This document shows positions 1 to 45,976 of a stretch of 45,976 nucleotides of DNA, in pieces; the stretch's first letter is position 1; each line of letters opens with the position of its first letter. The notes under the pieces were generated by a model that was not told the DNA's origin, did not search any database, and saw nothing but the letters and a program-made list of their open reading frames with translations. Both the position numbers and the translations under genes were made by a program. The stretch comes from Candidatus Rokuibacteriota bacterium (GTDB taxonomy: Bacteria; Methylomirabilota; Methylomirabilia; Rokubacteriales; CSP1-6), in assembly GCA_003220225.1 (NCBI GenBank), contig QHRU01000065.1, positions 1-45,976 on the forward strand, written 5' to 3'.

Positions 1-351
1 TGATCTGAAGGACCGCCCCGCCGGCCGGCTCTATGGCAGCAGCGCCATGGTGTCGGCGCCATACCCCTTGCAGCTGCACCCGACTTTCTCGGTGCCGCGG
101 CTGTCCCTGTTCCTCGCGGACCGTCGTTGTTCTTGCGCGCCGCCGACGGCGGTTTCACTCGCTCGCACCGCCACTTGCTCAGCTTGCCGAAGGCTCCGCG
201 GTTCGCTCGAGTTGATCACAGCCGCGACCGCCAGAAGAACGCTCCCAGGCGGGCACGCGCTTTGCTGAGGACATGGAAGTTCCAGAAGGGATCTTCTGGA
301 CAAACCTTAGGTTTCTGGCTCACGGCCTTTGCGACCGGAAGGAGAACGGCA
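1..351. other. gene-free stretch at window start
   Basis: No convincing gene is seen. Open frames on both strands here are short, arginine/serine-rich in translation and lack ribosome binding sites, as expected of chance frames in high-GC DNA. The only structure is the inverted repeat at 281-300. Confidence 0.5.
281..300. repeat. inverted repeat upstream of secreted-protein gene
   Basis: Perfect 8-bp arms (TCCAGAAG at 281-288, CTTCTGGA at 293-300) around a 4-base loop, about 50 bp before the start codon of the next gene. It could be an operator or an upstream terminator without a T tract; the sequence does not decide. Confidence 0.5.
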
Positions 352-996
352 ATGCGAAGAATCTATCTTCCGCTGTTCCTGTTTTGGCTGCTGCTGGTTC
401 AACAGGCGGTGGCAAAACCCTCCGAGCACCTCAATTTTGGGACGCAACTGAACGCCGCCGAGTGCAACACGACCGGAGCCAGGCTGGTGATCAACGTCAT
501 CCAGCACATCATCGGTGACGCCGATTCTGGGGAGTTTGGCAACTACTGGGCCTACGATGAGGTCCACCGTAGAATCCAGGTCTGGCAGTTGAGCGAGAAC
601 CCGGACACGTTCTGTGCCGTTCTCAAGTACATGGGATCCTTCGTGACGGTTCCGGGTGAGAGCCCCGGTTTTTTCGATCCGGATACCAACGATACTGTTG
701 CGGCTGGGGTGACCGGGACGTTCGAAGGGGGCTACCGGAGTACGGTGTTTACTGGGACGCTCAAAGACCCCCCCGACTACCGAACCAGTGGCAACATCGG
801 AACGTTTAACTACATGTGCGTCATCTTGCCTGGCGTTGTGGGTGGGGCTGCTTGCCCTGGTTACCGGGACTGGACGACCTTTTACTTCTCGAGCACATTG
901 GGTTTCGACCTCGCGTGGTGGGGTTGGGTCTACCACGCCGGCGATAACGGTTCATGGGTCAACTCGATCGATGGGAATTCGGGCGACATCAACTAG
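352..996 (+). CDS. secreted protein of unknown function, 214 aa
   Basis: The start is the ATG at 352 after a good GGAAGGAG site; the frame is open further upstream but without coding character. Residues 1-21 form a signal peptide: MRR, a hydrophobic stretch rich in Leu and Phe, then an AVA cleavage-type end. The mature part is rich in Gly, Thr, aromatic residues and Asn, includes the motif TGTFEGGYRSTVFTGT near the middle, and ends with a WGWVYHAGDNGSWVN block and NSGDIN. Five cysteines outside the signal suggest disulfides outside the cytoplasm. I recognise no enzyme family; similar beta-rich secreted hypotheticals occur in uncultured bacteria. Base composition is less GC-rich than its neighbours, which could indicate transfer. 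It stands alone and converges on the next gene across a strong hairpin. Confidence 0.75.
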   Translation: MRRIYLPLFLFWLLLVQQAVAKPSEHLNFGTQLNAAECNTTGARLVINVIQHIIGDADSGEFGNYWAYDEVHRRIQVWQLSENPDTFCAVLKYMGSFVTVPGESPGFFDPDTNDTVAAGVTGTFEGGYRSTVFTGTLKDPPDYRTSGNIGTFNYMCVILPGVVGGAACPGYRDWTTFYFSSTLGFDLAWWGWVYHAGDNGSWVNSIDGNSGDIN

Positions 997-1005
997 CGTC
1001 TAGTC

Positions 1006-2004
1006 TCACGCTGGACGGCCAAGAGCGCACCCGCGGGTGCGCTCTTTCCTGAAAGCTGAGGGCTGACGCGCATCCCCCAGGAGCGGGTACTCGGCCGCGT
1101 AGTTCTTGTTGAGGTCGCGCTCGTCATTGGTGGCGTGGATGAGCGTCTTGCCGGCCGGGATACTGGCCGCCATCCCGTGGCGGGTGAAGCTACATCCGAT
1201 GCCGAAGACCACGTCGGCCTCGCGGAGATACTGCAAGGTGTGTCCGGTCACGGCCGGGCCACCGGTGCCGAGCGCGAGCGGGTGATCCTCGGGGAACGCG
1301 CTCTTGGCTTCCATCGTGGTCATGACCGGAGCCTGGAGCAGGTCGGCCAGCTCGAGCAGATCATCCGACGCCTCGGCGTACAGCACACCCTGACCGGCGT
1401 GAATCACCGGCCGCCGCGCGTCGCGAAGCACCCGGGCGGCCGTCTCGACGTCGCGGACATTGGCGCCAGCCGACGTCACCTTGACCGGGCGGTACGCATC
1501 GATCAACGTCTCGGGCACGTCCTCGTTCAGGATGTCGGCGGGGATCTCGACCATCGCCGGGCCCGGGCGGCCCATGCGCATCAGGCTGATGGCCCGGCGC
1601 ATGACGTCCACGACCTGGCTGCCCACGGTGATGGTCTCGACGGACTTGGTCACCGACGCGTACGTGCGCGCCGAGCTGAACAAGGGGAAGACCTGGGCAC
1701 GGTCGCGCGGGTGGCCGAGCGGCAGGAGCAGCATCGGCGTGGAATCGGAGTATGCGGTGGCCACGCCGGGGAAGGCGTTCTCGGCCCCGGGGCCGTACTG
1801 CATGCAGAAGACCGCGAGCGTCTTGCCGTTCTTCACGCGCGCATAGCCGTCGGCGATGCCGACGCCCACGCGTTCCTGGCGGCAGAGCACGGGCCGGATG
1901 TCAGCCTTGGCCGCGGCCTCGATCACCGCGGTCGTCGGATAGGCGCTCAGGAATTCCGTGCCCTCGATCTTGAGAATGCGGGCGATGGCATCGACGACTT
2001 TCAC
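1006..2004 (-). CDS. 3'-truncated thiamine-diphosphate enzyme (acetolactate-synthase-like)
   Basis: The start is a GTG at 2004 after GAGGAG, 14 bp behind the upstream gene's stop, so the two probably form an operon. The 332 residues hold the N-terminal pyrimidine-binding domain (about 1-170), with the catalytic-type Glu44 in RQERVG, and the central domain (about 190-320). The family is normally about 550 residues with a C-terminal diphosphate-binding domain carrying the Gly-Asp...Asn-Asn motif; that domain is missing. Homology stops at LLGDA near 1070 and the last 19 or so residues are read through the terminator region. It probably cannot bind TPP alone and is likely a pseudogene, unless a partner supplies the missing domain. 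Confidence 0.75.
   Translation of the reverse strand: MKVVDAIARILKIEGTEFLSAYPTTAVIEAAAKADIRPVLCRQERVGVGIADGYARVKNGKTLAVFCMQYGPGAENAFPGVATAYSDSTPMLLLPLGHPRDRAQVFPLFSSARTYASVTKSVETITVGSQVVDVMRRAISLMRMGRPGPAMVEIPADILNEDVPETLIDAYRPVKVTSAGANVRDVETAARVLRDARRPVIHAGQGVLYAEASDDLLELADLLQAPVMTTMEAKSAFPEDHPLALGTGGPAVTGHTLQYLREADVVFGIGCSFTRHGMAASIPAGKTLIHATNDERDLNKNYAAEYPLLGDARQPSAFRKERTRGCALGRPA
1021..1046. terminator. bidirectional intrinsic terminator
   Basis: A perfect 26-bp palindrome (left arm AAGAGCGCACCCG) with A and T runs at its ends, between two convergent genes. It lies inside the 3' end of the minus-strand frame, consistent with that frame having lost its original stop. Confidence 0.8.
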
Positions 2005-2018
2005 GGTTGCGCGCTCCT

Positions 2019-2456
2019 CTAGCGTTTGGGCTCTGCGATGAACACCGGGATCCGTCGCGTGGTCTTCGCCTGGTATTCCTCGTACGGCGGATACGCCGCG
2101 ACGGCGAGCTTCCATAGCCGCGCCCGCTCGGCCTCGTCCTTGACCTCGCGGACCCGCATCGTCTGGACGGTGGTGTGGTCGCGAAGCTCCACGGCGGGGT
2201 TGGCGCGCAGGTTGTAGACCCAGACCGGGTGCTTCGGCGCTCCTCCCAGCGAGCCGACGAGGACGTAGCTGGTGCCGTCCTTGACGCGCATCAGCGGCGT
2301 CTTGCGAATCGCGCCCGTCTTGTTGCCGGTGTGGGTCACGATGATCACCGGCAGCCCGGTGTCGCGGAGCGTGGTGCCTTCCTTCCCGCCACTGCCCTCG
2401 TAGAGCTCGACCTGCTCGCGCACCCACTGCCTGGGGCTTGGGATGTAGTTCGCCAC
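2019..2456 (-). CDS. deazaflavin (F420)-dependent nitroreductase/quinone reductase family protein
   Basis: A 145-residue protein starting at a GTG (2456) six bases after GGAGAGGAG. It has the compact split-barrel layout of the Ddn/FGD-associated family (PF04075): TGLPVIIVTHTGNKTGAIRKTPLMRV near residues 33-58, then YVLVGSLGG, HPVWVYNL and a NPAVELRD segment. Members use F420H2 to reduce quinones, nitro compounds or other electrophiles. The length is typical for a complete member. It is first in a two-gene minus-strand unit with the truncated TPP enzyme. The substrate cannot be inferred. Confidence 0.85.
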   Translation of the reverse strand: MANYIPSPRQWVREQVELYEGSGGKEGTTLRDTGLPVIIVTHTGNKTGAIRKTPLMRVKDGTSYVLVGSLGGAPKHPVWVYNLRANPAVELRDHTTVQTMRVREVKDEAERARLWKLAVAAYPPYEEYQAKTTRRIPVFIAEPKR

Positions 2457-2659
2457 GATGATCTCCTCTCCGATTTCTTTGTCGCCCGACTCGTGATACA
2501 CCGCCCGCGAAACCTCCGCAAGGCTGTGGCGTATGGGCGCGCCGCGGCTGTCGTGGGACCGCCACCCCGGTCCGCGCCGGCGCTCAGCGGTGTGACCTTT
2601 CGGTGACATCACCGTCGTGCATTCTTGCGTTGCGCCGGTCCGGCGCGCTATCGTCCTCC

Positions 2660-2930
2660 ATGCTCGCCGTTCATGAGACGCCGACGGCCTACCCCAAGCC
2701 CCGCTTGCTCGACCGTGTCCGTGACGCCATCCGCGCTCGCCACTACAGCCGCCGCACCGAGGACGCATACGTCGGCTGGATCAGGCGATACATCTTCTTT
2801 CACGGCAAGCGGCACCCGGCCGAGATGGGCGCGCCGGAGGTCGCACGGTTCCTGTCGTCGCTCGCCGTGGACGGTCACGTCGCCGCGTCCACCCAAAACC
2901 AGGCGCTGAGCGCACTGCTCTTCCTGTACC
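2660..2930 (+). pseudogene. integron-type tyrosine integrase, N-terminal fragment
   Basis: From the ATG at 2660 the frame reads an integron-integrase N-terminal core-binding domain: PRLLDRVRDAIRARHYS, then a WIRRYIFFHGKRHP block and STQNQALSALLFLY. These are hallmark IntI segments. Homology on this strand stops at the palindromic GTAC at 2926-2929, and the continuation is found on the opposite strand. The catalytic domain (Arg-His-Arg-Tyr) is absent, so this is not a functional recombinase. Confidence 0.85.
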
Positions 2931-3118
2931 CGCAGCCTGCAGCACTCGAGTACGCGAAGACCCGCGCCGTAGAGCAGGCACGCCATGAGCCGCGCCGGCC
3001 CATCGAGCCGCCCGAGCGCCGCGCGCACCTCGTCACGCGTGAGGACGACTGGCAGCCGCTCGGGCCGCCGGGCGCGCACGACCTCGTCCAGCCACGGCAG
3101 CTCCACGCCCAGCAAAGG
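2930..3118 (-). pseudogene. inverted middle segment of the same integron integrase
   Basis: Read on the minus strand, this stretch encodes LLGVELPWLDEVVRARRPER, a PVVLTRDEVRAALGRLDG block and LLYGAGLRVLECCRLRV. This is exactly the IntI part expected to follow the N-terminal fragment at 2660-2930, including the loop with the first catalytic Arg. It lies in the same place but flipped. The remaining catalytic domain is not present on either side. Confidence 0.85.
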
Positions 3119-3125
3119 GATCGCC

Positions 3126-3230
3126 ACGGTCCGCATCGCCAGCGGCGAGCTGCGGCGTGCCGAGATCCACTGGTATGAGGCATATGGAATCGGACGCGTT
3201 CGCCACAAGATCAAGAGGTTTCTAGACTGA
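3126..3230 (+). pseudogene. small conserved protein, 5' end lost at the integrase junction
   Basis: The frame reads VRIASGELRRAEIHWYEAYG and IGRVRHKIKRFLD before the TGA at 3228. This resembles a small protein family that I recall as often encoded just before a partner like the next gene. The stop lies 3 bp before the next ATG, so the two were translationally linked. No ATG, GTG or TTG start with a binding site is left; the 5' end falls at the rearrangement near 3120. Function unknown. Confidence 0.5.
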
Positions 3231-3233
3231 GCC

Positions 3234-3533
3234 ATGACGACCCGGGAGAAGGGATACGCTCTCTGCGTTGAGAATCGCGGCGCCGAAGATCTTGAGATCC
3301 GCAAGGTCTACCGCGTGCTGCACGACAAGGGCGCGGCGGCTACCGGCTACGTGCGAGTCATCGACGAATCCGGTGAAGACTATCTCTACCCGGCTGCCTA
3401 TTTCGTCTCCGTCGAGTTGCCGCAGAAGGCGAAGCGTGCCTGGACGGCGAATCGAGGCCTCGCCAAGCGGCGGCGGTCGTCGAACGAGCCGCTTCAGCGG
3501 ACCGGAGCTCGCGTTACTCGCTCCGGCCGCTAA
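3234..3533 (+). CDS. small conserved protein of unknown function, integron cassette gene
   Basis: 99 residues. The N-terminal 65 or so form a conserved unit (ALCVENRGAEDLEIRKVYRV, then a DESGEDYLYPAAYFV block) typical of a small soluble hypothetical family. I recall homologues that end shortly after FV.VELP; here the frame runs into the attC site, and the tail EPLQRTGARVTRSGR is simply translated attC sequence, with the stop at 3531-3533 inside it. The Shine-Dalgarno is weak, consistent with coupling to the upstream remnant. Function unknown. Confidence 0.7.
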   Translation: MTTREKGYALCVENRGAEDLEIRKVYRVLHDKGAAATGYVRVIDESGEDYLYPAAYFVSVELPQKAKRAWTANRGLAKRRRSSNEPLQRTGARVTRSGR

Positions 3534-3548
3534 GCGGCGTCGTTATCC
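3479..3548 (+). repeat. attC-like recombination site 1
   Basis: Imperfect inverted repeat with R'' GTCGAAC (3479-3485) and R' GTTATCC (3542-3548). The left arm GCCGCTTCAGCGGACCGGAG pairs with the right-arm complement GCCGCTTAGCGGCCGGAG except for two extra bases, C and A, that stay unpaired on one strand. Such extrahelical bases are a hallmark of attC hairpins. The stop codon of the preceding gene lies inside, as is usual for cassettes. Confidence 0.8.
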
Positions 3549-3558
3549 GGACGCAGGA

Positions 3559-3954
3559 ATGACGAACGCCCTCGGTAGGAGAATCCTCGGAACGGCTGTC
3601 GTGGTCTTGTCGGCGGCTATCTGGAGCTATGGCCTCCAATGGTCAGCGCTACTGAACCTCGTCACCGGTCCTCTGAACGGCTTCTTGTCGGCCCGTGCTG
3701 CGGTCCTTCTCCGTGGGATGTCAGGGGCTGGGCGAACCCGACTCCTTGCACTGGGTTTGTATGGCGCCGTGCTCGCAGTGGCCGCCGCTGCTCTGGCCGG
3801 TGGCGTTGTACCCATCGCGGCAAACGGACTTCAACCTTCGTTCTCGACCGTGTTTCTCGGCGTCCATGGAGAAGGACTGCTCGGCCTTCTAGGGCTGCTT
3901 GCGGGAGCGGCCGTGGCCCTTCTCGCCTTCAGAGCGCACCGGGTCGCCGGGTAA
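3559..3954 (+). CDS. small integral membrane protein, integron cassette gene
   Basis: 131 residues starting 10 bp after attC site 1, with AGGA very close to the ATG. Three hydrophobic segments are visible (about 10-30, 60-88 and 104-127), rich in Ala, Leu and Gly, with basic residues between (AGRTRLL). Its stop (3952-3954) lies in the R'' box of attC site 2, so this is a clean single-gene cassette of about 485 bp. No known family is recognised; three-pass small membrane proteins of unknown role are common cassette cargo. Confidence 0.65.
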   Translation: MTNALGRRILGTAVVVLSAAIWSYGLQWSALLNLVTGPLNGFLSARAAVLLRGMSGAGRTRLLALGLYGAVLAVAAAALAGGVVPIAANGLQPSFSTVFLGVHGEGLLGLLGLLAGAAVALLAFRAHRVAG

Positions 3955-4033
3955 CCCGCCGTTGCAGACGGACGGAGGGGTCGGTCGCTGCGCGCCCTCT
4001 CCCCTCCGCCGCTGAACGGCAGTATCGTTCGGC
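3949..4033 (+). repeat. attC-like recombination site 2
   Basis: R'' GGGTAAC (3949-3955) and R' GTTCGGC (4027-4033). The left arm GCCGTTGCAGACGGACGG pairs with the complement of the right arm, GCCGTTCAGCGGCGG, with G, A and A left unpaired, followed by a GGAGGGG/CCCCTCC stem and a variable terminal loop. Same polarity as site 1. Confidence 0.8.
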
Positions 4034-4081
4034 GCCGAGGGGCACGAGTGGCGTGATCGAACCCAACGGAGGAGCGTAAGT

Positions 4082-4867
4082 ATGTTCGGCGCCGCCGAGG
4101 CGTACGAAGGATATATGGCCCGCTGGAGCCGGCGACTGGCGGAGATGTTCCTCGACTTCACCGGGTTCACTGACGGAGACCGGCTGCTCGACGTCGGCTG
4201 TGGTACAGGCGCTCTCGCGATGACGGCCGCGGCCCGCACGAGCCGGTCGGAGATCGTTGGAGTTGATCCCACGGAGACCTACGTCGCGTTTGCGCGTGAG
4301 CACGCATCGGCGCCTCGCCTGCGCTTTGATGTCGGCGACGCCCGGGCGTTGACGTACGCCAACGCAACCTTCGATCGAACGCTGTCTCTCCTCGTCTTGC
4401 AGTTCATCCCCGACATGGACCGGGCCATTCTCGAGATGTGTCGGGTGACCAGGCCCGGCGGCATCGTAGGCGGCTGCGTCTGGGACGCCGAGGCCGCTGG
4501 ACAGGGCCTGGTGCATGTCTTCTGGGACGCTGCCGTCGCGCTCGATCCTTCCGCGGAGGCGAGGCATGTGCGCAACCGCGACACCAGCCGGCGCGGTGCG
4601 CTGTCAGGAAAATTCGGCGCGCACGACCTGGTCGATGTGACGGAGACTATCCTTACCGTTGCGATGGAGTTCACCGGGTTCGACGATTTTTGGCTACCTC
4701 ACTTGGAGCCCGCGGGGCCGACGGGCGCCTACGTTGCGGGACTCTCTACGGAGCGCCGGGCAGCCTTGCAGGCCCGCCTGCGCCGGGCTGTCCTCGGCGA
4801 TCTTCCGGAGGGGCCCTTCACGCTGCACACGCCCGCTCTAGCTGTCCGCGGTCAGGTTCCGCGCTGA
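4082..4867 (+). CDS. class I SAM-dependent methyltransferase, integron cassette gene
   Basis: 261 residues with GGAGGAG eight bases before the ATG. A Rossmann methyltransferase fold of the methyltransferase-11/UbiE type: motif I LLDVGCGTGALA at 35-46, the acidic end of strand 2 at VGVDPTETYVAFA, motif II around DVGDARAL, a post-motif TLSLLVLQFIPD and the RPGGIVGGCVW strand. The C-terminal 100 residues are less conserved and probably form the substrate cap. The acceptor is unknown. It is the sole gene of a cassette of about 945 bp between attC sites 2 and 3 and has no promoter of its own that I can see. Confidence 0.85.
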   Translation: MFGAAEAYEGYMARWSRRLAEMFLDFTGFTDGDRLLDVGCGTGALAMTAAARTSRSEIVGVDPTETYVAFAREHASAPRLRFDVGDARALTYANATFDRTLSLLVLQFIPDMDRAILEMCRVTRPGGIVGGCVWDAEAAGQGLVHVFWDAAVALDPSAEARHVRNRDTSRRGALSGKFGAHDLVDVTETILTVAMEFTGFDDFWLPHLEPAGPTGAYVAGLSTERRAALQARLRRAVLGDLPEGPFTLHTPALAVRGQVPR

Positions 4868-4920
4868 GTTCCATCGGGGGATGGCTTGAGCAGTGCCCAA
4901 AAAGTGCGTGGTGGCCCGGC

Positions 4921-4978
4921 GTCGAACTTCGGCATGCAGCCGGCGGCCTTCGGCCGCGGCTGATACCCGGCGCTAGGC
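4921..4978 (+). repeat. attC-like recombination site 3
   Basis: 58 bp, close to the classic 59-base element. R'' GTCGAAC (4921-4927) and R' GCTAGGC (4972-4978, one change from the GTTAGGC form). The left arm TTCGGCATGCAGCCGGCGG pairs with the right-arm complement with two unpaired G bases. The R' change at the crossover triplet may make it inactive. Confidence 0.8.
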
Positions 4979-4985
4979 GGGCGGC

Positions 4986-5864
4986 ATGACGTTTCGAGAT
5001 ATCCGAGCACGCGCCCTCATCGCACTTGGGATCGGTGCGCTCGTTATGGGCGCTACCGCCTCATGGCAGCTTGGTTCCCAGCTCGTTAGGCCAGTCAACC
5101 GTCCGGTCCCACTGCCCGCCGGTTTCCCGGCTCAGGTGGTCTCGCTTCCGGGGCCGGGGCATGCCATCGCCGGTTGGTGGCTCAATCAAGGCGGCGACTC
5201 TCCGGTCGTTCTTCTTCTCCACTCTATACGCGCTGACCGCTCGTCCATGCTGTCGCGGGCGAAGCTGTTGCTGGGCCACGGCTTCTCTGTCCTCCTGATC
5301 GATCTCCAAGGCCATGGCGAAACCCCGGGCGTTGCGATCACCATGGGGTCGCGCGAGTCCGGCGATGTCCGTGCAGCACTTGGGTGGCTCAAGCGCACGG
5401 TGCCCTCGCGTCGGATCGGGGTCATCGGCTGTTCTCTCGGCGGCGCAGCCGTCCTACTTAGCCCTCAACCATCGGGCTTCGACGCGGTCGTTCTCGAGGC
5501 TGTGTATCCCCGCGTTGCCCGCGCTATCGAGAACAGAATCCGCATCAGGTTGGGACCGCTCGCGCCTGCACTCACGCCGTTGCTGCTCGTCCAGCTCCAA
5601 CCGCGGCTGCACATCTCGCCGCGGGACCTTGAGCCGATTCGTTCGATCGACCGCCTGGGGTCACCGGTTCTCGTGGTCGCAGGGTCGCGCGACCAGCACA
5701 CAACACTCGCGGAGTCCGAAGAGCTTTTCCGTGCGGCAGTCCAACCAAAACGACTGTGGGTAGTCACCGGTGCCCGTCACCAAGACTTCTTATCCTTCGA
5801 CCCGGCAGGCTACGACTCAGAGGTCATCGGATTCCTTCTTGAACACTTGCGGCCGGCCGCCTGA
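4986..5864 (+). CDS. alpha/beta hydrolase with N-terminal membrane anchor, integron cassette gene
   Basis: 292 residues, starting 8 bp after attC site 3. Residues 9-30 form a hydrophobic anchor or uncleaved signal. The hydrolase core begins near 50; the nucleophile elbow is GCSLGG with Ser150, and the acid and base fit Asp236 (GSRDQHT) and His265 (GARHQD), so the triad is complete. The oxyanion region is LLLHSIRADRSS. It resembles the BAAT/serine aminopeptidase-like lipase and esterase group; the substrate is unknown. Its stop (5862-5864) starts the R'' box of attC site 4, defining a cassette of about 940 bp. Confidence 0.85.
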   Translation: MTFRDIRARALIALGIGALVMGATASWQLGSQLVRPVNRPVPLPAGFPAQVVSLPGPGHAIAGWWLNQGGDSPVVLLLHSIRADRSSMLSRAKLLLGHGFSVLLIDLQGHGETPGVAITMGSRESGDVRAALGWLKRTVPSRRIGVIGCSLGGAAVLLSPQPSGFDAVVLEAVYPRVARAIENRIRIRLGPLAPALTPLLLVQLQPRLHISPRDLEPIRSIDRLGSPVLVVAGSRDQHTTLAESEELFRAAVQPKRLWVVTGARHQDFLSFDPAGYDSEVIGFLLEHLRPAA

Positions 5865-5918
5865 CAACAGGATGAACATGACGGCGTGCCGCGCCGCAAG
5901 TTGTCCTGAGCGTTCGGC
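5862..5918 (+). repeat. attC-like recombination site 4
   Basis: 57 bp. R'' TGACAAC (5862-5868) and R' GTTCGGC (5912-5918, identical to site 2). The left arm AGGATGAACATGACGGCG pairs with the complement of the right arm, AGGACAACTTGCGGCG, with extra unpaired bases. Less symmetrical than the other three sites but with correct boxes, spacing and polarity. Confidence 0.7.
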
Positions 5919-5957
5919 GGCATCCTCGGTTGTCGCGATTCGGAGGGCTGGAGACTG

Positions 5958-6317
5958 ATGAGCGTGCGCATCGGTTGCATTGTCATGCATTGCAGCGAGT
6001 TTGAACGCACGGTGGCGTTTTGGCAGGACGCCCTCCACTATGTTCCTAGAGAACCCGCGCGTAACGGCTGGGTGGTGCTTCAGGACCCGGAGGGCAAGGG
6101 TCCGAACCTGTCGTTTCAAGCACGGGACACCCGCCGGGAACGACGAAGCTGGTTGCACGTGGACCTCTACGCGGACGACAAAGATGGCGAAGTGGAGCGC
6201 TTGGTGAAGCTCGGCGCTCGCCGATACCTGTGGCGATATCGCCCCCGCAGCGATTTCGTCGTCCTGGAGGACCCTGGGGGCACGCTCTTCTGTGTGGTTC
6301 AGGTTTCGCCGCGTTAG
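5958..6317 (+). CDS. VOC-superfamily protein (glyoxalase/bleomycin-resistance-like)
   Basis: 119 residues with GGAG six bases before the ATG. It has the two beta-alpha-beta-beta-beta modules of the vicinal oxygen chelate fold: module 1 from IGCIVMHCSEFERTVAFW to the QDPEGKGPNLSFQ strand, module 2 from WLHVDLYADD to VVLEDPGGTLFCVVQ. Potential metal ligands include His75 and a late acidic residue. It follows attC site 4 at a cassette-like distance, but no attC site is visible after it, so it is the last and possibly truncated cassette. The role could be resistance, isomerisation or dioxygenation; the sequence alone does not decide. Confidence 0.8.
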   Translation: MSVRIGCIVMHCSEFERTVAFWQDALHYVPREPARNGWVVLQDPEGKGPNLSFQARDTRRERRSWLHVDLYADDKDGEVERLVKLGARRYLWRYRPRSDFVVLEDPGGTLFCVVQVSPR

Positions 6318-6408
6318 AGTAGCGCAGGAATGATCGAATGGATGACCGGCTTGCCGGAGGTGAGGCGCCGATCGCCGGGGTCGCAGCGCCGCTCGACGAC
6401 GGGCTCCC

Positions 6409-6560
6409 GGCGAGGACAACCTGCTGGTGTTCTACTTGCCGGACGCGGATGAGTGGAAGCGATCGGTGGCGCGGCTAGAGGATCTGGGCCACAAGCCGGT
6501 CAAGGCGTTCAATCCGTACTGGGACAAGAAGGGCAAGACGTTCGAGGATCCAGATCGAGC
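6409..6560 (+). pseudogene. C-terminal fragment of a second VOC protein
   Basis: The frame reads GEDNLLVFYLPDADEWKRSV, then LEDLGHKPVKAFNPYWD and FEDPD, a typical second half of a glyoxalase-family protein. Homology ends abruptly at FEDPD (about 6560), where the antisense amidohydrolase gene begins. Upstream in frame there is a stop at 6361 and no recognisable first module. A remnant, not a gene. Confidence 0.7.
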
Positions 6561-7750
6561 CGGTAGGCTCGCGCGACGTTCTCGCCCAGAATTCCGCGGC
6601 GCCCGGACTCCGTCATCGGCGCGACCATCCCGCGCAGCTCTTCCAGATACGCGCCGGGATGATCGGGATGCGGGTAGTCGCTCGCCCAGAAGAACTTGTC
6701 CTCGCCGACGTGCGGCATCAGCGCGGCGATCGTGCGCTCGTCCGGGTCCGCCGAGATGAAGCACTGCCGCTTGAAGTAGTACGACGGCTTCTCCTTCAGC
6801 CGCACGGTCGCGCCGAGCGGCGTCCCGGTGAAGGTCGCGTCGGCGCGGTCGAGGAAGTAACCGATCCAGCCGGCCTGGGACTCGAGGACGACCACGCGCA
6901 GGCGCGGGAAGCGCTCGAAGACGCCGAACTGGAAGAAGGTGGCGAACGCCTGCTGCACGCCCTGGCCGGCGAAGAGATTGAAGTACCAGACCGCCCAGCC
7001 GAACTTGTCGAAGCGATGGTGGACGTTGAACGCGATCGGTTCGAACGTCGGATGCACGGCCAGCGGAACGTCGAGGTCCTGCGCCGCCGCGAAGACCGCG
7101 TCGTGGCGCGGATCGCCGTGGGGCACGCGCGTGATGGTGAACGGACAGACGAAGGCGCCGCGGCAGCCGTCCTTCACCGCGCGCTCGAGCTCGCGCGCGG
7201 CCTCTGCTGGATTGCCGAGCGAGAGATGCGCGATGGGGATCAGCCGGCCGCCGGAGTCGCGGCAGAAGTCGGCGATCCAGCGGTTGTAGGCGCGGCAATA
7301 CGCGCTCGAGAGCTCGGGGTCGAACAGCTCGGCCTCCCAGAGCAGGCCGAGCGTGGGATAGAGCACGGCTTTCGCCATCCCCTCGCGGTCGAGGAGCTGC
7401 ACGCGCTCCTTCATGTCCATGGTGCCGAACGCAGCGCCCCCGAGGTACGTCTGCTCCGGCGTGGGACGGATGCCGCGAACCTCCGCAGGCGGAACGTCCC
7501 CGCGCATCGCGCGCTCGCGGAGCTCGCGCGCCTCGTCGACCCGCTTGCCCATGCCGCCGAGGGTGCTGAGCTGGCCCGGGCGGGCAATCGTGGAGGGCCG
7601 GCCGTCGATCAAGAGATGCTCGAAGCCGTCGTCACCGACGCGTATCCGGAGCGCCCGGTCGCGATAGGCGGGTTCCAGATAGATCTCCCACAGATCCGGC
7701 GGTTCGAGGATGTGGCCGTCGCAGTCGATCACGAGCGCCCCGGTCGTCAT
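6509..7750 (-). CDS. amidohydrolase-2 family protein, 3' end altered
   Basis: 413 residues; ATG at 7750, seven bases after GGAGGAG. A TIM-barrel metal-dependent hydrolase or decarboxylase of PF04909: VIDCDGHILEPPDLW near the N terminus supplies the Asp/His metal ligands, followed by AVLYPTLGLLWE, CRAYNRWIADFC, IPIAHLSL, the HPTFEP strand and the late WASDYPHPDHPG with the catalytic Asp. The family includes o-pyrocatechuate decarboxylase-type enzymes. The natural end should be near RAYRLDL; the last 12 or so residues (DPRTSCPSCPSTD) are read through the antisense VOC fragment, so the original stop was lost. It is divergent from the Ldh/CoA-transferase pair across 36 bp. Confidence 0.85.
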   Translation of the reverse strand: MTTGALVIDCDGHILEPPDLWEIYLEPAYRDRALRIRVGDDGFEHLLIDGRPSTIARPGQLSTLGGMGKRVDEARELRERAMRGDVPPAEVRGIRPTPEQTYLGGAAFGTMDMKERVQLLDREGMAKAVLYPTLGLLWEAELFDPELSSAYCRAYNRWIADFCRDSGGRLIPIAHLSLGNPAEAARELERAVKDGCRGAFVCPFTITRVPHGDPRHDAVFAAAQDLDVPLAVHPTFEPIAFNVHHRFDKFGWAVWYFNLFAGQGVQQAFATFFQFGVFERFPRLRVVVLESQAGWIGYFLDRADATFTGTPLGATVRLKEKPSYYFKRQCFISADPDERTIAALMPHVGEDKFFWASDYPHPDHPGAYLEELRGMVAPMTESGRRGILGENVARAYRLDLDPRTSCPSCPSTD

Positions 7751-7786
7751 GGCGTCGCTCCTCCGTGACAAAGCGTTGCGGGCTGG

Positions 7787-8776
7787 ATGATACTCCAGGG
7801 CGTGCCGGCCGAGACCACCGAACGCGTCCGCCTGAGTGTCGCCGAGGCGCGCGCGCTGTCCGAGCGGGCGATGCGCGGGATCGGGTACGAGGCCGAGGAG
7901 GCCCGCATCCTCGCCGATCACGTGATCGACGCGGCGCTGTGCGGCTACGAGTACTCCGGCCTGCCGAAGCTGCTCAACGTCGCCGACGACCCCCGCTTCA
8001 AGGCCCCGCGCCGGCCGATGCGCGTGCTCAGGGAGACGAGCGTGTCGGTGCTCTTGGACGGCGGCAACCAGAGCGGCATGCTGGGGATGTACTACGCGAC
8101 CCGAGCGGTGATCGAGCGGGCCAGCGCGCACGGCTTCGCGCTCGTCGGCGTCGACAACATCTGGATGAGCGGCCGCAGCGCCTATTACGTGGAGATGGCG
8201 GCGCGAGCGGGCTTGATCGGTATCCACACGGTGGCTGCGCCGCCGATGGTCGCCCCGCTGGGCGGCGCCAGGGCGGCGCTGGGCACCAATCCGATCGCCT
8301 TCGGCTTCCCGATGGACGGCGACCCGCTGGTGATCGATCTGGGCACCTCCGCGTTCATGGGCACCGATCTCCAGTTCCGAGCGCGTCTCGGCATTCCGCT
8401 GCCCGAGGGCGTGGCGATCGACGAGCGCGGCCGTCCCACGACGGACGCGGCGGCCGCGCGGCGCGGCGCGCTCCTGCCGTTCGGCGGGCACAAAGGTTAC
8501 GCCCTGGCGCTCGCGATGCACGCGCTCGGCGTGAGCGCCGAGTACCTCTTCATCGCGTACAAACCCGATCTGTTCGTTCCTCTGAAAGAGTACCGGCGCG
8601 CGCTGACCGCGGAGATCGCCGCGATCAAGGCGACGCCGCGGCAGGCAGGCGTCGACGAGATCCGCATTCCGGGCGAGCGGGCGCATCGCGAGCGCGCGCG
8701 TCTCGCTCGCGAGGGCATCGAGATCGACCGGCGCATCCACGACGCGCTCACCCGGCTGGCGGAGGGCAGGCAATGA
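7787..8776 (+). CDS. Ldh-family NAD(P)-dependent oxidoreductase
   Basis: 329 residues of the malate/L-lactate/ureidoglycolate dehydrogenase-2 family (PF02615), which is unrelated to classical LDH and reduces or oxidises 2-oxo/2-hydroxy acids. Family blocks: SERAMRGIGYEAEEARILADH, GMLGMYYATRAVIERA, GFALVGVDNIWMSGRSAYYV, the LGTNPIAFGFP cofactor loop, VIDLGTSAFMG and LLPFGGHKGYALALAMH. The ATG at 7787 has no clear binding site; a GTG at 7802 is an alternative. The stop overlaps the next start in ATGA, so the CoA-transferase is translationally coupled, suggesting a 2-hydroxyacid oxidation/CoA-activation module. Confidence 0.85.
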   Translation: MILQGVPAETTERVRLSVAEARALSERAMRGIGYEAEEARILADHVIDAALCGYEYSGLPKLLNVADDPRFKAPRRPMRVLRETSVSVLLDGGNQSGMLGMYYATRAVIERASAHGFALVGVDNIWMSGRSAYYVEMAARAGLIGIHTVAAPPMVAPLGGARAALGTNPIAFGFPMDGDPLVIDLGTSAFMGTDLQFRARLGIPLPEGVAIDERGRPTTDAAAARRGALLPFGGHKGYALALAMHALGVSAEYLFIAYKPDLFVPLKEYRRALTAEIAAIKATPRQAGVDEIRIPGERAHRERARLAREGIEIDRRIHDALTRLAEGRQ

Positions 8777-9984
8777 CAGACGGCAAAGGACCCTTGAACG
8801 GTATCCGCGTGATCGATCTCGGTCGTCATCAGGCGGGACCCCGCTGCGCCCAGGTGCTCGCTCGTCTGGGCGCCGAAGTCATCAAGATCGAGCGCCTGGG
8901 TGGCGAGGAGACCCGGTACCACGCGCCGTGGGTCCGCAAGCAGAGCGCGTACTGGGTCCAGTACAACTCCGGCAAGAAGAGCGTCAGCATGGACTTGCGC
9001 AAGGAGGACGCGAAGACGGCTCTGCGAAAGCTGATCAAGGTCTCCGACGTGGTCGTGCAGAACTTTCGGCCCGGGACCATCGAGGAGATGGGCTTCGGGT
9101 ATGACGCGCTGAAGACGCTGAACCCGCGCATCATCATGGTCAACGTCTCCGCGTACGGGCAGTTCGGTCCCTATCGCGATCAGATCGGCTACGACCCCAT
9201 CGGCCAGACCATGTCGGGCATCGCCATGGTCACCGGCGACGACGGCATGCCGCCGATTCGCGCGGGAGTTCCCATCATCGATCGCACCACCGCGCTGCAC
9301 GCCGCGATTGGGACTCTGGCAGCGCTCCACGAGCGAAGCATGTCAGGAGCGGGACAGAGCATCGACGTCTGCCTCGCGGACTCCGGCTACAGCCTGACGG
9401 AGATCCCCATCACCGCCTACCACGGCGCGGGAACCGAGCCCAAGCGCGGCATATCTGATTCAGCGCCGAGTGGCATGTACCCGTGTAAGGACGGCTGGGT
9501 GTTGATTGCCGCTGGAGACCAGCACCACTGGCCTCGGGTCTGTAGCGCCCTCGGGAAACCGGAGTGGCAGACAGACCCGCGTTTCATCACCCGCCACGAG
9601 CGCAGCAAGCATGCGGCGGCCGTCAACGAGGCGATGCGTGCGTTGATGTCCACCATGACGATGAAGGACGCCATCGCCCACTTCACGCGTCACGACGTGG
9701 TGGCGGCGCCGGTGAATACGATCCCGCAGGCGGCCCGGGATTCCCATCCGTGGGAGCGACGGGCGATGGTGGAGGTTCCGGATTTCCTGGCGGGGACGAT
9801 CGCCGTGTCCGGCGACTTCTGGCACTTCAGCCGGACGCCGGCCGTCGTGGGCTCGACGCCGAAGGTGGGCGAGCACAACGAGGAAGTGTTGGGCCTGCTC
9901 GGTTACTCCAAGGAAGAGATCGCGGACTTGTATGCGAAGGAAGTGATCGGGAACTGGCACCACTACGACACGCTGCCCGGGTAA
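8773..9984 (+). CDS. class III CoA-transferase (CaiB/BaiF, formyl-CoA transferase type)
   Basis: 403 residues. N-terminal block GIRVIDLGRHQAGPRCAQVLARLGAEVIKIE (8-39), the NSGKKSVSMDLR stretch, VQNFRPGTIEEMGFGYDAL, and the SIDVCLAD motif with the catalytic-type Asp203 that forms the acyl anhydride. The C terminus ends in NWHHYDTLPG. It moves CoA between carboxylic acids. ATGA overlap with the upstream Ldh-type gene. A relic of the 3' end of a similar gene lies at 13097-13124. Confidence 0.9.
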   Translation: MTDGKGPLNGIRVIDLGRHQAGPRCAQVLARLGAEVIKIERLGGEETRYHAPWVRKQSAYWVQYNSGKKSVSMDLRKEDAKTALRKLIKVSDVVVQNFRPGTIEEMGFGYDALKTLNPRIIMVNVSAYGQFGPYRDQIGYDPIGQTMSGIAMVTGDDGMPPIRAGVPIIDRTTALHAAIGTLAALHERSMSGAGQSIDVCLADSGYSLTEIPITAYHGAGTEPKRGISDSAPSGMYPCKDGWVLIAAGDQHHWPRVCSALGKPEWQTDPRFITRHERSKHAAAVNEAMRALMSTMTMKDAIAHFTRHDVVAAPVNTIPQAARDSHPWERRAMVEVPDFLAGTIAVSGDFWHFSRTPAVVGSTPKVGEHNEEVLGLLGYSKEEIADLYAKEVIGNWHHYDTLPG

Positions 9985-10005
9985 ACGAGGCGAGGTGAGG
10001 CCACC

Positions 10006-11547
10006 TCACGGCTTCTTCAGGCGGATGTCCTCGTAGGGTGCGGCGAAGAAGAGCACCGGATTCAGACCGATGGCCGGTTCCTCGACCCGTGGTCCCACTC
10101 CGTGCAACGTGGCGGGCTCGAAGATCGGAGCGTGCATCACCCGCTCGTGCATGAGCCGCTGAATCTGATGAAGCAGTGCTTCGCGCCGCTTTCGGTCGCG
10201 CTCCTGCGCCTGCGTCCGGAACAGGTCGTCGATGTCCGGATAGCCGCCATAGGCATAGGTGGAGCTGCTGATGACGAAGGCCTCGATGCGTGAGGCGGCG
10301 TTGCCCTGCGCCGCGGTCACCGTCAGGATGAGCCCTTGCAGCTTCTTGGTTCGCCACGCTTCCATGTAGGTCGCCCGCTCCATGCTGCGCACCCGCGTGC
10401 GAATGCCGACCGCGGCCAGATTGTTGCTGAGAGCCTCGCCCATGCTGGTGAACGGAGGGAGCGGCGTCACGTCGCCGGCATCGAAGCCATTGGGATAGCC
10501 GGCCTCGGCGAGGAGGCGCTTGGCCCGCGCCGGGTCATAGGGATACGGTTCGATCCGGAGGGCGAACTCCATGATGCTCGGGATGATCGATCCGGTCAGA
10601 CGCGAGTAGCCCAGCCGCTCCGCCTCGTTGATGCCCTGCTTGTCGATGGCCAGGGTGGCCGCCAGCCGGACGCGGCGATCGGCCCAGGGCGACTTCGGCT
10701 TCCACTGCTCCGGGAACTCGACCCACCAGCTCGCGGTGGGGATGACGTGGAGCAGCCGAAGCTTGGGGTCGGCCTTGATGCTCGCCGCCTCGAGGCCGAC
10801 CATCAGGTAGCCGAGATCCGCCTCGCCGGTTTTCAACATGGCCAGGCGCGTGGTGCGATCGGGGACGCCCTTGATGACGACGCGCTTGATGGAGGGCTTC
10901 TTGCGCCAGTACTGCTCATTCGCCTCGAGCACCAGCTCGGTGCCCGGGCTCATCCGCACAAACCGAAAGGGCCCCAGCCCCACGGGATGGCGGCCAAAGC
11001 CGTCCTCGCCGACCTTCTCGATGTATTTCTTGGGCACGATCCAGGCCGCGCCGGTGGCCGGCGTGGCATAGAACACCAGAAAGTCCGGCCAGGGGCTGCT
11101 CAGGACGAACCGCACGCGTTGGGGGTCGACGATCTCGACGGCCTTGACCCGTTCGTGCAGGATCTTGGCCGAGACGCCCCGGTAGCGGGCGAAGCTGAAC
11201 TTCACGTCCTCGGCCGTGAACGGATCGCCGTTGTGGAACCTGAGCCCCTCTCGCAGCTTGAACTCGTACACGAGCCCGTCCGGACTCTCTTTCCACGACT
11301 CGGCCAGGCACGGCCCCATGTTGTTGCCGGGCAGCGGCTTGATCAGCGCGTCGTGCAGGGCATAGAGGAAGACGAACGGTGTGCTGAGTCCCGAGGTCTC
11401 GGCGGGATCGAGAAACGTGGGCGCGATGGAGGCGTCGAAGGCGATGGTCAGCTCGCCTTCGGGCCGGTTCTGGCCGGCGGCCTCCCCACCCCATGTCGCC
11501 AGGAGCAGAAAGAATGAGGCGAAAACCACGCCCGCTTTTGCGATCAT
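10006..11547 (-). CDS. ABC transporter substrate-binding protein, peptide/nickel family 5
   Basis: 513 residues with GGGAGGAG before the ATG at 11547. A signal peptide spans residues 1-25 (hydrophobic FASFFLLLATWGG, cleavage near AAG). Family-5 features: LDPAETSG, LAESWKESPDGLVYEFKLREG, FHNGDPFTAEDVKFSF, GLGPFRFV, ADRRVRLAATLAIDKQGI and the AKRLLAEAGYPNGFD lobe. It delivers a ligand, a peptide or another small organic molecule, to a permease that is not encoded nearby, so it is an orphan receptor. It converges on the CoA-transferase (21 bp apart) and is divergent from the MFS gene. Confidence 0.9.
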   Translation of the reverse strand: MIAKAGVVFASFFLLLATWGGEAAGQNRPEGELTIAFDASIAPTFLDPAETSGLSTPFVFLYALHDALIKPLPGNNMGPCLAESWKESPDGLVYEFKLREGLRFHNGDPFTAEDVKFSFARYRGVSAKILHERVKAVEIVDPQRVRFVLSSPWPDFLVFYATPATGAAWIVPKKYIEKVGEDGFGRHPVGLGPFRFVRMSPGTELVLEANEQYWRKKPSIKRVVIKGVPDRTTRLAMLKTGEADLGYLMVGLEAASIKADPKLRLLHVIPTASWWVEFPEQWKPKSPWADRRVRLAATLAIDKQGINEAERLGYSRLTGSIIPSIMEFALRIEPYPYDPARAKRLLAEAGYPNGFDAGDVTPLPPFTSMGEALSNNLAAVGIRTRVRSMERATYMEAWRTKKLQGLILTVTAAQGNAASRIEAFVISSSTYAYGGYPDIDDLFRTQAQERDRKRREALLHQIQRLMHERVMHAPIFEPATLHGVGPRVEEPAIGLNPVLFFAAPYEDIRLKKP

Positions 11548-11591
11548 GGACTCCTCCCGAGCTCACCGTAATCGGGGTAGGGAGACGTTAT

Positions 11592-13064
11592 ATGGTCGAG
11601 GTTCGCGCGACGTCAAGAGCGAGCGCAACGTATGGGGTGGCTCCCGCCGCCCTGGCGGGTCTCCTCGCGCTCACGAGCACGGTGGCCTGGGGCGACGTCG
11701 GACACGCGCACGCGCCGGACGAGGGCACGCAGGTCCCCCGCGTCGTCTGGCTTCTTGGCATCGCGTTCACGATCCTCGTGGCCCTCATCCTCCTCCGGCA
11801 GGCGCGCCGCGGCGGGGACTATCTGCGGCGCGTGCGCGGTTTCAGCCGGAACGCGCGACTCCTGCTGCTGCGCACTCCGTTCAGCGGGCTCTCGGTGAGC
11901 ATCTGGCGGCTCCTGTTCTATCTCTACTTGCTCGCCTCGGGACACGACACGCTCTTCGTCGCGCAGCTCGCCTCGATCAACTGGATTGCTCACGGTCTCT
12001 CCGTCATCCCCTCGGGGATCCTGTCGGACCTCTTCGGGCGGCGCCGCGTCTTTCTGATTTCCTACAGCGGCAACATCCTCGGTACGGCTGGACTGATCCT
12101 TGCCCACGATCCCATGGCGCTGCTCGTGCTGGCCGCTGTGCAGGGCGCCTTCGAGGGCGGTCACGCGATCGTCGGCCCGCCGTTCATGGTGGAGCAGAGC
12201 CAGCCTGCCGAGCGCGTGCACCTGTTCAGCATCGGCTCGTTCCTGACAGTCGGCGCCGCGAGCCTGGGCAACCTTCTGGCGGGCGTGCTCCCGATGGCCT
12301 TCGCCCCGCTCCTCGGGCTCGGGCCGGAGAGCGCCGGCGCCTTGCGGGCGGGTCTCTTCTGCGTCCTGCCCGTCATGCTGTGCTCGGCGCTTCCGATCTA
12401 CCTGATCGACGAGCGATGGCAGCCGATCGACATCAAGCGGTGGTGGCGAAGCCTCGAGAGCCACGGGACGATCAGCATGCTGGCGTTGACGGAGGGGGGC
12501 GCAGGGCTGGCGCTCGGGATGACGGCGCCGTTCTTCGCCGTGTTCTTCGCCCACGAGCTCCACGCGTCGACCACGGCGATCGGCGTGATCTTCGGCGCCG
12601 GCTCGATCGTCACCGCATTCGCGACGCTTCTGAGCCCCGTCGTCGTCCGCCGGCTCGGCCGCGTCCGTACGGTGGCATACCTGAAATTCCTCGGGGTGCC
12701 GTTCCTGATTCTGATCGCCCTCGCCCCCGGCGTGGTGACGGCAGGCGTCGCCTACCTTCTGACCATTGTGTTCATCGGCGGCGCGTTCCCCAACAAGTCG
12801 CTCACCGATCCGATCTACAGCCTGTTCTCGATGGAGGTCGTGAAGGACCGCGAGCGCGGCACGACGAACGGCATCATGCACGCCTTCAGCGAGTTCCCCA
12901 TGGGTGTGGGCGCGTGGATCGCCGGGCCCTTCATGGCCTCCGGCAACTGGACGATGCCGTACTGCCTCGCGGGGGCGATCTACGCGCTGGCCTTTCTGAC
13001 CTTCTACGCGTACTTCTCACGCGTCGAGTCGGCCCGCGCCCTCGCCGCCGAATCCGCCGCGTAG
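11592..13064 (+). CDS. major facilitator superfamily transporter
   Basis: 490 residues from the ATG at 11592 (GGGAG upstream); the frame is open further up but overlaps the divergent SBP promoter region. About 12-14 hydrophobic segments. The A-like loop GILSDLFGRRRVFLISY follows the second core helix, and a central loop containing DERWQPIDIKRWW separates the halves. The N-terminal 85 residues add a hydrophobic pair of helices with a His-rich link (DVGHAHAPDEG) before the core. The substrate is unknown; sharing an intergenic region of 44 bp with a binding protein suggests co-regulation. Confidence 0.85.
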   Translation: MVEVRATSRASATYGVAPAALAGLLALTSTVAWGDVGHAHAPDEGTQVPRVVWLLGIAFTILVALILLRQARRGGDYLRRVRGFSRNARLLLLRTPFSGLSVSIWRLLFYLYLLASGHDTLFVAQLASINWIAHGLSVIPSGILSDLFGRRRVFLISYSGNILGTAGLILAHDPMALLVLAAVQGAFEGGHAIVGPPFMVEQSQPAERVHLFSIGSFLTVGAASLGNLLAGVLPMAFAPLLGLGPESAGALRAGLFCVLPVMLCSALPIYLIDERWQPIDIKRWWRSLESHGTISMLALTEGGAGLALGMTAPFFAVFFAHELHASTTAIGVIFGAGSIVTAFATLLSPVVVRRLGRVRTVAYLKFLGVPFLILIALAPGVVTAGVAYLLTIVFIGGAFPNKSLTDPIYSLFSMEVVKDRERGTTNGIMHAFSEFPMGVGAWIAGPFMASGNWTMPYCLAGAIYALAFLTFYAYFSRVESARALAAESAA

Positions 13065-13096
13065 CCCCCGCACGTCAACGCTCGTCCGACAGCGCC

Positions 13097-13124
13097 CATT
13101 ACGACACGCTTCCCGGGTAAACGA
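13097..13124 (+). pseudogene. relic of a CoA-transferase 3' end
   Basis: 28 bp matching 26 of 28 positions with 9961-9988, the last codons and stop of the CoA-transferase at 8773-9984 (HYDTLPG, stop, AAACGA). No more of that gene is present upstream; the MFS gene ends 33 bp before. This is the scar of a deleted paralogue. Confidence 0.6.
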
Positions 13125-13127
13125 AGA

Positions 13128-13835
13128 TCACCCGGCTGGCACGTCGGCGAGCAGGCGACCGAAGGCCGGCAGCCGGTCGGCGCTCTTGAACGCGCGCAGC
13201 ATCGCCCAGATCGACGCCTGATTCGTGGTCACCACGGGCTTGCCGAATTCCCGCTCCCAGGAGGTGACCGACGACATCGTCGGGAAATTGCCGCCAGGCA
13301 CGACGAAGACCTCGATCTCCAGCCGATCGATGCGGGCGAACGCGTCGCGCGCGTTCTGCGGGCCGAGCTTCCCGATGGCATACGCGTCGGTCGCGCCGAA
13401 GCCCTCGAGGGCCACGGTGTCGAGCCCGTGCTTCGCCTTGAAATAGCGGGCGGCACGTTGGTTGACCTCTTCCGAGTAGGGAGACACGATGGCGACGCGG
13501 CCCGCACCGAGGGCGCGAACGGCGCGGCCCACCGCCTGCGCAGACGTGATGGCGACAACGCCGGCGCCGGCACTCATCCGCTTCGTGACGACGTCGTCGT
13601 AGTCCTCGGCAAAGAGACTTGCCGACGTCTGGGCCAGGATCACCATCTCCACCCTGGCCGTCCCGAGCAAGCGCGACTGATAATCGATATCCTCATCCCG
13701 GCTCGGCGAGAAACTCCCGCCACTCGACTTGAGGCGCCCGACGTGGGCCTGGTAGGTCGCCGGCAAGAAGAGCCGGCACTCCATCTCGACCGTGGTGTTC
13801 GTGGACGGAATCAGCACGCCGAAGTGTCGGGTCAT
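13128..13835 (-). CDS. Asp/Glu racemase-superfamily protein (maleate isomerase/arylmalonate decarboxylase-like), copy 1
   Basis: 235 residues from the ATG at 13835 (GAGGA about ten bases upstream); a GTG at 13844 is also in frame. The fold signature is clear: RHFGVLIPSTNTTVEME at the N terminus, VEMVILAQTSASLF, ITSAQAVGRAVRALG, VAIVSPYSEEVN and VFVVPGGNFPTMSS. In maleate isomerase and arylmalonate decarboxylase the catalytic Cys residues sit at the positions occupied here by AQTS and VPGGN; both are replaced, and the only Cys is Cys20. The reaction is therefore open. It follows the Gfo/Idh gene by 13 bp (same operon) and is about nine-tenths identical to the copy at 17972. Confidence 0.85.
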   Translation of the reverse strand: MTRHFGVLIPSTNTTVEMECRLFLPATYQAHVGRLKSSGGSFSPSRDEDIDYQSRLLGTARVEMVILAQTSASLFAEDYDDVVTKRMSAGAGVVAITSAQAVGRAVRALGAGRVAIVSPYSEEVNQRAARYFKAKHGLDTVALEGFGATDAYAIGKLGPQNARDAFARIDRLEIEVFVVPGGNFPTMSSVTSWEREFGKPVVTTNQASIWAMLRAFKSADRLPAFGRLLADVPAG

Positions 13836-13848
13836 GATCGTCACGTCC

Positions 13849-14952
13849 TCACTGGCCCAGCTTCACCGACCGGCCCGAGGCCGAGGATCGCTCGATCGCG
13901 TCGATCAGCTTGTGGCGCTGGACGGCGAGATCGAAGTCCACGTCGAAGGCCCCGCGGCCACGCAGAGCGCCGGCGGCTCGCGCGTACGCCTGCGCGACGT
14001 TGTAGGGCTGACCGGCCGGAGTACCGTTAGGAGCGAACCTGTACTTGTCCGGCACGGGCATGGCAGCCAAGGGCTCCTTGCCTTTGCCCGCATGCATCTG
14101 GTTCGGCCCGAGGCTGAGCGCGCCGTTCGCCCGGATGACGATGGCGCCGTCTCGCCCGTAGATCTCCAATCGGTTGCCGCTCGGATTCGAGGGAGCGGTG
14201 GCCACGCTGATCGACACCTCGGCGCCGCTCACCATGCGGCCGACGACGTTGATGCTGTCCGGCGAATCGACCGGAACCGCCTTGCCTTCGAGGGTGCGCC
14301 ACTCCGGGATTCTCGTCGACACGCGGGCCGAGACTTCGGCGAACTCGCCGAGCACGGCGCAGAGCGCGTCGATGGCGTGGCCGCCCGTGATGGTCAGCAC
14401 GTTGGCGCCGTTGGCGCGTACGCCCTGCCAGATGCGGCCGGGGCCCCGCTGCAGCTGCGCCTGCGCCACGGTGCTCAGGTTTGCCGTGAGCACCTCGCCG
14501 ATGTGACCCTCCTTGATGAGATCACGCGCGTACAGAATCGTCGGGTCGCTGCGCGCCTGTAGGCCGACGATGGTCTTCAGCGAGCGTTGGCGAGCGAGCC
14601 CCGCCATTTCTTCCGCCTCGGCGAGATTCTTGCCGAGCGGCCATTCGCAGCACACGGGCTTCCCCGCCTGCAGGCCTGCCATGACCAGCTCGCGGTGGCC
14701 GGGCACTCGCACGCAGACGACGAGCAGGTCGACGTCCGGATGCGCCGCCATGTCGCTGAACCGGTGGAACGCGTGCTCCGCACCAAAGGCGGCGGCCGAG
14801 GCCTTGGCCGTGTCCTCGTGCGCGGTGCAGACCGCCTTCAGCTCATAGCCGGGCAGAGCGTTCAGGGCGGGAACGTGAGCATTGGCGCCCCAGCCGCTGC
14901 CCCCTTGTGTCACGGTTGCTCCCACGATTCCCACGCGAATCTTGTCTGTCAT
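13849..14952 (-). CDS. Gfo/Idh/MocA-family NAD(P)-dependent oxidoreductase
   Basis: 367 residues; ATG at 14952 after AGGGAGG (upstream frame discarded). Rossmann domain: KIRVGIVGATVTQGGSGWGA carries the glycine-rich loop, followed by a DVDLLVVCVRVPGHRELV block and CCEWPLGKNLAEAEEM. The motif EWPLGKN is the EKP-like position with Trp-Pro instead of Lys-Pro. The C-terminal alpha/beta dimerisation domain includes GHAIDALCAVLGEFAEVSARV, with the His/Asp pair usual in this family. These enzymes oxidise sugars, inositols and related polyols. First gene of an operon with the racemase-like gene. Confidence 0.9.
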   Translation of the reverse strand: MTDKIRVGIVGATVTQGGSGWGANAHVPALNALPGYELKAVCTAHEDTAKASAAAFGAEHAFHRFSDMAAHPDVDLLVVCVRVPGHRELVMAGLQAGKPVCCEWPLGKNLAEAEEMAGLARQRSLKTIVGLQARSDPTILYARDLIKEGHIGEVLTANLSTVAQAQLQRGPGRIWQGVRANGANVLTITGGHAIDALCAVLGEFAEVSARVSTRIPEWRTLEGKAVPVDSPDSINVVGRMVSGAEVSISVATAPSNPSGNRLEIYGRDGAIVIRANGALSLGPNQMHAGKGKEPLAAMPVPDKYRFAPNGTPAGQPYNVAQAYARAAGALRGRGAFDVDFDLAVQRHKLIDAIERSSASGRSVKLGQ

Positions 14953-15050
14953 CTGAGCCTCCCTTTCCCCTGGGGCAGACAGGTTACAGGAGTAGCGCGG
15001 CGCTTGACACTTCGACGTCGCCAGCGGAACATCCCCGCTCGAGCGGCCCA

Positions 15051-16271
15051 ATGCGGAACATTGCCGAAGAGACGCGGTTGCCCCCCGATATCGACGCTCA
15101 GCCCGTGGTGCGGGCCGCGGCCGCTCTGCGGTCGGTCATCCGCGGTCATCACGCTGAGCTCGAGCGCGAGCAGCGCCTGCCGAAAGCGTTGGTCGAGGCG
15201 CTTCACAGTGCCGGCTTCTACAAGCTCGTGATGCCGCGTGAGCTGGGTGGTCTTCAGGCCGACCCGCTGACCTACGTGCGCGTGGTGGAGCTGCTCGCCG
15301 AGGGCGCCGGCTCGGTCGGCTGGAATGTGGCCAACAACAGCATCGGCCAGCTCATCACGCTCGGTCTGCCAGACGAGGGCGTTCACGAGATCTACACGCA
15401 CGGGGCCGACACCGTCATCGCCGGCACCGCCGTGATGGGAGGCGGACGGGCCGTGCCTGTCGAGGGTGGGTACCGAGTCACCGGGCGCTGGCCCTTCGGC
15501 ACGGGCTGCCAGGAGAGCTCCTGGATGCTCGGCAGCTTCCAGATCTTCGACGGCGTAGAGCCGCGCCGCAGCCCGGATGGCAGCTCGGTCTTCTGGCGCG
15601 GGGTCTTCGCGCGTTCCGAAGCGCAGATCGTCGAGGGGAGCTGGGACGTTTCGGGGATGCGTGCGACGGGCAGCTTCGACTGGACGGTCGACGATGTCTT
15701 CCTGCCGGAGCGGCGGACGATGGTCCACGCCGGCGTCCCGCTCGACAATCAGTGGAAGCGCTGGCCCGGGGTGTCGTACGCGTTGCCCGCGCAAGCCTGG
15801 GTCGGGCCCCACCACAGCGCCGTGATCACCGGAATCGCGCGAGCTGGTATCAACGCACTGATCGAGCTGGCCGGCGAGAAGACGCCGCGCGGGAGGACCG
15901 CTCGGCTCTGCGAGAGTCCCCAGGTACAGGACGCGGTCGGCCGCGCCGACACGATGCTGCACGCCGGTCGCGCCTACCGCAGCGCGACGATCACGGAGGT
16001 CTGGAACACCGTCGCGGCCGGCGAAGAGACCACCCTCGATCAGCGGGCCCGCTGCCGGTTGGCCGCGGTCTACGCCTCCGAGAGCGCTCGCCAGGCGATG
16101 GATCTGATGTACCAGCACGGCGGCAGCACCTCGTACCGGTGCGAGAGCCGTTTGGCCGAGTGCTGGCGCGACCTCCACGTCGTGGGTCAGGCGGTCACGC
16201 TTGCGCCGGAGTGGTACCCGATGGGCGGCCGGGTCTTCCTGAAGATGGACCCGGGGCCGCGGCTCCGTTGA
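15051..16271 (+). CDS. acyl-CoA dehydrogenase-fold flavoprotein (HsaA/DszC-like monooxygenase relative)
   Basis: 406 residues from the ATG at 15051; the binding site is weak and an upstream start is possible. Dehydrogenase-fold blocks: helical N domain (LPKALVEALHSAGFYKLVMP, RELGGLQADP), middle beta domain (YRVTGRWPFGTGCQESSWML, MRATGSFDWTVDDVFLPERR) and a helical C domain (MDLMYQHGGSTSYRCESRLAECWRD). The GRWPF.SG-type strand and the GST loop match two-component flavin monooxygenases such as HpaB/HsaA/DszC better than beta-oxidation dehydrogenases. A perfect TTGACA lies at 15004-15009 but its -10 partner is poor. It is followed 33 bp on by a hydrolase. Confidence 0.75.
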   Translation: MRNIAEETRLPPDIDAQPVVRAAAALRSVIRGHHAELEREQRLPKALVEALHSAGFYKLVMPRELGGLQADPLTYVRVVELLAEGAGSVGWNVANNSIGQLITLGLPDEGVHEIYTHGADTVIAGTAVMGGGRAVPVEGGYRVTGRWPFGTGCQESSWMLGSFQIFDGVEPRRSPDGSSVFWRGVFARSEAQIVEGSWDVSGMRATGSFDWTVDDVFLPERRTMVHAGVPLDNQWKRWPGVSYALPAQAWVGPHHSAVITGIARAGINALIELAGEKTPRGRTARLCESPQVQDAVGRADTMLHAGRAYRSATITEVWNTVAAGEETTLDQRARCRLAAVYASESARQAMDLMYQHGGSTSYRCESRLAECWRDLHVVGQAVTLAPEWYPMGGRVFLKMDPGPRLR

Positions 16272-16304
16272 ATTCACGACGCGCCACGACAGGAGGAGAG
16301 CCCG

Positions 16305-17060
16305 ATGCCGTTCTACGAACACGGTGACGTCCGCATCCACTATGAGGAGATCGGCTCCGGGTTCCCGCTGCTGCTGATCCCGGGCGGCGGTCTGAATTCC
16401 TCGATCTCCTTCTGGACACGGGCGTCCTTCAACCCGATGGAGGAGTTCAAGGACGACTTCCGCTGCATCACGGCCGATCTGAGAAATGCCAACGACGGGC
16501 GGTCCACCGGCCCGCTGCAGATCGAGAAGCCGTGGGACGCTTACGCTGACGACCAGCTCGGCCTGATGGACCACCTGGGCATCCGTGAGTTCCTCGTCCT
16601 GGGCAACTGCATCGGCGGCCCGTTCATCCTCAAGCTGCTCCAACGGGCGCCCGACCGCGTGGTGGCCGCCGTGCTCAGCCAGCCGAGCGGACATCGACCG
16701 GAAAATCCCGACGTCTTTTGGAACAACAACATCACGAACTGGGGACCGGCCCTGTGCGCGCGGCGACCCGACATCACGCTGGAGATGATCGAGCGTTACC
16801 TGCACAACCTCTACCGCTCGCCGGCCGACTTCGTCTTCACCGTGACGCGCGAGTTCGTGCGCTCCTGCCAGACCCCGATGCTGATCCTGCCGGACGACAT
16901 CCCGGCACATCCGTACGCCGTGGCGATGGAAATCGCGAGCCTCGCGCCCAACGCCGAGGCATCGATCTACCCGTGGAAGGAGTCCAAAGAGACGATCCGC
17001 AAGGTCGTCGAGCACGCCCGAACCTTCCTGAAAGCGCACGAACCCGTGGCGGCACGCTGA
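16305..17060 (+). CDS. alpha/beta hydrolase with Cys nucleophile
   Basis: 251 residues with a strong AGGAGGAG before the ATG. The fold is clear (VRIHYEEIGSGFPLLLIPGG, DFRCITADLRNANDGRST, LGLMDHLGIREFLVLGNCIGG). The nucleophile elbow is G-N-C-I-G-G, so Cys102 replaces Ser. The usual C-terminal His after the last strand is not found; instead a PDDIPAHP motif sits where the acid loop is expected. This is either a Cys hydrolase with a displaced His or a non-hydrolytic member. It follows the flavin monooxygenase-like gene, suggesting ring or ester cleavage after oxygenation. Confidence 0.8.
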   Translation: MPFYEHGDVRIHYEEIGSGFPLLLIPGGGLNSSISFWTRASFNPMEEFKDDFRCITADLRNANDGRSTGPLQIEKPWDAYADDQLGLMDHLGIREFLVLGNCIGGPFILKLLQRAPDRVVAAVLSQPSGHRPENPDVFWNNNITNWGPALCARRPDITLEMIERYLHNLYRSPADFVFTVTREFVRSCQTPMLILPDDIPAHPYAVAMEIASLAPNAEASIYPWKESKETIRKVVEHARTFLKAHEPVAAR

Positions 17061-17063
17061 AGC

Positions 17064-17972
17064 CTATCGGCCTTCCGCGCCACCTTCCCCCTGCTTGCGC
17101 AGGAAGTCCTGGAGCTCTCGCATCAGCTTTTCAGAGTCGAGCTCTCCGTCAGGCAGCGGTTGCCGCTCCTCGTCGGCCGCCGCATCGTACTGCTGCTCGA
17201 GCCGCCGCACGTGCTCTCGTGTCGCGCGGTCCCGCGCCACCGCCCGATCACATTGGGTGTGGAAATCCTGGATGGCCTCGGCGAAACGAGACATGTCCGG
17301 ACTCAGATGGAGCAGGCGGGCCGCATAGCTCACCAGGGCCTGGATCGCCGCCGGATTCTCTGCATCTGGGAGATAGTGCGGCGCTTGTCCCATGAAGCCG
17401 ACATGCTGCATGTCGCGTCGCCCCGCCGCGTCCAGGATGATCGAAGAAATACCGGTCGGGCCTTCGTAGGTCGGCGGGCGATAGATGCCCCACGCTTCGA
17501 GCAGCGACCGCACGGCGGGATCGGTGCAGCGGGCCGTGACACGTATCGGCCGGGTATGAGGAGCGCTGGCCAGAAGCGCCCCGAGCGACACGATCCGCCT
17601 CACCCCGCAGCGCTCGGCCACATCGAGGAACGCTTTGGTATAGGTGCGCCACCGCTGATGGGGCTCCGGTCCGCAAAACAGGAGGAGGCCGTCTCCGCCA
17701 TCCTGACGGCGGCCGCGCCACGCGAAGAACTCGCTCCGTGGCCACAGGATCTCGCGCTCTCCATCAGCCCTCAACCGCACCTCGGGTCGTTCCTGGGTCA
17801 ACACGAAAAACTCTTCGGAATCTATCGAGGCCAACCGCTCGGCCCCGAGATCGCTGACCAGGTGGCGCAGGGCGCCCGTTGCCGCCCGGCCCGCATCGAT
17901 CCATCCCCCAAACGCCATGACCATCGTCGTCAAGGTGGCAGGTGGCTCGCGATCGAAGGCTACGTGGTCCAT
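17064..17972 (-). CDS. PAC2 family protein
   Basis: 302 residues. The PAC2 (proteasome assembly chaperone 2-like, PF09754) fold shows in LTTMVMAFGGWIDAGRAATGALRHLV at the start, FFVLTQERPEVRL, LLLFCGPEPHQRWRTYTKAFLDVA, RIVSLGALLASAPHTRPIRV and GPTGISSIILDAA. The last 80 residues are charged and likely coiled coil (RATREHVRRLEQQYDAAADE). Bacterial members have no established role; some relate to nucleoside phosphorylase folds. The start ATG shares its A with the TAA of the upstream racemase-like gene, so it is translated by coupling. It converges on the hydrolase with 3 bp between. Confidence 0.85.
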   Translation of the reverse strand: MDHVAFDREPPATLTTMVMAFGGWIDAGRAATGALRHLVSDLGAERLASIDSEEFFVLTQERPEVRLRADGEREILWPRSEFFAWRGRRQDGGDGLLLFCGPEPHQRWRTYTKAFLDVAERCGVRRIVSLGALLASAPHTRPIRVTARCTDPAVRSLLEAWGIYRPPTYEGPTGISSIILDAAGRRDMQHVGFMGQAPHYLPDAENPAAIQALVSYAARLLHLSPDMSRFAEAIQDFHTQCDRAVARDRATREHVRRLEQQYDAAADEERQPLPDGELDSEKLMRELQDFLRKQGEGGAEGR

Positions 17973-18682
17973 TATGCGTCGGCCGGCAGTTCGCCGAGCA
18001 GGCGGCCGAAGGCCGGCAGGCGATCGGCGCTCTTGAACGCGCGCAGCATCGCCCAGATCGACGCCTGATTCGTGGTCACCACGGGCTTGCCGAATTCCCG
18101 CTCCCAGGCGGCGACCGACGACATCGTCGGGAAATTGCCGCCGGGCACCACGAAGACCTCGATCTCCGGCCGATCGACCCGGGCGAACGCGTCACGCGCG
18201 TGCTGCGGGCCGAGCTTCCCGATCGCATACGCGTCGGTCGCGCCGAATCCTTCGAGCACGATCGTCTCGAGCCCGTGCTTCGCCTTGAAATACCGGGCGG
18301 CGCGTTCGTTGACCGCCTCCGAGTAGGGCGACACGATGGCGACGCGCCGCGCGCCGAGGGCCCGAACGGCGCGGCCGACCGCCTGCGCCGATGTGATGGC
18401 CGGAACGCCGGCCGCGGCGCTCATCCGCTTCGTGACGACGTCGTCGTAGTCCTCGGCAAAGAGACTGGCCGACGTCTGGGCCAGGATCACCATCTCCACC
18501 TTGGCCGTCCCCAGCAAGCGCGACTGATGGTCGATGTCCTCATCCCGGCTCGGCGAGAAACTGCCGCCGCCGCTCGACATGAGGCGCCCGACGTGCGCCT
18601 GGTAGGTCGCCGGCAAGAGCCGGCACTCCATCTCGACCGTCGTGTTCGTGGAGGGAATCAGCACGCCGAAATGTCGGGTCAC
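17972..18682 (-). CDS. Asp/Glu racemase-superfamily protein, copy 2
   Basis: 236 residues from a GTG at 18682, five bases after GGGAGG. Nearly identical to copy 1 (13128-13835), with changes clustered in the C-terminal tail and the Ser/Gly-rich stretch at 36-45. It keeps IPSTNTTVEMEC, AQTSAS (68-73) and VPGGNFPT (179-186) and, like copy 1, has a single Cys (Cys20), lacking the active-site cysteines known in this superfamily. It overlaps the PAC2 gene as TAATG. Confidence 0.85.
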   Translation of the reverse strand: MTRHFGVLIPSTNTTVEMECRLLPATYQAHVGRLMSSGGGSFSPSRDEDIDHQSRLLGTAKVEMVILAQTSASLFAEDYDDVVTKRMSAAAGVPAITSAQAVGRAVRALGARRVAIVSPYSEAVNERAARYFKAKHGLETIVLEGFGATDAYAIGKLGPQHARDAFARVDRPEIEVFVVPGGNFPTMSSVAAWEREFGKPVVTTNQASIWAMLRAFKSADRLPAFGRLLGELPADA

Positions 18683-18711
18683 GGTCGCCTCCCTGAGTGT
18701 TTCTCCTCCGA

Positions 18712-19062
18712 TTACACGCGGCTGAGGTAGAGCACGAAACCATGCAAGCCGGTCCGATATGGTTTCACCGCTTCGACGATCGCATCCGCAATCGCCTGGA
18801 ATTCATCCCCACGAAAGTTCGAAGGAACCAGGACGATCCCGACGTGTTCGTTATTGGTCGCGACCGCCTCATGGGCGAGCGCGATGAAATCGATCACGTT
18901 CGCGGTAACGATGACCCGTCCTTCTCGCGTTGCGTAGGCTAGCTGGGCCCGATCGTCCAGCTGAACGTTGCCTACTTCTTGCGCCGCGGTCGCGTCTATG
19001 CCATGTTTTCGAAGAAGTGCAGCAATGATGGGCGACAAGTTCTCATCGAGGTAGACCTTCAC
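18712..19062 (-). CDS. DUF5615 PIN-like toxin of a type II toxin-antitoxin pair
   Basis: 116 residues from a GTG at 19062 that overlaps the antitoxin stop as GTGA. PIN-like layout: KVYLDENLSP at the start gives the first acidic ligand, then LLRKHGIDATAAQEVG, a DRAQLAYATREGRVIVTANV block with further acidic/Asn positions, and DFIALAHEA. DUF5615 proteins are minimal PIN-fold putative RNases encoded after DUF433 antitoxins. The location beside a broken racemase copy suggests insertion as a module. Confidence 0.85.
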   Translation of the reverse strand: MKVYLDENLSPIIAALLRKHGIDATAAQEVGNVQLDDRAQLAYATREGRVIVTANVIDFIALAHEAVATNNEHVGIVLVPSNFRGDEFQAIADAIVEAVKPYRTGLHGFVLYLSRV

Positions 19063-19556
19063 CGGGTGAACTGCACGAGTCCTGGATACTGTCTCTCGAT
19101 GCTCTCAGGCGTCAGGGCAGCGTTCGTATCGATCTTGGCCTGAACTTCGTCACGATAGCGCGAGTAGTACATCAGGGCCGCCGTCACTTGAGCTTGCGAT
19201 AGTTGGGGGAAGGCTTTTCGAATCCTGCCGGAATTCTGATCTCTGCTGAAGTCACGCACGACTTCCCAGACTCCGAGGCCAGTTCCGCCAATCTTCGCCG
19301 TTCGACCGCTCGGTTCATCAGCAAAGTAAATACCGGGACATTGCCGCATTCGTAGCGCCTCGTCGAGTAGTTCCTGAGCTACGTCTGCGACCGATCGACG
19401 CGTGCGTGCAGCCGTCGCCTCGAGGTCCTTGCGCAATGATCGGCGGAGCCGCATGGTCGTCAGCACCCTCGGCTCCTGACCGCTCGGCTTGACTTCCTTG
19501 CGGTTCACAGCACGATTCTGGAAGGCCGTCTTACGACCACGCCCTGAGCTTCTCAT
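19059..19556 (-). CDS. DUF433 antitoxin with N-terminal ribbon-helix-helix-like region
   Basis: 165 residues from the ATG at 19556; no binding site is seen there. An internal ATG at 19454 (MRLRRSLRKDLEATAARTRR) with an upstream GAGGG is a realistic alternative giving 131 residues. The first part from there is a small basic DNA-binding segment (SVADVAQELLDEALRM); the DUF433 domain follows (CPGIYFADEPSGRTAKIGGT, LGVWEVVRDFSRD, FPQLSQAQVTAALMYYSRYRDE). It should bind the toxin and autoregulate. First gene of the pair. Confidence 0.8.
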   Translation of the reverse strand: MRSSGRGRKTAFQNRAVNRKEVKPSGQEPRVLTTMRLRRSLRKDLEATAARTRRSVADVAQELLDEALRMRQCPGIYFADEPSGRTAKIGGTGLGVWEVVRDFSRDQNSGRIRKAFPQLSQAQVTAALMYYSRYRDEVQAKIDTNAALTPESIERQYPGLVQFTR

Positions 19557-19600
19557 GGCTTATACATTACGTTGTAAGCTAGGCGATTACAATAGCATAC
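19557..19600 (-). promoter_or_regulatory. AT-rich promoter/operator of the toxin-antitoxin pair
   Basis: A short AT-rich island in GC-rich DNA directly before the antitoxin gene. It contains an imperfect palindrome at 19559-19578 (CTTATACATTACGTTGTAAG on the plus strand). On the minus strand TTGTAA and TAATGT, 17 bp apart, are promoter candidates. Antitoxins usually bind such palindromes over their own promoter; this is inference. Confidence 0.4.
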
Positions 19601-19609
19601 ACCGCCCCT

Positions 19610-19759
19610 GGGCACCACGAAGACCTCGATCTCCGGCCGATCGATCCGGGCGAACGCGTCACGCGCGTGCTGGGGGCCGAGCTGCCCGATCGCGTACGCG
19701 TCGACGTCGTCATAGTCCTCGGCAAAGAGACTCGCCGTCTGGGCCAGGATCACCATCTC
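19610..19759 (-). pseudogene. internally deleted remnant of a third racemase-like copy
   Basis: Minus-strand translation gives EMVILAQTASLFAEDYDDV followed at once by DAYAIGQLGPQHARDAFARI and a DRPEIEVFVVP end. Relative to copy 2 it lacks one residue after AQT and residues 83-149, and both ends of the gene are gone. The 3' side is cut exactly where the toxin-antitoxin promoter region begins. Confidence 0.8.
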
Positions 19760-19790
19760 ATGGCCGGGAGAGGCCGCTTACCAAGGCCGC

Positions 19791-19819
19791 TTCCAAAAGT
19801 GGCTTCGTCCGCCTATGAT
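19791..19819 (+). promoter_or_regulatory. candidate sigma-70-type promoter
   Basis: TTCCAA (19791-19796) and TATGAT (19814-19819) with a 17-bp spacer, 24 bp before the ATG of the TPP lyase gene. The -10 fits well and the -35 is weak. Confidence 0.35.
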
Positions 19820-19842
19820 CCCGCTCTGACAGGAGGGCGCTC

Positions 19843-21501
19843 ATGAGCGAAGTCGACGGCGCAACCTTGGTGGCACGGAGCCTCAAACAGCAGGGCGTCA
19901 GGTTCATGTTCGGGATCGTCGGGTTTCCGGTGAGCCCGATCGCCGCGGCCGCGCAGAAGGAAGGCATCACCTATGTCGGGATGCGCAACGAGCAGTCGGC
20001 CTCGTATGCCGCGCAGGCCGTTGGCTATCTGACCGGGCGCCCCGGCGCCTGCCTCGTCGTGTCGGGTCCCGGCGTCGTCCACGCCCTCGCCGGCCTCGCC
20101 AACGCGCAGCAGAATGGCTGGCCCATGGTTCTCATCGGCGGCGCTTCGGAGACCTGGCGCAACGGCATGGGGGCGTTCCAGGAAGAGCGCCAGGTGCTGA
20201 TCGCGACGCCGTTCTGCAAGTTCGCGCACGCGGTCGAGCACGTCCACCGCATCCCGTTCTATATAGAAATGGCGGTGCGGAACTCGATCTACGGCCGCCC
20301 CGGCGCGAGCTATCTCGACCTGCCGGACGACATCATCACGGGAAAGGTCGACGAGTCGAGGGTGGACGAGCCGGCGCGCTGCCCGGACCCGCCGCGCACC
20401 CAGGCCATGCCGGCGGATGTCGAGCGCGCGCTGAATACGCTCCGTTCGGCGGAGCGGCCGCTCGTCATCGTCGGCAAGGGCATGGCGTACTCGCGCGCCG
20501 AGGACGAGGTGCGCGCCTTCATCGAGCGCACCAAGGTGCCGTTCCTCGCCTCGCCGATGGGCAAGGGCGTGATGTCCGACACCCATCCGCTGTCGGTCGG
20601 CGCGGCGCGCAGCCACGCGCTGCAGAATGCCGACGTCGTCTTCCTGATGGGCGCGCGGCTCAACTGGATCATGCATTTCGGCCTGCCGCCGCGCTTCAAC
20701 AAGAACGTGCGCATCATCCAGCTCGACATCGCGCCGGAGTCGATCGGCCAGAACGCGCCGACCGAAGTCGCCCTGGTCGGCGACGGCAAGGCAATCGTCG
20801 CGCAGATCAACGAAGCGCTCGGCAAACGCGAGTGGGTCTTTCCCAAGGACTCGCCGTGGCACGCCGCGATCGCCGAGAAAGCCGCGGCGAATGCGGCGCA
20901 GATCGCGCCCCAGCTCGCCGACGACCAGGCCCCGGCCAACTATTACCGCGCGCTGAAGGACGTGGCCGCCTGGACGCCGGAAGACGCGATCATCATCGGC
21001 GAGGGCGCCAGCACGATGGATATCGGCCGCACCCAGCTGTTCAATGCGAAGCCGCGGCACCGGCTCGATGCCGGCAGCTACGGCACGATGGGCATCGGCA
21101 TGGGCTTCGTCATCGCCGCCGCGGTCGTGCATCCCGAAAAGCCGATCATCTCGGTCTCGGGCGACTCGGCGATCGGCTTCTCTGGCATGGAGATGGAGAC
21201 GGTCTGCCGCTATCAGCTGCCGGTCAAGATCGTCGTCTTCAACAACGGCGGCATGGGTCCGGGACACGCGAAGCATCCGGACAACCCTCTGCAGAACCTG
21301 AAGCCCAACGCGCTGATCTACGGCGCGCGCTACGACAAGATGATGGAGGCCTTCGGCGGCAAGGGCTGGTTCATCGAGAACCCGAAAGATCTCAAGAGCG
21401 CGCTGGAAGCGGCGATGGCGTTCCGCGGCCCGGCGCTGGTCAACGTCATGATCTCCCAGGAGTCGGCCCGCAAGCCGCAGCAGTTCCGCTGGCACAGCTG
21501 A
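19843..21501 (+). CDS. TPP-dependent 2-hydroxyacyl-CoA lyase / oxalyl-CoA decarboxylase family enzyme
   Basis: 552 residues with AGGAGG before the ATG. All three domains of the family are present: pyrimidine domain 1-175 (GVRFMFGIVGFPVSPIA, catalytic Glu50 in MRNEQSA, SGPGVVHALAGLANAQ), central domain about 190-345 (RPLVIVGKGMAYSRAEDEV, VVFLMGARLNW) and diphosphate domain about 370-545 (GEGASTMDIGRT, YGTMGIGMGF, GDSAIGFSGMEMETVCRY with the Asn-Asn end in VVFNNGGMG). The C-terminal KPQQFRWHS tail matches oxalyl-CoA decarboxylase/HACL relatives and closes over the CoA site. It cleaves or decarboxylates a 2-oxo or 2-hydroxyacyl-CoA, and CoA-transferases in the window could supply the CoA ester. 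Confidence 0.88.
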   Translation: MSEVDGATLVARSLKQQGVRFMFGIVGFPVSPIAAAAQKEGITYVGMRNEQSASYAAQAVGYLTGRPGACLVVSGPGVVHALAGLANAQQNGWPMVLIGGASETWRNGMGAFQEERQVLIATPFCKFAHAVEHVHRIPFYIEMAVRNSIYGRPGASYLDLPDDIITGKVDESRVDEPARCPDPPRTQAMPADVERALNTLRSAERPLVIVGKGMAYSRAEDEVRAFIERTKVPFLASPMGKGVMSDTHPLSVGAARSHALQNADVVFLMGARLNWIMHFGLPPRFNKNVRIIQLDIAPESIGQNAPTEVALVGDGKAIVAQINEALGKREWVFPKDSPWHAAIAEKAAANAAQIAPQLADDQAPANYYRALKDVAAWTPEDAIIIGEGASTMDIGRTQLFNAKPRHRLDAGSYGTMGIGMGFVIAAAVVHPEKPIISVSGDSAIGFSGMEMETVCRYQLPVKIVVFNNGGMGPGHAKHPDNPLQNLKPNALIYGARYDKMMEAFGGKGWFIENPKDLKSALEAAMAFRGPALVNVMISQESARKPQQFRWHS

Positions 21502-21519
21502 TTCGCTGCGACGTCACGG

Positions 21520-21550
21520 CACGGGGCCGCTCGGCGAGAACGGCCCCGTG
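21520..21550. terminator. bidirectional hairpin terminator
   Basis: Perfect 10-bp GC-rich stem: CACGGGGCCG at 21520-21529 and CGGCCCCGTG at 21541-21550, with an 11-base loop, between two convergent genes. There is no T tract, as is common in high-GC genomes. Confidence 0.65.
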
Positions 21551-21564
21551 TCGGCGCGCCGCGT

Positions 21565-22179
21565 TCATGGGGCGTCCATTCGAGCCGTATAGCCCGCGAT
21601 GACGAACTGACCGGGACCCGAGGTGCTCGGGCGGCCGAACACCATCATGCGAAACGTCTGCCCCGGCTTCCCAAGATCGTGGTGCCGCCCGGCGATCGTG
21701 AGCCCTGCACTCGACTTGACGGTGTTGACGAAGAACGTGGTGAACTGGTTCGTCGTGGTGTCGAGAACCACCTGATGCCGCAGCGTCGAGACCATTACCG
21801 GCATGCCACCCCGGAACGACTCGGGATTCGCGAAGTCGGCACCGGGCTTGTCGTGGAAATACACGGTCATCGTTCCCTCGCGATTCACGATACGCAGCGG
21901 ACCGTGGTTGATCACCCGCAGCGTGGTCGTGTCACTGTAGAACGTCAGCAAGGCCGTGCTCTCGTTCGCTGGACTCTCGGCAAAGATGCCCGTGATGCCG
22001 GAAATGGAGCTGATATAACCGTACTGCGCGGACGACGAGCCGGTGTTGAGTACCGCGCCGATCAACTCCATGGTCCGATCGCTCTCTCCCCGTCCGGGCC
22101 CGTCCGAGGACGCAGGAGTGACGAGCATGACGAGCACGACGATGGTCATGAGCGTGCTTCGAAGCGCTATCCTTTGCAT
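21565..22179 (-). CDS. secreted protein of unknown function, 204 aa
   Basis: AAGGAGG eight bases before the ATG at 22179. Signal peptide 1-25 (MTIVVLVMLVTPASS). The mature part is Thr/Ser/Gly-rich and predicted beta-rich, with AESPANESTALLTFYSDTT, RIVNREGTMTVYFHD and TTNQFTTFFVNTVKSSAGL. No enzyme motif and no cysteines; I do not recognise the family. It is divergent from the winged-helix/TPR regulator gene and shares with it an intergenic region carrying 11-bp repeats, so it is a candidate regulatory target. Confidence 0.75.
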   Translation of the reverse strand: MQRIALRSTLMTIVVLVMLVTPASSDGPGRGESDRTMELIGAVLNTGSSSAQYGYISSISGITGIFAESPANESTALLTFYSDTTTLRVINHGPLRIVNREGTMTVYFHDKPGADFANPESFRGGMPVMVSTLRHQVVLDTTTNQFTTFFVNTVKSSAGLTIAGRHHDLGKPGQTFRMMVFGRPSTSGPGQFVIAGYTARMDAP

Positions 22180-22227
22180 CGGTGAGCCTCCTTTGGCGCG
22201 GACGTTACGGCTGAACCTCCGCGGGCG

Positions 22228-22271
22228 TCCTGCAAGCGTCCTGAAGAAATCCTGAAGAAATTGTGAAGGCT
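22228..22271 (+). promoter_or_regulatory. tandem 11-bp direct repeats, candidate OmpR/PhoB-type operator
   Basis: Contiguous 11-mers: TCCTGCAAGCG (22228-22238), TCCTGAAGAAA (22239-22249), TCCTGAAGAAA (22250-22260) and a weaker TTGTGAAGGCT (22261-22271). An 11-bp head-to-tail periodicity is the classic binding mode of OmpR/PhoB-type winged helices, and such a domain is encoded immediately downstream. The last unit overlaps the proposed GTG start. Confidence 0.55.
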
Positions 22272-23552
22272 TCGGTAAGCGTGTCGGGAAAGACCTACAG
22301 GTTCGGCCCCTTCAGGCTGGACACGGCCGAATGCCTGCTCGTGCGGAACGGCGAACGCGTGCCGCTCGAGCCCCAGGTGTACCGGACGCTGGCGGTTCTG
22401 GTCGAGAACCACCAGCATCTCTCGAGAAAGGAATGGCTACTCCAGCAGATCTGGGGTGACACCCACGTCGAGGAGGGCGGCCTGACGAGAAACATCTCGG
22501 TGCTGCGACGAGTTCTCGGTGCCGGATACATCGAGACGATTTCCAAGCGCGGCTATCGCTTCGTCGGCGAGGTGGCCGAAGTGAGCGTAGGGACCGAGAG
22601 CCCCGAAGCCTACCAGCTCTATATCAAAGGCCGCTATCAGTGGAATCAGCGGACCGAGGTTGGTCTGAAGAAAGCCACCGAATACTTCGAGCAGGCGATC
22701 GAAAGAGATCCTCGCTACGCTCGCGCCTACTCGGGACTGGCCGATTCGAATACCACGCTCGGCTATCTCAGCCATCTCGCGCCGCGAGAGGTGTTTCCGA
22801 GGGCGAACGAGGCGGCGACGAGAGCCCTTCGACTGGACGCCACACTGACCGAGCCTCACACGTCGCTCGCTTACGTGCGGCTCTATTACGATTGGGACTG
22901 GACGGGCGCCGAAGCCGAGTTCAGGCGCGCCCTCACGCTCAACCCCAACTACGCGACCGCCCACCACTGGTACGCCGTCTACCTGACGGCGATGGGGCGG
23001 TTCGAGGAGGCCCGGGCGGCCATCGGGCGGGCGCAGGCACTCGACCCGACCTCGCTGATGATCAACACGGACCTGGGGTTCGTCCTGTACTACAGCCGCC
23101 AGTACGATGCGGCCATCCAGCAGCTGCAAATGGTCACCGAGATGAACGCGGACTTCGCGCTCGCGCACTTCTGGCTCGGGCGGGCGTACCAAGAGAAGCG
23201 GAGGTACGACGACGCCATAGCCGAGTTTCGCAGAATCGAGGCGGCACTGCATGGCTGGCCGGTGGTGAGCGCGGCGATCGGCCATGTCCACGGTGTGTCC
23301 GGTCGTACGCGCGAGGCGCTCGAGACCCTGGATGGCTTGGAGCGTCTCAGGAAGGAGCGATATGTGACTCCGTATGGCGTTGCTCTCGTCCATGCGGGAC
23401 TCGGCGACAAGGATGAGGCGCTCGCCTGGCTGTCCCGGGCGCTGGTCGATCGCTCGCACTGGCTGGTCTGGCTGAAGCTGGATCCACGACTCGATGCCTT
23501 GCGCTCGGATCGGCGGTACGCAGACCTTCTGCTCGCCGTCGGTCTTCAATGA
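22263..23552 (+). CDS. OmpR-type winged-helix regulator fused to TPR repeats
   Basis: 429 residues from a GTG at 22263; a GTG at 22281 is an alternative that would free the operator. Residues about 12-100 form a transcriptional-regulator C-type winged helix (YRFGPFRLDTAECLLVRNGE, LEPQVYRTLAVLVENHQHLS, ILRQIW-like LLQQIWGDTHVEEGGL, ISVLRRVLG, YIETISKRGYRFVGEV). No receiver or transmembrane segment is present, so it is not a standard two-component or CadC regulator. Residues about 115-425 are TPR repeats with the A/G/Y/A/P pattern (ATEYFEQAIERDPRYARAYS, AEAEFRRALTLNPNYATAHH, IGRAQALDPTSL). The TPR array probably binds a protein or ligand that controls DNA binding. Confidence 0.85.
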   Translation: MKASVSVSGKTYRFGPFRLDTAECLLVRNGERVPLEPQVYRTLAVLVENHQHLSRKEWLLQQIWGDTHVEEGGLTRNISVLRRVLGAGYIETISKRGYRFVGEVAEVSVGTESPEAYQLYIKGRYQWNQRTEVGLKKATEYFEQAIERDPRYARAYSGLADSNTTLGYLSHLAPREVFPRANEAATRALRLDATLTEPHTSLAYVRLYYDWDWTGAEAEFRRALTLNPNYATAHHWYAVYLTAMGRFEEARAAIGRAQALDPTSLMINTDLGFVLYYSRQYDAAIQQLQMVTEMNADFALAHFWLGRAYQEKRRYDDAIAEFRRIEAALHGWPVVSAAIGHVHGVSGRTREALETLDGLERLRKERYVTPYGVALVHAGLGDKDEALAWLSRALVDRSHWLVWLKLDPRLDALRSDRRYADLLLAVGLQ

Positions 23553-23590
23553 CTGCCGTCGCTGATCGGGCGCGTTGCCGGCGTTCGATC

Positions 23591-23596
23591 TACAAT
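23591..23596 (+). promoter_or_regulatory. candidate -10 element
   Basis: TACAAT 49 bp before the next start codon, in an otherwise gene-free 92-bp gap. No good -35 is visible, so this is only suggestive. Confidence 0.25.
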
Positions 23597-23644
23597 GCGC
23601 GTCGATGACCTGGCTGGTGAGGAACGAGCGAAAGGACTAACGCC

Positions 23645-24487
23645 ATGCTGACGATCGATGCCCAGGTGCACGCGTACGAGCGCAATCACCCCGGCCGGCC
23701 CTGGGCGGCGGTGCTGCACGGCCCCGCGGAGGTCACGGGGGACCAGATGGTGGCGGCGATGGATGCCGTCGGTGTGGACGGGGCGCTTCTCGTCTCCCCG
23801 TTCACCATGTACCGCTACGACGCGAGCTATGCGATCGAGGTGCGCGCCAGGCACCCCGGTCGGTTCGGGCTGATCAAGCCGGTCGATCCTTCCGACCCCG
23901 CCGCCGCCGAGACGGTCGCCGATTGGGCGGCCACCCCGGGCACGGTGGGCATCCGCATCATGATGACCCGCGGGGTGTCCGAGGACCCCGCCGATCCCGG
24001 GATCAACCGGGTGCTGGCCGCCGGGGCGCGGCACGGGCTGCCGGTGAACATCCTGTGCTGGGGCCGCCTGGAGCAAGCCCGGGCGCTGGCGGCCCGCAAC
24101 CCGGATACGGCGATCGTGATCGACCATCTCGGTCTGCAACAGCCGTTCGAGCCGCCGCCGCCGGCGCAGCCCTTCCACGATCTGCCAGATGTCCTGAAGC
24201 TCGCCGGCCATCGGAACGTCGCGATCAAGATCACCGGCGCCTGCACGCTCTCGCGCGAGGCCTTCCCTTACAAGGATATCTGGGACCCGCTCGCGCGCAT
24301 CTTCGATGCCTTCGGCATCGACCGCTGCATGTGGGGCACCGACTGGACCCGCGCGGTCGGGCTGCTAACGTACAAGCAGGGCGTCGATGCCTTCCGCGGC
24401 ACCGATCGCCTGTCCGAGAGCGACAAGAGCACGCTGATGGGAGGAGCGCTGCAGCGCGTGTACAAGTGGTCGCCGAAGAGGGCGTGA
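23645..24487 (+). CDS. amidohydrolase-2 family protein (small, lactonase/decarboxylase type)
   Basis: 280 residues, AAGGA before the ATG. A compact PF04909 TIM barrel: IDAQVHAYERNHPGRPW (metal-binding-type D-x-H with Gln replacing the first His of the more usual pattern), VDGALLVSPFTMYRYDASYA, FGLIKPVDPSDP, GTVGIRIMMTRG, LPVNILCWGRLEQA, TAIVIDHLGLQQPF and MWGTDWTR with the late Asp. Length and motifs fit the 2-pyrone-4,6-dicarboxylate lactonase-like branch rather than the 400-residue enzymes at 6509 and 30524. Followed after 14 bp by the EVE gene. Confidence 0.85.
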   Translation: MLTIDAQVHAYERNHPGRPWAAVLHGPAEVTGDQMVAAMDAVGVDGALLVSPFTMYRYDASYAIEVRARHPGRFGLIKPVDPSDPAAAETVADWAATPGTVGIRIMMTRGVSEDPADPGINRVLAAGARHGLPVNILCWGRLEQARALAARNPDTAIVIDHLGLQQPFEPPPPAQPFHDLPDVLKLAGHRNVAIKITGACTLSREAFPYKDIWDPLARIFDAFGIDRCMWGTDWTRAVGLLTYKQGVDAFRGTDRLSESDKSTLMGGALQRVYKWSPKRA

Positions 24488-24501
24488 CGCGAGGCGGGTC
24501 C

Positions 24502-24912
24502 ATGAACTGGCTCGTGAAGGAAGAACCGACCCACTACGGGTTCGACGCGCTCGTGAAGGACAAGAAGGCGGTCTGGAGCGGCGTCAGGAACGCGCTGGCG
24601 CAGAAGTATCTCCGCGGCATCAACAAGGGCGACCGCATCTTCTACTACCACACCGGCGACGAGAAGTCGGTGGTCGGGACCGCGAGGGCGCTGTCCGGCG
24701 CCTATCCCGATCCAGACGACGCGAGCGGAAAGTACGTCGCGGTGGACATCGCCCCGGTCAAGCGCCTTCCGAGGCCGGTCACGCTCGCCGAGATCAAGGC
24801 CGACGCCGCCTTCAAGGACTTTCCGCTGGTCCGCATCGCGCGGCTGTCGGTGATGCCTGTCACCGATGCGGAGTGGGCGCGGATCGAAGGCATGGCGGGT
24901 AAGGCCGGCTAG
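24502..24912 (+). CDS. EVE domain protein
   Basis: 136 residues covering a whole EVE domain (PUA-like fold): MNWLVKEEPTHYGFDALVKD, WSGVRNALAQKYLRGINKGD, IFYYHTGDEKSVVGTARAL, DIAPVKRLPRPVTLAEIK, and FPLVRIARLSVMPVTDAEW. EVE proteins bind modified bases in DNA or RNA and often sit in restriction or RNA-modification contexts; here it follows an amidohydrolase with no nuclease nearby. Its TAG and the stop of the convergent CoA-transferase share the sequence CTAG. Confidence 0.9.
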   Translation: MNWLVKEEPTHYGFDALVKDKKAVWSGVRNALAQKYLRGINKGDRIFYYHTGDEKSVVGTARALSGAYPDPDDASGKYVAVDIAPVKRLPRPVTLAEIKADAAFKDFPLVRIARLSVMPVTDAEWARIEGMAGKAG

Positions 24913-26138
24913 CTCAGCACGCCCTCGCTCTTCAGCGTGGCGATGTCGTCGGCGCCGATGCCGAGCCAGGCGTTCAGCACCTCGGCGTTGTGCTGGCCCA
25001 ACAGCGGCGACGGCGTGAGCCGCGGGGGCTTGCCGTCGACGCGCACGGGCCATGTCGGCATCTTGAACGGGCCGTTCGGGTGCTCCATCACCTGCATGAT
25101 CCCGCGCTTCTCGAAGCTCGGATCGTTTTGCAGCTCCATCGTGTCGAAGACCGCGCCCGCCGGCACCCCGACGCCGCTGATCAGGGTCATCGCTTCTTCT
25201 TTCGTGTGCTTGCGCGTCCACTCGGTGATGATCGCGTCGACCTCCGCCTCCCGCTCGACTCGGGCGGCGCCGGTGGCGAAGCGCGGGTCGTCGATCAGCT
25301 CTTCGCGCCCGATCAACTTCATCAGCCGTCCCCAGTGCTCGGGATTGCCGCGGCTCGTGGTGATGTAGATCCAGTCGTTGGAGCCGTAGGGCTTGCACTG
25401 ATAAAGCCCGGAAGGCGCATTGGTGCCCATCACGGTTTTCCCGCCGCGTCGTGGCGTCGCTTTCCCCGTGCGCGCCTGAACCGCGAAGCAGGTGCGCATG
25501 TAGTGAAGCATCGCGTCCTGCATCGCCACTTGCAGCCGCCTGCCCTTGCCGGTTCGCTGCCGTTCGAGAAGCGCGCCGAGGATCGTCACCGCCATCAGCA
25601 TGCCGGTGCCGGTGTCGCCGAAGCTCGGGCCGGGCTTGACGGGCGGCCGATCAGCCTCGCCGGTCACGCTGATCATGCCGCCGGCGGCTTGCGCGATCAT
25701 GTCGAAGGCGAGTCCCTTCTCGTACTTGCTGCCGGCGCCGAATCCCTGGATCGAGCAATAGATGATGCGGGGGTTGAGCTTCCGGACCTCGTCGTACCCG
25801 AGCCCGAGGCGGTCGATCGTCCCCGGCGCCATGTTCTCCACCGTGATGTCGGCCTTCTTGAGCAGCTCCTTGACGAGATGGACCCCGCGCGGCGACTTGA
25901 GATCGATCGCCAGCGACTTCTTGTTCGCGTTGAACATATGGAAGTACCACGGGTCATCCGGGGCCTTTCCCGGGACCACCCGGCGGGCAGGATCACCCGT
26001 CTTCGGGTTCTCGATCTTGACCACCTCGGCGCCGAGCCAGGCCAGCGCCTCGGTGCACGACGGCCCCGCCTCGAACTGGGTGAAATCGACGACGCGGATG
26101 CCGGTGAGACAATCGAGGTCCTGGCAGTTTTCGCTCAT
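24909..26138 (-). CDS. class III CoA-transferase (CaiB/BaiF), formyl-CoA transferase-like
   Basis: 409 residues; ATG at 26138, nine bases after AGGAGG; the longer upstream frame is non-coding. Blocks: TGIRVVDFTQFEAGPSCTEALAWLGAEVVKIE, FHMFNANKKSLAIDLKSP, VENMAPGTIDRLGLGYDEV, and RLQVAMQDAML with Asp208 as the catalytic acid. Sequence around Asp208 and the GLYQCKP loop fit the oxalate/succinate-type branch. A plausible CoA donor step for the TPP lyase at 19843, by inference only. Convergent with EVE, divergent from the SGNH operon. Confidence 0.9.
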   Translation of the reverse strand: MSENCQDLDCLTGIRVVDFTQFEAGPSCTEALAWLGAEVVKIENPKTGDPARRVVPGKAPDDPWYFHMFNANKKSLAIDLKSPRGVHLVKELLKKADITVENMAPGTIDRLGLGYDEVRKLNPRIIYCSIQGFGAGSKYEKGLAFDMIAQAAGGMISVTGEADRPPVKPGPSFGDTGTGMLMAVTILGALLERQRTGKGRRLQVAMQDAMLHYMRTCFAVQARTGKATPRRGGKTVMGTNAPSGLYQCKPYGSNDWIYITTSRGNPEHWGRLMKLIGREELIDDPRFATGAARVEREAEVDAIITEWTRKHTKEEAMTLISGVGVPAGAVFDTMELQNDPSFEKRGIMQVMEHPNGPFKMPTWPVRVDGKPPRLTPSPLLGQHNAEVLNAWLGIGADDIATLKSEGVLS

Positions 26139-26159
26139 CACGGATCTCCTCCTTCGACC

Positions 26160-26200
26160 TTGAACCCGCCTCCGGGTCATTTCATAATCTCGCGACCCGG
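26160..26200 (+). promoter_or_regulatory. promoter with overlapping palindrome, for the SGNH operon
   Basis: TTGAAC (26160-26165) and CATAAT (26183-26188) with a 17-bp spacer, about 33 bp before the ATG at 26221. The -10 lies in the loop of an inverted repeat CCGGGTC (26172-26178) / GACCCGG (26194-26200), so a repressor bound there would block it. The best promoter-like sequence in the window. Confidence 0.5.
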
Positions 26201-26220
26201 TCAACTCCCTGGGAGGTCCC

Positions 26221-27366
26221 ATGGCAGACAACACCCACTGGGTCGGCACCTGGACCGCGGCGCCTGCGCCGGCCGAAGGCGCCGCCTTCAGCAACCATAC
26301 GCTGCGGATGATCCCACGGGTCAGTATCGGCGGCAGCCGGCTGCGCGTTCGCATCTCGAACGCCTGCGGCACGCGCCCGCTGGCGATCGGGGCGGCCTGC
26401 GTCGGCCTGCGCAGCTCGGGACCGGCGCTGGTGCCGGGCTCGAACCGCCGGCTCACCTTCGGCGGTGAGCGGAGCGCGACGATCGCCGCCGGCGCGCTCG
26501 TCGTCAGCGATCCGGTCGAGCTCGCGTTCGCGCCGCTGTCGGACCTTGCCGTCAGCGTGCACCTGCCGTCGGATCTGCCGGCGAGCTTCGGGGTCACCGG
26601 GCGCTATGCGCGGCAGACGAACTACGTCTCGCCGCCAGGGGATTTCGCCTCCGACGAGGTCATGCCCGTCGGCCGCCTCACGGACGACTGGTACTTCGTC
26701 TGCGGTGTCGACGTCGTCGCGCCGCGAGAGACGAGCGCCGTCGTCGCGCTCGGCGACTCGTTGACCGACGCCAACATCTCGACCCACGACGGCCATCACA
26801 GCTGGCCTTCGCAGCTCGCGCGCCGGCTTGTGGCCCGGCAGAGCGGGCGGCCGATGGCGGTGATGAACCAGGGGCTCGGCGGCAACCGCATCCTGCACGA
26901 CATCCGGGGCGACAGCGGCCTGCGCCGCTTCGACCGCGACGTGCTGGCGCAGCCGGGCGTGACCCATGCCATCATCATGCTGGGCACCAACGATCTGCGG
27001 AACCGTTGGGGCAAGCCCGAAGAAGAGGTCACCGCCCCGCAGATGATCGCCGGGCTGAAGCAGTTCGCCGTGCGCGGCCAGGCGCGCGGGATCAGGGTCA
27101 TCGGCGGCACGCTGACGCCATTCGAGAACGAGACCTTCCTGCCTGGCGCGTGGAACCCCAAGCGCGAGGCGATCCGCCAGGAGGTCAATGAGTGGCTGCG
27201 CAAGACCGACGCCTTCGACGCGATCGTCGATTTCGACCAGGCCTTGCGCGATCCCGACCATCCGACCCGGATGCTGCCGATCTACGATTGCGGCGACCAC
27301 CTTCACCCGAGCGACCTGGGTTACCGCGCGATGGGCGACGCCATCGAGCTCTCGCTGTTCGACTGA
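26221..27366 (+). CDS. SGNH/GDSL-family esterase
   Basis: 381 residues, GGGAGG before the ATG. An N-terminal beta domain (1-165; THWVGTWTAAPAPAEG, TLRMIPRVSIGGSRLRVRIS) is followed by the SGNH hydrolase: block I GDSLTD (Ser180), block II GLGGNR (219-223), block III GTND (255-258) and block V DHLH (Asp359, His362). The complete catalytic set is present. The arrangement matches acyl-ester hydrolases of the lipolytic GDSL type seen as WTAAP proteins. No signal peptide is visible, so it is probably cytoplasmic. First gene of a plus-strand operon reaching 31666. Confidence 0.9.
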   Translation: MADNTHWVGTWTAAPAPAEGAAFSNHTLRMIPRVSIGGSRLRVRISNACGTRPLAIGAACVGLRSSGPALVPGSNRRLTFGGERSATIAAGALVVSDPVELAFAPLSDLAVSVHLPSDLPASFGVTGRYARQTNYVSPPGDFASDEVMPVGRLTDDWYFVCGVDVVAPRETSAVVALGDSLTDANISTHDGHHSWPSQLARRLVARQSGRPMAVMNQGLGGNRILHDIRGDSGLRRFDRDVLAQPGVTHAIIMLGTNDLRNRWGKPEEEVTAPQMIAGLKQFAVRGQARGIRVIGGTLTPFENETFLPGAWNPKREAIRQEVNEWLRKTDAFDAIVDFDQALRDPDHPTRMLPIYDCGDHLHPSDLGYRAMGDAIELSLFD

Positions 27367-27379
27367 GGCGGACCACGGC

Positions 27380-28147
27380 ATGGCACGACTCACCGGGAAA
27401 ATCGCCGCCGTCACCGGCGGGGCGTCCGGCATCGGTGAGGCCACGGTCCGACGGTTCGTGGCGGAGGGGGCCAAGGTGGCGTTTGCCGACCGCGACGTCG
27501 ATCGGGGCAAGCGCGTCGCGGCGGAGATCGAGGCGAGCGGCGGCCAGGCGCTCTTCGTGGAAGCGCACATGGAGCGCGAGGCCGAGGCCGCGGCCTTCGT
27601 CCAGCAAGCCGCGGATCGCTTCGGCCGACTCGACGTCCTCGTCAACAACGCCGGCATCCGGATGTATCAGACGGTGGTCGAGGCCAGTGCCGAGAGCTGG
27701 GACGAGATCCTGGGCGTGAACCTCAAGGGGTACGTGTTCTGCGCGAAGGCGGCGATCCCCGTCATCCGTCAGGGCGGCGGGGGAAGCATCGTCAACGTCG
27801 CGTCGGTCCGGTCCGTGACGACCGCGGGCAAGACGACGCAGTACGACACCACCAAGGCGGCGGTGGCCGGGCTGACGCGTGGGATGGCGATGGATCACGC
27901 GCCCGACCAGATCAGGGTGAACGCCGTGTGTCCGGGGCCCATCTTCACCCCCTATCACGAGCGCCGCACCCTCGCGCTGGGTCGGACCTTCGAGCAGTAC
28001 CGGGAGGACGCCGCCAAGACCACCATGCTCAAGCGTCCGGGCACGCCCGAAGAAGTCGCCGCGTGCATCCTGTTTCTCGCTTCGGACGACGCCTCCTTCG
28101 TGACAGGCACGCTCCTGTTCGTCGACGGCGGCGCGACGGCCATGTGA
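27380..28147 (+). CDS. short-chain dehydrogenase/reductase (SDR)
   Basis: 255 residues, a complete classical SDR: GGASGIG cofactor loop (13-19), FADRDVDR after strand 2, NNAG (89-92), Ser142 and the Tyr155-x3-Lys159 pair (QYDTTKA), then the CPGPIFTP loop. Asp/Arg after strand 2 leave NAD versus NADP use uncertain. It starts 13 bp after the SGNH stop. Likely oxidises an alcohol released by the neighbouring hydrolases (inference). Confidence 0.92.
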   Translation: MARLTGKIAAVTGGASGIGEATVRRFVAEGAKVAFADRDVDRGKRVAAEIEASGGQALFVEAHMEREAEAAAFVQQAADRFGRLDVLVNNAGIRMYQTVVEASAESWDEILGVNLKGYVFCAKAAIPVIRQGGGGSIVNVASVRSVTTAGKTTQYDTTKAAVAGLTRGMAMDHAPDQIRVNAVCPGPIFTPYHERRTLALGRTFEQYREDAAKTTMLKRPGTPEEVAACILFLASDDASFVTGTLLFVDGGATAM

Positions 28148-28171
28148 CATCGGTCGCGGCTCGGCTACACT
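28144..28171 (+). promoter_or_regulatory. candidate internal promoter
   Basis: GTGACA (28144-28149) and TACACT (28166-28171) with a 16-bp spacer, overlapping the SDR stop and 39 bp before the next start. It could give the exported hydrolase its own transcript. Confidence 0.35.
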
Positions 28172-28209
28172 ACGCGGCGGCACCTCATCGCCCCCCCAGG
28201 AGGAGACTC

Positions 28210-29097
28210 GTGACGCTGACCCAGAGCGAGATCGACCGGCGCGTGTTCGACCTCTACGACGAGTACTGCCATGGGCGCATCGACCGGCGCGAGTTCCTGC
28301 AGCGGGCCGGTACGCTCACGATCGGCGGCGTATCGGCGCTGGCGATGGCCGAGGCGCTGCTGCCCCGCTATGCGCTCGCCCAGACGATCTCCTTCACCGA
28401 CCAGAGGATCAAGGCCCGGTACGTGACCTACCCGTCGCCGGGCGGTACGTCCGGCACCATGCGTGGATATCTCGTGCAGCCGAATACGCCGGGGCCGTTC
28501 CCCGCAACTCTGGTCGTCCACGAGAACCGCGGGCTCAATCCGTACATCGAGGACGTGGCTCGGCGCGCCGCGACCGAGGGGTTCCTGGCGCTCGCACCTG
28601 ACGGGTTATCGCCGGTCGGTGGATACCCGGGCAACGACGACGACGGCCGCACGCTCCAGGCCGGCCTCGACCAGGCCAAACTGCGCACGGACATGGTCAA
28701 CAGCGCGCGCTTCCTCAAGACGCACGCGCTGTCCACGCGAAAGCTCGGCGTCACGGGCTTCTGCTGGGGCGGCAGCACGACCAACTTCCTGGCGGTCACG
28801 CTCGGCGGGGATCTCCAGGCGGCCGTCCCGTTCTACGGCGCGGCCGCCGAGACGGCGGGCGTGCCGGCCATCAAGGCTCCGCTGCTGATCCAGTACGCCG
28901 AGAACGACGAGCGCGTCAATGCGATGTGGCCCGCCTACGAGGCGGCCCTGAAGGCGAGCGGGGTCCAGTACGAGATGCACATGTACCCTGGCACCCAGCA
29001 TGGCTTCCACAACAACTCGACGCCGCGGTACCACGAGGCGTCGGCCAAGCTCGCCTGGGAGCGGACGATCGCCTTCTTCAAGCAACACCTCGCATGA
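28210..29097 (+). CDS. Tat-exported dienelactone hydrolase family protein
   Basis: 295 residues from a GTG at 28210 after AGGAGG. Residues 1-58 contain a twin-arginine signal (DRREFLQ at 25-31, a hydrophobic Gly/Ala/Leu stretch and an ALAQ cleavage end). The mature enzyme is a dienelactone hydrolase fold with the Cys-Asp-His triad visible: Cys185 in GFCWGG, Asp233 in ENDERVN, His264 in QHGFHN; HENRGLN (104-110) supplies the Glu that orients the Cys in this family. Most family members are cytoplasmic; the exported form is a recognised Tat-dependent subgroup. It would open lactones or cleave polyester-type substrates in the periplasm. Confidence 0.9.
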   Translation: MTLTQSEIDRRVFDLYDEYCHGRIDRREFLQRAGTLTIGGVSALAMAEALLPRYALAQTISFTDQRIKARYVTYPSPGGTSGTMRGYLVQPNTPGPFPATLVVHENRGLNPYIEDVARRAATEGFLALAPDGLSPVGGYPGNDDDGRTLQAGLDQAKLRTDMVNSARFLKTHALSTRKLGVTGFCWGGSTTNFLAVTLGGDLQAAVPFYGAAAETAGVPAIKAPLLIQYAENDERVNAMWPAYEAALKASGVQYEMHMYPGTQHGFHNNSTPRYHEASAKLAWERTIAFFKQHLA

Positions 29098-29114
29098 GGC
29101 CGCAGGGCGCGACC

Positions 29115-30527
29115 ATGACGAATGAGGCTCTGCGCGCGATCTTGCCGATCGCCGGCCGGGACGAGAAGGGCCTACGTGAGGTCGCGCTCACGGATGACAT
29201 CGATCCCATCTTGCCGACGCCGTTCCGCATCGGGGAGACGAGCGCCGCCGCGCTCGCGGCGGTCGGCCTCGCCGTCTCCGATCTCTGGGAACTGCGCACG
29301 GGCCGCCGCCAGGAGGTCGCGGTCGATACGCGGCAGGCCACGGCCTCGCTCCGCAGCACGCACTACATGAAGATGGACGGCGCGCCCGTGTCGACCGAGC
29401 GCAACGCGGTGATGGGCACCTATCCGGCCAGGAACGGCCGCTGGAGCTATCTCCACTGCAATTTCCCGAACCATCGGGCCGCCGCCCTCCGCGTCCTCGG
29501 CGTGCCGGAAGATCGCGAGGCGGTGCGCAAAGCCGTCGCGGAGTGGGACGCGCTCGAGCTGGAGGAGGCGATCATCGCTGCCAGGGGTGCCGGCGGCATG
29601 GTGCGCACCATGGACGAATGGGCCAAGCACCCACAGGCCGCGGCGATCGCGTCGCTGCCGCTGATGGAGATCGTCCAGATCGGCGCCAGCCCGCCGGAAA
29701 AGCCTCCCGACGGCGATCGGCCGCTGTCGGCCGTCCGCGTGCTCGACCTGACGCGGGTGCTCGCCGGGCCCACCTGTGCACGCACCCTCGCCGAGCACGG
29801 CGCCGACGTGCTGAAGATCACGGGCGCGCACCTGCCGAACCTCGGCTACCAGGAATACGACACCGGCCACGGCAAGCTCTCCGCCCATCTGGATCTGCGC
29901 GAGCCGAAGGACATCGAGACTCTGCGCGGGCTCGTCCGCGAGACCGACGTGTTCTCGCAAGGCTATCGCCCAGGCACCCTCGGCGATCGCGGGTTCTCGC
30001 CCGAGGCTCTGGCGCAGCTGCGGCCGGGCATCGTCTTCGTCTCGCTGAGCGCGTTCGGCCACGTCGGGCCGTGGGCGTCGCGCCGCGGCTTCGACACGGT
30101 GGTGCAAACGGTCAGCGGCATCACCAGTCGCCAGGGTGAGCTGTTCCCCGGCTCAGCACCGGGCCCGCAGTTCTATCCGGTGTCGGCCATCGACTATTTA
30201 ACTGGCTATCTGATGGCGTTCGGCGCGATGGTGGCCCTCGCCCGCCGCGCACGCGAGGGCGGCAGCTGGCTCGTGCGGATCTCGCTCGCGCAGACCGGGC
30301 GCTGGCTCGTCGGGCGCGGCCAGGTTCCGGAGGCCCAGCTCAGGGACGTGCCGAAGGAATTCACGGCCGCGGAGCTGGAACGCTGGACGACGACGAGCGA
30401 CACGCCGGGCGGTCGGCTGCACCATCTCGCACCGGTACTGCACCTCTCCGAGACGCCGCCGTACTGGGCCCGGCCCTCGGTGCCGCTCGGCTACCACGAG
30501 CCGGTGTGGCCGGCGCGGGCCACATGA
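29115..30527 (+). CDS. CoA-transferase family protein with rearranged halves and no catalytic Asp
   Basis: 470 residues, longer than the usual 400. The canonical CaiB N-terminal block (LSAVRVLDLTRVLAGPTCARTLAEHGADVLKI) appears only in the middle, near residues 203-235. It is preceded by about 200 residues that resemble the second half of the fold (TGRRQEVAVDTRQATASLRS) and followed by a C-terminal copy of that element (GSWLVRISLAQTGRWLVGRG). In class III enzymes the Asp of the sequence LLDA is the nucleophile; here both equivalent places (VDTRQAT, SLAQTGR) lack it. It may be a CoA-binding racemase-like or non-catalytic member. Its stop overlaps the next start as ATGA. Confidence 0.75.
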   Translation: MTNEALRAILPIAGRDEKGLREVALTDDIDPILPTPFRIGETSAAALAAVGLAVSDLWELRTGRRQEVAVDTRQATASLRSTHYMKMDGAPVSTERNAVMGTYPARNGRWSYLHCNFPNHRAAALRVLGVPEDREAVRKAVAEWDALELEEAIIAARGAGGMVRTMDEWAKHPQAAAIASLPLMEIVQIGASPPEKPPDGDRPLSAVRVLDLTRVLAGPTCARTLAEHGADVLKITGAHLPNLGYQEYDTGHGKLSAHLDLREPKDIETLRGLVRETDVFSQGYRPGTLGDRGFSPEALAQLRPGIVFVSLSAFGHVGPWASRRGFDTVVQTVSGITSRQGELFPGSAPGPQFYPVSAIDYLTGYLMAFGAMVALARRAREGGSWLVRISLAQTGRWLVGRGQVPEAQLRDVPKEFTAAELERWTTTSDTPGGRLHHLAPVLHLSETPPYWARPSVPLGYHEPVWPARAT

Positions 30528-31666
30528 CGAATGATCCGACGCGGAGCGTGGTGGACGCCGACGGCCACGTCCTCGAGCCGGCCGACACCTGGCTCAAGTA
30601 CCTCGATCCTCAGTACCGGGATCGGGCGATCCGCATCGACCGGGACGAGCACGGCTACGAGGTGCTCCTCATCGACGGGCAGCCGCTCAAGACGCTCCGC
30701 GGTCAGCTCGGCGCGCTCGGCGGGATCGACATGGACGCCGCCAAGCTCTTGACCCGGGGCCAGATCAGCTACGCGGAAGGCAGCCCGCCGGGCGCGTACG
30801 ATCCCGCCGCGCGGCTGCGCGTCATGGACGCGGAGGGCATCGACGCCGTCCTCCTCTATCCGACCATCGGGATCTGCTGGGAAGGGCACGTCACGGACGG
30901 CGCCCTCGCGACCGCGTACACGCGCGCCTACAACCGCTGGCTGGCCGAGTTCTGCCGCGCCAACCCCGCGCGGCTCTATCCGGTGGCGCACATCTCGCTG
31001 CTCGACCCCGAAGGCGCGGTGGAGGAGACGATCCGGGCACGCCGGGACGGCTGCGTGGGAATCTATCTCTCGCCGGACCTCGCCGCACGCGGCGGGCGCC
31101 ACTTCGACGATCCCATCTTCGCGCGGTTCTGGGAGACGGCTCAGGATCTCGAGATGCCGATCGGCTTCCACGTCGTCGTGCGGGACCGGCCGTGGTTCCG
31201 GCAGTGGCAGCGGCGCGATCCATCGGACGGCCTCTTCAGCATCGTTTTCCTCGCCATCGACGTCATGGCCGCCTTCACCCAGATGCTGAGCGCGGGCATG
31301 TTCGAGCGCTATCCGCGCCTGCGCTGCGTCGTGCTCGAGGCGGGCTCGAACTGGATCGCCGCCTGGCTCGATCGCCTCGACCACAAGTACCGCGTCCTCG
31401 CCCACCAGACGCCCATCCGCATGCCGCCCAGCGCGTACTTCTACCGGCAATGCCTGATCTCGGCGGACCCCGACGAGTCGGTCACCGCCCAGATGGTCGA
31501 GCGCCTGGGCGCCGACTACTTCGTCTGGGCGTCGGACTATCCGCACATCGACGCCTCCTTCGGCGTCGTGCGCGAGCTGAAGGAGCGCCTCGCGCCGCTG
31601 CCAGAAGAGGCGCGCCGAAAAGTCCTGGGCCTGAACGCGCGGCGGTTCTACCGGCTCGCGGGCTGA
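30524..31666 (+). CDS. amidohydrolase-2 family protein
   Basis: 380 residues, translationally coupled to the CoA-transferase-like gene. PF04909 TIM barrel: VVDADGHVLEPADTWLKYL (metal ligands), AVLLYPTIGICWEGH, YTRAYNRWLAEFCR, YPVAHISLLDPEGAVEE, IGFHVVVRD and WASDYPHID with the late catalytic Asp. Clearly paralogous to the protein at 6509-7750. Such enzymes hydrolyse amide or ester bonds or perform non-oxidative decarboxylation of aromatic acids; the substrate is unknown. Last gene of the operon beginning at 26221. Confidence 0.9.
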   Translation: MTNDPTRSVVDADGHVLEPADTWLKYLDPQYRDRAIRIDRDEHGYEVLLIDGQPLKTLRGQLGALGGIDMDAAKLLTRGQISYAEGSPPGAYDPAARLRVMDAEGIDAVLLYPTIGICWEGHVTDGALATAYTRAYNRWLAEFCRANPARLYPVAHISLLDPEGAVEETIRARRDGCVGIYLSPDLAARGGRHFDDPIFARFWETAQDLEMPIGFHVVVRDRPWFRQWQRRDPSDGLFSIVFLAIDVMAAFTQMLSAGMFERYPRLRCVVLEAGSNWIAAWLDRLDHKYRVLAHQTPIRMPPSAYFYRQCLISADPDESVTAQMVERLGADYFVWASDYPHIDASFGVVRELKERLAPLPEEARRKVLGLNARRFYRLAG

Positions 31667-31740
31667 CGCGCAGTCACGCCCGGGGCCAGGAAGCGAAGAG
31701 CTCTAGATTTTCGTAGCGTGAGTTTCTCTGAGGTCGGTGG

Positions 31741-31775
31741 TCGTCCCAACGGGATTCGAACCCGTGTTTGCAGTC
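31741..31775 (-). repeat. tRNA T-arm-like remnant, left copy of a direct repeat
   Basis: On the minus strand 31741-31766 read as a tRNA 3' end: T stem ACGGG, loop TTCGAAT, stem CCCGT, then an acceptor-like TGGGACG. No matching 5' acceptor, D arm or intact anticodon arm is found, so it is not a tRNA gene. The part 31751-31775 recurs at 35492-35515 with about 22 of 25 positions equal, as expected of attL/attR. Confidence 0.55.
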
Positions 31776-31928
31776 CGCCACGCGCTTTCGTCAGCAACTC
31801 GGGTAGTTCGGCGATGGTGAGGTCATGGACTCTCCCCCCTGAGGCGTGCTGAGGCTTCCCAAGGATTTATCGTCCGTTCGATCATGGAGCGCAGATCGGT
31901 GGGGTGACGTCTATCATGGCTGGAGCCG

Positions 31929-32807
31929 ATGGAGGACCTCGCTGGAACTGCTGTCCGCGTGACGCCCGAGCGCCACCAGGCCGACGAATGGGCCGTGGTG
32001 CTCGCCGCCGGCAACATTCCGCACCGCCTCCACCCGGGGCTCGATGGCTGGGCGCTCATCGTCGCCGCCCGTGACGCGGAGGCCGCCCGGGAGGCCCTCG
32101 ACGCCTATGATCGGGAGAACATTGCCGACACAGCGGACGTGGGCGCCGATGCCGTGGCGCCCGTTCGTGGCGCGGCCGTGGTCGGCGTCGCCGTCGGCCT
32201 CCTGCTGGTCGGTTTCTTTGCCGTCACCGGGACGCGTGCCAGCCACAGCACCTGGTTCGAACGCGGTGGCGCCGACGCCGAGCGCATTGTCGCCGGAGAG
32301 TGGTGGCGAACCGTCACTGCGCTAACACTCCACGCCGATGCGCCCCACGTGATCGGCAACGCAGGGGCGAGCGTCGTGCTTGTAGGGGCGGTGAGTCACC
32401 AGCTCGGCCCGGGTGTGGGCCTCTGCGTGCTCCTCCTCGCCGGCGCCGGCGGCAACGCCCTCACCGCCATCGCCCACGGCACCCGCCACGACTCGGTGGG
32501 CGCCTCGACGGCGATGTTCGGCGCCATCGGAATCCTCGCCGCCACGCGAGTCGTGTCCCGTGGACGCCACCCAGCCGCGCGCAAGCTGTGGATGGTCGGC
32601 GCGGCGAGTCTCGCCCTGCTCGCTCTCCTCGGCACGAGCCCGGGCTCCGACCTCCTCGCCCATCTGTTCGGGCTCCTGCTCGGCGGCGCCCTGGGCCTCG
32701 CTGCTGCGCCCGCGCTGCGGCGACCTTTGCGCCCCCCGGTGCAGTGGGCGCTCGCAGTGGCCGTCCTGGCGGCGGTGGTCGGCGCGTGGCTACGCGCTTT
32801 CTCCTGA
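31929..32807 (+). CDS. rhomboid family intramembrane serine protease
   Basis: 292 residues, GGAG before the ATG. Residues 1-70 are a soluble N-terminal domain (VVLAAGNIPHRLH resembles a DUF2007-like signal domain). The membrane part has about six or seven helices with the rhomboid marks: GEWWRTVTALTLHADAPHVIGN (loop 1 and the HxxxN of TM2), the nucleophile in GASTAMFG (Ser193) and the base in DLLAHLFG (His245). The catalytic dyad is complete, so an active intramembrane protease is likely. It is the first gene inside the repeat-bounded block, followed directly by recombinase debris. Confidence 0.9.
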   Translation: MEDLAGTAVRVTPERHQADEWAVVLAAGNIPHRLHPGLDGWALIVAARDAEAAREALDAYDRENIADTADVGADAVAPVRGAAVVGVAVGLLLVGFFAVTGTRASHSTWFERGGADAERIVAGEWWRTVTALTLHADAPHVIGNAGASVVLVGAVSHQLGPGVGLCVLLLAGAGGNALTAIAHGTRHDSVGASTAMFGAIGILAATRVVSRGRHPAARKLWMVGAASLALLALLGTSPGSDLLAHLFGLLLGGALGLAAAPALRRPLRPPVQWALAVAVLAAVVGAWLRAFS

Positions 32808-32811
32808 GACC

Positions 32812-32917
32812 ACACCAGCATCTGCGGCATACCGATATCCAGACGACAACCGTTTACACGCGGCTGACGCAGACCGATATGCAGCAGATCGTGAGCACGT
32901 TCGACGATGGGAAATAA
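32812..32917 (+). pseudogene. C-terminal tail of a tyrosine recombinase
   Basis: The frame reads HLRHTDIQTTTVYTRLTQTD, then MQQIVSTFDDGK and a stop. This is the end of a phage/XerCD-type integrase catalytic domain: the H/R-HTDIQTT stretch after the second Arg-His box and the nucleophile region TTVYTRL. Everything before it is missing and the rhomboid gene abuts it, so it is a deletion remnant. Confidence 0.75.
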
Positions 32918-32995
32918 ACGCCAGTTGATATCCCGGCACGGGCGGTTCTCGCCGTAATACCCAGGGCGTAAGCTGGGGTCTGGAGTCGCCCCACC

Positions 32996-34012
32996 ATGAA
33001 TGTGCTGGTCACTGGAGCCACAGGCTTCGTCGGGGCCAACGTGGCGCGACTACTTGTCGCCGACGGCTATCGCGTGAGGGTTCTCGCCCGTCCGGCAAGC
33101 AGCGTCACGGCGCTGGAAGGCTGTGCCGTCGAGGTGGTACGCGGGGACATCCTGGAGCCCGATTCCGTGGCGCGCGCGATCCAGGGCTGCGCGCAGGTCT
33201 TTCATCTCGCCGCGGACTACCGGCTCTGGGCGAAGGATCCAAGTGAAATCTACCGCAACAACGTCGACGGCACGCGCATCATGCTCGAGGCGTGCATGCA
33301 CGCCCGCGTCGAGCGTGTGGTCTACACCTCGAGCGTCGGCACGCTCGGCCTGCCCCAAGACGGTAGCCTCGGCACCGAGACCACGCCGGTCAGCCTCCAC
33401 GATATGATCGGCTCCTACAAGCGCTCGAAGTTCCTCGCCGAGCGCGTCGCCGAGGAGTACGTCGCTCGCGGCCTGCCCGTCGTCATCGTCAACCCGAGCA
33501 ATCCCATCGGCCCTTGGGAGGTCAGGCCCACACCCACGGGCCAGCTGATCCTCGACTACCTTCTGAGACGTATGTTCGCAACGCTCGACACTGGCCTCAA
33601 CCTGGTCCATGTCGCCGATGTAGCGCGTGGACATCTCCTGGCGGCTCAGCGCGGGCGTGTGGGTGAGAAGTACATCCTGGGATGCCAAAACCTCTCGCTC
33701 ACCGAGATCTTCCGCATGCTCGAGAGCGTTACCGGCATCCGCGCTCCGCGAGTCCGCGTGCCCCATGCCCTCATCTATGTCGTGGCGCTGGCAAACGAAG
33801 CCGTGGCGCGCGCCACGGGCCGCCCGCCACGGGTGCCGCTCACCGGCGTCCGCATGGCATGCAAGCACATGTACTTCAACGCCGCGAAGGCGGTGCGCGA
33901 GCTCGGGCTGCCCCAGACTCCGGTGGCGCAGGCCTTGCGCGAGGCGGTCGACTGGTTCGTCGCCCACCGTTACGCGCCACCGCCGCCGGCCTTTCGCGCT
34001 CGCGTGGCCTGA
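32996..34012 (+). CDS. hpnA: hopanoid-associated sugar epimerase HpnA
   Basis: 338 residues, GGAG before the ATG. An extended SDR/NAD-dependent epimerase: GATGFVG (7-13), RGDILEPDSV, FHLAADYRLWAKDPSEIYRNNVDGT (very typical of HpnA), YTSSVGTLGLP, Tyr141-x3-Lys145 (GSYKRSK), IVNPSNPIGPWEVRPTPTG and YILGCQNLSLTEIF. Family TIGR03466 proteins are linked to hopanoid biosynthesis loci, though the reaction is unproven. No squalene-hopene cyclase or other hpn gene is present in this window; the partner is a P450, 8 bp downstream. Confidence 0.88.
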   Translation: MNVLVTGATGFVGANVARLLVADGYRVRVLARPASSVTALEGCAVEVVRGDILEPDSVARAIQGCAQVFHLAADYRLWAKDPSEIYRNNVDGTRIMLEACMHARVERVVYTSSVGTLGLPQDGSLGTETTPVSLHDMIGSYKRSKFLAERVAEEYVARGLPVVIVNPSNPIGPWEVRPTPTGQLILDYLLRRMFATLDTGLNLVHVADVARGHLLAAQRGRVGEKYILGCQNLSLTEIFRMLESVTGIRAPRVRVPHALIYVVALANEAVARATGRPPRVPLTGVRMACKHMYFNAAKAVRELGLPQTPVAQALREAVDWFVAHRYAPPPPAFRARVA

Positions 34013-34020
34013 GCGCTCGG

Positions 34021-35379
34021 ATGTCCATCGCTCCGTCTCGACGCATCGCCCCTGGGCCCACGGGTTATCCGCTCGTGGGCGTGTTTCCGAGGATGCGACG
34101 CGATCCCCTCAGCTTCTTCATGGAATGCGCACGACTCCATGGCGACGTGATCTCTATGCGGCTCGGCAGGCGCCTGGTCTATCTGCTGAGCCATCCTGAT
34201 CACGTCAAGCACGTCCTGCAGGACAATGCGCGCGCGTATGCCAAAGGTCCGCCCGCCACGCGCGTGCGCGGGCTGTTCGGCGATAGCCTGACGGTGGTTG
34301 ATGGCGATCGCTGGCGCCGGCGGCGTCGGCACGTGCAGCCCGCCTTCCAGGCCGGCCAACACGCACAGTTCGCTTCCGTCGTCTCGAGGGCCACGGGCGA
34401 GATGCTCGAGCGCTGGCGGCCATTGGCCGAGCGGAACGAGCTTGTCGATGCCGTGACTGAGATGCGGCTCCTCACCCAGACCATCATCATCCGGGCGTGC
34501 TTCGGGGATGTTTCAGCCGCGGAGGTCGAGGCGCTCGGTCGCGCGCTGGATGTGGCGGTGGGCCACACGGACCGTCGTCTCTGGAGTGCGTTCGGCTGGC
34601 TCGAGGTTTCTGCGCCGGCGGCCGCGCGCTATCAGCGCGCCCTCGGCGCGATTCACGCCTTCGTGTCTCGAATGGTCAGCGAGGCGCGCCGCTCCGCTCC
34701 GCCGCCGGGGAGCCTGCTCGCCGCGCTTCTAGCCTCCTCTACCACCGGCGAGCCTCTCACCGACGCCGAAGTCCGCGACGAGCTGAAGGCCATCCTGGTC
34801 GCCGGGCACACGACGACCGCGAGCGCGCTCGCCTGGACCTGGCATGTGCTATCTGAACACCACGATGCGCGCCAACAGCTCGAGCAAGAGTGCCGCGCTC
34901 TCCTCGGCGGCTGGGCGCCGGGCGTCGAGACACTTCCACGCCTCGGCTACACGCGGCGGGTCATCGAGGAGGTCTTGCGCCTGTACCCGCCGACCTGGCT
35001 CACGGCGCGTATGCCCGTCGAGGACGACACGCTGGTCGGCTACACCATCCCGACCGGCGCGATCGTGCTCCTGTCTCCCTACGTCACCCACCGCCATCCA
35101 GCCGTCTGGGATGCGCCCGAGGTCTTCGACCCCGATCGCTTCACGGCCGACCGGGCGGCCGCGCGTCCGAACTACGCGTATTTTCCCTTCGGCGGCGGCC
35201 CGCGCCACTGCATCGGCAGCGCCTTCGCCACCGCCGAGATGCAGCTCATCGTCGCCTCCGTCGCCCAGTGCTACCGGCTGACGCCGGTGAGCGGCGCACG
35301 CGTCATCCCCGTCGTCGGCCTCACGTTGCGCCCGAGCCCGGCCGTGCCGTTGCGACTCCATCGACGACGCGCCGACTGA
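34021..35379 (+). CDS. cytochrome P450 monooxygenase
   Basis: 452 residues, start 8 bp after hpnA with no strong binding site, so translation is probably coupled. All P450 signatures are visible: WRRRRRHVQPAFQ in the C helix, the oxygen-activation I helix AGHTTT (261-266), ExxR (Glu317 to Arg320, EEVLR), the FDPDRF aromatic region and the heme loop FPFGGGPRHCIG with the Cys397 ligand. No membrane anchor is seen, so it needs separate redox partners. The chain resembles the CYP110/CYP102-like clade that hydroxylates fatty acids and terpenoids. With hpnA beside it, a polycyclic terpenoid or lipid substrate is a reasonable guess. Confidence 0.92.
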   Translation: MSIAPSRRIAPGPTGYPLVGVFPRMRRDPLSFFMECARLHGDVISMRLGRRLVYLLSHPDHVKHVLQDNARAYAKGPPATRVRGLFGDSLTVVDGDRWRRRRRHVQPAFQAGQHAQFASVVSRATGEMLERWRPLAERNELVDAVTEMRLLTQTIIIRACFGDVSAAEVEALGRALDVAVGHTDRRLWSAFGWLEVSAPAAARYQRALGAIHAFVSRMVSEARRSAPPPGSLLAALLASSTTGEPLTDAEVRDELKAILVAGHTTTASALAWTWHVLSEHHDARQQLEQECRALLGGWAPGVETLPRLGYTRRVIEEVLRLYPPTWLTARMPVEDDTLVGYTIPTGAIVLLSPYVTHRHPAVWDAPEVFDPDRFTADRAAARPNYAYFPFGGGPRHCIGSAFATAEMQLIVASVAQCYRLTPVSGARVIPVVGLTLRPSPAVPLRLHRRRAD

Positions 35380-35390
35380 GCTCTCGTCAG

Positions 35391-35438
35391 GGAAACATGT
35401 TTCCTCCCCTTGTCTTCATCGGTTGCGGGGGCCCGCAA
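35391..35438 (+). terminator. tandem hairpins after the P450 gene
   Basis: A perfect palindrome GGAAACATGTTTCC (35391-35404), then a GC hairpin TTGCGGG/CCCGCAA (35423-35429 and 35432-35438). Either could end transcription from hpnA-P450; the palindrome could equally be a protein-binding site. Confidence 0.4.
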
Positions 35439-35491
35439 TCACCGATATCAAACACGCTTAGATTCGAGGCCGACCTTATCTGATCTACGGA

Positions 35492-35515
35492 GGGACGCGA
35501 ACCCGTGTTTGAGTC
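35492..35515 (-). repeat. right copy of the T-arm-like direct repeat
   Basis: Matches 31751-31775 in the same orientation apart from two substitutions and one missing base. The T-arm stem is no longer fully paired here, as expected of the non-functional side of an attachment site pair. Confidence 0.5.
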
Positions 35516-35556
35516 ACGATCAGATTTTCGCCCAGAAATGTACAGCGGTTGCACGC

Positions 35557-35590
35557 TGTTTAGTTCCGAAAAATGCGACACGACTAAACA
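35557..35590. repeat. inverted repeat with long spacer
   Basis: TGTTTAGT (35557-35564) and ACTAAACA (35583-35590), perfect 8-bp arms around 18 bp of AT-richer sequence. The geometry is unlike dif or a phage core site; possibly a transposon or integrase binding site. Confidence 0.45.
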
Positions 35591-35624
35591 CGCAGGCCGA
35601 TGTTTCTTGAAACTCAGCCGGTAC

Positions 35625-35690
35625 TGGTTCAAATCGCGCGCTTGATTTGAACCAATGACCTTTGGGTTACGAGCCCTCCTCGATTTGACA
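35625..35690. repeat. inverted tRNA-like fragments
   Basis: Perfect 11-bp inverted repeat TGGTTCAAATC (35625-35635) / GATTTGAACCA (35644-35654). TGGTTCAAATC is a tRNA T-arm half. On the minus strand the right arm continues upstream into a tRNA-like anticodon arm (GGGCTCGTAACCC at about 35664-35676) and variable loop. No complete tRNA can be folded. Confidence 0.45.
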
Positions 35691-36069
35691 TCACCGCCTA
35701 CGCGCCACAAACAATGCCTCGTTAATTGGACTTTTTCACGTAGGCGACCTGGGCCTCTTTGGCTCTCGTTGGGAGCAACTTCCTGGGTGAAGTCTGGGTG
35801 ACGGCTCCGAGGGCGCAATTTCTTCCAAGGCCGCGGCCTCGGCTCGGTTCTCTCGCGCGGCACCAAGTTGGCCCAGATGCCACGGAGCGGGCAGATGCCG
35901 CACGGCTCGGCTAGCGCCAGTGCCTCACGATCGTGGCCGCGCGCGCAGCGCATGGACGTCACCGGGCAATAACTCGGCCCGGCCGCTTCCGGCTGCCGAG
36001 CGAGACGCGAGGGTACCGGCTCGCGCCTTCGGCTATGATCGGCCTCGAACACTGCACCGGGTGGCCGCC

Positions 36070-37695
36070 ATGGGGGACTGGTACGAGAGGCAGACGCTGG
36101 GGCTCCTGCCCGAGCGCGCGGCTCGACGGTGGGGTCCGCGCGAGGGGCTCGCCTTCCAGGGAACGCGCTGGACCTTTGCCGAGCTCGACGCGCGCGTGGA
36201 CGCCGTCGCGAAGGGGCTGCTTGCGCTCGGCATCGCGCCTGGCGACAAGGTCGCGCTCTGGATGGTTAATCGTCCCGAGTGGATCGACGTCATGTTCGCC
36301 GTCATGAAGATCGGCGCGGTGCTCGTTCCCGTGAATACGCGCTTTCGCACCGAGGACATGGCCTACGTCCTCGGTCAGTCAGACGCCGCTGCCGTGATTC
36401 TCGCCGAGCGCTCGGGACCGGTCGACTATCTCGCCCTGATGCGCGAGGTCGTGCCGGCGCTGGGCGCGCGCCCGGCGCCGCGCTTCCCCTGCCTCCGCCA
36501 CGTCGTCGTGCTTTCGGACCGGGCCGACGCGGACAGCGTCGGCTGGCGCGAGATGCTGGAGGGCGGCCGGCGTGTCAGCGACGACACGCTCCGGGGGCGC
36601 GCCAGCCAGGTCGATCCCGAGCAGAGTGCCTTCATCCTCTACACGTCGGGGACCACCGGCTTCCCCAAGGGCGCCGTGCACAACCATCGCATGATCAGGA
36701 ACACCTGGGATCACGGCGATCGCATGGGCATCACCGTCAACGACGTGATCCTCATGTACCTGCCGCTCTTTCACGCCTTCGGCTTCATCGAGGGGCCGCT
36801 CATGTCGATGATCAGGGGCGCCCGTGTGGTGCTCACCGAAGCGTTCGACGCCGGCCACTGCCTCGATCTCATCGCGAGCGAGAAGGCGACGATCATCCAC
36901 GGGTTCGACACGCACTACAAGGAGCTCCTCGAGGCTCAGGAGGGAAGGCCCCGCGACGTGTCGAGCGTGCGCACCGGCATCTGCGGCACCGGCATGTCGA
37001 GCGCCATTCCCATCGCGCGGCGAGCCCGACAGACGTTCGGCAACCTCATGACCGGCTTCGGGATGAGCGAGGTCGGCATCGGAGTGACCTTCTCCTTTCT
37101 CGACTCCACCGAGGAGCAGTGCGTGGAGGCCAATGGCTACCCCGGCGCCGGCTACGAGGTGCGGATCGTTGACCCCGAGACCGGGGCCGACCAGCCCGTG
37201 TCGGTGCCGGGGGAAATCCTCGTCCGCGGCTACATGGTCACTCAGGGCTACTACAAGCGGCCCGAGGAGACGGCGCGGGCTATCGACGAGGGCGGGTGGT
37301 TTCACACCGGCGACATGGGCCTCCTGCGCCCCGACGGCCACATGCGGTTCCTCGGTCGCTACAAGGACATGCTCAAGATCGGCGGCGAGAATGTCGATCC
37401 CATGGAGGTCGAGGCCTTCCTGATGAGCCATCCCGCCATCGACGTGGCCGCGGTGGTCGGGCTGCCAGATGCGCGGCTGTCAGAGGTCGCGGTGGCCTTC
37501 GTGCAGCTCGCGCCCGGCTGCACGCTGGTGGAGCGCGAGGTGATCGAGCACTGCCGCGGCCGCGTGGCGAGCTTCAAGATCCCCCGCCACGTCGTGTTCG
37601 TCGACGAGTTTCCGATGACCAGCTCCGGCAAGATCCAGAAGGTCAAGCTGCGCGAGCGCGCCCGGAACGAGTGGCGGGAGGCGCCGCCGCGATGA
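36070..37695 (+). CDS. AMP-dependent acyl-CoA synthetase
   Basis: 541 residues from the ATG at 36070 (a GTG at 36061 is an alternative); TATGAT at 36034-36039 is a possible -10. An ANL-superfamily ligase: motif A3 YTSGTTGFPK (191-200), YLPLFHAFGF, a TGFGMSEVGIG adenine-binding loop (A5), HTGDMGLLRPDGHMRFLGRYKDMLKIGGENV (A7-A8) and the A10 Lys521 in SSGKIQK. It adenylates a carboxylic acid and makes its CoA thioester; sequence is closest to medium/long-chain fatty acid or cyclohexane-carboxylate type ligases. Followed by a nitroreductase after 66 bp. Confidence 0.9.
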   Translation: MGDWYERQTLGLLPERAARRWGPREGLAFQGTRWTFAELDARVDAVAKGLLALGIAPGDKVALWMVNRPEWIDVMFAVMKIGAVLVPVNTRFRTEDMAYVLGQSDAAAVILAERSGPVDYLALMREVVPALGARPAPRFPCLRHVVVLSDRADADSVGWREMLEGGRRVSDDTLRGRASQVDPEQSAFILYTSGTTGFPKGAVHNHRMIRNTWDHGDRMGITVNDVILMYLPLFHAFGFIEGPLMSMIRGARVVLTEAFDAGHCLDLIASEKATIIHGFDTHYKELLEAQEGRPRDVSSVRTGICGTGMSSAIPIARRARQTFGNLMTGFGMSEVGIGVTFSFLDSTEEQCVEANGYPGAGYEVRIVDPETGADQPVSVPGEILVRGYMVTQGYYKRPEETARAIDEGGWFHTGDMGLLRPDGHMRFLGRYKDMLKIGGENVDPMEVEAFLMSHPAIDVAAVVGLPDARLSEVAVAFVQLAPGCTLVEREVIEHCRGRVASFKIPRHVVFVDEFPMTSSGKIQKVKLRERARNEWREAPPR

Positions 37696-37761
37696 CCCCC
37701 GCCGCCCCCCAGAGGATCGCGACGCCCGACCTGGTGACGAAGTCCGTCCGGGAGACGACAC

Positions 37762-38301
37762 ATGACGAACCGCGCAAGTGAAACCCAGGGGCCGAAGGAC
37801 GTCTTCGAGGCCATTCGCACGCTCCTTGCGGTGCGCAGTTACCAGAACACGCCGGTGCCAGATACCGTGATCCGACGGATCGTCGAGGCTGGACGCCTCA
37901 CTGGCAGCGGGATGAACAGGCAGCCGTGGCACTTCATCGTGATTCGCGACGCCGAGACATTGCGCCAGCTCGGGGCCCTGGCTTCGAGCGGGCCGTATGT
38001 CGCACAGGCACCGGTGGCAATCGTCGTGGCGACTGACAAGACTCGGTTCGCGGTCTCCGACGCGAGCCGCGCGATCCAGTCCATGCTGTTGACGGCGTGG
38101 GCCGATAGCGTGGGCTCGAACTGGGTAGGCTTCGGTGGGCTCGAGAAAGTCAAGGCGTTGCTCGACATCCCGGCCGGCCTCGATGTGTTGGCGATCCTTC
38201 CGTTTGGCTACCCGGCTCGCACCCTGGAAGGAGGCAAGAAGCAGCGCAAGCCGCTGCGTGAGGTGACGCATCTTGAGCGGTATGGCCGCCCGTTCGAGTG
38301 A
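37762..38301 (+). CDS. nitroreductase family protein
   Basis: 179 residues, GGGAG before the ATG. An FMN-dependent nitroreductase fold: FEAIRTLLAVRSYQNTPVPD gives the phosphate-binding Arg-Ser, GRLTGSGMNRQPWHFIVIRD the typical SGxNxQPW loop, YVAQAPVAIVVATDKT strand 2, and a LAILPFGYPARTLEGGKKQRKPL C-terminal FMN segment. Short for the family, with one compact lid. The electron acceptor is unknown. Confidence 0.88.
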   Translation: MTNRASETQGPKDVFEAIRTLLAVRSYQNTPVPDTVIRRIVEAGRLTGSGMNRQPWHFIVIRDAETLRQLGALASSGPYVAQAPVAIVVATDKTRFAVSDASRAIQSMLLTAWADSVGSNWVGFGGLEKVKALLDIPAGLDVLAILPFGYPARTLEGGKKQRKPLREVTHLERYGRPFE

Positions 38302-38402
38302 GGGCCACCGCTTCGCCGATCACTGACTGATCTGATGCGGTAGGGTTGGCGTCACTCCGCGCGGTCGCCCCGGCGCTCCCGGCGTCCCGGCAATGCTTCA
38401 GG

Positions 38403-38408
38403 TATACT
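38403..38408 (+). promoter_or_regulatory. candidate -10 element before the hydantoinase operon
   Basis: TATACT 22 bp before the GTG start of the hydantoinase A gene; no good -35 at the normal distance. Confidence 0.3.
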
Positions 38409-38429
38409 GCCGCGCGACAAGGAAGCGGC

Positions 38430-40448
38430 GTGCCACTCAGGATCGGCGTCGACATCGGTGGGACCTTCACGGACCTCGTGGCGCTCGACGAGGCGACGGG
38501 CGCCGTGGTCAACGCCAAGGCCCTCAGCACACCCTCTGAGCTGCTGGACGGCGTCCTGCGGTGCGCAGATCAGGCCGGCGTCGATCTCGCCGACTGTCGG
38601 CTGACGATCCACGGCACGACCATCGGCATCAATGCCCTGCTCGAGGGCAAGGGGGCGCGCACCGGGCTCCTCACGACTCACGGATTCGGTGATGTCCTCG
38701 AGATCGGGCGCGGCAACTTCCTGCGCATGTACGACGTTCTTTACCGGCGGCCGACGCCGCTCGTTCCGCGGGGACGCCGCCGGGAGGTGCCCGAGCGAAT
38801 CAGCGCCCGCGGCGAGATCCTCGTGCCGCTGGATGAAGCCGCCGTCCGGGACGCTGCCCGCTCGCTGGCTGCCGAGGGTGTGGAGTCGGTCGCGGTGACG
38901 TTCCTCTTCTCCTATCTCGATCCGGTCCACGAGCAACGTGCCGCCGCGATTCTCGCCGAGGAGCTGCCGGGTGTCGCGATCTCGGTGTCGCATCGGCTCA
39001 GCCGGGAATGGCGTGAGTACGAGCGCACCAGCACGACGGTCGTGAACGCCTACGTTCTGCCCATCGTCGAGCGTTACCTGGCCACGTTCGAGCAACGGCT
39101 GGCGGAGCGGGGCTTCCGCGGCCGGGTCCTGATCACGCAGTCCAACGGCGGCGCCTGCTCGGTCCGGGCCGCGCGCGAGCGGCCCGTGCACACGCTCGAG
39201 TCCGGACCCGCGGCGGGCGCGGTTGGCTGCGCGAGCCTGGCGCGCCTCCTTCGCCTCGACCGGCTGATTTCCTTCGACATGGGCGGCACGACGGCCAAGT
39301 GCGCCATCGTCGACAACGGCATGGTGCAGACCACCGACGAGTACCACGTCGACGGCCGGCCCTTGCGTATTCCGGTGATCGACATCCGCGAGGTGAGCGC
39401 CGGCGGCGGGACGATCGCGTGGATCGACGCCGGCGGCGCGCTCGCGCTGGGACCGCAGAGCGCCGGTGCCGCGCCCGGCCCCGTCTGCTACGGGCTGGGC
39501 GGCACCGAGCCGACCGTCACCGACGCCAACGTGGTGCTCCGCCGCATCGACGGCTCGCGCTTCCTGGGCGGCACCATGCCGCTCGACGCCGCCGGCGCCG
39601 CGCGCGCGGTTGACGAGCGGCTGGCGCGGCGGCTCGCGCTCTCGCGCGCGAGCGCGGCGGCGGGCGTGGTGCGGCTGGCCGACGTCAAGATGGCGCTCGC
39701 TGTCCGCGGCATCACCACCGGGCGCGGGCTCGACCCGCGCGACTACGCGCTGGTCGCCTATGGCGGCAGCGGACCGCTGCATGCCGCGGCGATCGCCCGC
39801 GAGCTCGGAATCCCCCGCGTCGTGATCCCGCCGTCGCCGTCGACCTTCTCGGCCTGGGGCATGCTGGCCACCGACCTGCGTCACGACCTGGTGCGTACGA
39901 TGCTCGAGCCACTCGAAGGGACGGACGCGGCATGGGCGCAGGGACGCTACGCGGAAATGCAGGGGGAGATCGCCTCGATCCTGCCCGGCGAGGGCGCACC
40001 GATCATGCACCGCGCGGTCGACCTGCGTTATTTCGGCCAGGAGCACACGGTCACGATCACGGTGACCGACCTCGCCGACTGGGCGGATCTGCGCAAGCAG
40101 TTCGACGACGCCCACGAGCGAGCCTACGGCTACGCGGCCTCAGACGTGGACGTCCAGCTGCTCAACCTCCGGTTGACCGTCGTGTTTCCGATCGAGCGCC
40201 CGCGCCTGCCGAGTCTGCCGCGCCGGACCGGGGCCGGCCCCGCGTTCGAGGCGCGAACGATCTACTCGGTGGCGGGCGGCGACTTCGTCGAGCACGGCGT
40301 GGTCCAGCGAAGCGACCTCTTCGCCGGCGACACGATCGAGGGCCCGGCCGCGATCGAGGAGCCGGGGACAACCGCGATCATCGACGCCGGCGACACGCTC
40401 TCGGTGGAAGAGCACGGCTGCCTGGTGATCCGGGTCAACGCAGGCTAG
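38430..40448 (+). CDS. hyuA: hydantoinase/oxoprolinase subunit A
   Basis: 672 residues from the GTG at 38430, seven bases after AAGGAA; the longer frame upstream overlaps promoter sequence. An ASKHA-fold ATPase: RIGVDIGGTFTDLVALDEATG is phosphate loop 1, ISFDMGGTTAKCAIVDNG phosphate loop 2, with LTIHGTTIGINALLEGKGA, SRLSREWREYERTSTTVVNAYV-type block, TLESGPAAGAVG and ALVAYGGSGPLHAAAIARELGI. It couples ATP hydrolysis to opening a cyclic amide (hydantoin, oxoproline and similar) or to carboxylation in relatives, acting with subunit B encoded 6 bp downstream. Confidence 0.92.
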   Translation: MPLRIGVDIGGTFTDLVALDEATGAVVNAKALSTPSELLDGVLRCADQAGVDLADCRLTIHGTTIGINALLEGKGARTGLLTTHGFGDVLEIGRGNFLRMYDVLYRRPTPLVPRGRRREVPERISARGEILVPLDEAAVRDAARSLAAEGVESVAVTFLFSYLDPVHEQRAAAILAEELPGVAISVSHRLSREWREYERTSTTVVNAYVLPIVERYLATFEQRLAERGFRGRVLITQSNGGACSVRAARERPVHTLESGPAAGAVGCASLARLLRLDRLISFDMGGTTAKCAIVDNGMVQTTDEYHVDGRPLRIPVIDIREVSAGGGTIAWIDAGGALALGPQSAGAAPGPVCYGLGGTEPTVTDANVVLRRIDGSRFLGGTMPLDAAGAARAVDERLARRLALSRASAAAGVVRLADVKMALAVRGITTGRGLDPRDYALVAYGGSGPLHAAAIARELGIPRVVIPPSPSTFSAWGMLATDLRHDLVRTMLEPLEGTDAAWAQGRYAEMQGEIASILPGEGAPIMHRAVDLRYFGQEHTVTITVTDLADWADLRKQFDDAHERAYGYAASDVDVQLLNLRLTVVFPIERPRLPSLPRRTGAGPAFEARTIYSVAGGDFVEHGVVQRSDLFAGDTIEGPAAIEEPGTTAIIDAGDTLSVEEHGCLVIRVNAG

Positions 40449-40454
40449 ACGGCG

Positions 40455-42137
40455 ATGGCGCTCGACCCCATCACCGTCGAGGTCATCCGCGCCGCCCTCA
40501 ACGCGGCCGCGGAGCGGATGCGCCTCACCATGATCAAGACCGCCTACAACCACATCATCAGCGAGAGCCTGGACTTCGGGTGCGCGATCTTCGACGCGAA
40601 CGTGCAGATGATCGCCCAGGGCATCGGGCTGCCGGTCTTCCAGGGCCACCTCGGCTTTCCGATCGAGGCGACGATCCAGGACCGCGGCCTCGAGGCGTTC
40701 CGCGAGGGCGACATCTTCATCCACAACGATCCCTACACCGGCAACGGCAATCACCTCAACGACGTCGCCATGACCGCGCCCGTGTTCTGGGACGGCCGAT
40801 TGACGGGCTTCGTGTCGGTCAAGGCGCACTGGAGCGACATCGGCGGCCCGGTGCCGAGCAGCATGCAGGTGGGCTCGCGGGAGTTCCGACAGGAAGGTCT
40901 GCGCTTCCAATCGGTGCGGCTGTTGAGCCGAGGCGAGCTCAACGAGGAAGTCATGCGCCTCATCCGTGGCAACATCCGAACGGAGAGCGGCACCCTCAAG
41001 GACGTCCAGGCCATGATCGCGGTGTGCCGGGTCGGCGAGGCGTCGTTTCACGAGATCCTCGGCCGATACGGACGCGAGACGGTCCTCGAAGCCACCGCCG
41101 CGTACATGGCGCAGTCCGAGCGCCGTACACGCGCGGCGCTGGCCGCCGTTCCGGCCGGCACCTATCGGGCGGTCGGCCACTTCGACAACGACGGCATCAC
41201 GCTCGACACGCCGGTGCGCGTCGCGATGGCGATCGAGGTGCGCGACGGCCACATGACGGTCGATTTCACGGGCTCCGACGCCCAGGTCGTCGGACCGTTC
41301 AACTGCGGCGATGCGATCACCATCAGCGCGTGCCGGCTGCTCATCAAGTGCCTCACGACCCCCGACGATCCGGTCGACGAGGGGTGTTTCCGGCCGTTGC
41401 GCGTCATCGTGCCGCGGCGCTCCGTGCTCGCCGCCGAGGAGCCGGCGCCCACGGCCCGCTATTACGTGCCGATCAATTTGCTCATCGAGCTCGGGCTGCG
41501 CGCGCTCGCCGACGCCCTGCCGCACCGGATCCCCGCCGGCGCCTACGGCGATCAGATGCCCACCATCGCCTTCGGCACCCATCCGCAGACGGGCCGGCTG
41601 TTCATCCAGGGCGACCTCAACGCCGGCGGCACGGGTGCCCGTCCGGCCTATGACGGCGAGTCGGCGATGATCATCTTCGCGGGCTCCACCGCGCGCAACA
41701 ATCCCGTGGAGGTCGTCGAATCGCGCGTGCCGTCGATGCGAATTCTGAAATACGGCCTGCGGACGGACTCCGGCGGCGCCGGCAAGTTCCGGGGAGGCCT
41801 CGGCATCGAGCGGGTGTACCAGTTCCTCGCGCCGGCGTTCATCACCTTCAGCCTGGAGCGCAAAGCGACGCCGCCGTGGGGTCTCGGCGGAGGGCGCGAC
41901 GGCGCGGTGAACGGCGTCGAGATCACGTCGCCCGACGGCTCGGTCCGCCACGTGCGCAAAGCGACGCAGCATCCGATCGCCGCCGGCGAGACCGTTTGCA
42001 TCATGAGCGGCGGTGGCGGCGGCTGGGGGCCGCCCGCCGAGCGCGACCCCGACGCGGTCCGTCGCGACGTCTGTGAAGGCTACGTCTCGGCGGAGGCCGC
42101 CCGGCGCGACTACGGCGTTCTCGTCGACGGGCCCTGA
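40455..42137 (+). CDS. hyuB: hydantoinase/oxoprolinase subunit B
   Basis: 560 residues, full length. Family blocks: DPITVEVIRAALNAAAERMR, a MIKTAYNHIISESLDFGCAI start, FIHNDPYTGNGNHLNDVAM (metal/substrate region), AHWSDIGGPVPSSM, VDFTGSDAQVVGPFNCGDAI, RYGLRTDSGGAGKFRGGLG-type block and the Gly-rich MSGGGGGWGPPAERDP tail. It is the catalytic partner of the A subunit. Tight spacing to both neighbours places it in one operon with a metal amidohydrolase and an ABC importer. Confidence 0.92.
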   Translation: MALDPITVEVIRAALNAAAERMRLTMIKTAYNHIISESLDFGCAIFDANVQMIAQGIGLPVFQGHLGFPIEATIQDRGLEAFREGDIFIHNDPYTGNGNHLNDVAMTAPVFWDGRLTGFVSVKAHWSDIGGPVPSSMQVGSREFRQEGLRFQSVRLLSRGELNEEVMRLIRGNIRTESGTLKDVQAMIAVCRVGEASFHEILGRYGRETVLEATAAYMAQSERRTRAALAAVPAGTYRAVGHFDNDGITLDTPVRVAMAIEVRDGHMTVDFTGSDAQVVGPFNCGDAITISACRLLIKCLTTPDDPVDEGCFRPLRVIVPRRSVLAAEEPAPTARYYVPINLLIELGLRALADALPHRIPAGAYGDQMPTIAFGTHPQTGRLFIQGDLNAGGTGARPAYDGESAMIIFAGSTARNNPVEVVESRVPSMRILKYGLRTDSGGAGKFRGGLGIERVYQFLAPAFITFSLERKATPPWGLGGGRDGAVNGVEITSPDGSVRHVRKATQHPIAAGETVCIMSGGGGGWGPPAERDPDAVRRDVCEGYVSAEAARRDYGVLVDGP

Positions 42138-42139
42138 GA

Positions 42140-43324
42140 GTGGCGGTCCGCGCGATCCGCTGCGGCGCGCTGTTCGACGGGACGGGCGCCACGCCGCTCC
42201 GTGACGCCCTGGTCGTGGTGACCGACGAGCGCATCACGAGCGTTGAACCCGCCGGCAGCCGAGCCGTCGCGCCGGGGACGGAGATGCTCGACCTCCGCGA
42301 CCGGTTCGTGATGCCCGGTCTCATCGACTGCCACAGCCACGCCTCGATCGTGCCGGGCCAGGGCGACCAGCTCGGCCAGCTGTGCCGCGGGCCCGTGCCG
42401 CAGGCGCTGGCCGCCACGCGCAACCTCCGGCGGGACCTCGCGGCGGGCACCACCACGATGCGGATCATGGGCGAGGAGCACTTCGTCGACGTGGAGGTGC
42501 GCGAGGCCATCGAGGCCGGGGTCATCGTCGGTCCTCGGCTGCTCGTGGCCGGGCGCGGCCTGGCCGCCGACAACGGGCACGGCCGCGCGCTGACGAGCTA
42601 CGACGGCGTGGACAGCGTCCGTCGCGGCGCCCGGGAGAACCTGCGCCGCGGCGCCAATCACGTGAAGATCTTCGTGACGGGCGGCGTGAGCTCCCCCGGT
42701 CCCATGCCGACCGCGAGCGCGTACACGCGCGAGGAGATCCGCGCCGCCGTCGAGGAGGCCGACCGCGTGGGCACCTACGCCGCGGCCCACGCGCATGGCG
42801 GGCCGGGGCTGCAGCTCGCCGTCCGTGAGGGCGTGCGGACCATCGAGCACGGGGCGCTGGCCACCGACGAGGACATCGCGCTGATGATCGAGCGCGGGGT
42901 CTGGCTCATCTGCACGTTCGCGATCTTCATGCATCCCACCGGGATCGAGCAAGGCGACGGTCACCGGTCCGCCATCATGGACAAGGTCCGCTCGGCGCGC
43001 CGCGTCGTCGCGGAGAGCTTTCCGCGGCACCTCGCCTCCGGCGTGCGCTTCGCGTGCGGAACCGACAGCATGCACGGGCTGATGCCGTTCGAGATGCAGA
43101 CCCTCGTCCGGTTCGGCGTGTCGCCGGCGGACGCGCTCCTGGCCGGCACCCGCTGGGGCGCCGAGGCGTGCCGCATCGACGACCAGGTGGGCACGATCCA
43201 GACCGGCAGGCGCGCCGATCTGATCGCGCTGGACGGCGATCCGCTGAAGGACATGGCGGCCCTGGAGCGCGTGAGCCTGGTCATGAAGAATGGCGTCGTG
43301 TACAACGCTGCCCACGAGGGATAA
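42140..43324 (+). CDS. metal-dependent amidohydrolase (imidazolonepropionase/prolidase-like)
   Basis: 394 residues from a GTG 2 bp after the hyuB stop. An amidohydrolase-1 TIM barrel with every metal-site residue visible: His65 and His67 (DCHSH), Lys176 (HVKIFVTGG), His217/His219 (AAHAHG), His237 (IEHG) and Asp309 (CGTDS), flanked by the small beta domain (ALFDGTGATPL, ADLIALDGDPL, VMKNGVVYN). The carbamylated-Lys type is expected to use two metals. In context it probably hydrolyses the linear amide made by the hydantoinase pair. Confidence 0.9.
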   Translation: MAVRAIRCGALFDGTGATPLRDALVVVTDERITSVEPAGSRAVAPGTEMLDLRDRFVMPGLIDCHSHASIVPGQGDQLGQLCRGPVPQALAATRNLRRDLAAGTTTMRIMGEEHFVDVEVREAIEAGVIVGPRLLVAGRGLAADNGHGRALTSYDGVDSVRRGARENLRRGANHVKIFVTGGVSSPGPMPTASAYTREEIRAAVEEADRVGTYAAAHAHGGPGLQLAVREGVRTIEHGALATDEDIALMIERGVWLICTFAIFMHPTGIEQGDGHRSAIMDKVRSARRVVAESFPRHLASGVRFACGTDSMHGLMPFEMQTLVRFGVSPADALLAGTRWGAEACRIDDQVGTIQTGRRADLIALDGDPLKDMAALERVSLVMKNGVVYNAAHEG

Positions 43325-43326
43325 CC

Positions 43327-44916
43327 ATGAGCGATCACGACCCGCACGATGCCCCTGCTGCCAATCCGATCGGCCCGCGCTCTGGTCTCACACGGCGCGC
43401 CTGGCTCGCGCACGTGGCCGGAGTCGCGGCCGGCGTCGGCCTCGCCGGCCATGGACCGCTCACCGCCTTCGCGCAGGGTGCGCCCAAACGTGGCGGCATC
43501 CTCCGGGTCGCCACCGTCGACAAACCCGTGAACATGGATCCGGGCTACGCCCAGCTCTACTCGTCACTGCAGATCTACCAGAACGTCTACAACAAGCTGG
43601 CCTACGTGGACGAGGCCGGCCAGTTCATCCCCGGGCTCGCGAAATCGTGGAAGCAGGAGAACGACAAGACCTGGCTCTTCGACCTCGTGGACAACGCCGT
43701 CTTCCACAACGGCGAGCCGTTCACGGCCCAGGACGTCGTCTTCACGTTCACGCGTCTGCTGGACGCGAAGAACAAGCTGCCCATGCGCATCTTCTTCTCA
43801 CCGGTGGAGGGCGTGGAGGCCGTCGGACAGCATCAGGTCCGTTTCCACCTGGCGCGGCCGTTCGGGCCGCTGCTGGCGATGCTCACCCAGGCCACCGAGA
43901 TCGTGAACGAGAAGGCCCTCAAGGAGAAAGATCCCAAGCTGTTTCCGATCGGGACCGGACCCTATCGATTCGTCGAGTGGGTGAAGGACGATCACGTCAC
44001 CCTCGAGCGCTGGGACAAGTACTTTCGCCCCGGGCGTCCCTACATCGATCGCATCGTCTTCTACGCCCCCGCCGACGACACGGTGCGGCTCACGGGGTTG
44101 CAGACCGGCCGGTTCAACTGGATCCAGACCGTGCCGCCGCAGCGCATCTCCGAGCTGGAGCGCGGCCGCGACCCCAAGGCCTCGTCGGGCAGGCCCTACC
44201 TGCCCTTCTTCCTCATGCTCAACGCGAGCAAGCCGCCCTTCAGCGATCGGCGCCTGCGTCAGGCCATCGCCTGGGCCATCGACCGCACGGAGATCGTCAA
44301 GCTCGTCTACTTCGGCAGCCACGTGCCGACGGCGGAGCCGACGCCGGAACCGAGCCCGTGGGCGACCGGCGTGAACGCCCACAAGACCGGGCCCGACGTC
44401 GCCCGCGCCCGGCAGCTGCTCAGCGAGGCCGGCGCCGGCGCTGGCCTCACGCTCACCTACCTCGTGAAGTCCCAGGTGCCGGTGCTGGTCAAGACGGGCG
44501 AGATCCTTCGCGAGCAGCTCAAGAAGGTCGGCATCGCGCTCGACGTGCAGCCGCTGGAGTCGGGTCAGTACTTCGAGGCGCTCGTCGGCAAGAAGTTCGA
44601 CATCGCCGCCGCGTGGTGGAGCGTGACGGTCGATCCGGACATGTTCTACTCCCCGCTGCAGCACTCCACGTCGCCGTGGAACTTCTCGGGCTTCAAATCC
44701 GAGGAGGCCGACAAGCGCATCGACGCGTTCCGGTTCACGACCAGCCCCGCCGCCCGCAAGAAGATGTACCCCGAGCTCGTCCGCTGGTTCCAGGAGGAAG
44801 GCTCGCTGATCGTCTTCAGCAACGAGATCCAGCGCTACTGGATGAAGCCGAACATCCACGGCTCGGCGCCGCTGCCGTCGCTGGAGCTGCGATTCGAGGA
44901 TAGCTGGATCGCCTGA
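43327..44916 (+). CDS. ABC transporter substrate-binding protein, family 5, Tat-exported
   Basis: 529 residues, starting 2 bp after the amidohydrolase stop. The N terminus has a twin-arginine signal (LTRRAWLAHVAGVAAGVGLA, ending near FAQGA). Mature protein: GGILRVATVDKPVNMDPGYA, LAKSWKQENDKTWLFDL, FHNGEPFTAQDVVFTFTRL, IGTGPYRFVEWVKDDHVTLERW, LRQAIAWAIDRTEIVKLVY and the RARQLLSEAGAGAG lobe. A peptide/opine-type binding protein; its position after catabolic hydrolases suggests it captures the hydantoin- or lactam-like substrate. Confidence 0.92.
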   Translation: MSDHDPHDAPAANPIGPRSGLTRRAWLAHVAGVAAGVGLAGHGPLTAFAQGAPKRGGILRVATVDKPVNMDPGYAQLYSSLQIYQNVYNKLAYVDEAGQFIPGLAKSWKQENDKTWLFDLVDNAVFHNGEPFTAQDVVFTFTRLLDAKNKLPMRIFFSPVEGVEAVGQHQVRFHLARPFGPLLAMLTQATEIVNEKALKEKDPKLFPIGTGPYRFVEWVKDDHVTLERWDKYFRPGRPYIDRIVFYAPADDTVRLTGLQTGRFNWIQTVPPQRISELERGRDPKASSGRPYLPFFLMLNASKPPFSDRRLRQAIAWAIDRTEIVKLVYFGSHVPTAEPTPEPSPWATGVNAHKTGPDVARARQLLSEAGAGAGLTLTYLVKSQVPVLVKTGEILREQLKKVGIALDVQPLESGQYFEALVGKKFDIAAAWWSVTVDPDMFYSPLQHSTSPWNFSGFKSEEADKRIDAFRFTTSPAARKKMYPELVRWFQEEGSLIVFSNEIQRYWMKPNIHGSAPLPSLELRFEDSWIA

Positions 44917-44922
44917 GGGGCG

Positions 44923-45876
44923 ATGGCGTCGCCCTGGATCTACGCGGCCCGACGGCTGGCCCTCGCCATCCCGCTGCTCCTGGGCATGAGCGTCCTGGTG
45001 TTCGGACTCATGCGGTTCGTGCCGGGCGATCCGGCGGTGGTCGTCCTCGGCTACAAGGCGACACCGGAGGGCGTGCGGGCCCTGCGCGAAGCGTTTCACC
45101 TCGACGAGCCGCTGCCGGCGCAGTACGCGCGCTGGCTCGCCGGGCTCGTGCGGGGCGACTTCGGGCTGGACTTCCGGCAGAACGAGCCCATCGGTCGGAT
45201 GATCCTCGATCGCCTCCCCGTCACGGTCGAGCTGACTGTGCTGGCCTCCGCCGGCGCCGCGCTCATCGGCATCCCGCTCGGCCTGCTGGGCGGCGCCCGG
45301 CGTCGCGGGCTCGCCGACCGCGCCACGCTCGCCATCGGCCTCGTCGGGGTCTCGATCCCCGACTTCTGGCTCGGCATCATGCTGATGCTGGGTCTCTCGC
45401 TGGGCGCCGGGGTGCTGCCCTCCGGTGGCTTCGTCCCGATCGGCGAGAGTCTCTTCGAGAATCTGCAGCACCTCGTGTTGCCCGCGCTGACGCTCGCGCT
45501 GAGCCGCGCCGCCGTGCTGGGACGGCTGAGCCGCGCCGCGGTGCTCGACGTCGCGCAGCGCGGGTTCGTGCAGTGTGCCCGAGCCAAGGGTCTGGCCGAG
45601 CATGCCGTCCTCTTCCGCCACGTCCTGCCCAACGCCGCGATTCCGATCGTGACGGTGCTCGGGCTACAGATCGGCTACATGCTGGGCGGCGCGATCGTCG
45701 TGGAGATGATCTTCACGCTGCCGGGCATCGGTCGCATGACGCTCGATGCCGTGCTCGAGCGCAACTATCCCGTGGTGCAGAGCACGGTGCTCGTCATCGG
45801 AGCGATGTTCATGCTGGTCAACCTGGCGACCGACATTCTCTACGGCGTCATCGACCCGCGGGTGCGGCGCCGGTGA
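44923..45876 (+). CDS. ABC transporter permease, DppB/OppB type
   Basis: 317 residues with six predicted membrane helices. RRLALAIPLLLGMSVLVFGLM is TM1, followed by the family's RFVPGDPAVVVLG, a periplasmic loop with DEPLPAQYARWLAGLVRGDFG, GIPLGLLGGARRR, and the EAA loop (ARAKGLAEHAVLFRHVLPNA) that contacts the ATPase; the C terminus ends LYGVIDPRVRRR. It begins 6 bp after the binding-protein stop and overlaps the next permease as GTGA. Confidence 0.93.
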   Translation: MASPWIYAARRLALAIPLLLGMSVLVFGLMRFVPGDPAVVVLGYKATPEGVRALREAFHLDEPLPAQYARWLAGLVRGDFGLDFRQNEPIGRMILDRLPVTVELTVLASAGAALIGIPLGLLGGARRRGLADRATLAIGLVGVSIPDFWLGIMLMLGLSLGAGVLPSGGFVPIGESLFENLQHLVLPALTLALSRAAVLGRLSRAAVLDVAQRGFVQCARAKGLAEHAVLFRHVLPNAAIPIVTVLGLQIGYMLGGAIVVEMIFTLPGIGRMTLDAVLERNYPVVQSTVLVIGAMFMLVNLATDILYGVIDPRVRRR

Positions 45877-45976
45877 GGCGCGCGTGGCTACCATTGGTGG
45901 GTCTTGGAATCGTGGGCGTGCTGGCCCTTGCCGCCCTGCTCGCGCCGATGCTGCCGCTCGGCAGTCCCACGGACAT
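45873..45976 (+). CDS. ABC transporter permease, DppC/OppC type (partial, cut by window end)
   Basis: Starts at a GTG overlapping the previous stop (GTGA). The 34 visible codons give VRRAWLPLVGLGIVGVLALA and a LLAPMLPLGSPTD segment, the first helix and LAP.xP..P signature of DppC-type permeases. The rest, and presumably one or two ATPase genes, lie beyond the window. Confidence 0.8.
   Translation, partial: MRRAWLPLVGLGIVGVLALAALLAPMLPLGSPTD

Follow-up and report, generated by a model that had tools for sequence, protein, structure and literature searches.

A chromosomal integron fragment, very probably relocated, in a Candidatus Rokuibacteriota genome

A 4,087-bp segment in the genome of a Candidatus Rokuibacteriota bacterium is, with a probability of roughly 0.9, a chromosomal integron fragment that reached its present position by being moved or copied there and is unable to rearrange itself. 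In integrons, the integrase IntI captures gene cassettes at the site attI, and each cassette ends in an attC site, whose bottom-strand hairpin with unpaired bases directs IntI. The segment lies near one end of the stretch analyzed here (the window; 45,976 nucleotides, contig QHRU01000065.1 of assembly GCA_003220225.1, our C122), part of a 6.03-Mb draft genome in 167 contigs whose rpoB shares 90% identity with the rpoB of Candidatus Rokuibacteriota AR31. An earlier interpretation of the window from its letters alone (the sequence-only reading) had proposed a sedentary relic integron array with four attC-like sites and an integrase relic just upstream, in a lineage that would be new ground for such elements. 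The features concerned are given below in window coordinates; R1 is the covariance model described further on, z refers to bottom-strand DNA folding, and designations such as G002, C156, and L042 are our own for genomes, contigs, and loci.

2020-2457, minus strand: left flank, small conserved protein of 146 aa, with orthologues directly behind the amidohydrolase gene in G002 and G035
2469-6555, no strand assigned: whole inserted segment (integron fragment), 4,087 bp, from blastn against contig C184 of G002 and contig C197 of G035
2534-2590, plus strand: remnant of an lhr-type helicase gene (its 3′ end), forming the upstream flank of intI; also present upstream of the intact intI of contig C156
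2660-2929, plus strand: intI relic, codons 1-90, N-terminal SAM-like domain (TIGR02249, 101 bits; PF13495)
2930-3118, minus strand: inverted part of the intI relic, about 62 codons starting at codon 92 (TIGR02249, 71.5 bits; blastn; tblastn)
3126-3230, plus strand: first small protein of cassette 1, lacking a visible start codon; homologues in arrays L042, L053, L059, and L167
3234-3533, plus strand: cassette 1, second small protein, 99 aa (open reading frame); homologues beside attC in L042, L059, and contig C32 of the same genome
3479-3548, plus strand: attC1; R″ GTCGAAC, R′ GTTATCC, expected crossover 3542/3543; R1 47.0 bits, z −5.7
3559-3954, plus strand: cassette 2, small membrane-like protein, 131 aa (reading frame)
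3949-4033, plus strand: attC2; R′ GTTCGGC, expected crossover 4027/4028; R1 24.3 bits, E 1.3e-4, z −4.3
4082-4867, plus strand: cassette 3, class I SAM methyltransferase, 261 aa (PF08241, 8e-21)
4921-4978, plus strand: attC3; R′ GCTAGGC; R1 47.1 bits, E 2.6e-11, z −1.4
4986-5864, plus strand: cassette 4, alpha/beta hydrolase, 292 aa (PF12146)
5859-5918, plus strand: attC4; R″ GCCTGAC (5859-5865), R′ GTTCGGC, expected crossover 5912/5913; R1 35.2 bits, E 8.6e-8, z −2.1
5958-6317, plus strand: VOC-type gene after attC4, 119 aa (PF18029, 1.5e-20)
6427-6555, plus strand: fragment of a second VOC gene (YycE-like C-terminal), cut at the right junction (PF22659, 3.5e-18)
6556-7750, minus strand: right flank, amidohydrolase (PF04909; 93-94% protein identity in G002 and G035)

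The limits of the segment were established by comparison with two relatives, one of the same genus (G002) and one of the same family (G035), in which the flanking genes are adjacent, separated by about 25 and about 6 nt, respectively, with no scar between them. Since blastn homology of the flanks to both genomes ends at 6556 and restarts at 2468, the intervening positions 2469-6555 represent an insert, and the locus is not a resident integron site held in common with these relatives, both of which are empty there. The stop codon of the amidohydrolase gene is lost exactly at the junction, its open reading frame now extending to 6512. The protein encoded on the left flank is probably nitroreductase-like, a name that is a guess for a sequence with no Pfam match. 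At the junctions (2469 and 6555), neither a target-site duplication or inverted ends beyond 6 nt nor long homology was found. As the assembly is a draft, a misassembly inside the insert retains some probability. Farther to the left, a TPP-enzyme (acetolactate-synthase-like) gene at 1018-2004 on the minus strand is cut at 1067, where its homology to G035 and G014 ends, and lacks its C-terminal domain; this break is a second rearrangement near the integron insert.

Upstream of its integrase relic, the segment includes the tail of an lhr-type helicase gene that it shares with contig C156 of the same genome, and this common tail suggests that the segment stems either from the C156 platform or from a parent common to both. 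An origin in C156 alone is not proven, given that the inverted piece of intI is closer to other integrases. At the other intI loci compared, the match to the window lies inside intI alone and the lhr tail is absent. The proposal that lhr beside intI is a general feature of the lineage was rejected: of the loci compared, C156 alone has the gene upstream, and the window retains its tail.

The integrase relic noted in the sequence-only reading was recovered by TIGR02249 on both strands, with 101 bits over codons 1-100 on the plus strand and 71.5 bits for a middle part on the minus strand. When its DNA was compared with the intact gene of C156, the catalytic end of the window intI proved to be missing, and the array thus has no working intI beside it. 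By eye, no attI was recognized in the window, where its expected place behind intI is deleted. The C156 gene is complete, encoding 333 aa with a TIGR02249 score of 457 bits against a cut-off of 265; its translation, read by eye, contains the R, H-x-x-R, H, and Y of tyrosine recombinases, and two attC sites lie behind it. Searching contig C156 for repeats returned nothing beyond GC-rich noise. A second integron integrase in this genome, 74% identical to C156 IntI, runs off the end of contig C13 (L010, 1-453), and the 20 kb on its other side yielded no attC.

Codons 1-90 of the relic are closest to C156 IntI (88% identical), and the inverted piece is 80-82% identical to IntI of other genomes and 71% identical to that of C156, a disparity reflecting either a chimera or uneven divergence. 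In 17 related loci that contain both intI and attC, every attC site (55 of 55) is on the intI strand and 53 of the 55 lie behind the intI 3′ end, which is also the layout of the window, with its relic and the co-oriented array behind it. The resemblance of the inverted piece to other integrases rather than to C156 is also what might be seen if the integrase relic and the cassette array were parts of different integrons joined by rearrangement, and this reading can further draw on the missing attI and intI end, which leave no direct link between the two parts, and on the presence of sister attC sites of the cassettes on several other contigs. Against it, strand and order are those of the 17 intact or partial loci of the lineage, only about 10 bp separate the intI piece from the first cassette gene, and the whole constitutes one single insertion into an empty site. 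We consider such a composite origin rather improbable.

A still less likely explanation is that an ancestral resident integron decayed in place and was lost cleanly by the relatives. The retention of relic and array in the normal layout of the lineage would fit this history, but flanking genes that lie 6-25 nt apart without a scar in two relatives, one of the same genus, do not, nor do an amidohydrolase stop lost exactly at the junction and an lhr tail upstream of intI that belongs to another locus. The comparison with relatives that the sequence-only reading had proposed, in which fixed genes without cassette boundaries would have counted against an array, revealed instead two genomes (G002 and G035) that lack the whole segment. 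What stands of the relic array it described is therefore the attC sites, their polarity, the cassette structure, and the integrase relic; decay in place does not stand, since 2469-6555 is absent from both relatives, and the term sedentary is contradicted by the empty orthologous site in these two genomes and by an lhr tail from a C156-type locus.

Because Rfam models at the gathering threshold gave no match in the window, we built a custom covariance model, R1, from 16 attC sites located on contig C156 and in integrons of related genomes. To avoid circularity, these training sites were taken solely from other loci, none from the window; a script searching for an imperfect palindrome bounded by R″ and R′ boxes located them. 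The resulting alignment (A1) is free of gaps, with 96% of the cells in its arms paired and 11 of the 15 arm pairs changed on both sides, and displacing the partner by 1-3 columns lowers the proportion paired over the complete structure from 90% to 25-40%. Positions 16 and 23 of the 5′ arm are unpaired, as expected of the extra bases of attC. Applied to a class 1 integron on an E. coli plasmid (NC_004998.1) as a positive control, R1 assigned 39.2 bits to the aadA1 attC and 34.7 and 29.4 bits to two others; in 93 kb of related DNA, including empty sites, the best chance match was 14.4 bits.

A search of the 46-kb window with R1 returned four attC matches, exactly the four sites of the sequence-only reading, all on the plus strand and scoring 24.3-47.1 bits, and the next match reached 12.1 bits (E 0.5). 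Both the common polarity claimed for the sites and the covariance check set beforehand were thereby borne out at all four. Clustered within 2.44 kb on one strand, these are genuine attC sites and constitute an attC array. Independently of R1, a palindrome scan by script ranked the site at 3479 first and that at 3949 second in the window. The hairpin arms do carry one-sided extra bases, the unpaired bases being on the 5′ arm. R″ and R′ boxes are present as described, with two corrections: alignments with sister sites place the R″ of attC4 at 5859 (GCCTGAC) rather than at 5862 (TGACAAC), and the R′ core of attC3 is mutated, with GCT in place of GTT. An attC in G069 likewise has GCCTGAC as its R″, so the attC4 variant need not be damage. 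The low score of attC2 (24.3 bits) accompanies a 3-nt insertion near R′, and alone this site would be inconspicuous in a whole-genome search. Bottom-strand folding, another of the proposed checks, gave z values of −5.7 and −4.3 for attC1 and attC2; those of attC3 and attC4 (−1.4 and −2.1) are only a weak signal by themselves, and the standing of both rests on R1 and on their sister sites. Within the same genome, attC1 aligns with attC sites of contigs C32 and C158, attC3 is 94% identical over 48 nt to an attC of contig C22, and attC4 is 82% identical to attC sites of C82 and C10; attC3 also matches an attC of G081 at 98% over 43 nt. As had been reported, the sites lie at gene ends, three of them containing the stop codon of the preceding gene (3531-3533, 3952-3954, and 5862-5864), and attC3 is placed 53 bp past the stop of the methyltransferase gene.

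By the standard rule, in which crossover occurs at G^TT of R′, cassettes 2, 3, and 4 extend over 3543-4027, 4028-4972, and 4973-5912 (485, 945, and 940 bp), and their open reading frames begin 13-54 bp past the expected crossovers. They are thus compact cassettes with attC behind one open reading frame or a small gene group. The small-protein pair of 3126-3533, whose first member is probably truncated at its 5′ end, is a recurrent cassette in arrays L042, L053, L059, and L167, and in L042, L059, and contig C32 an attC lies just behind it. The hydrolase gene has DNA identity to G010 (89%), G081 (78%), and G069 (76%), with homology beginning at window positions 4978, 5002, and 4982, respectively, positions that coincide with the end of attC3 or lie shortly past it. 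The homologous stretch in G069 starts 4 nt after a different attC; no strong attC was found directly before the gene in G010 or G081. Hydrolase and small-protein pair therefore occur independently of their window neighbors. No family was found for the cassette 2 membrane protein, nor a homologue in 119 relatives, and none of the methyltransferase homologues in relatives (42-45%) adjoins an attC. Homologues of the VOC-type protein sit in arrays of G081 and G084; the R1 search of the window found no attC of its own behind this gene (5958-6317). Recurrence in some genomes and absence from others represent the patchy pattern expected of cassettes. Ordinary terminators, or GC-rich chance palindromes following unrelated genes, could also be invoked for the four hairpins, given their position at gene ends and a regional GC content of about 65-70%, but this notion is refuted by the cassette boundaries seen between genomes and is also at odds with R1 scores far above control DNA, the R boxes, the additional unpaired bases of the 5′ arm, the similarity in sequence to attC sites from other arrays, and the adjoining integrase relic.

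Integrons are common in Rokubacteria and Methylomirabilota, and the array in the window is one of many. IntI above the curated cut-off (full score) was detected in 16 of 60 relatives and at least one R1 match at E 1e-5 in 54 of them, a count that includes unchecked single weak matches. In a tree of 92 IntI sequences, those of the source family group together with few strangers, and the closest named IntI are from Rokubacteria and one Acidobacteria-labelled bin. In the source genome, about 29 strong attC matches are spread over ten contigs, many at contig ends, and its arrays were thus probably broken up by the assembly. One of these contigs, C10 (L164, 5,171 bp), is nearly all cassette array, with eight attC matches on one strand (137-4433). 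Locus L059 (QHWF01000814.1) is a contig of an Acidobacteria-labelled MAG with an IntI nested among Rokubacterial ones; as two distinct copies of rpoB are present in this MAG, the contig may have been misbinned or recently transferred. Integrons in general occur in numerous phyla and also in Archaea (PMC9668308, PMC9024848). The expectation that the lineage would be new ground is therefore only partly sustained: the occurrence of IntI and attC among the relatives speaks against it, but our literature search found no paper describing integrons in Rokubacteria or Methylomirabilota, which is weak evidence of novelty, as the search covered few subscription papers.

The history that we favor for the relocated fragment would begin with an intact-integrase stage in which IntI captured cassettes at attI, by recombination at sites whose hairpins, with their one-sided extra bases, are those observed here. 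The fragment would have carried along the 3′ end of the lhr helicase gene, as found upstream of the C156 integron, and landed between the amidohydrolase gene and the small conserved gene, its right end falling inside a broken gene. Inversion within intI and loss of the catalytic end would then have produced an attC cluster without a working integrase in cis. Judging from their R′ cores, attC1 and attC2, which retain GTT, could be used in trans by the intact C156 IntI, and attC3, with GCT, probably could not. The route of relocation, like this possible service in trans, is one that we infer.

Clusters of attC sites lacking an integron integrase (CALIN) are an IntegronFinder class and a named class of degraded integrons (PMC9024848). 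The window falls within it, as an attC cluster without a working integrase in cis: at least two close attC sites lie on one strand, with open reading frames between them and no functional intI. It differs in that the array still adjoins an integrase pseudogene and that relatives reveal the unoccupied insertion site. The arrangement is also that of Treponema integrons, in which intI and cassettes are co-oriented and the array lies behind the intI 3′ end, and in T. phagedenis attC sites are left and no intI was found (PMC3607928); the window, by comparison, belongs to a different phylum and IntI branch, and its fragment is relocated, with intI inverted inside. The integrons of Rokubacteria and their relatives (C156, L040-L061) have attC sequence types and cassette genes in common with the window, and their IntI is related to its relic (identity of up to 88% over codons 1-90), but intI is long or intact there, whereas the window copy is dead. 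In class 1 mobile integrons, intI has a divergent orientation. The example searched here (aadA1 cassette, NC_004998.1) has an attC architecture matched by R1, as is that of the window; unlike the window, it is plasmid-borne and contains resistance cassettes. The type of element, an orphan attC array with an integrase pseudogene, is well known, and its host lineage is hardly described. The present analysis adds the empty site, the connection with an intact integron, the inversion of part of the integrase gene, and the prevalence of integrons in the lineage.

The window shows the loss of an integron platform, with a known empty site, in an uncultured soil lineage. A broader view, which we put forward as possible rather than probable, is that Rokubacteria and their class carry integrons almost universally, that one or two intact platforms per genome serve many orphan arrays in trans, and that platform fragments with cassettes are repeatedly copied to new chromosomal places. 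If this is true, the window is a relocated outpost whose cassettes are still open to the resident IntI. Lineages like Rokubacteria are a plausible part of the pool that supplies cassettes.
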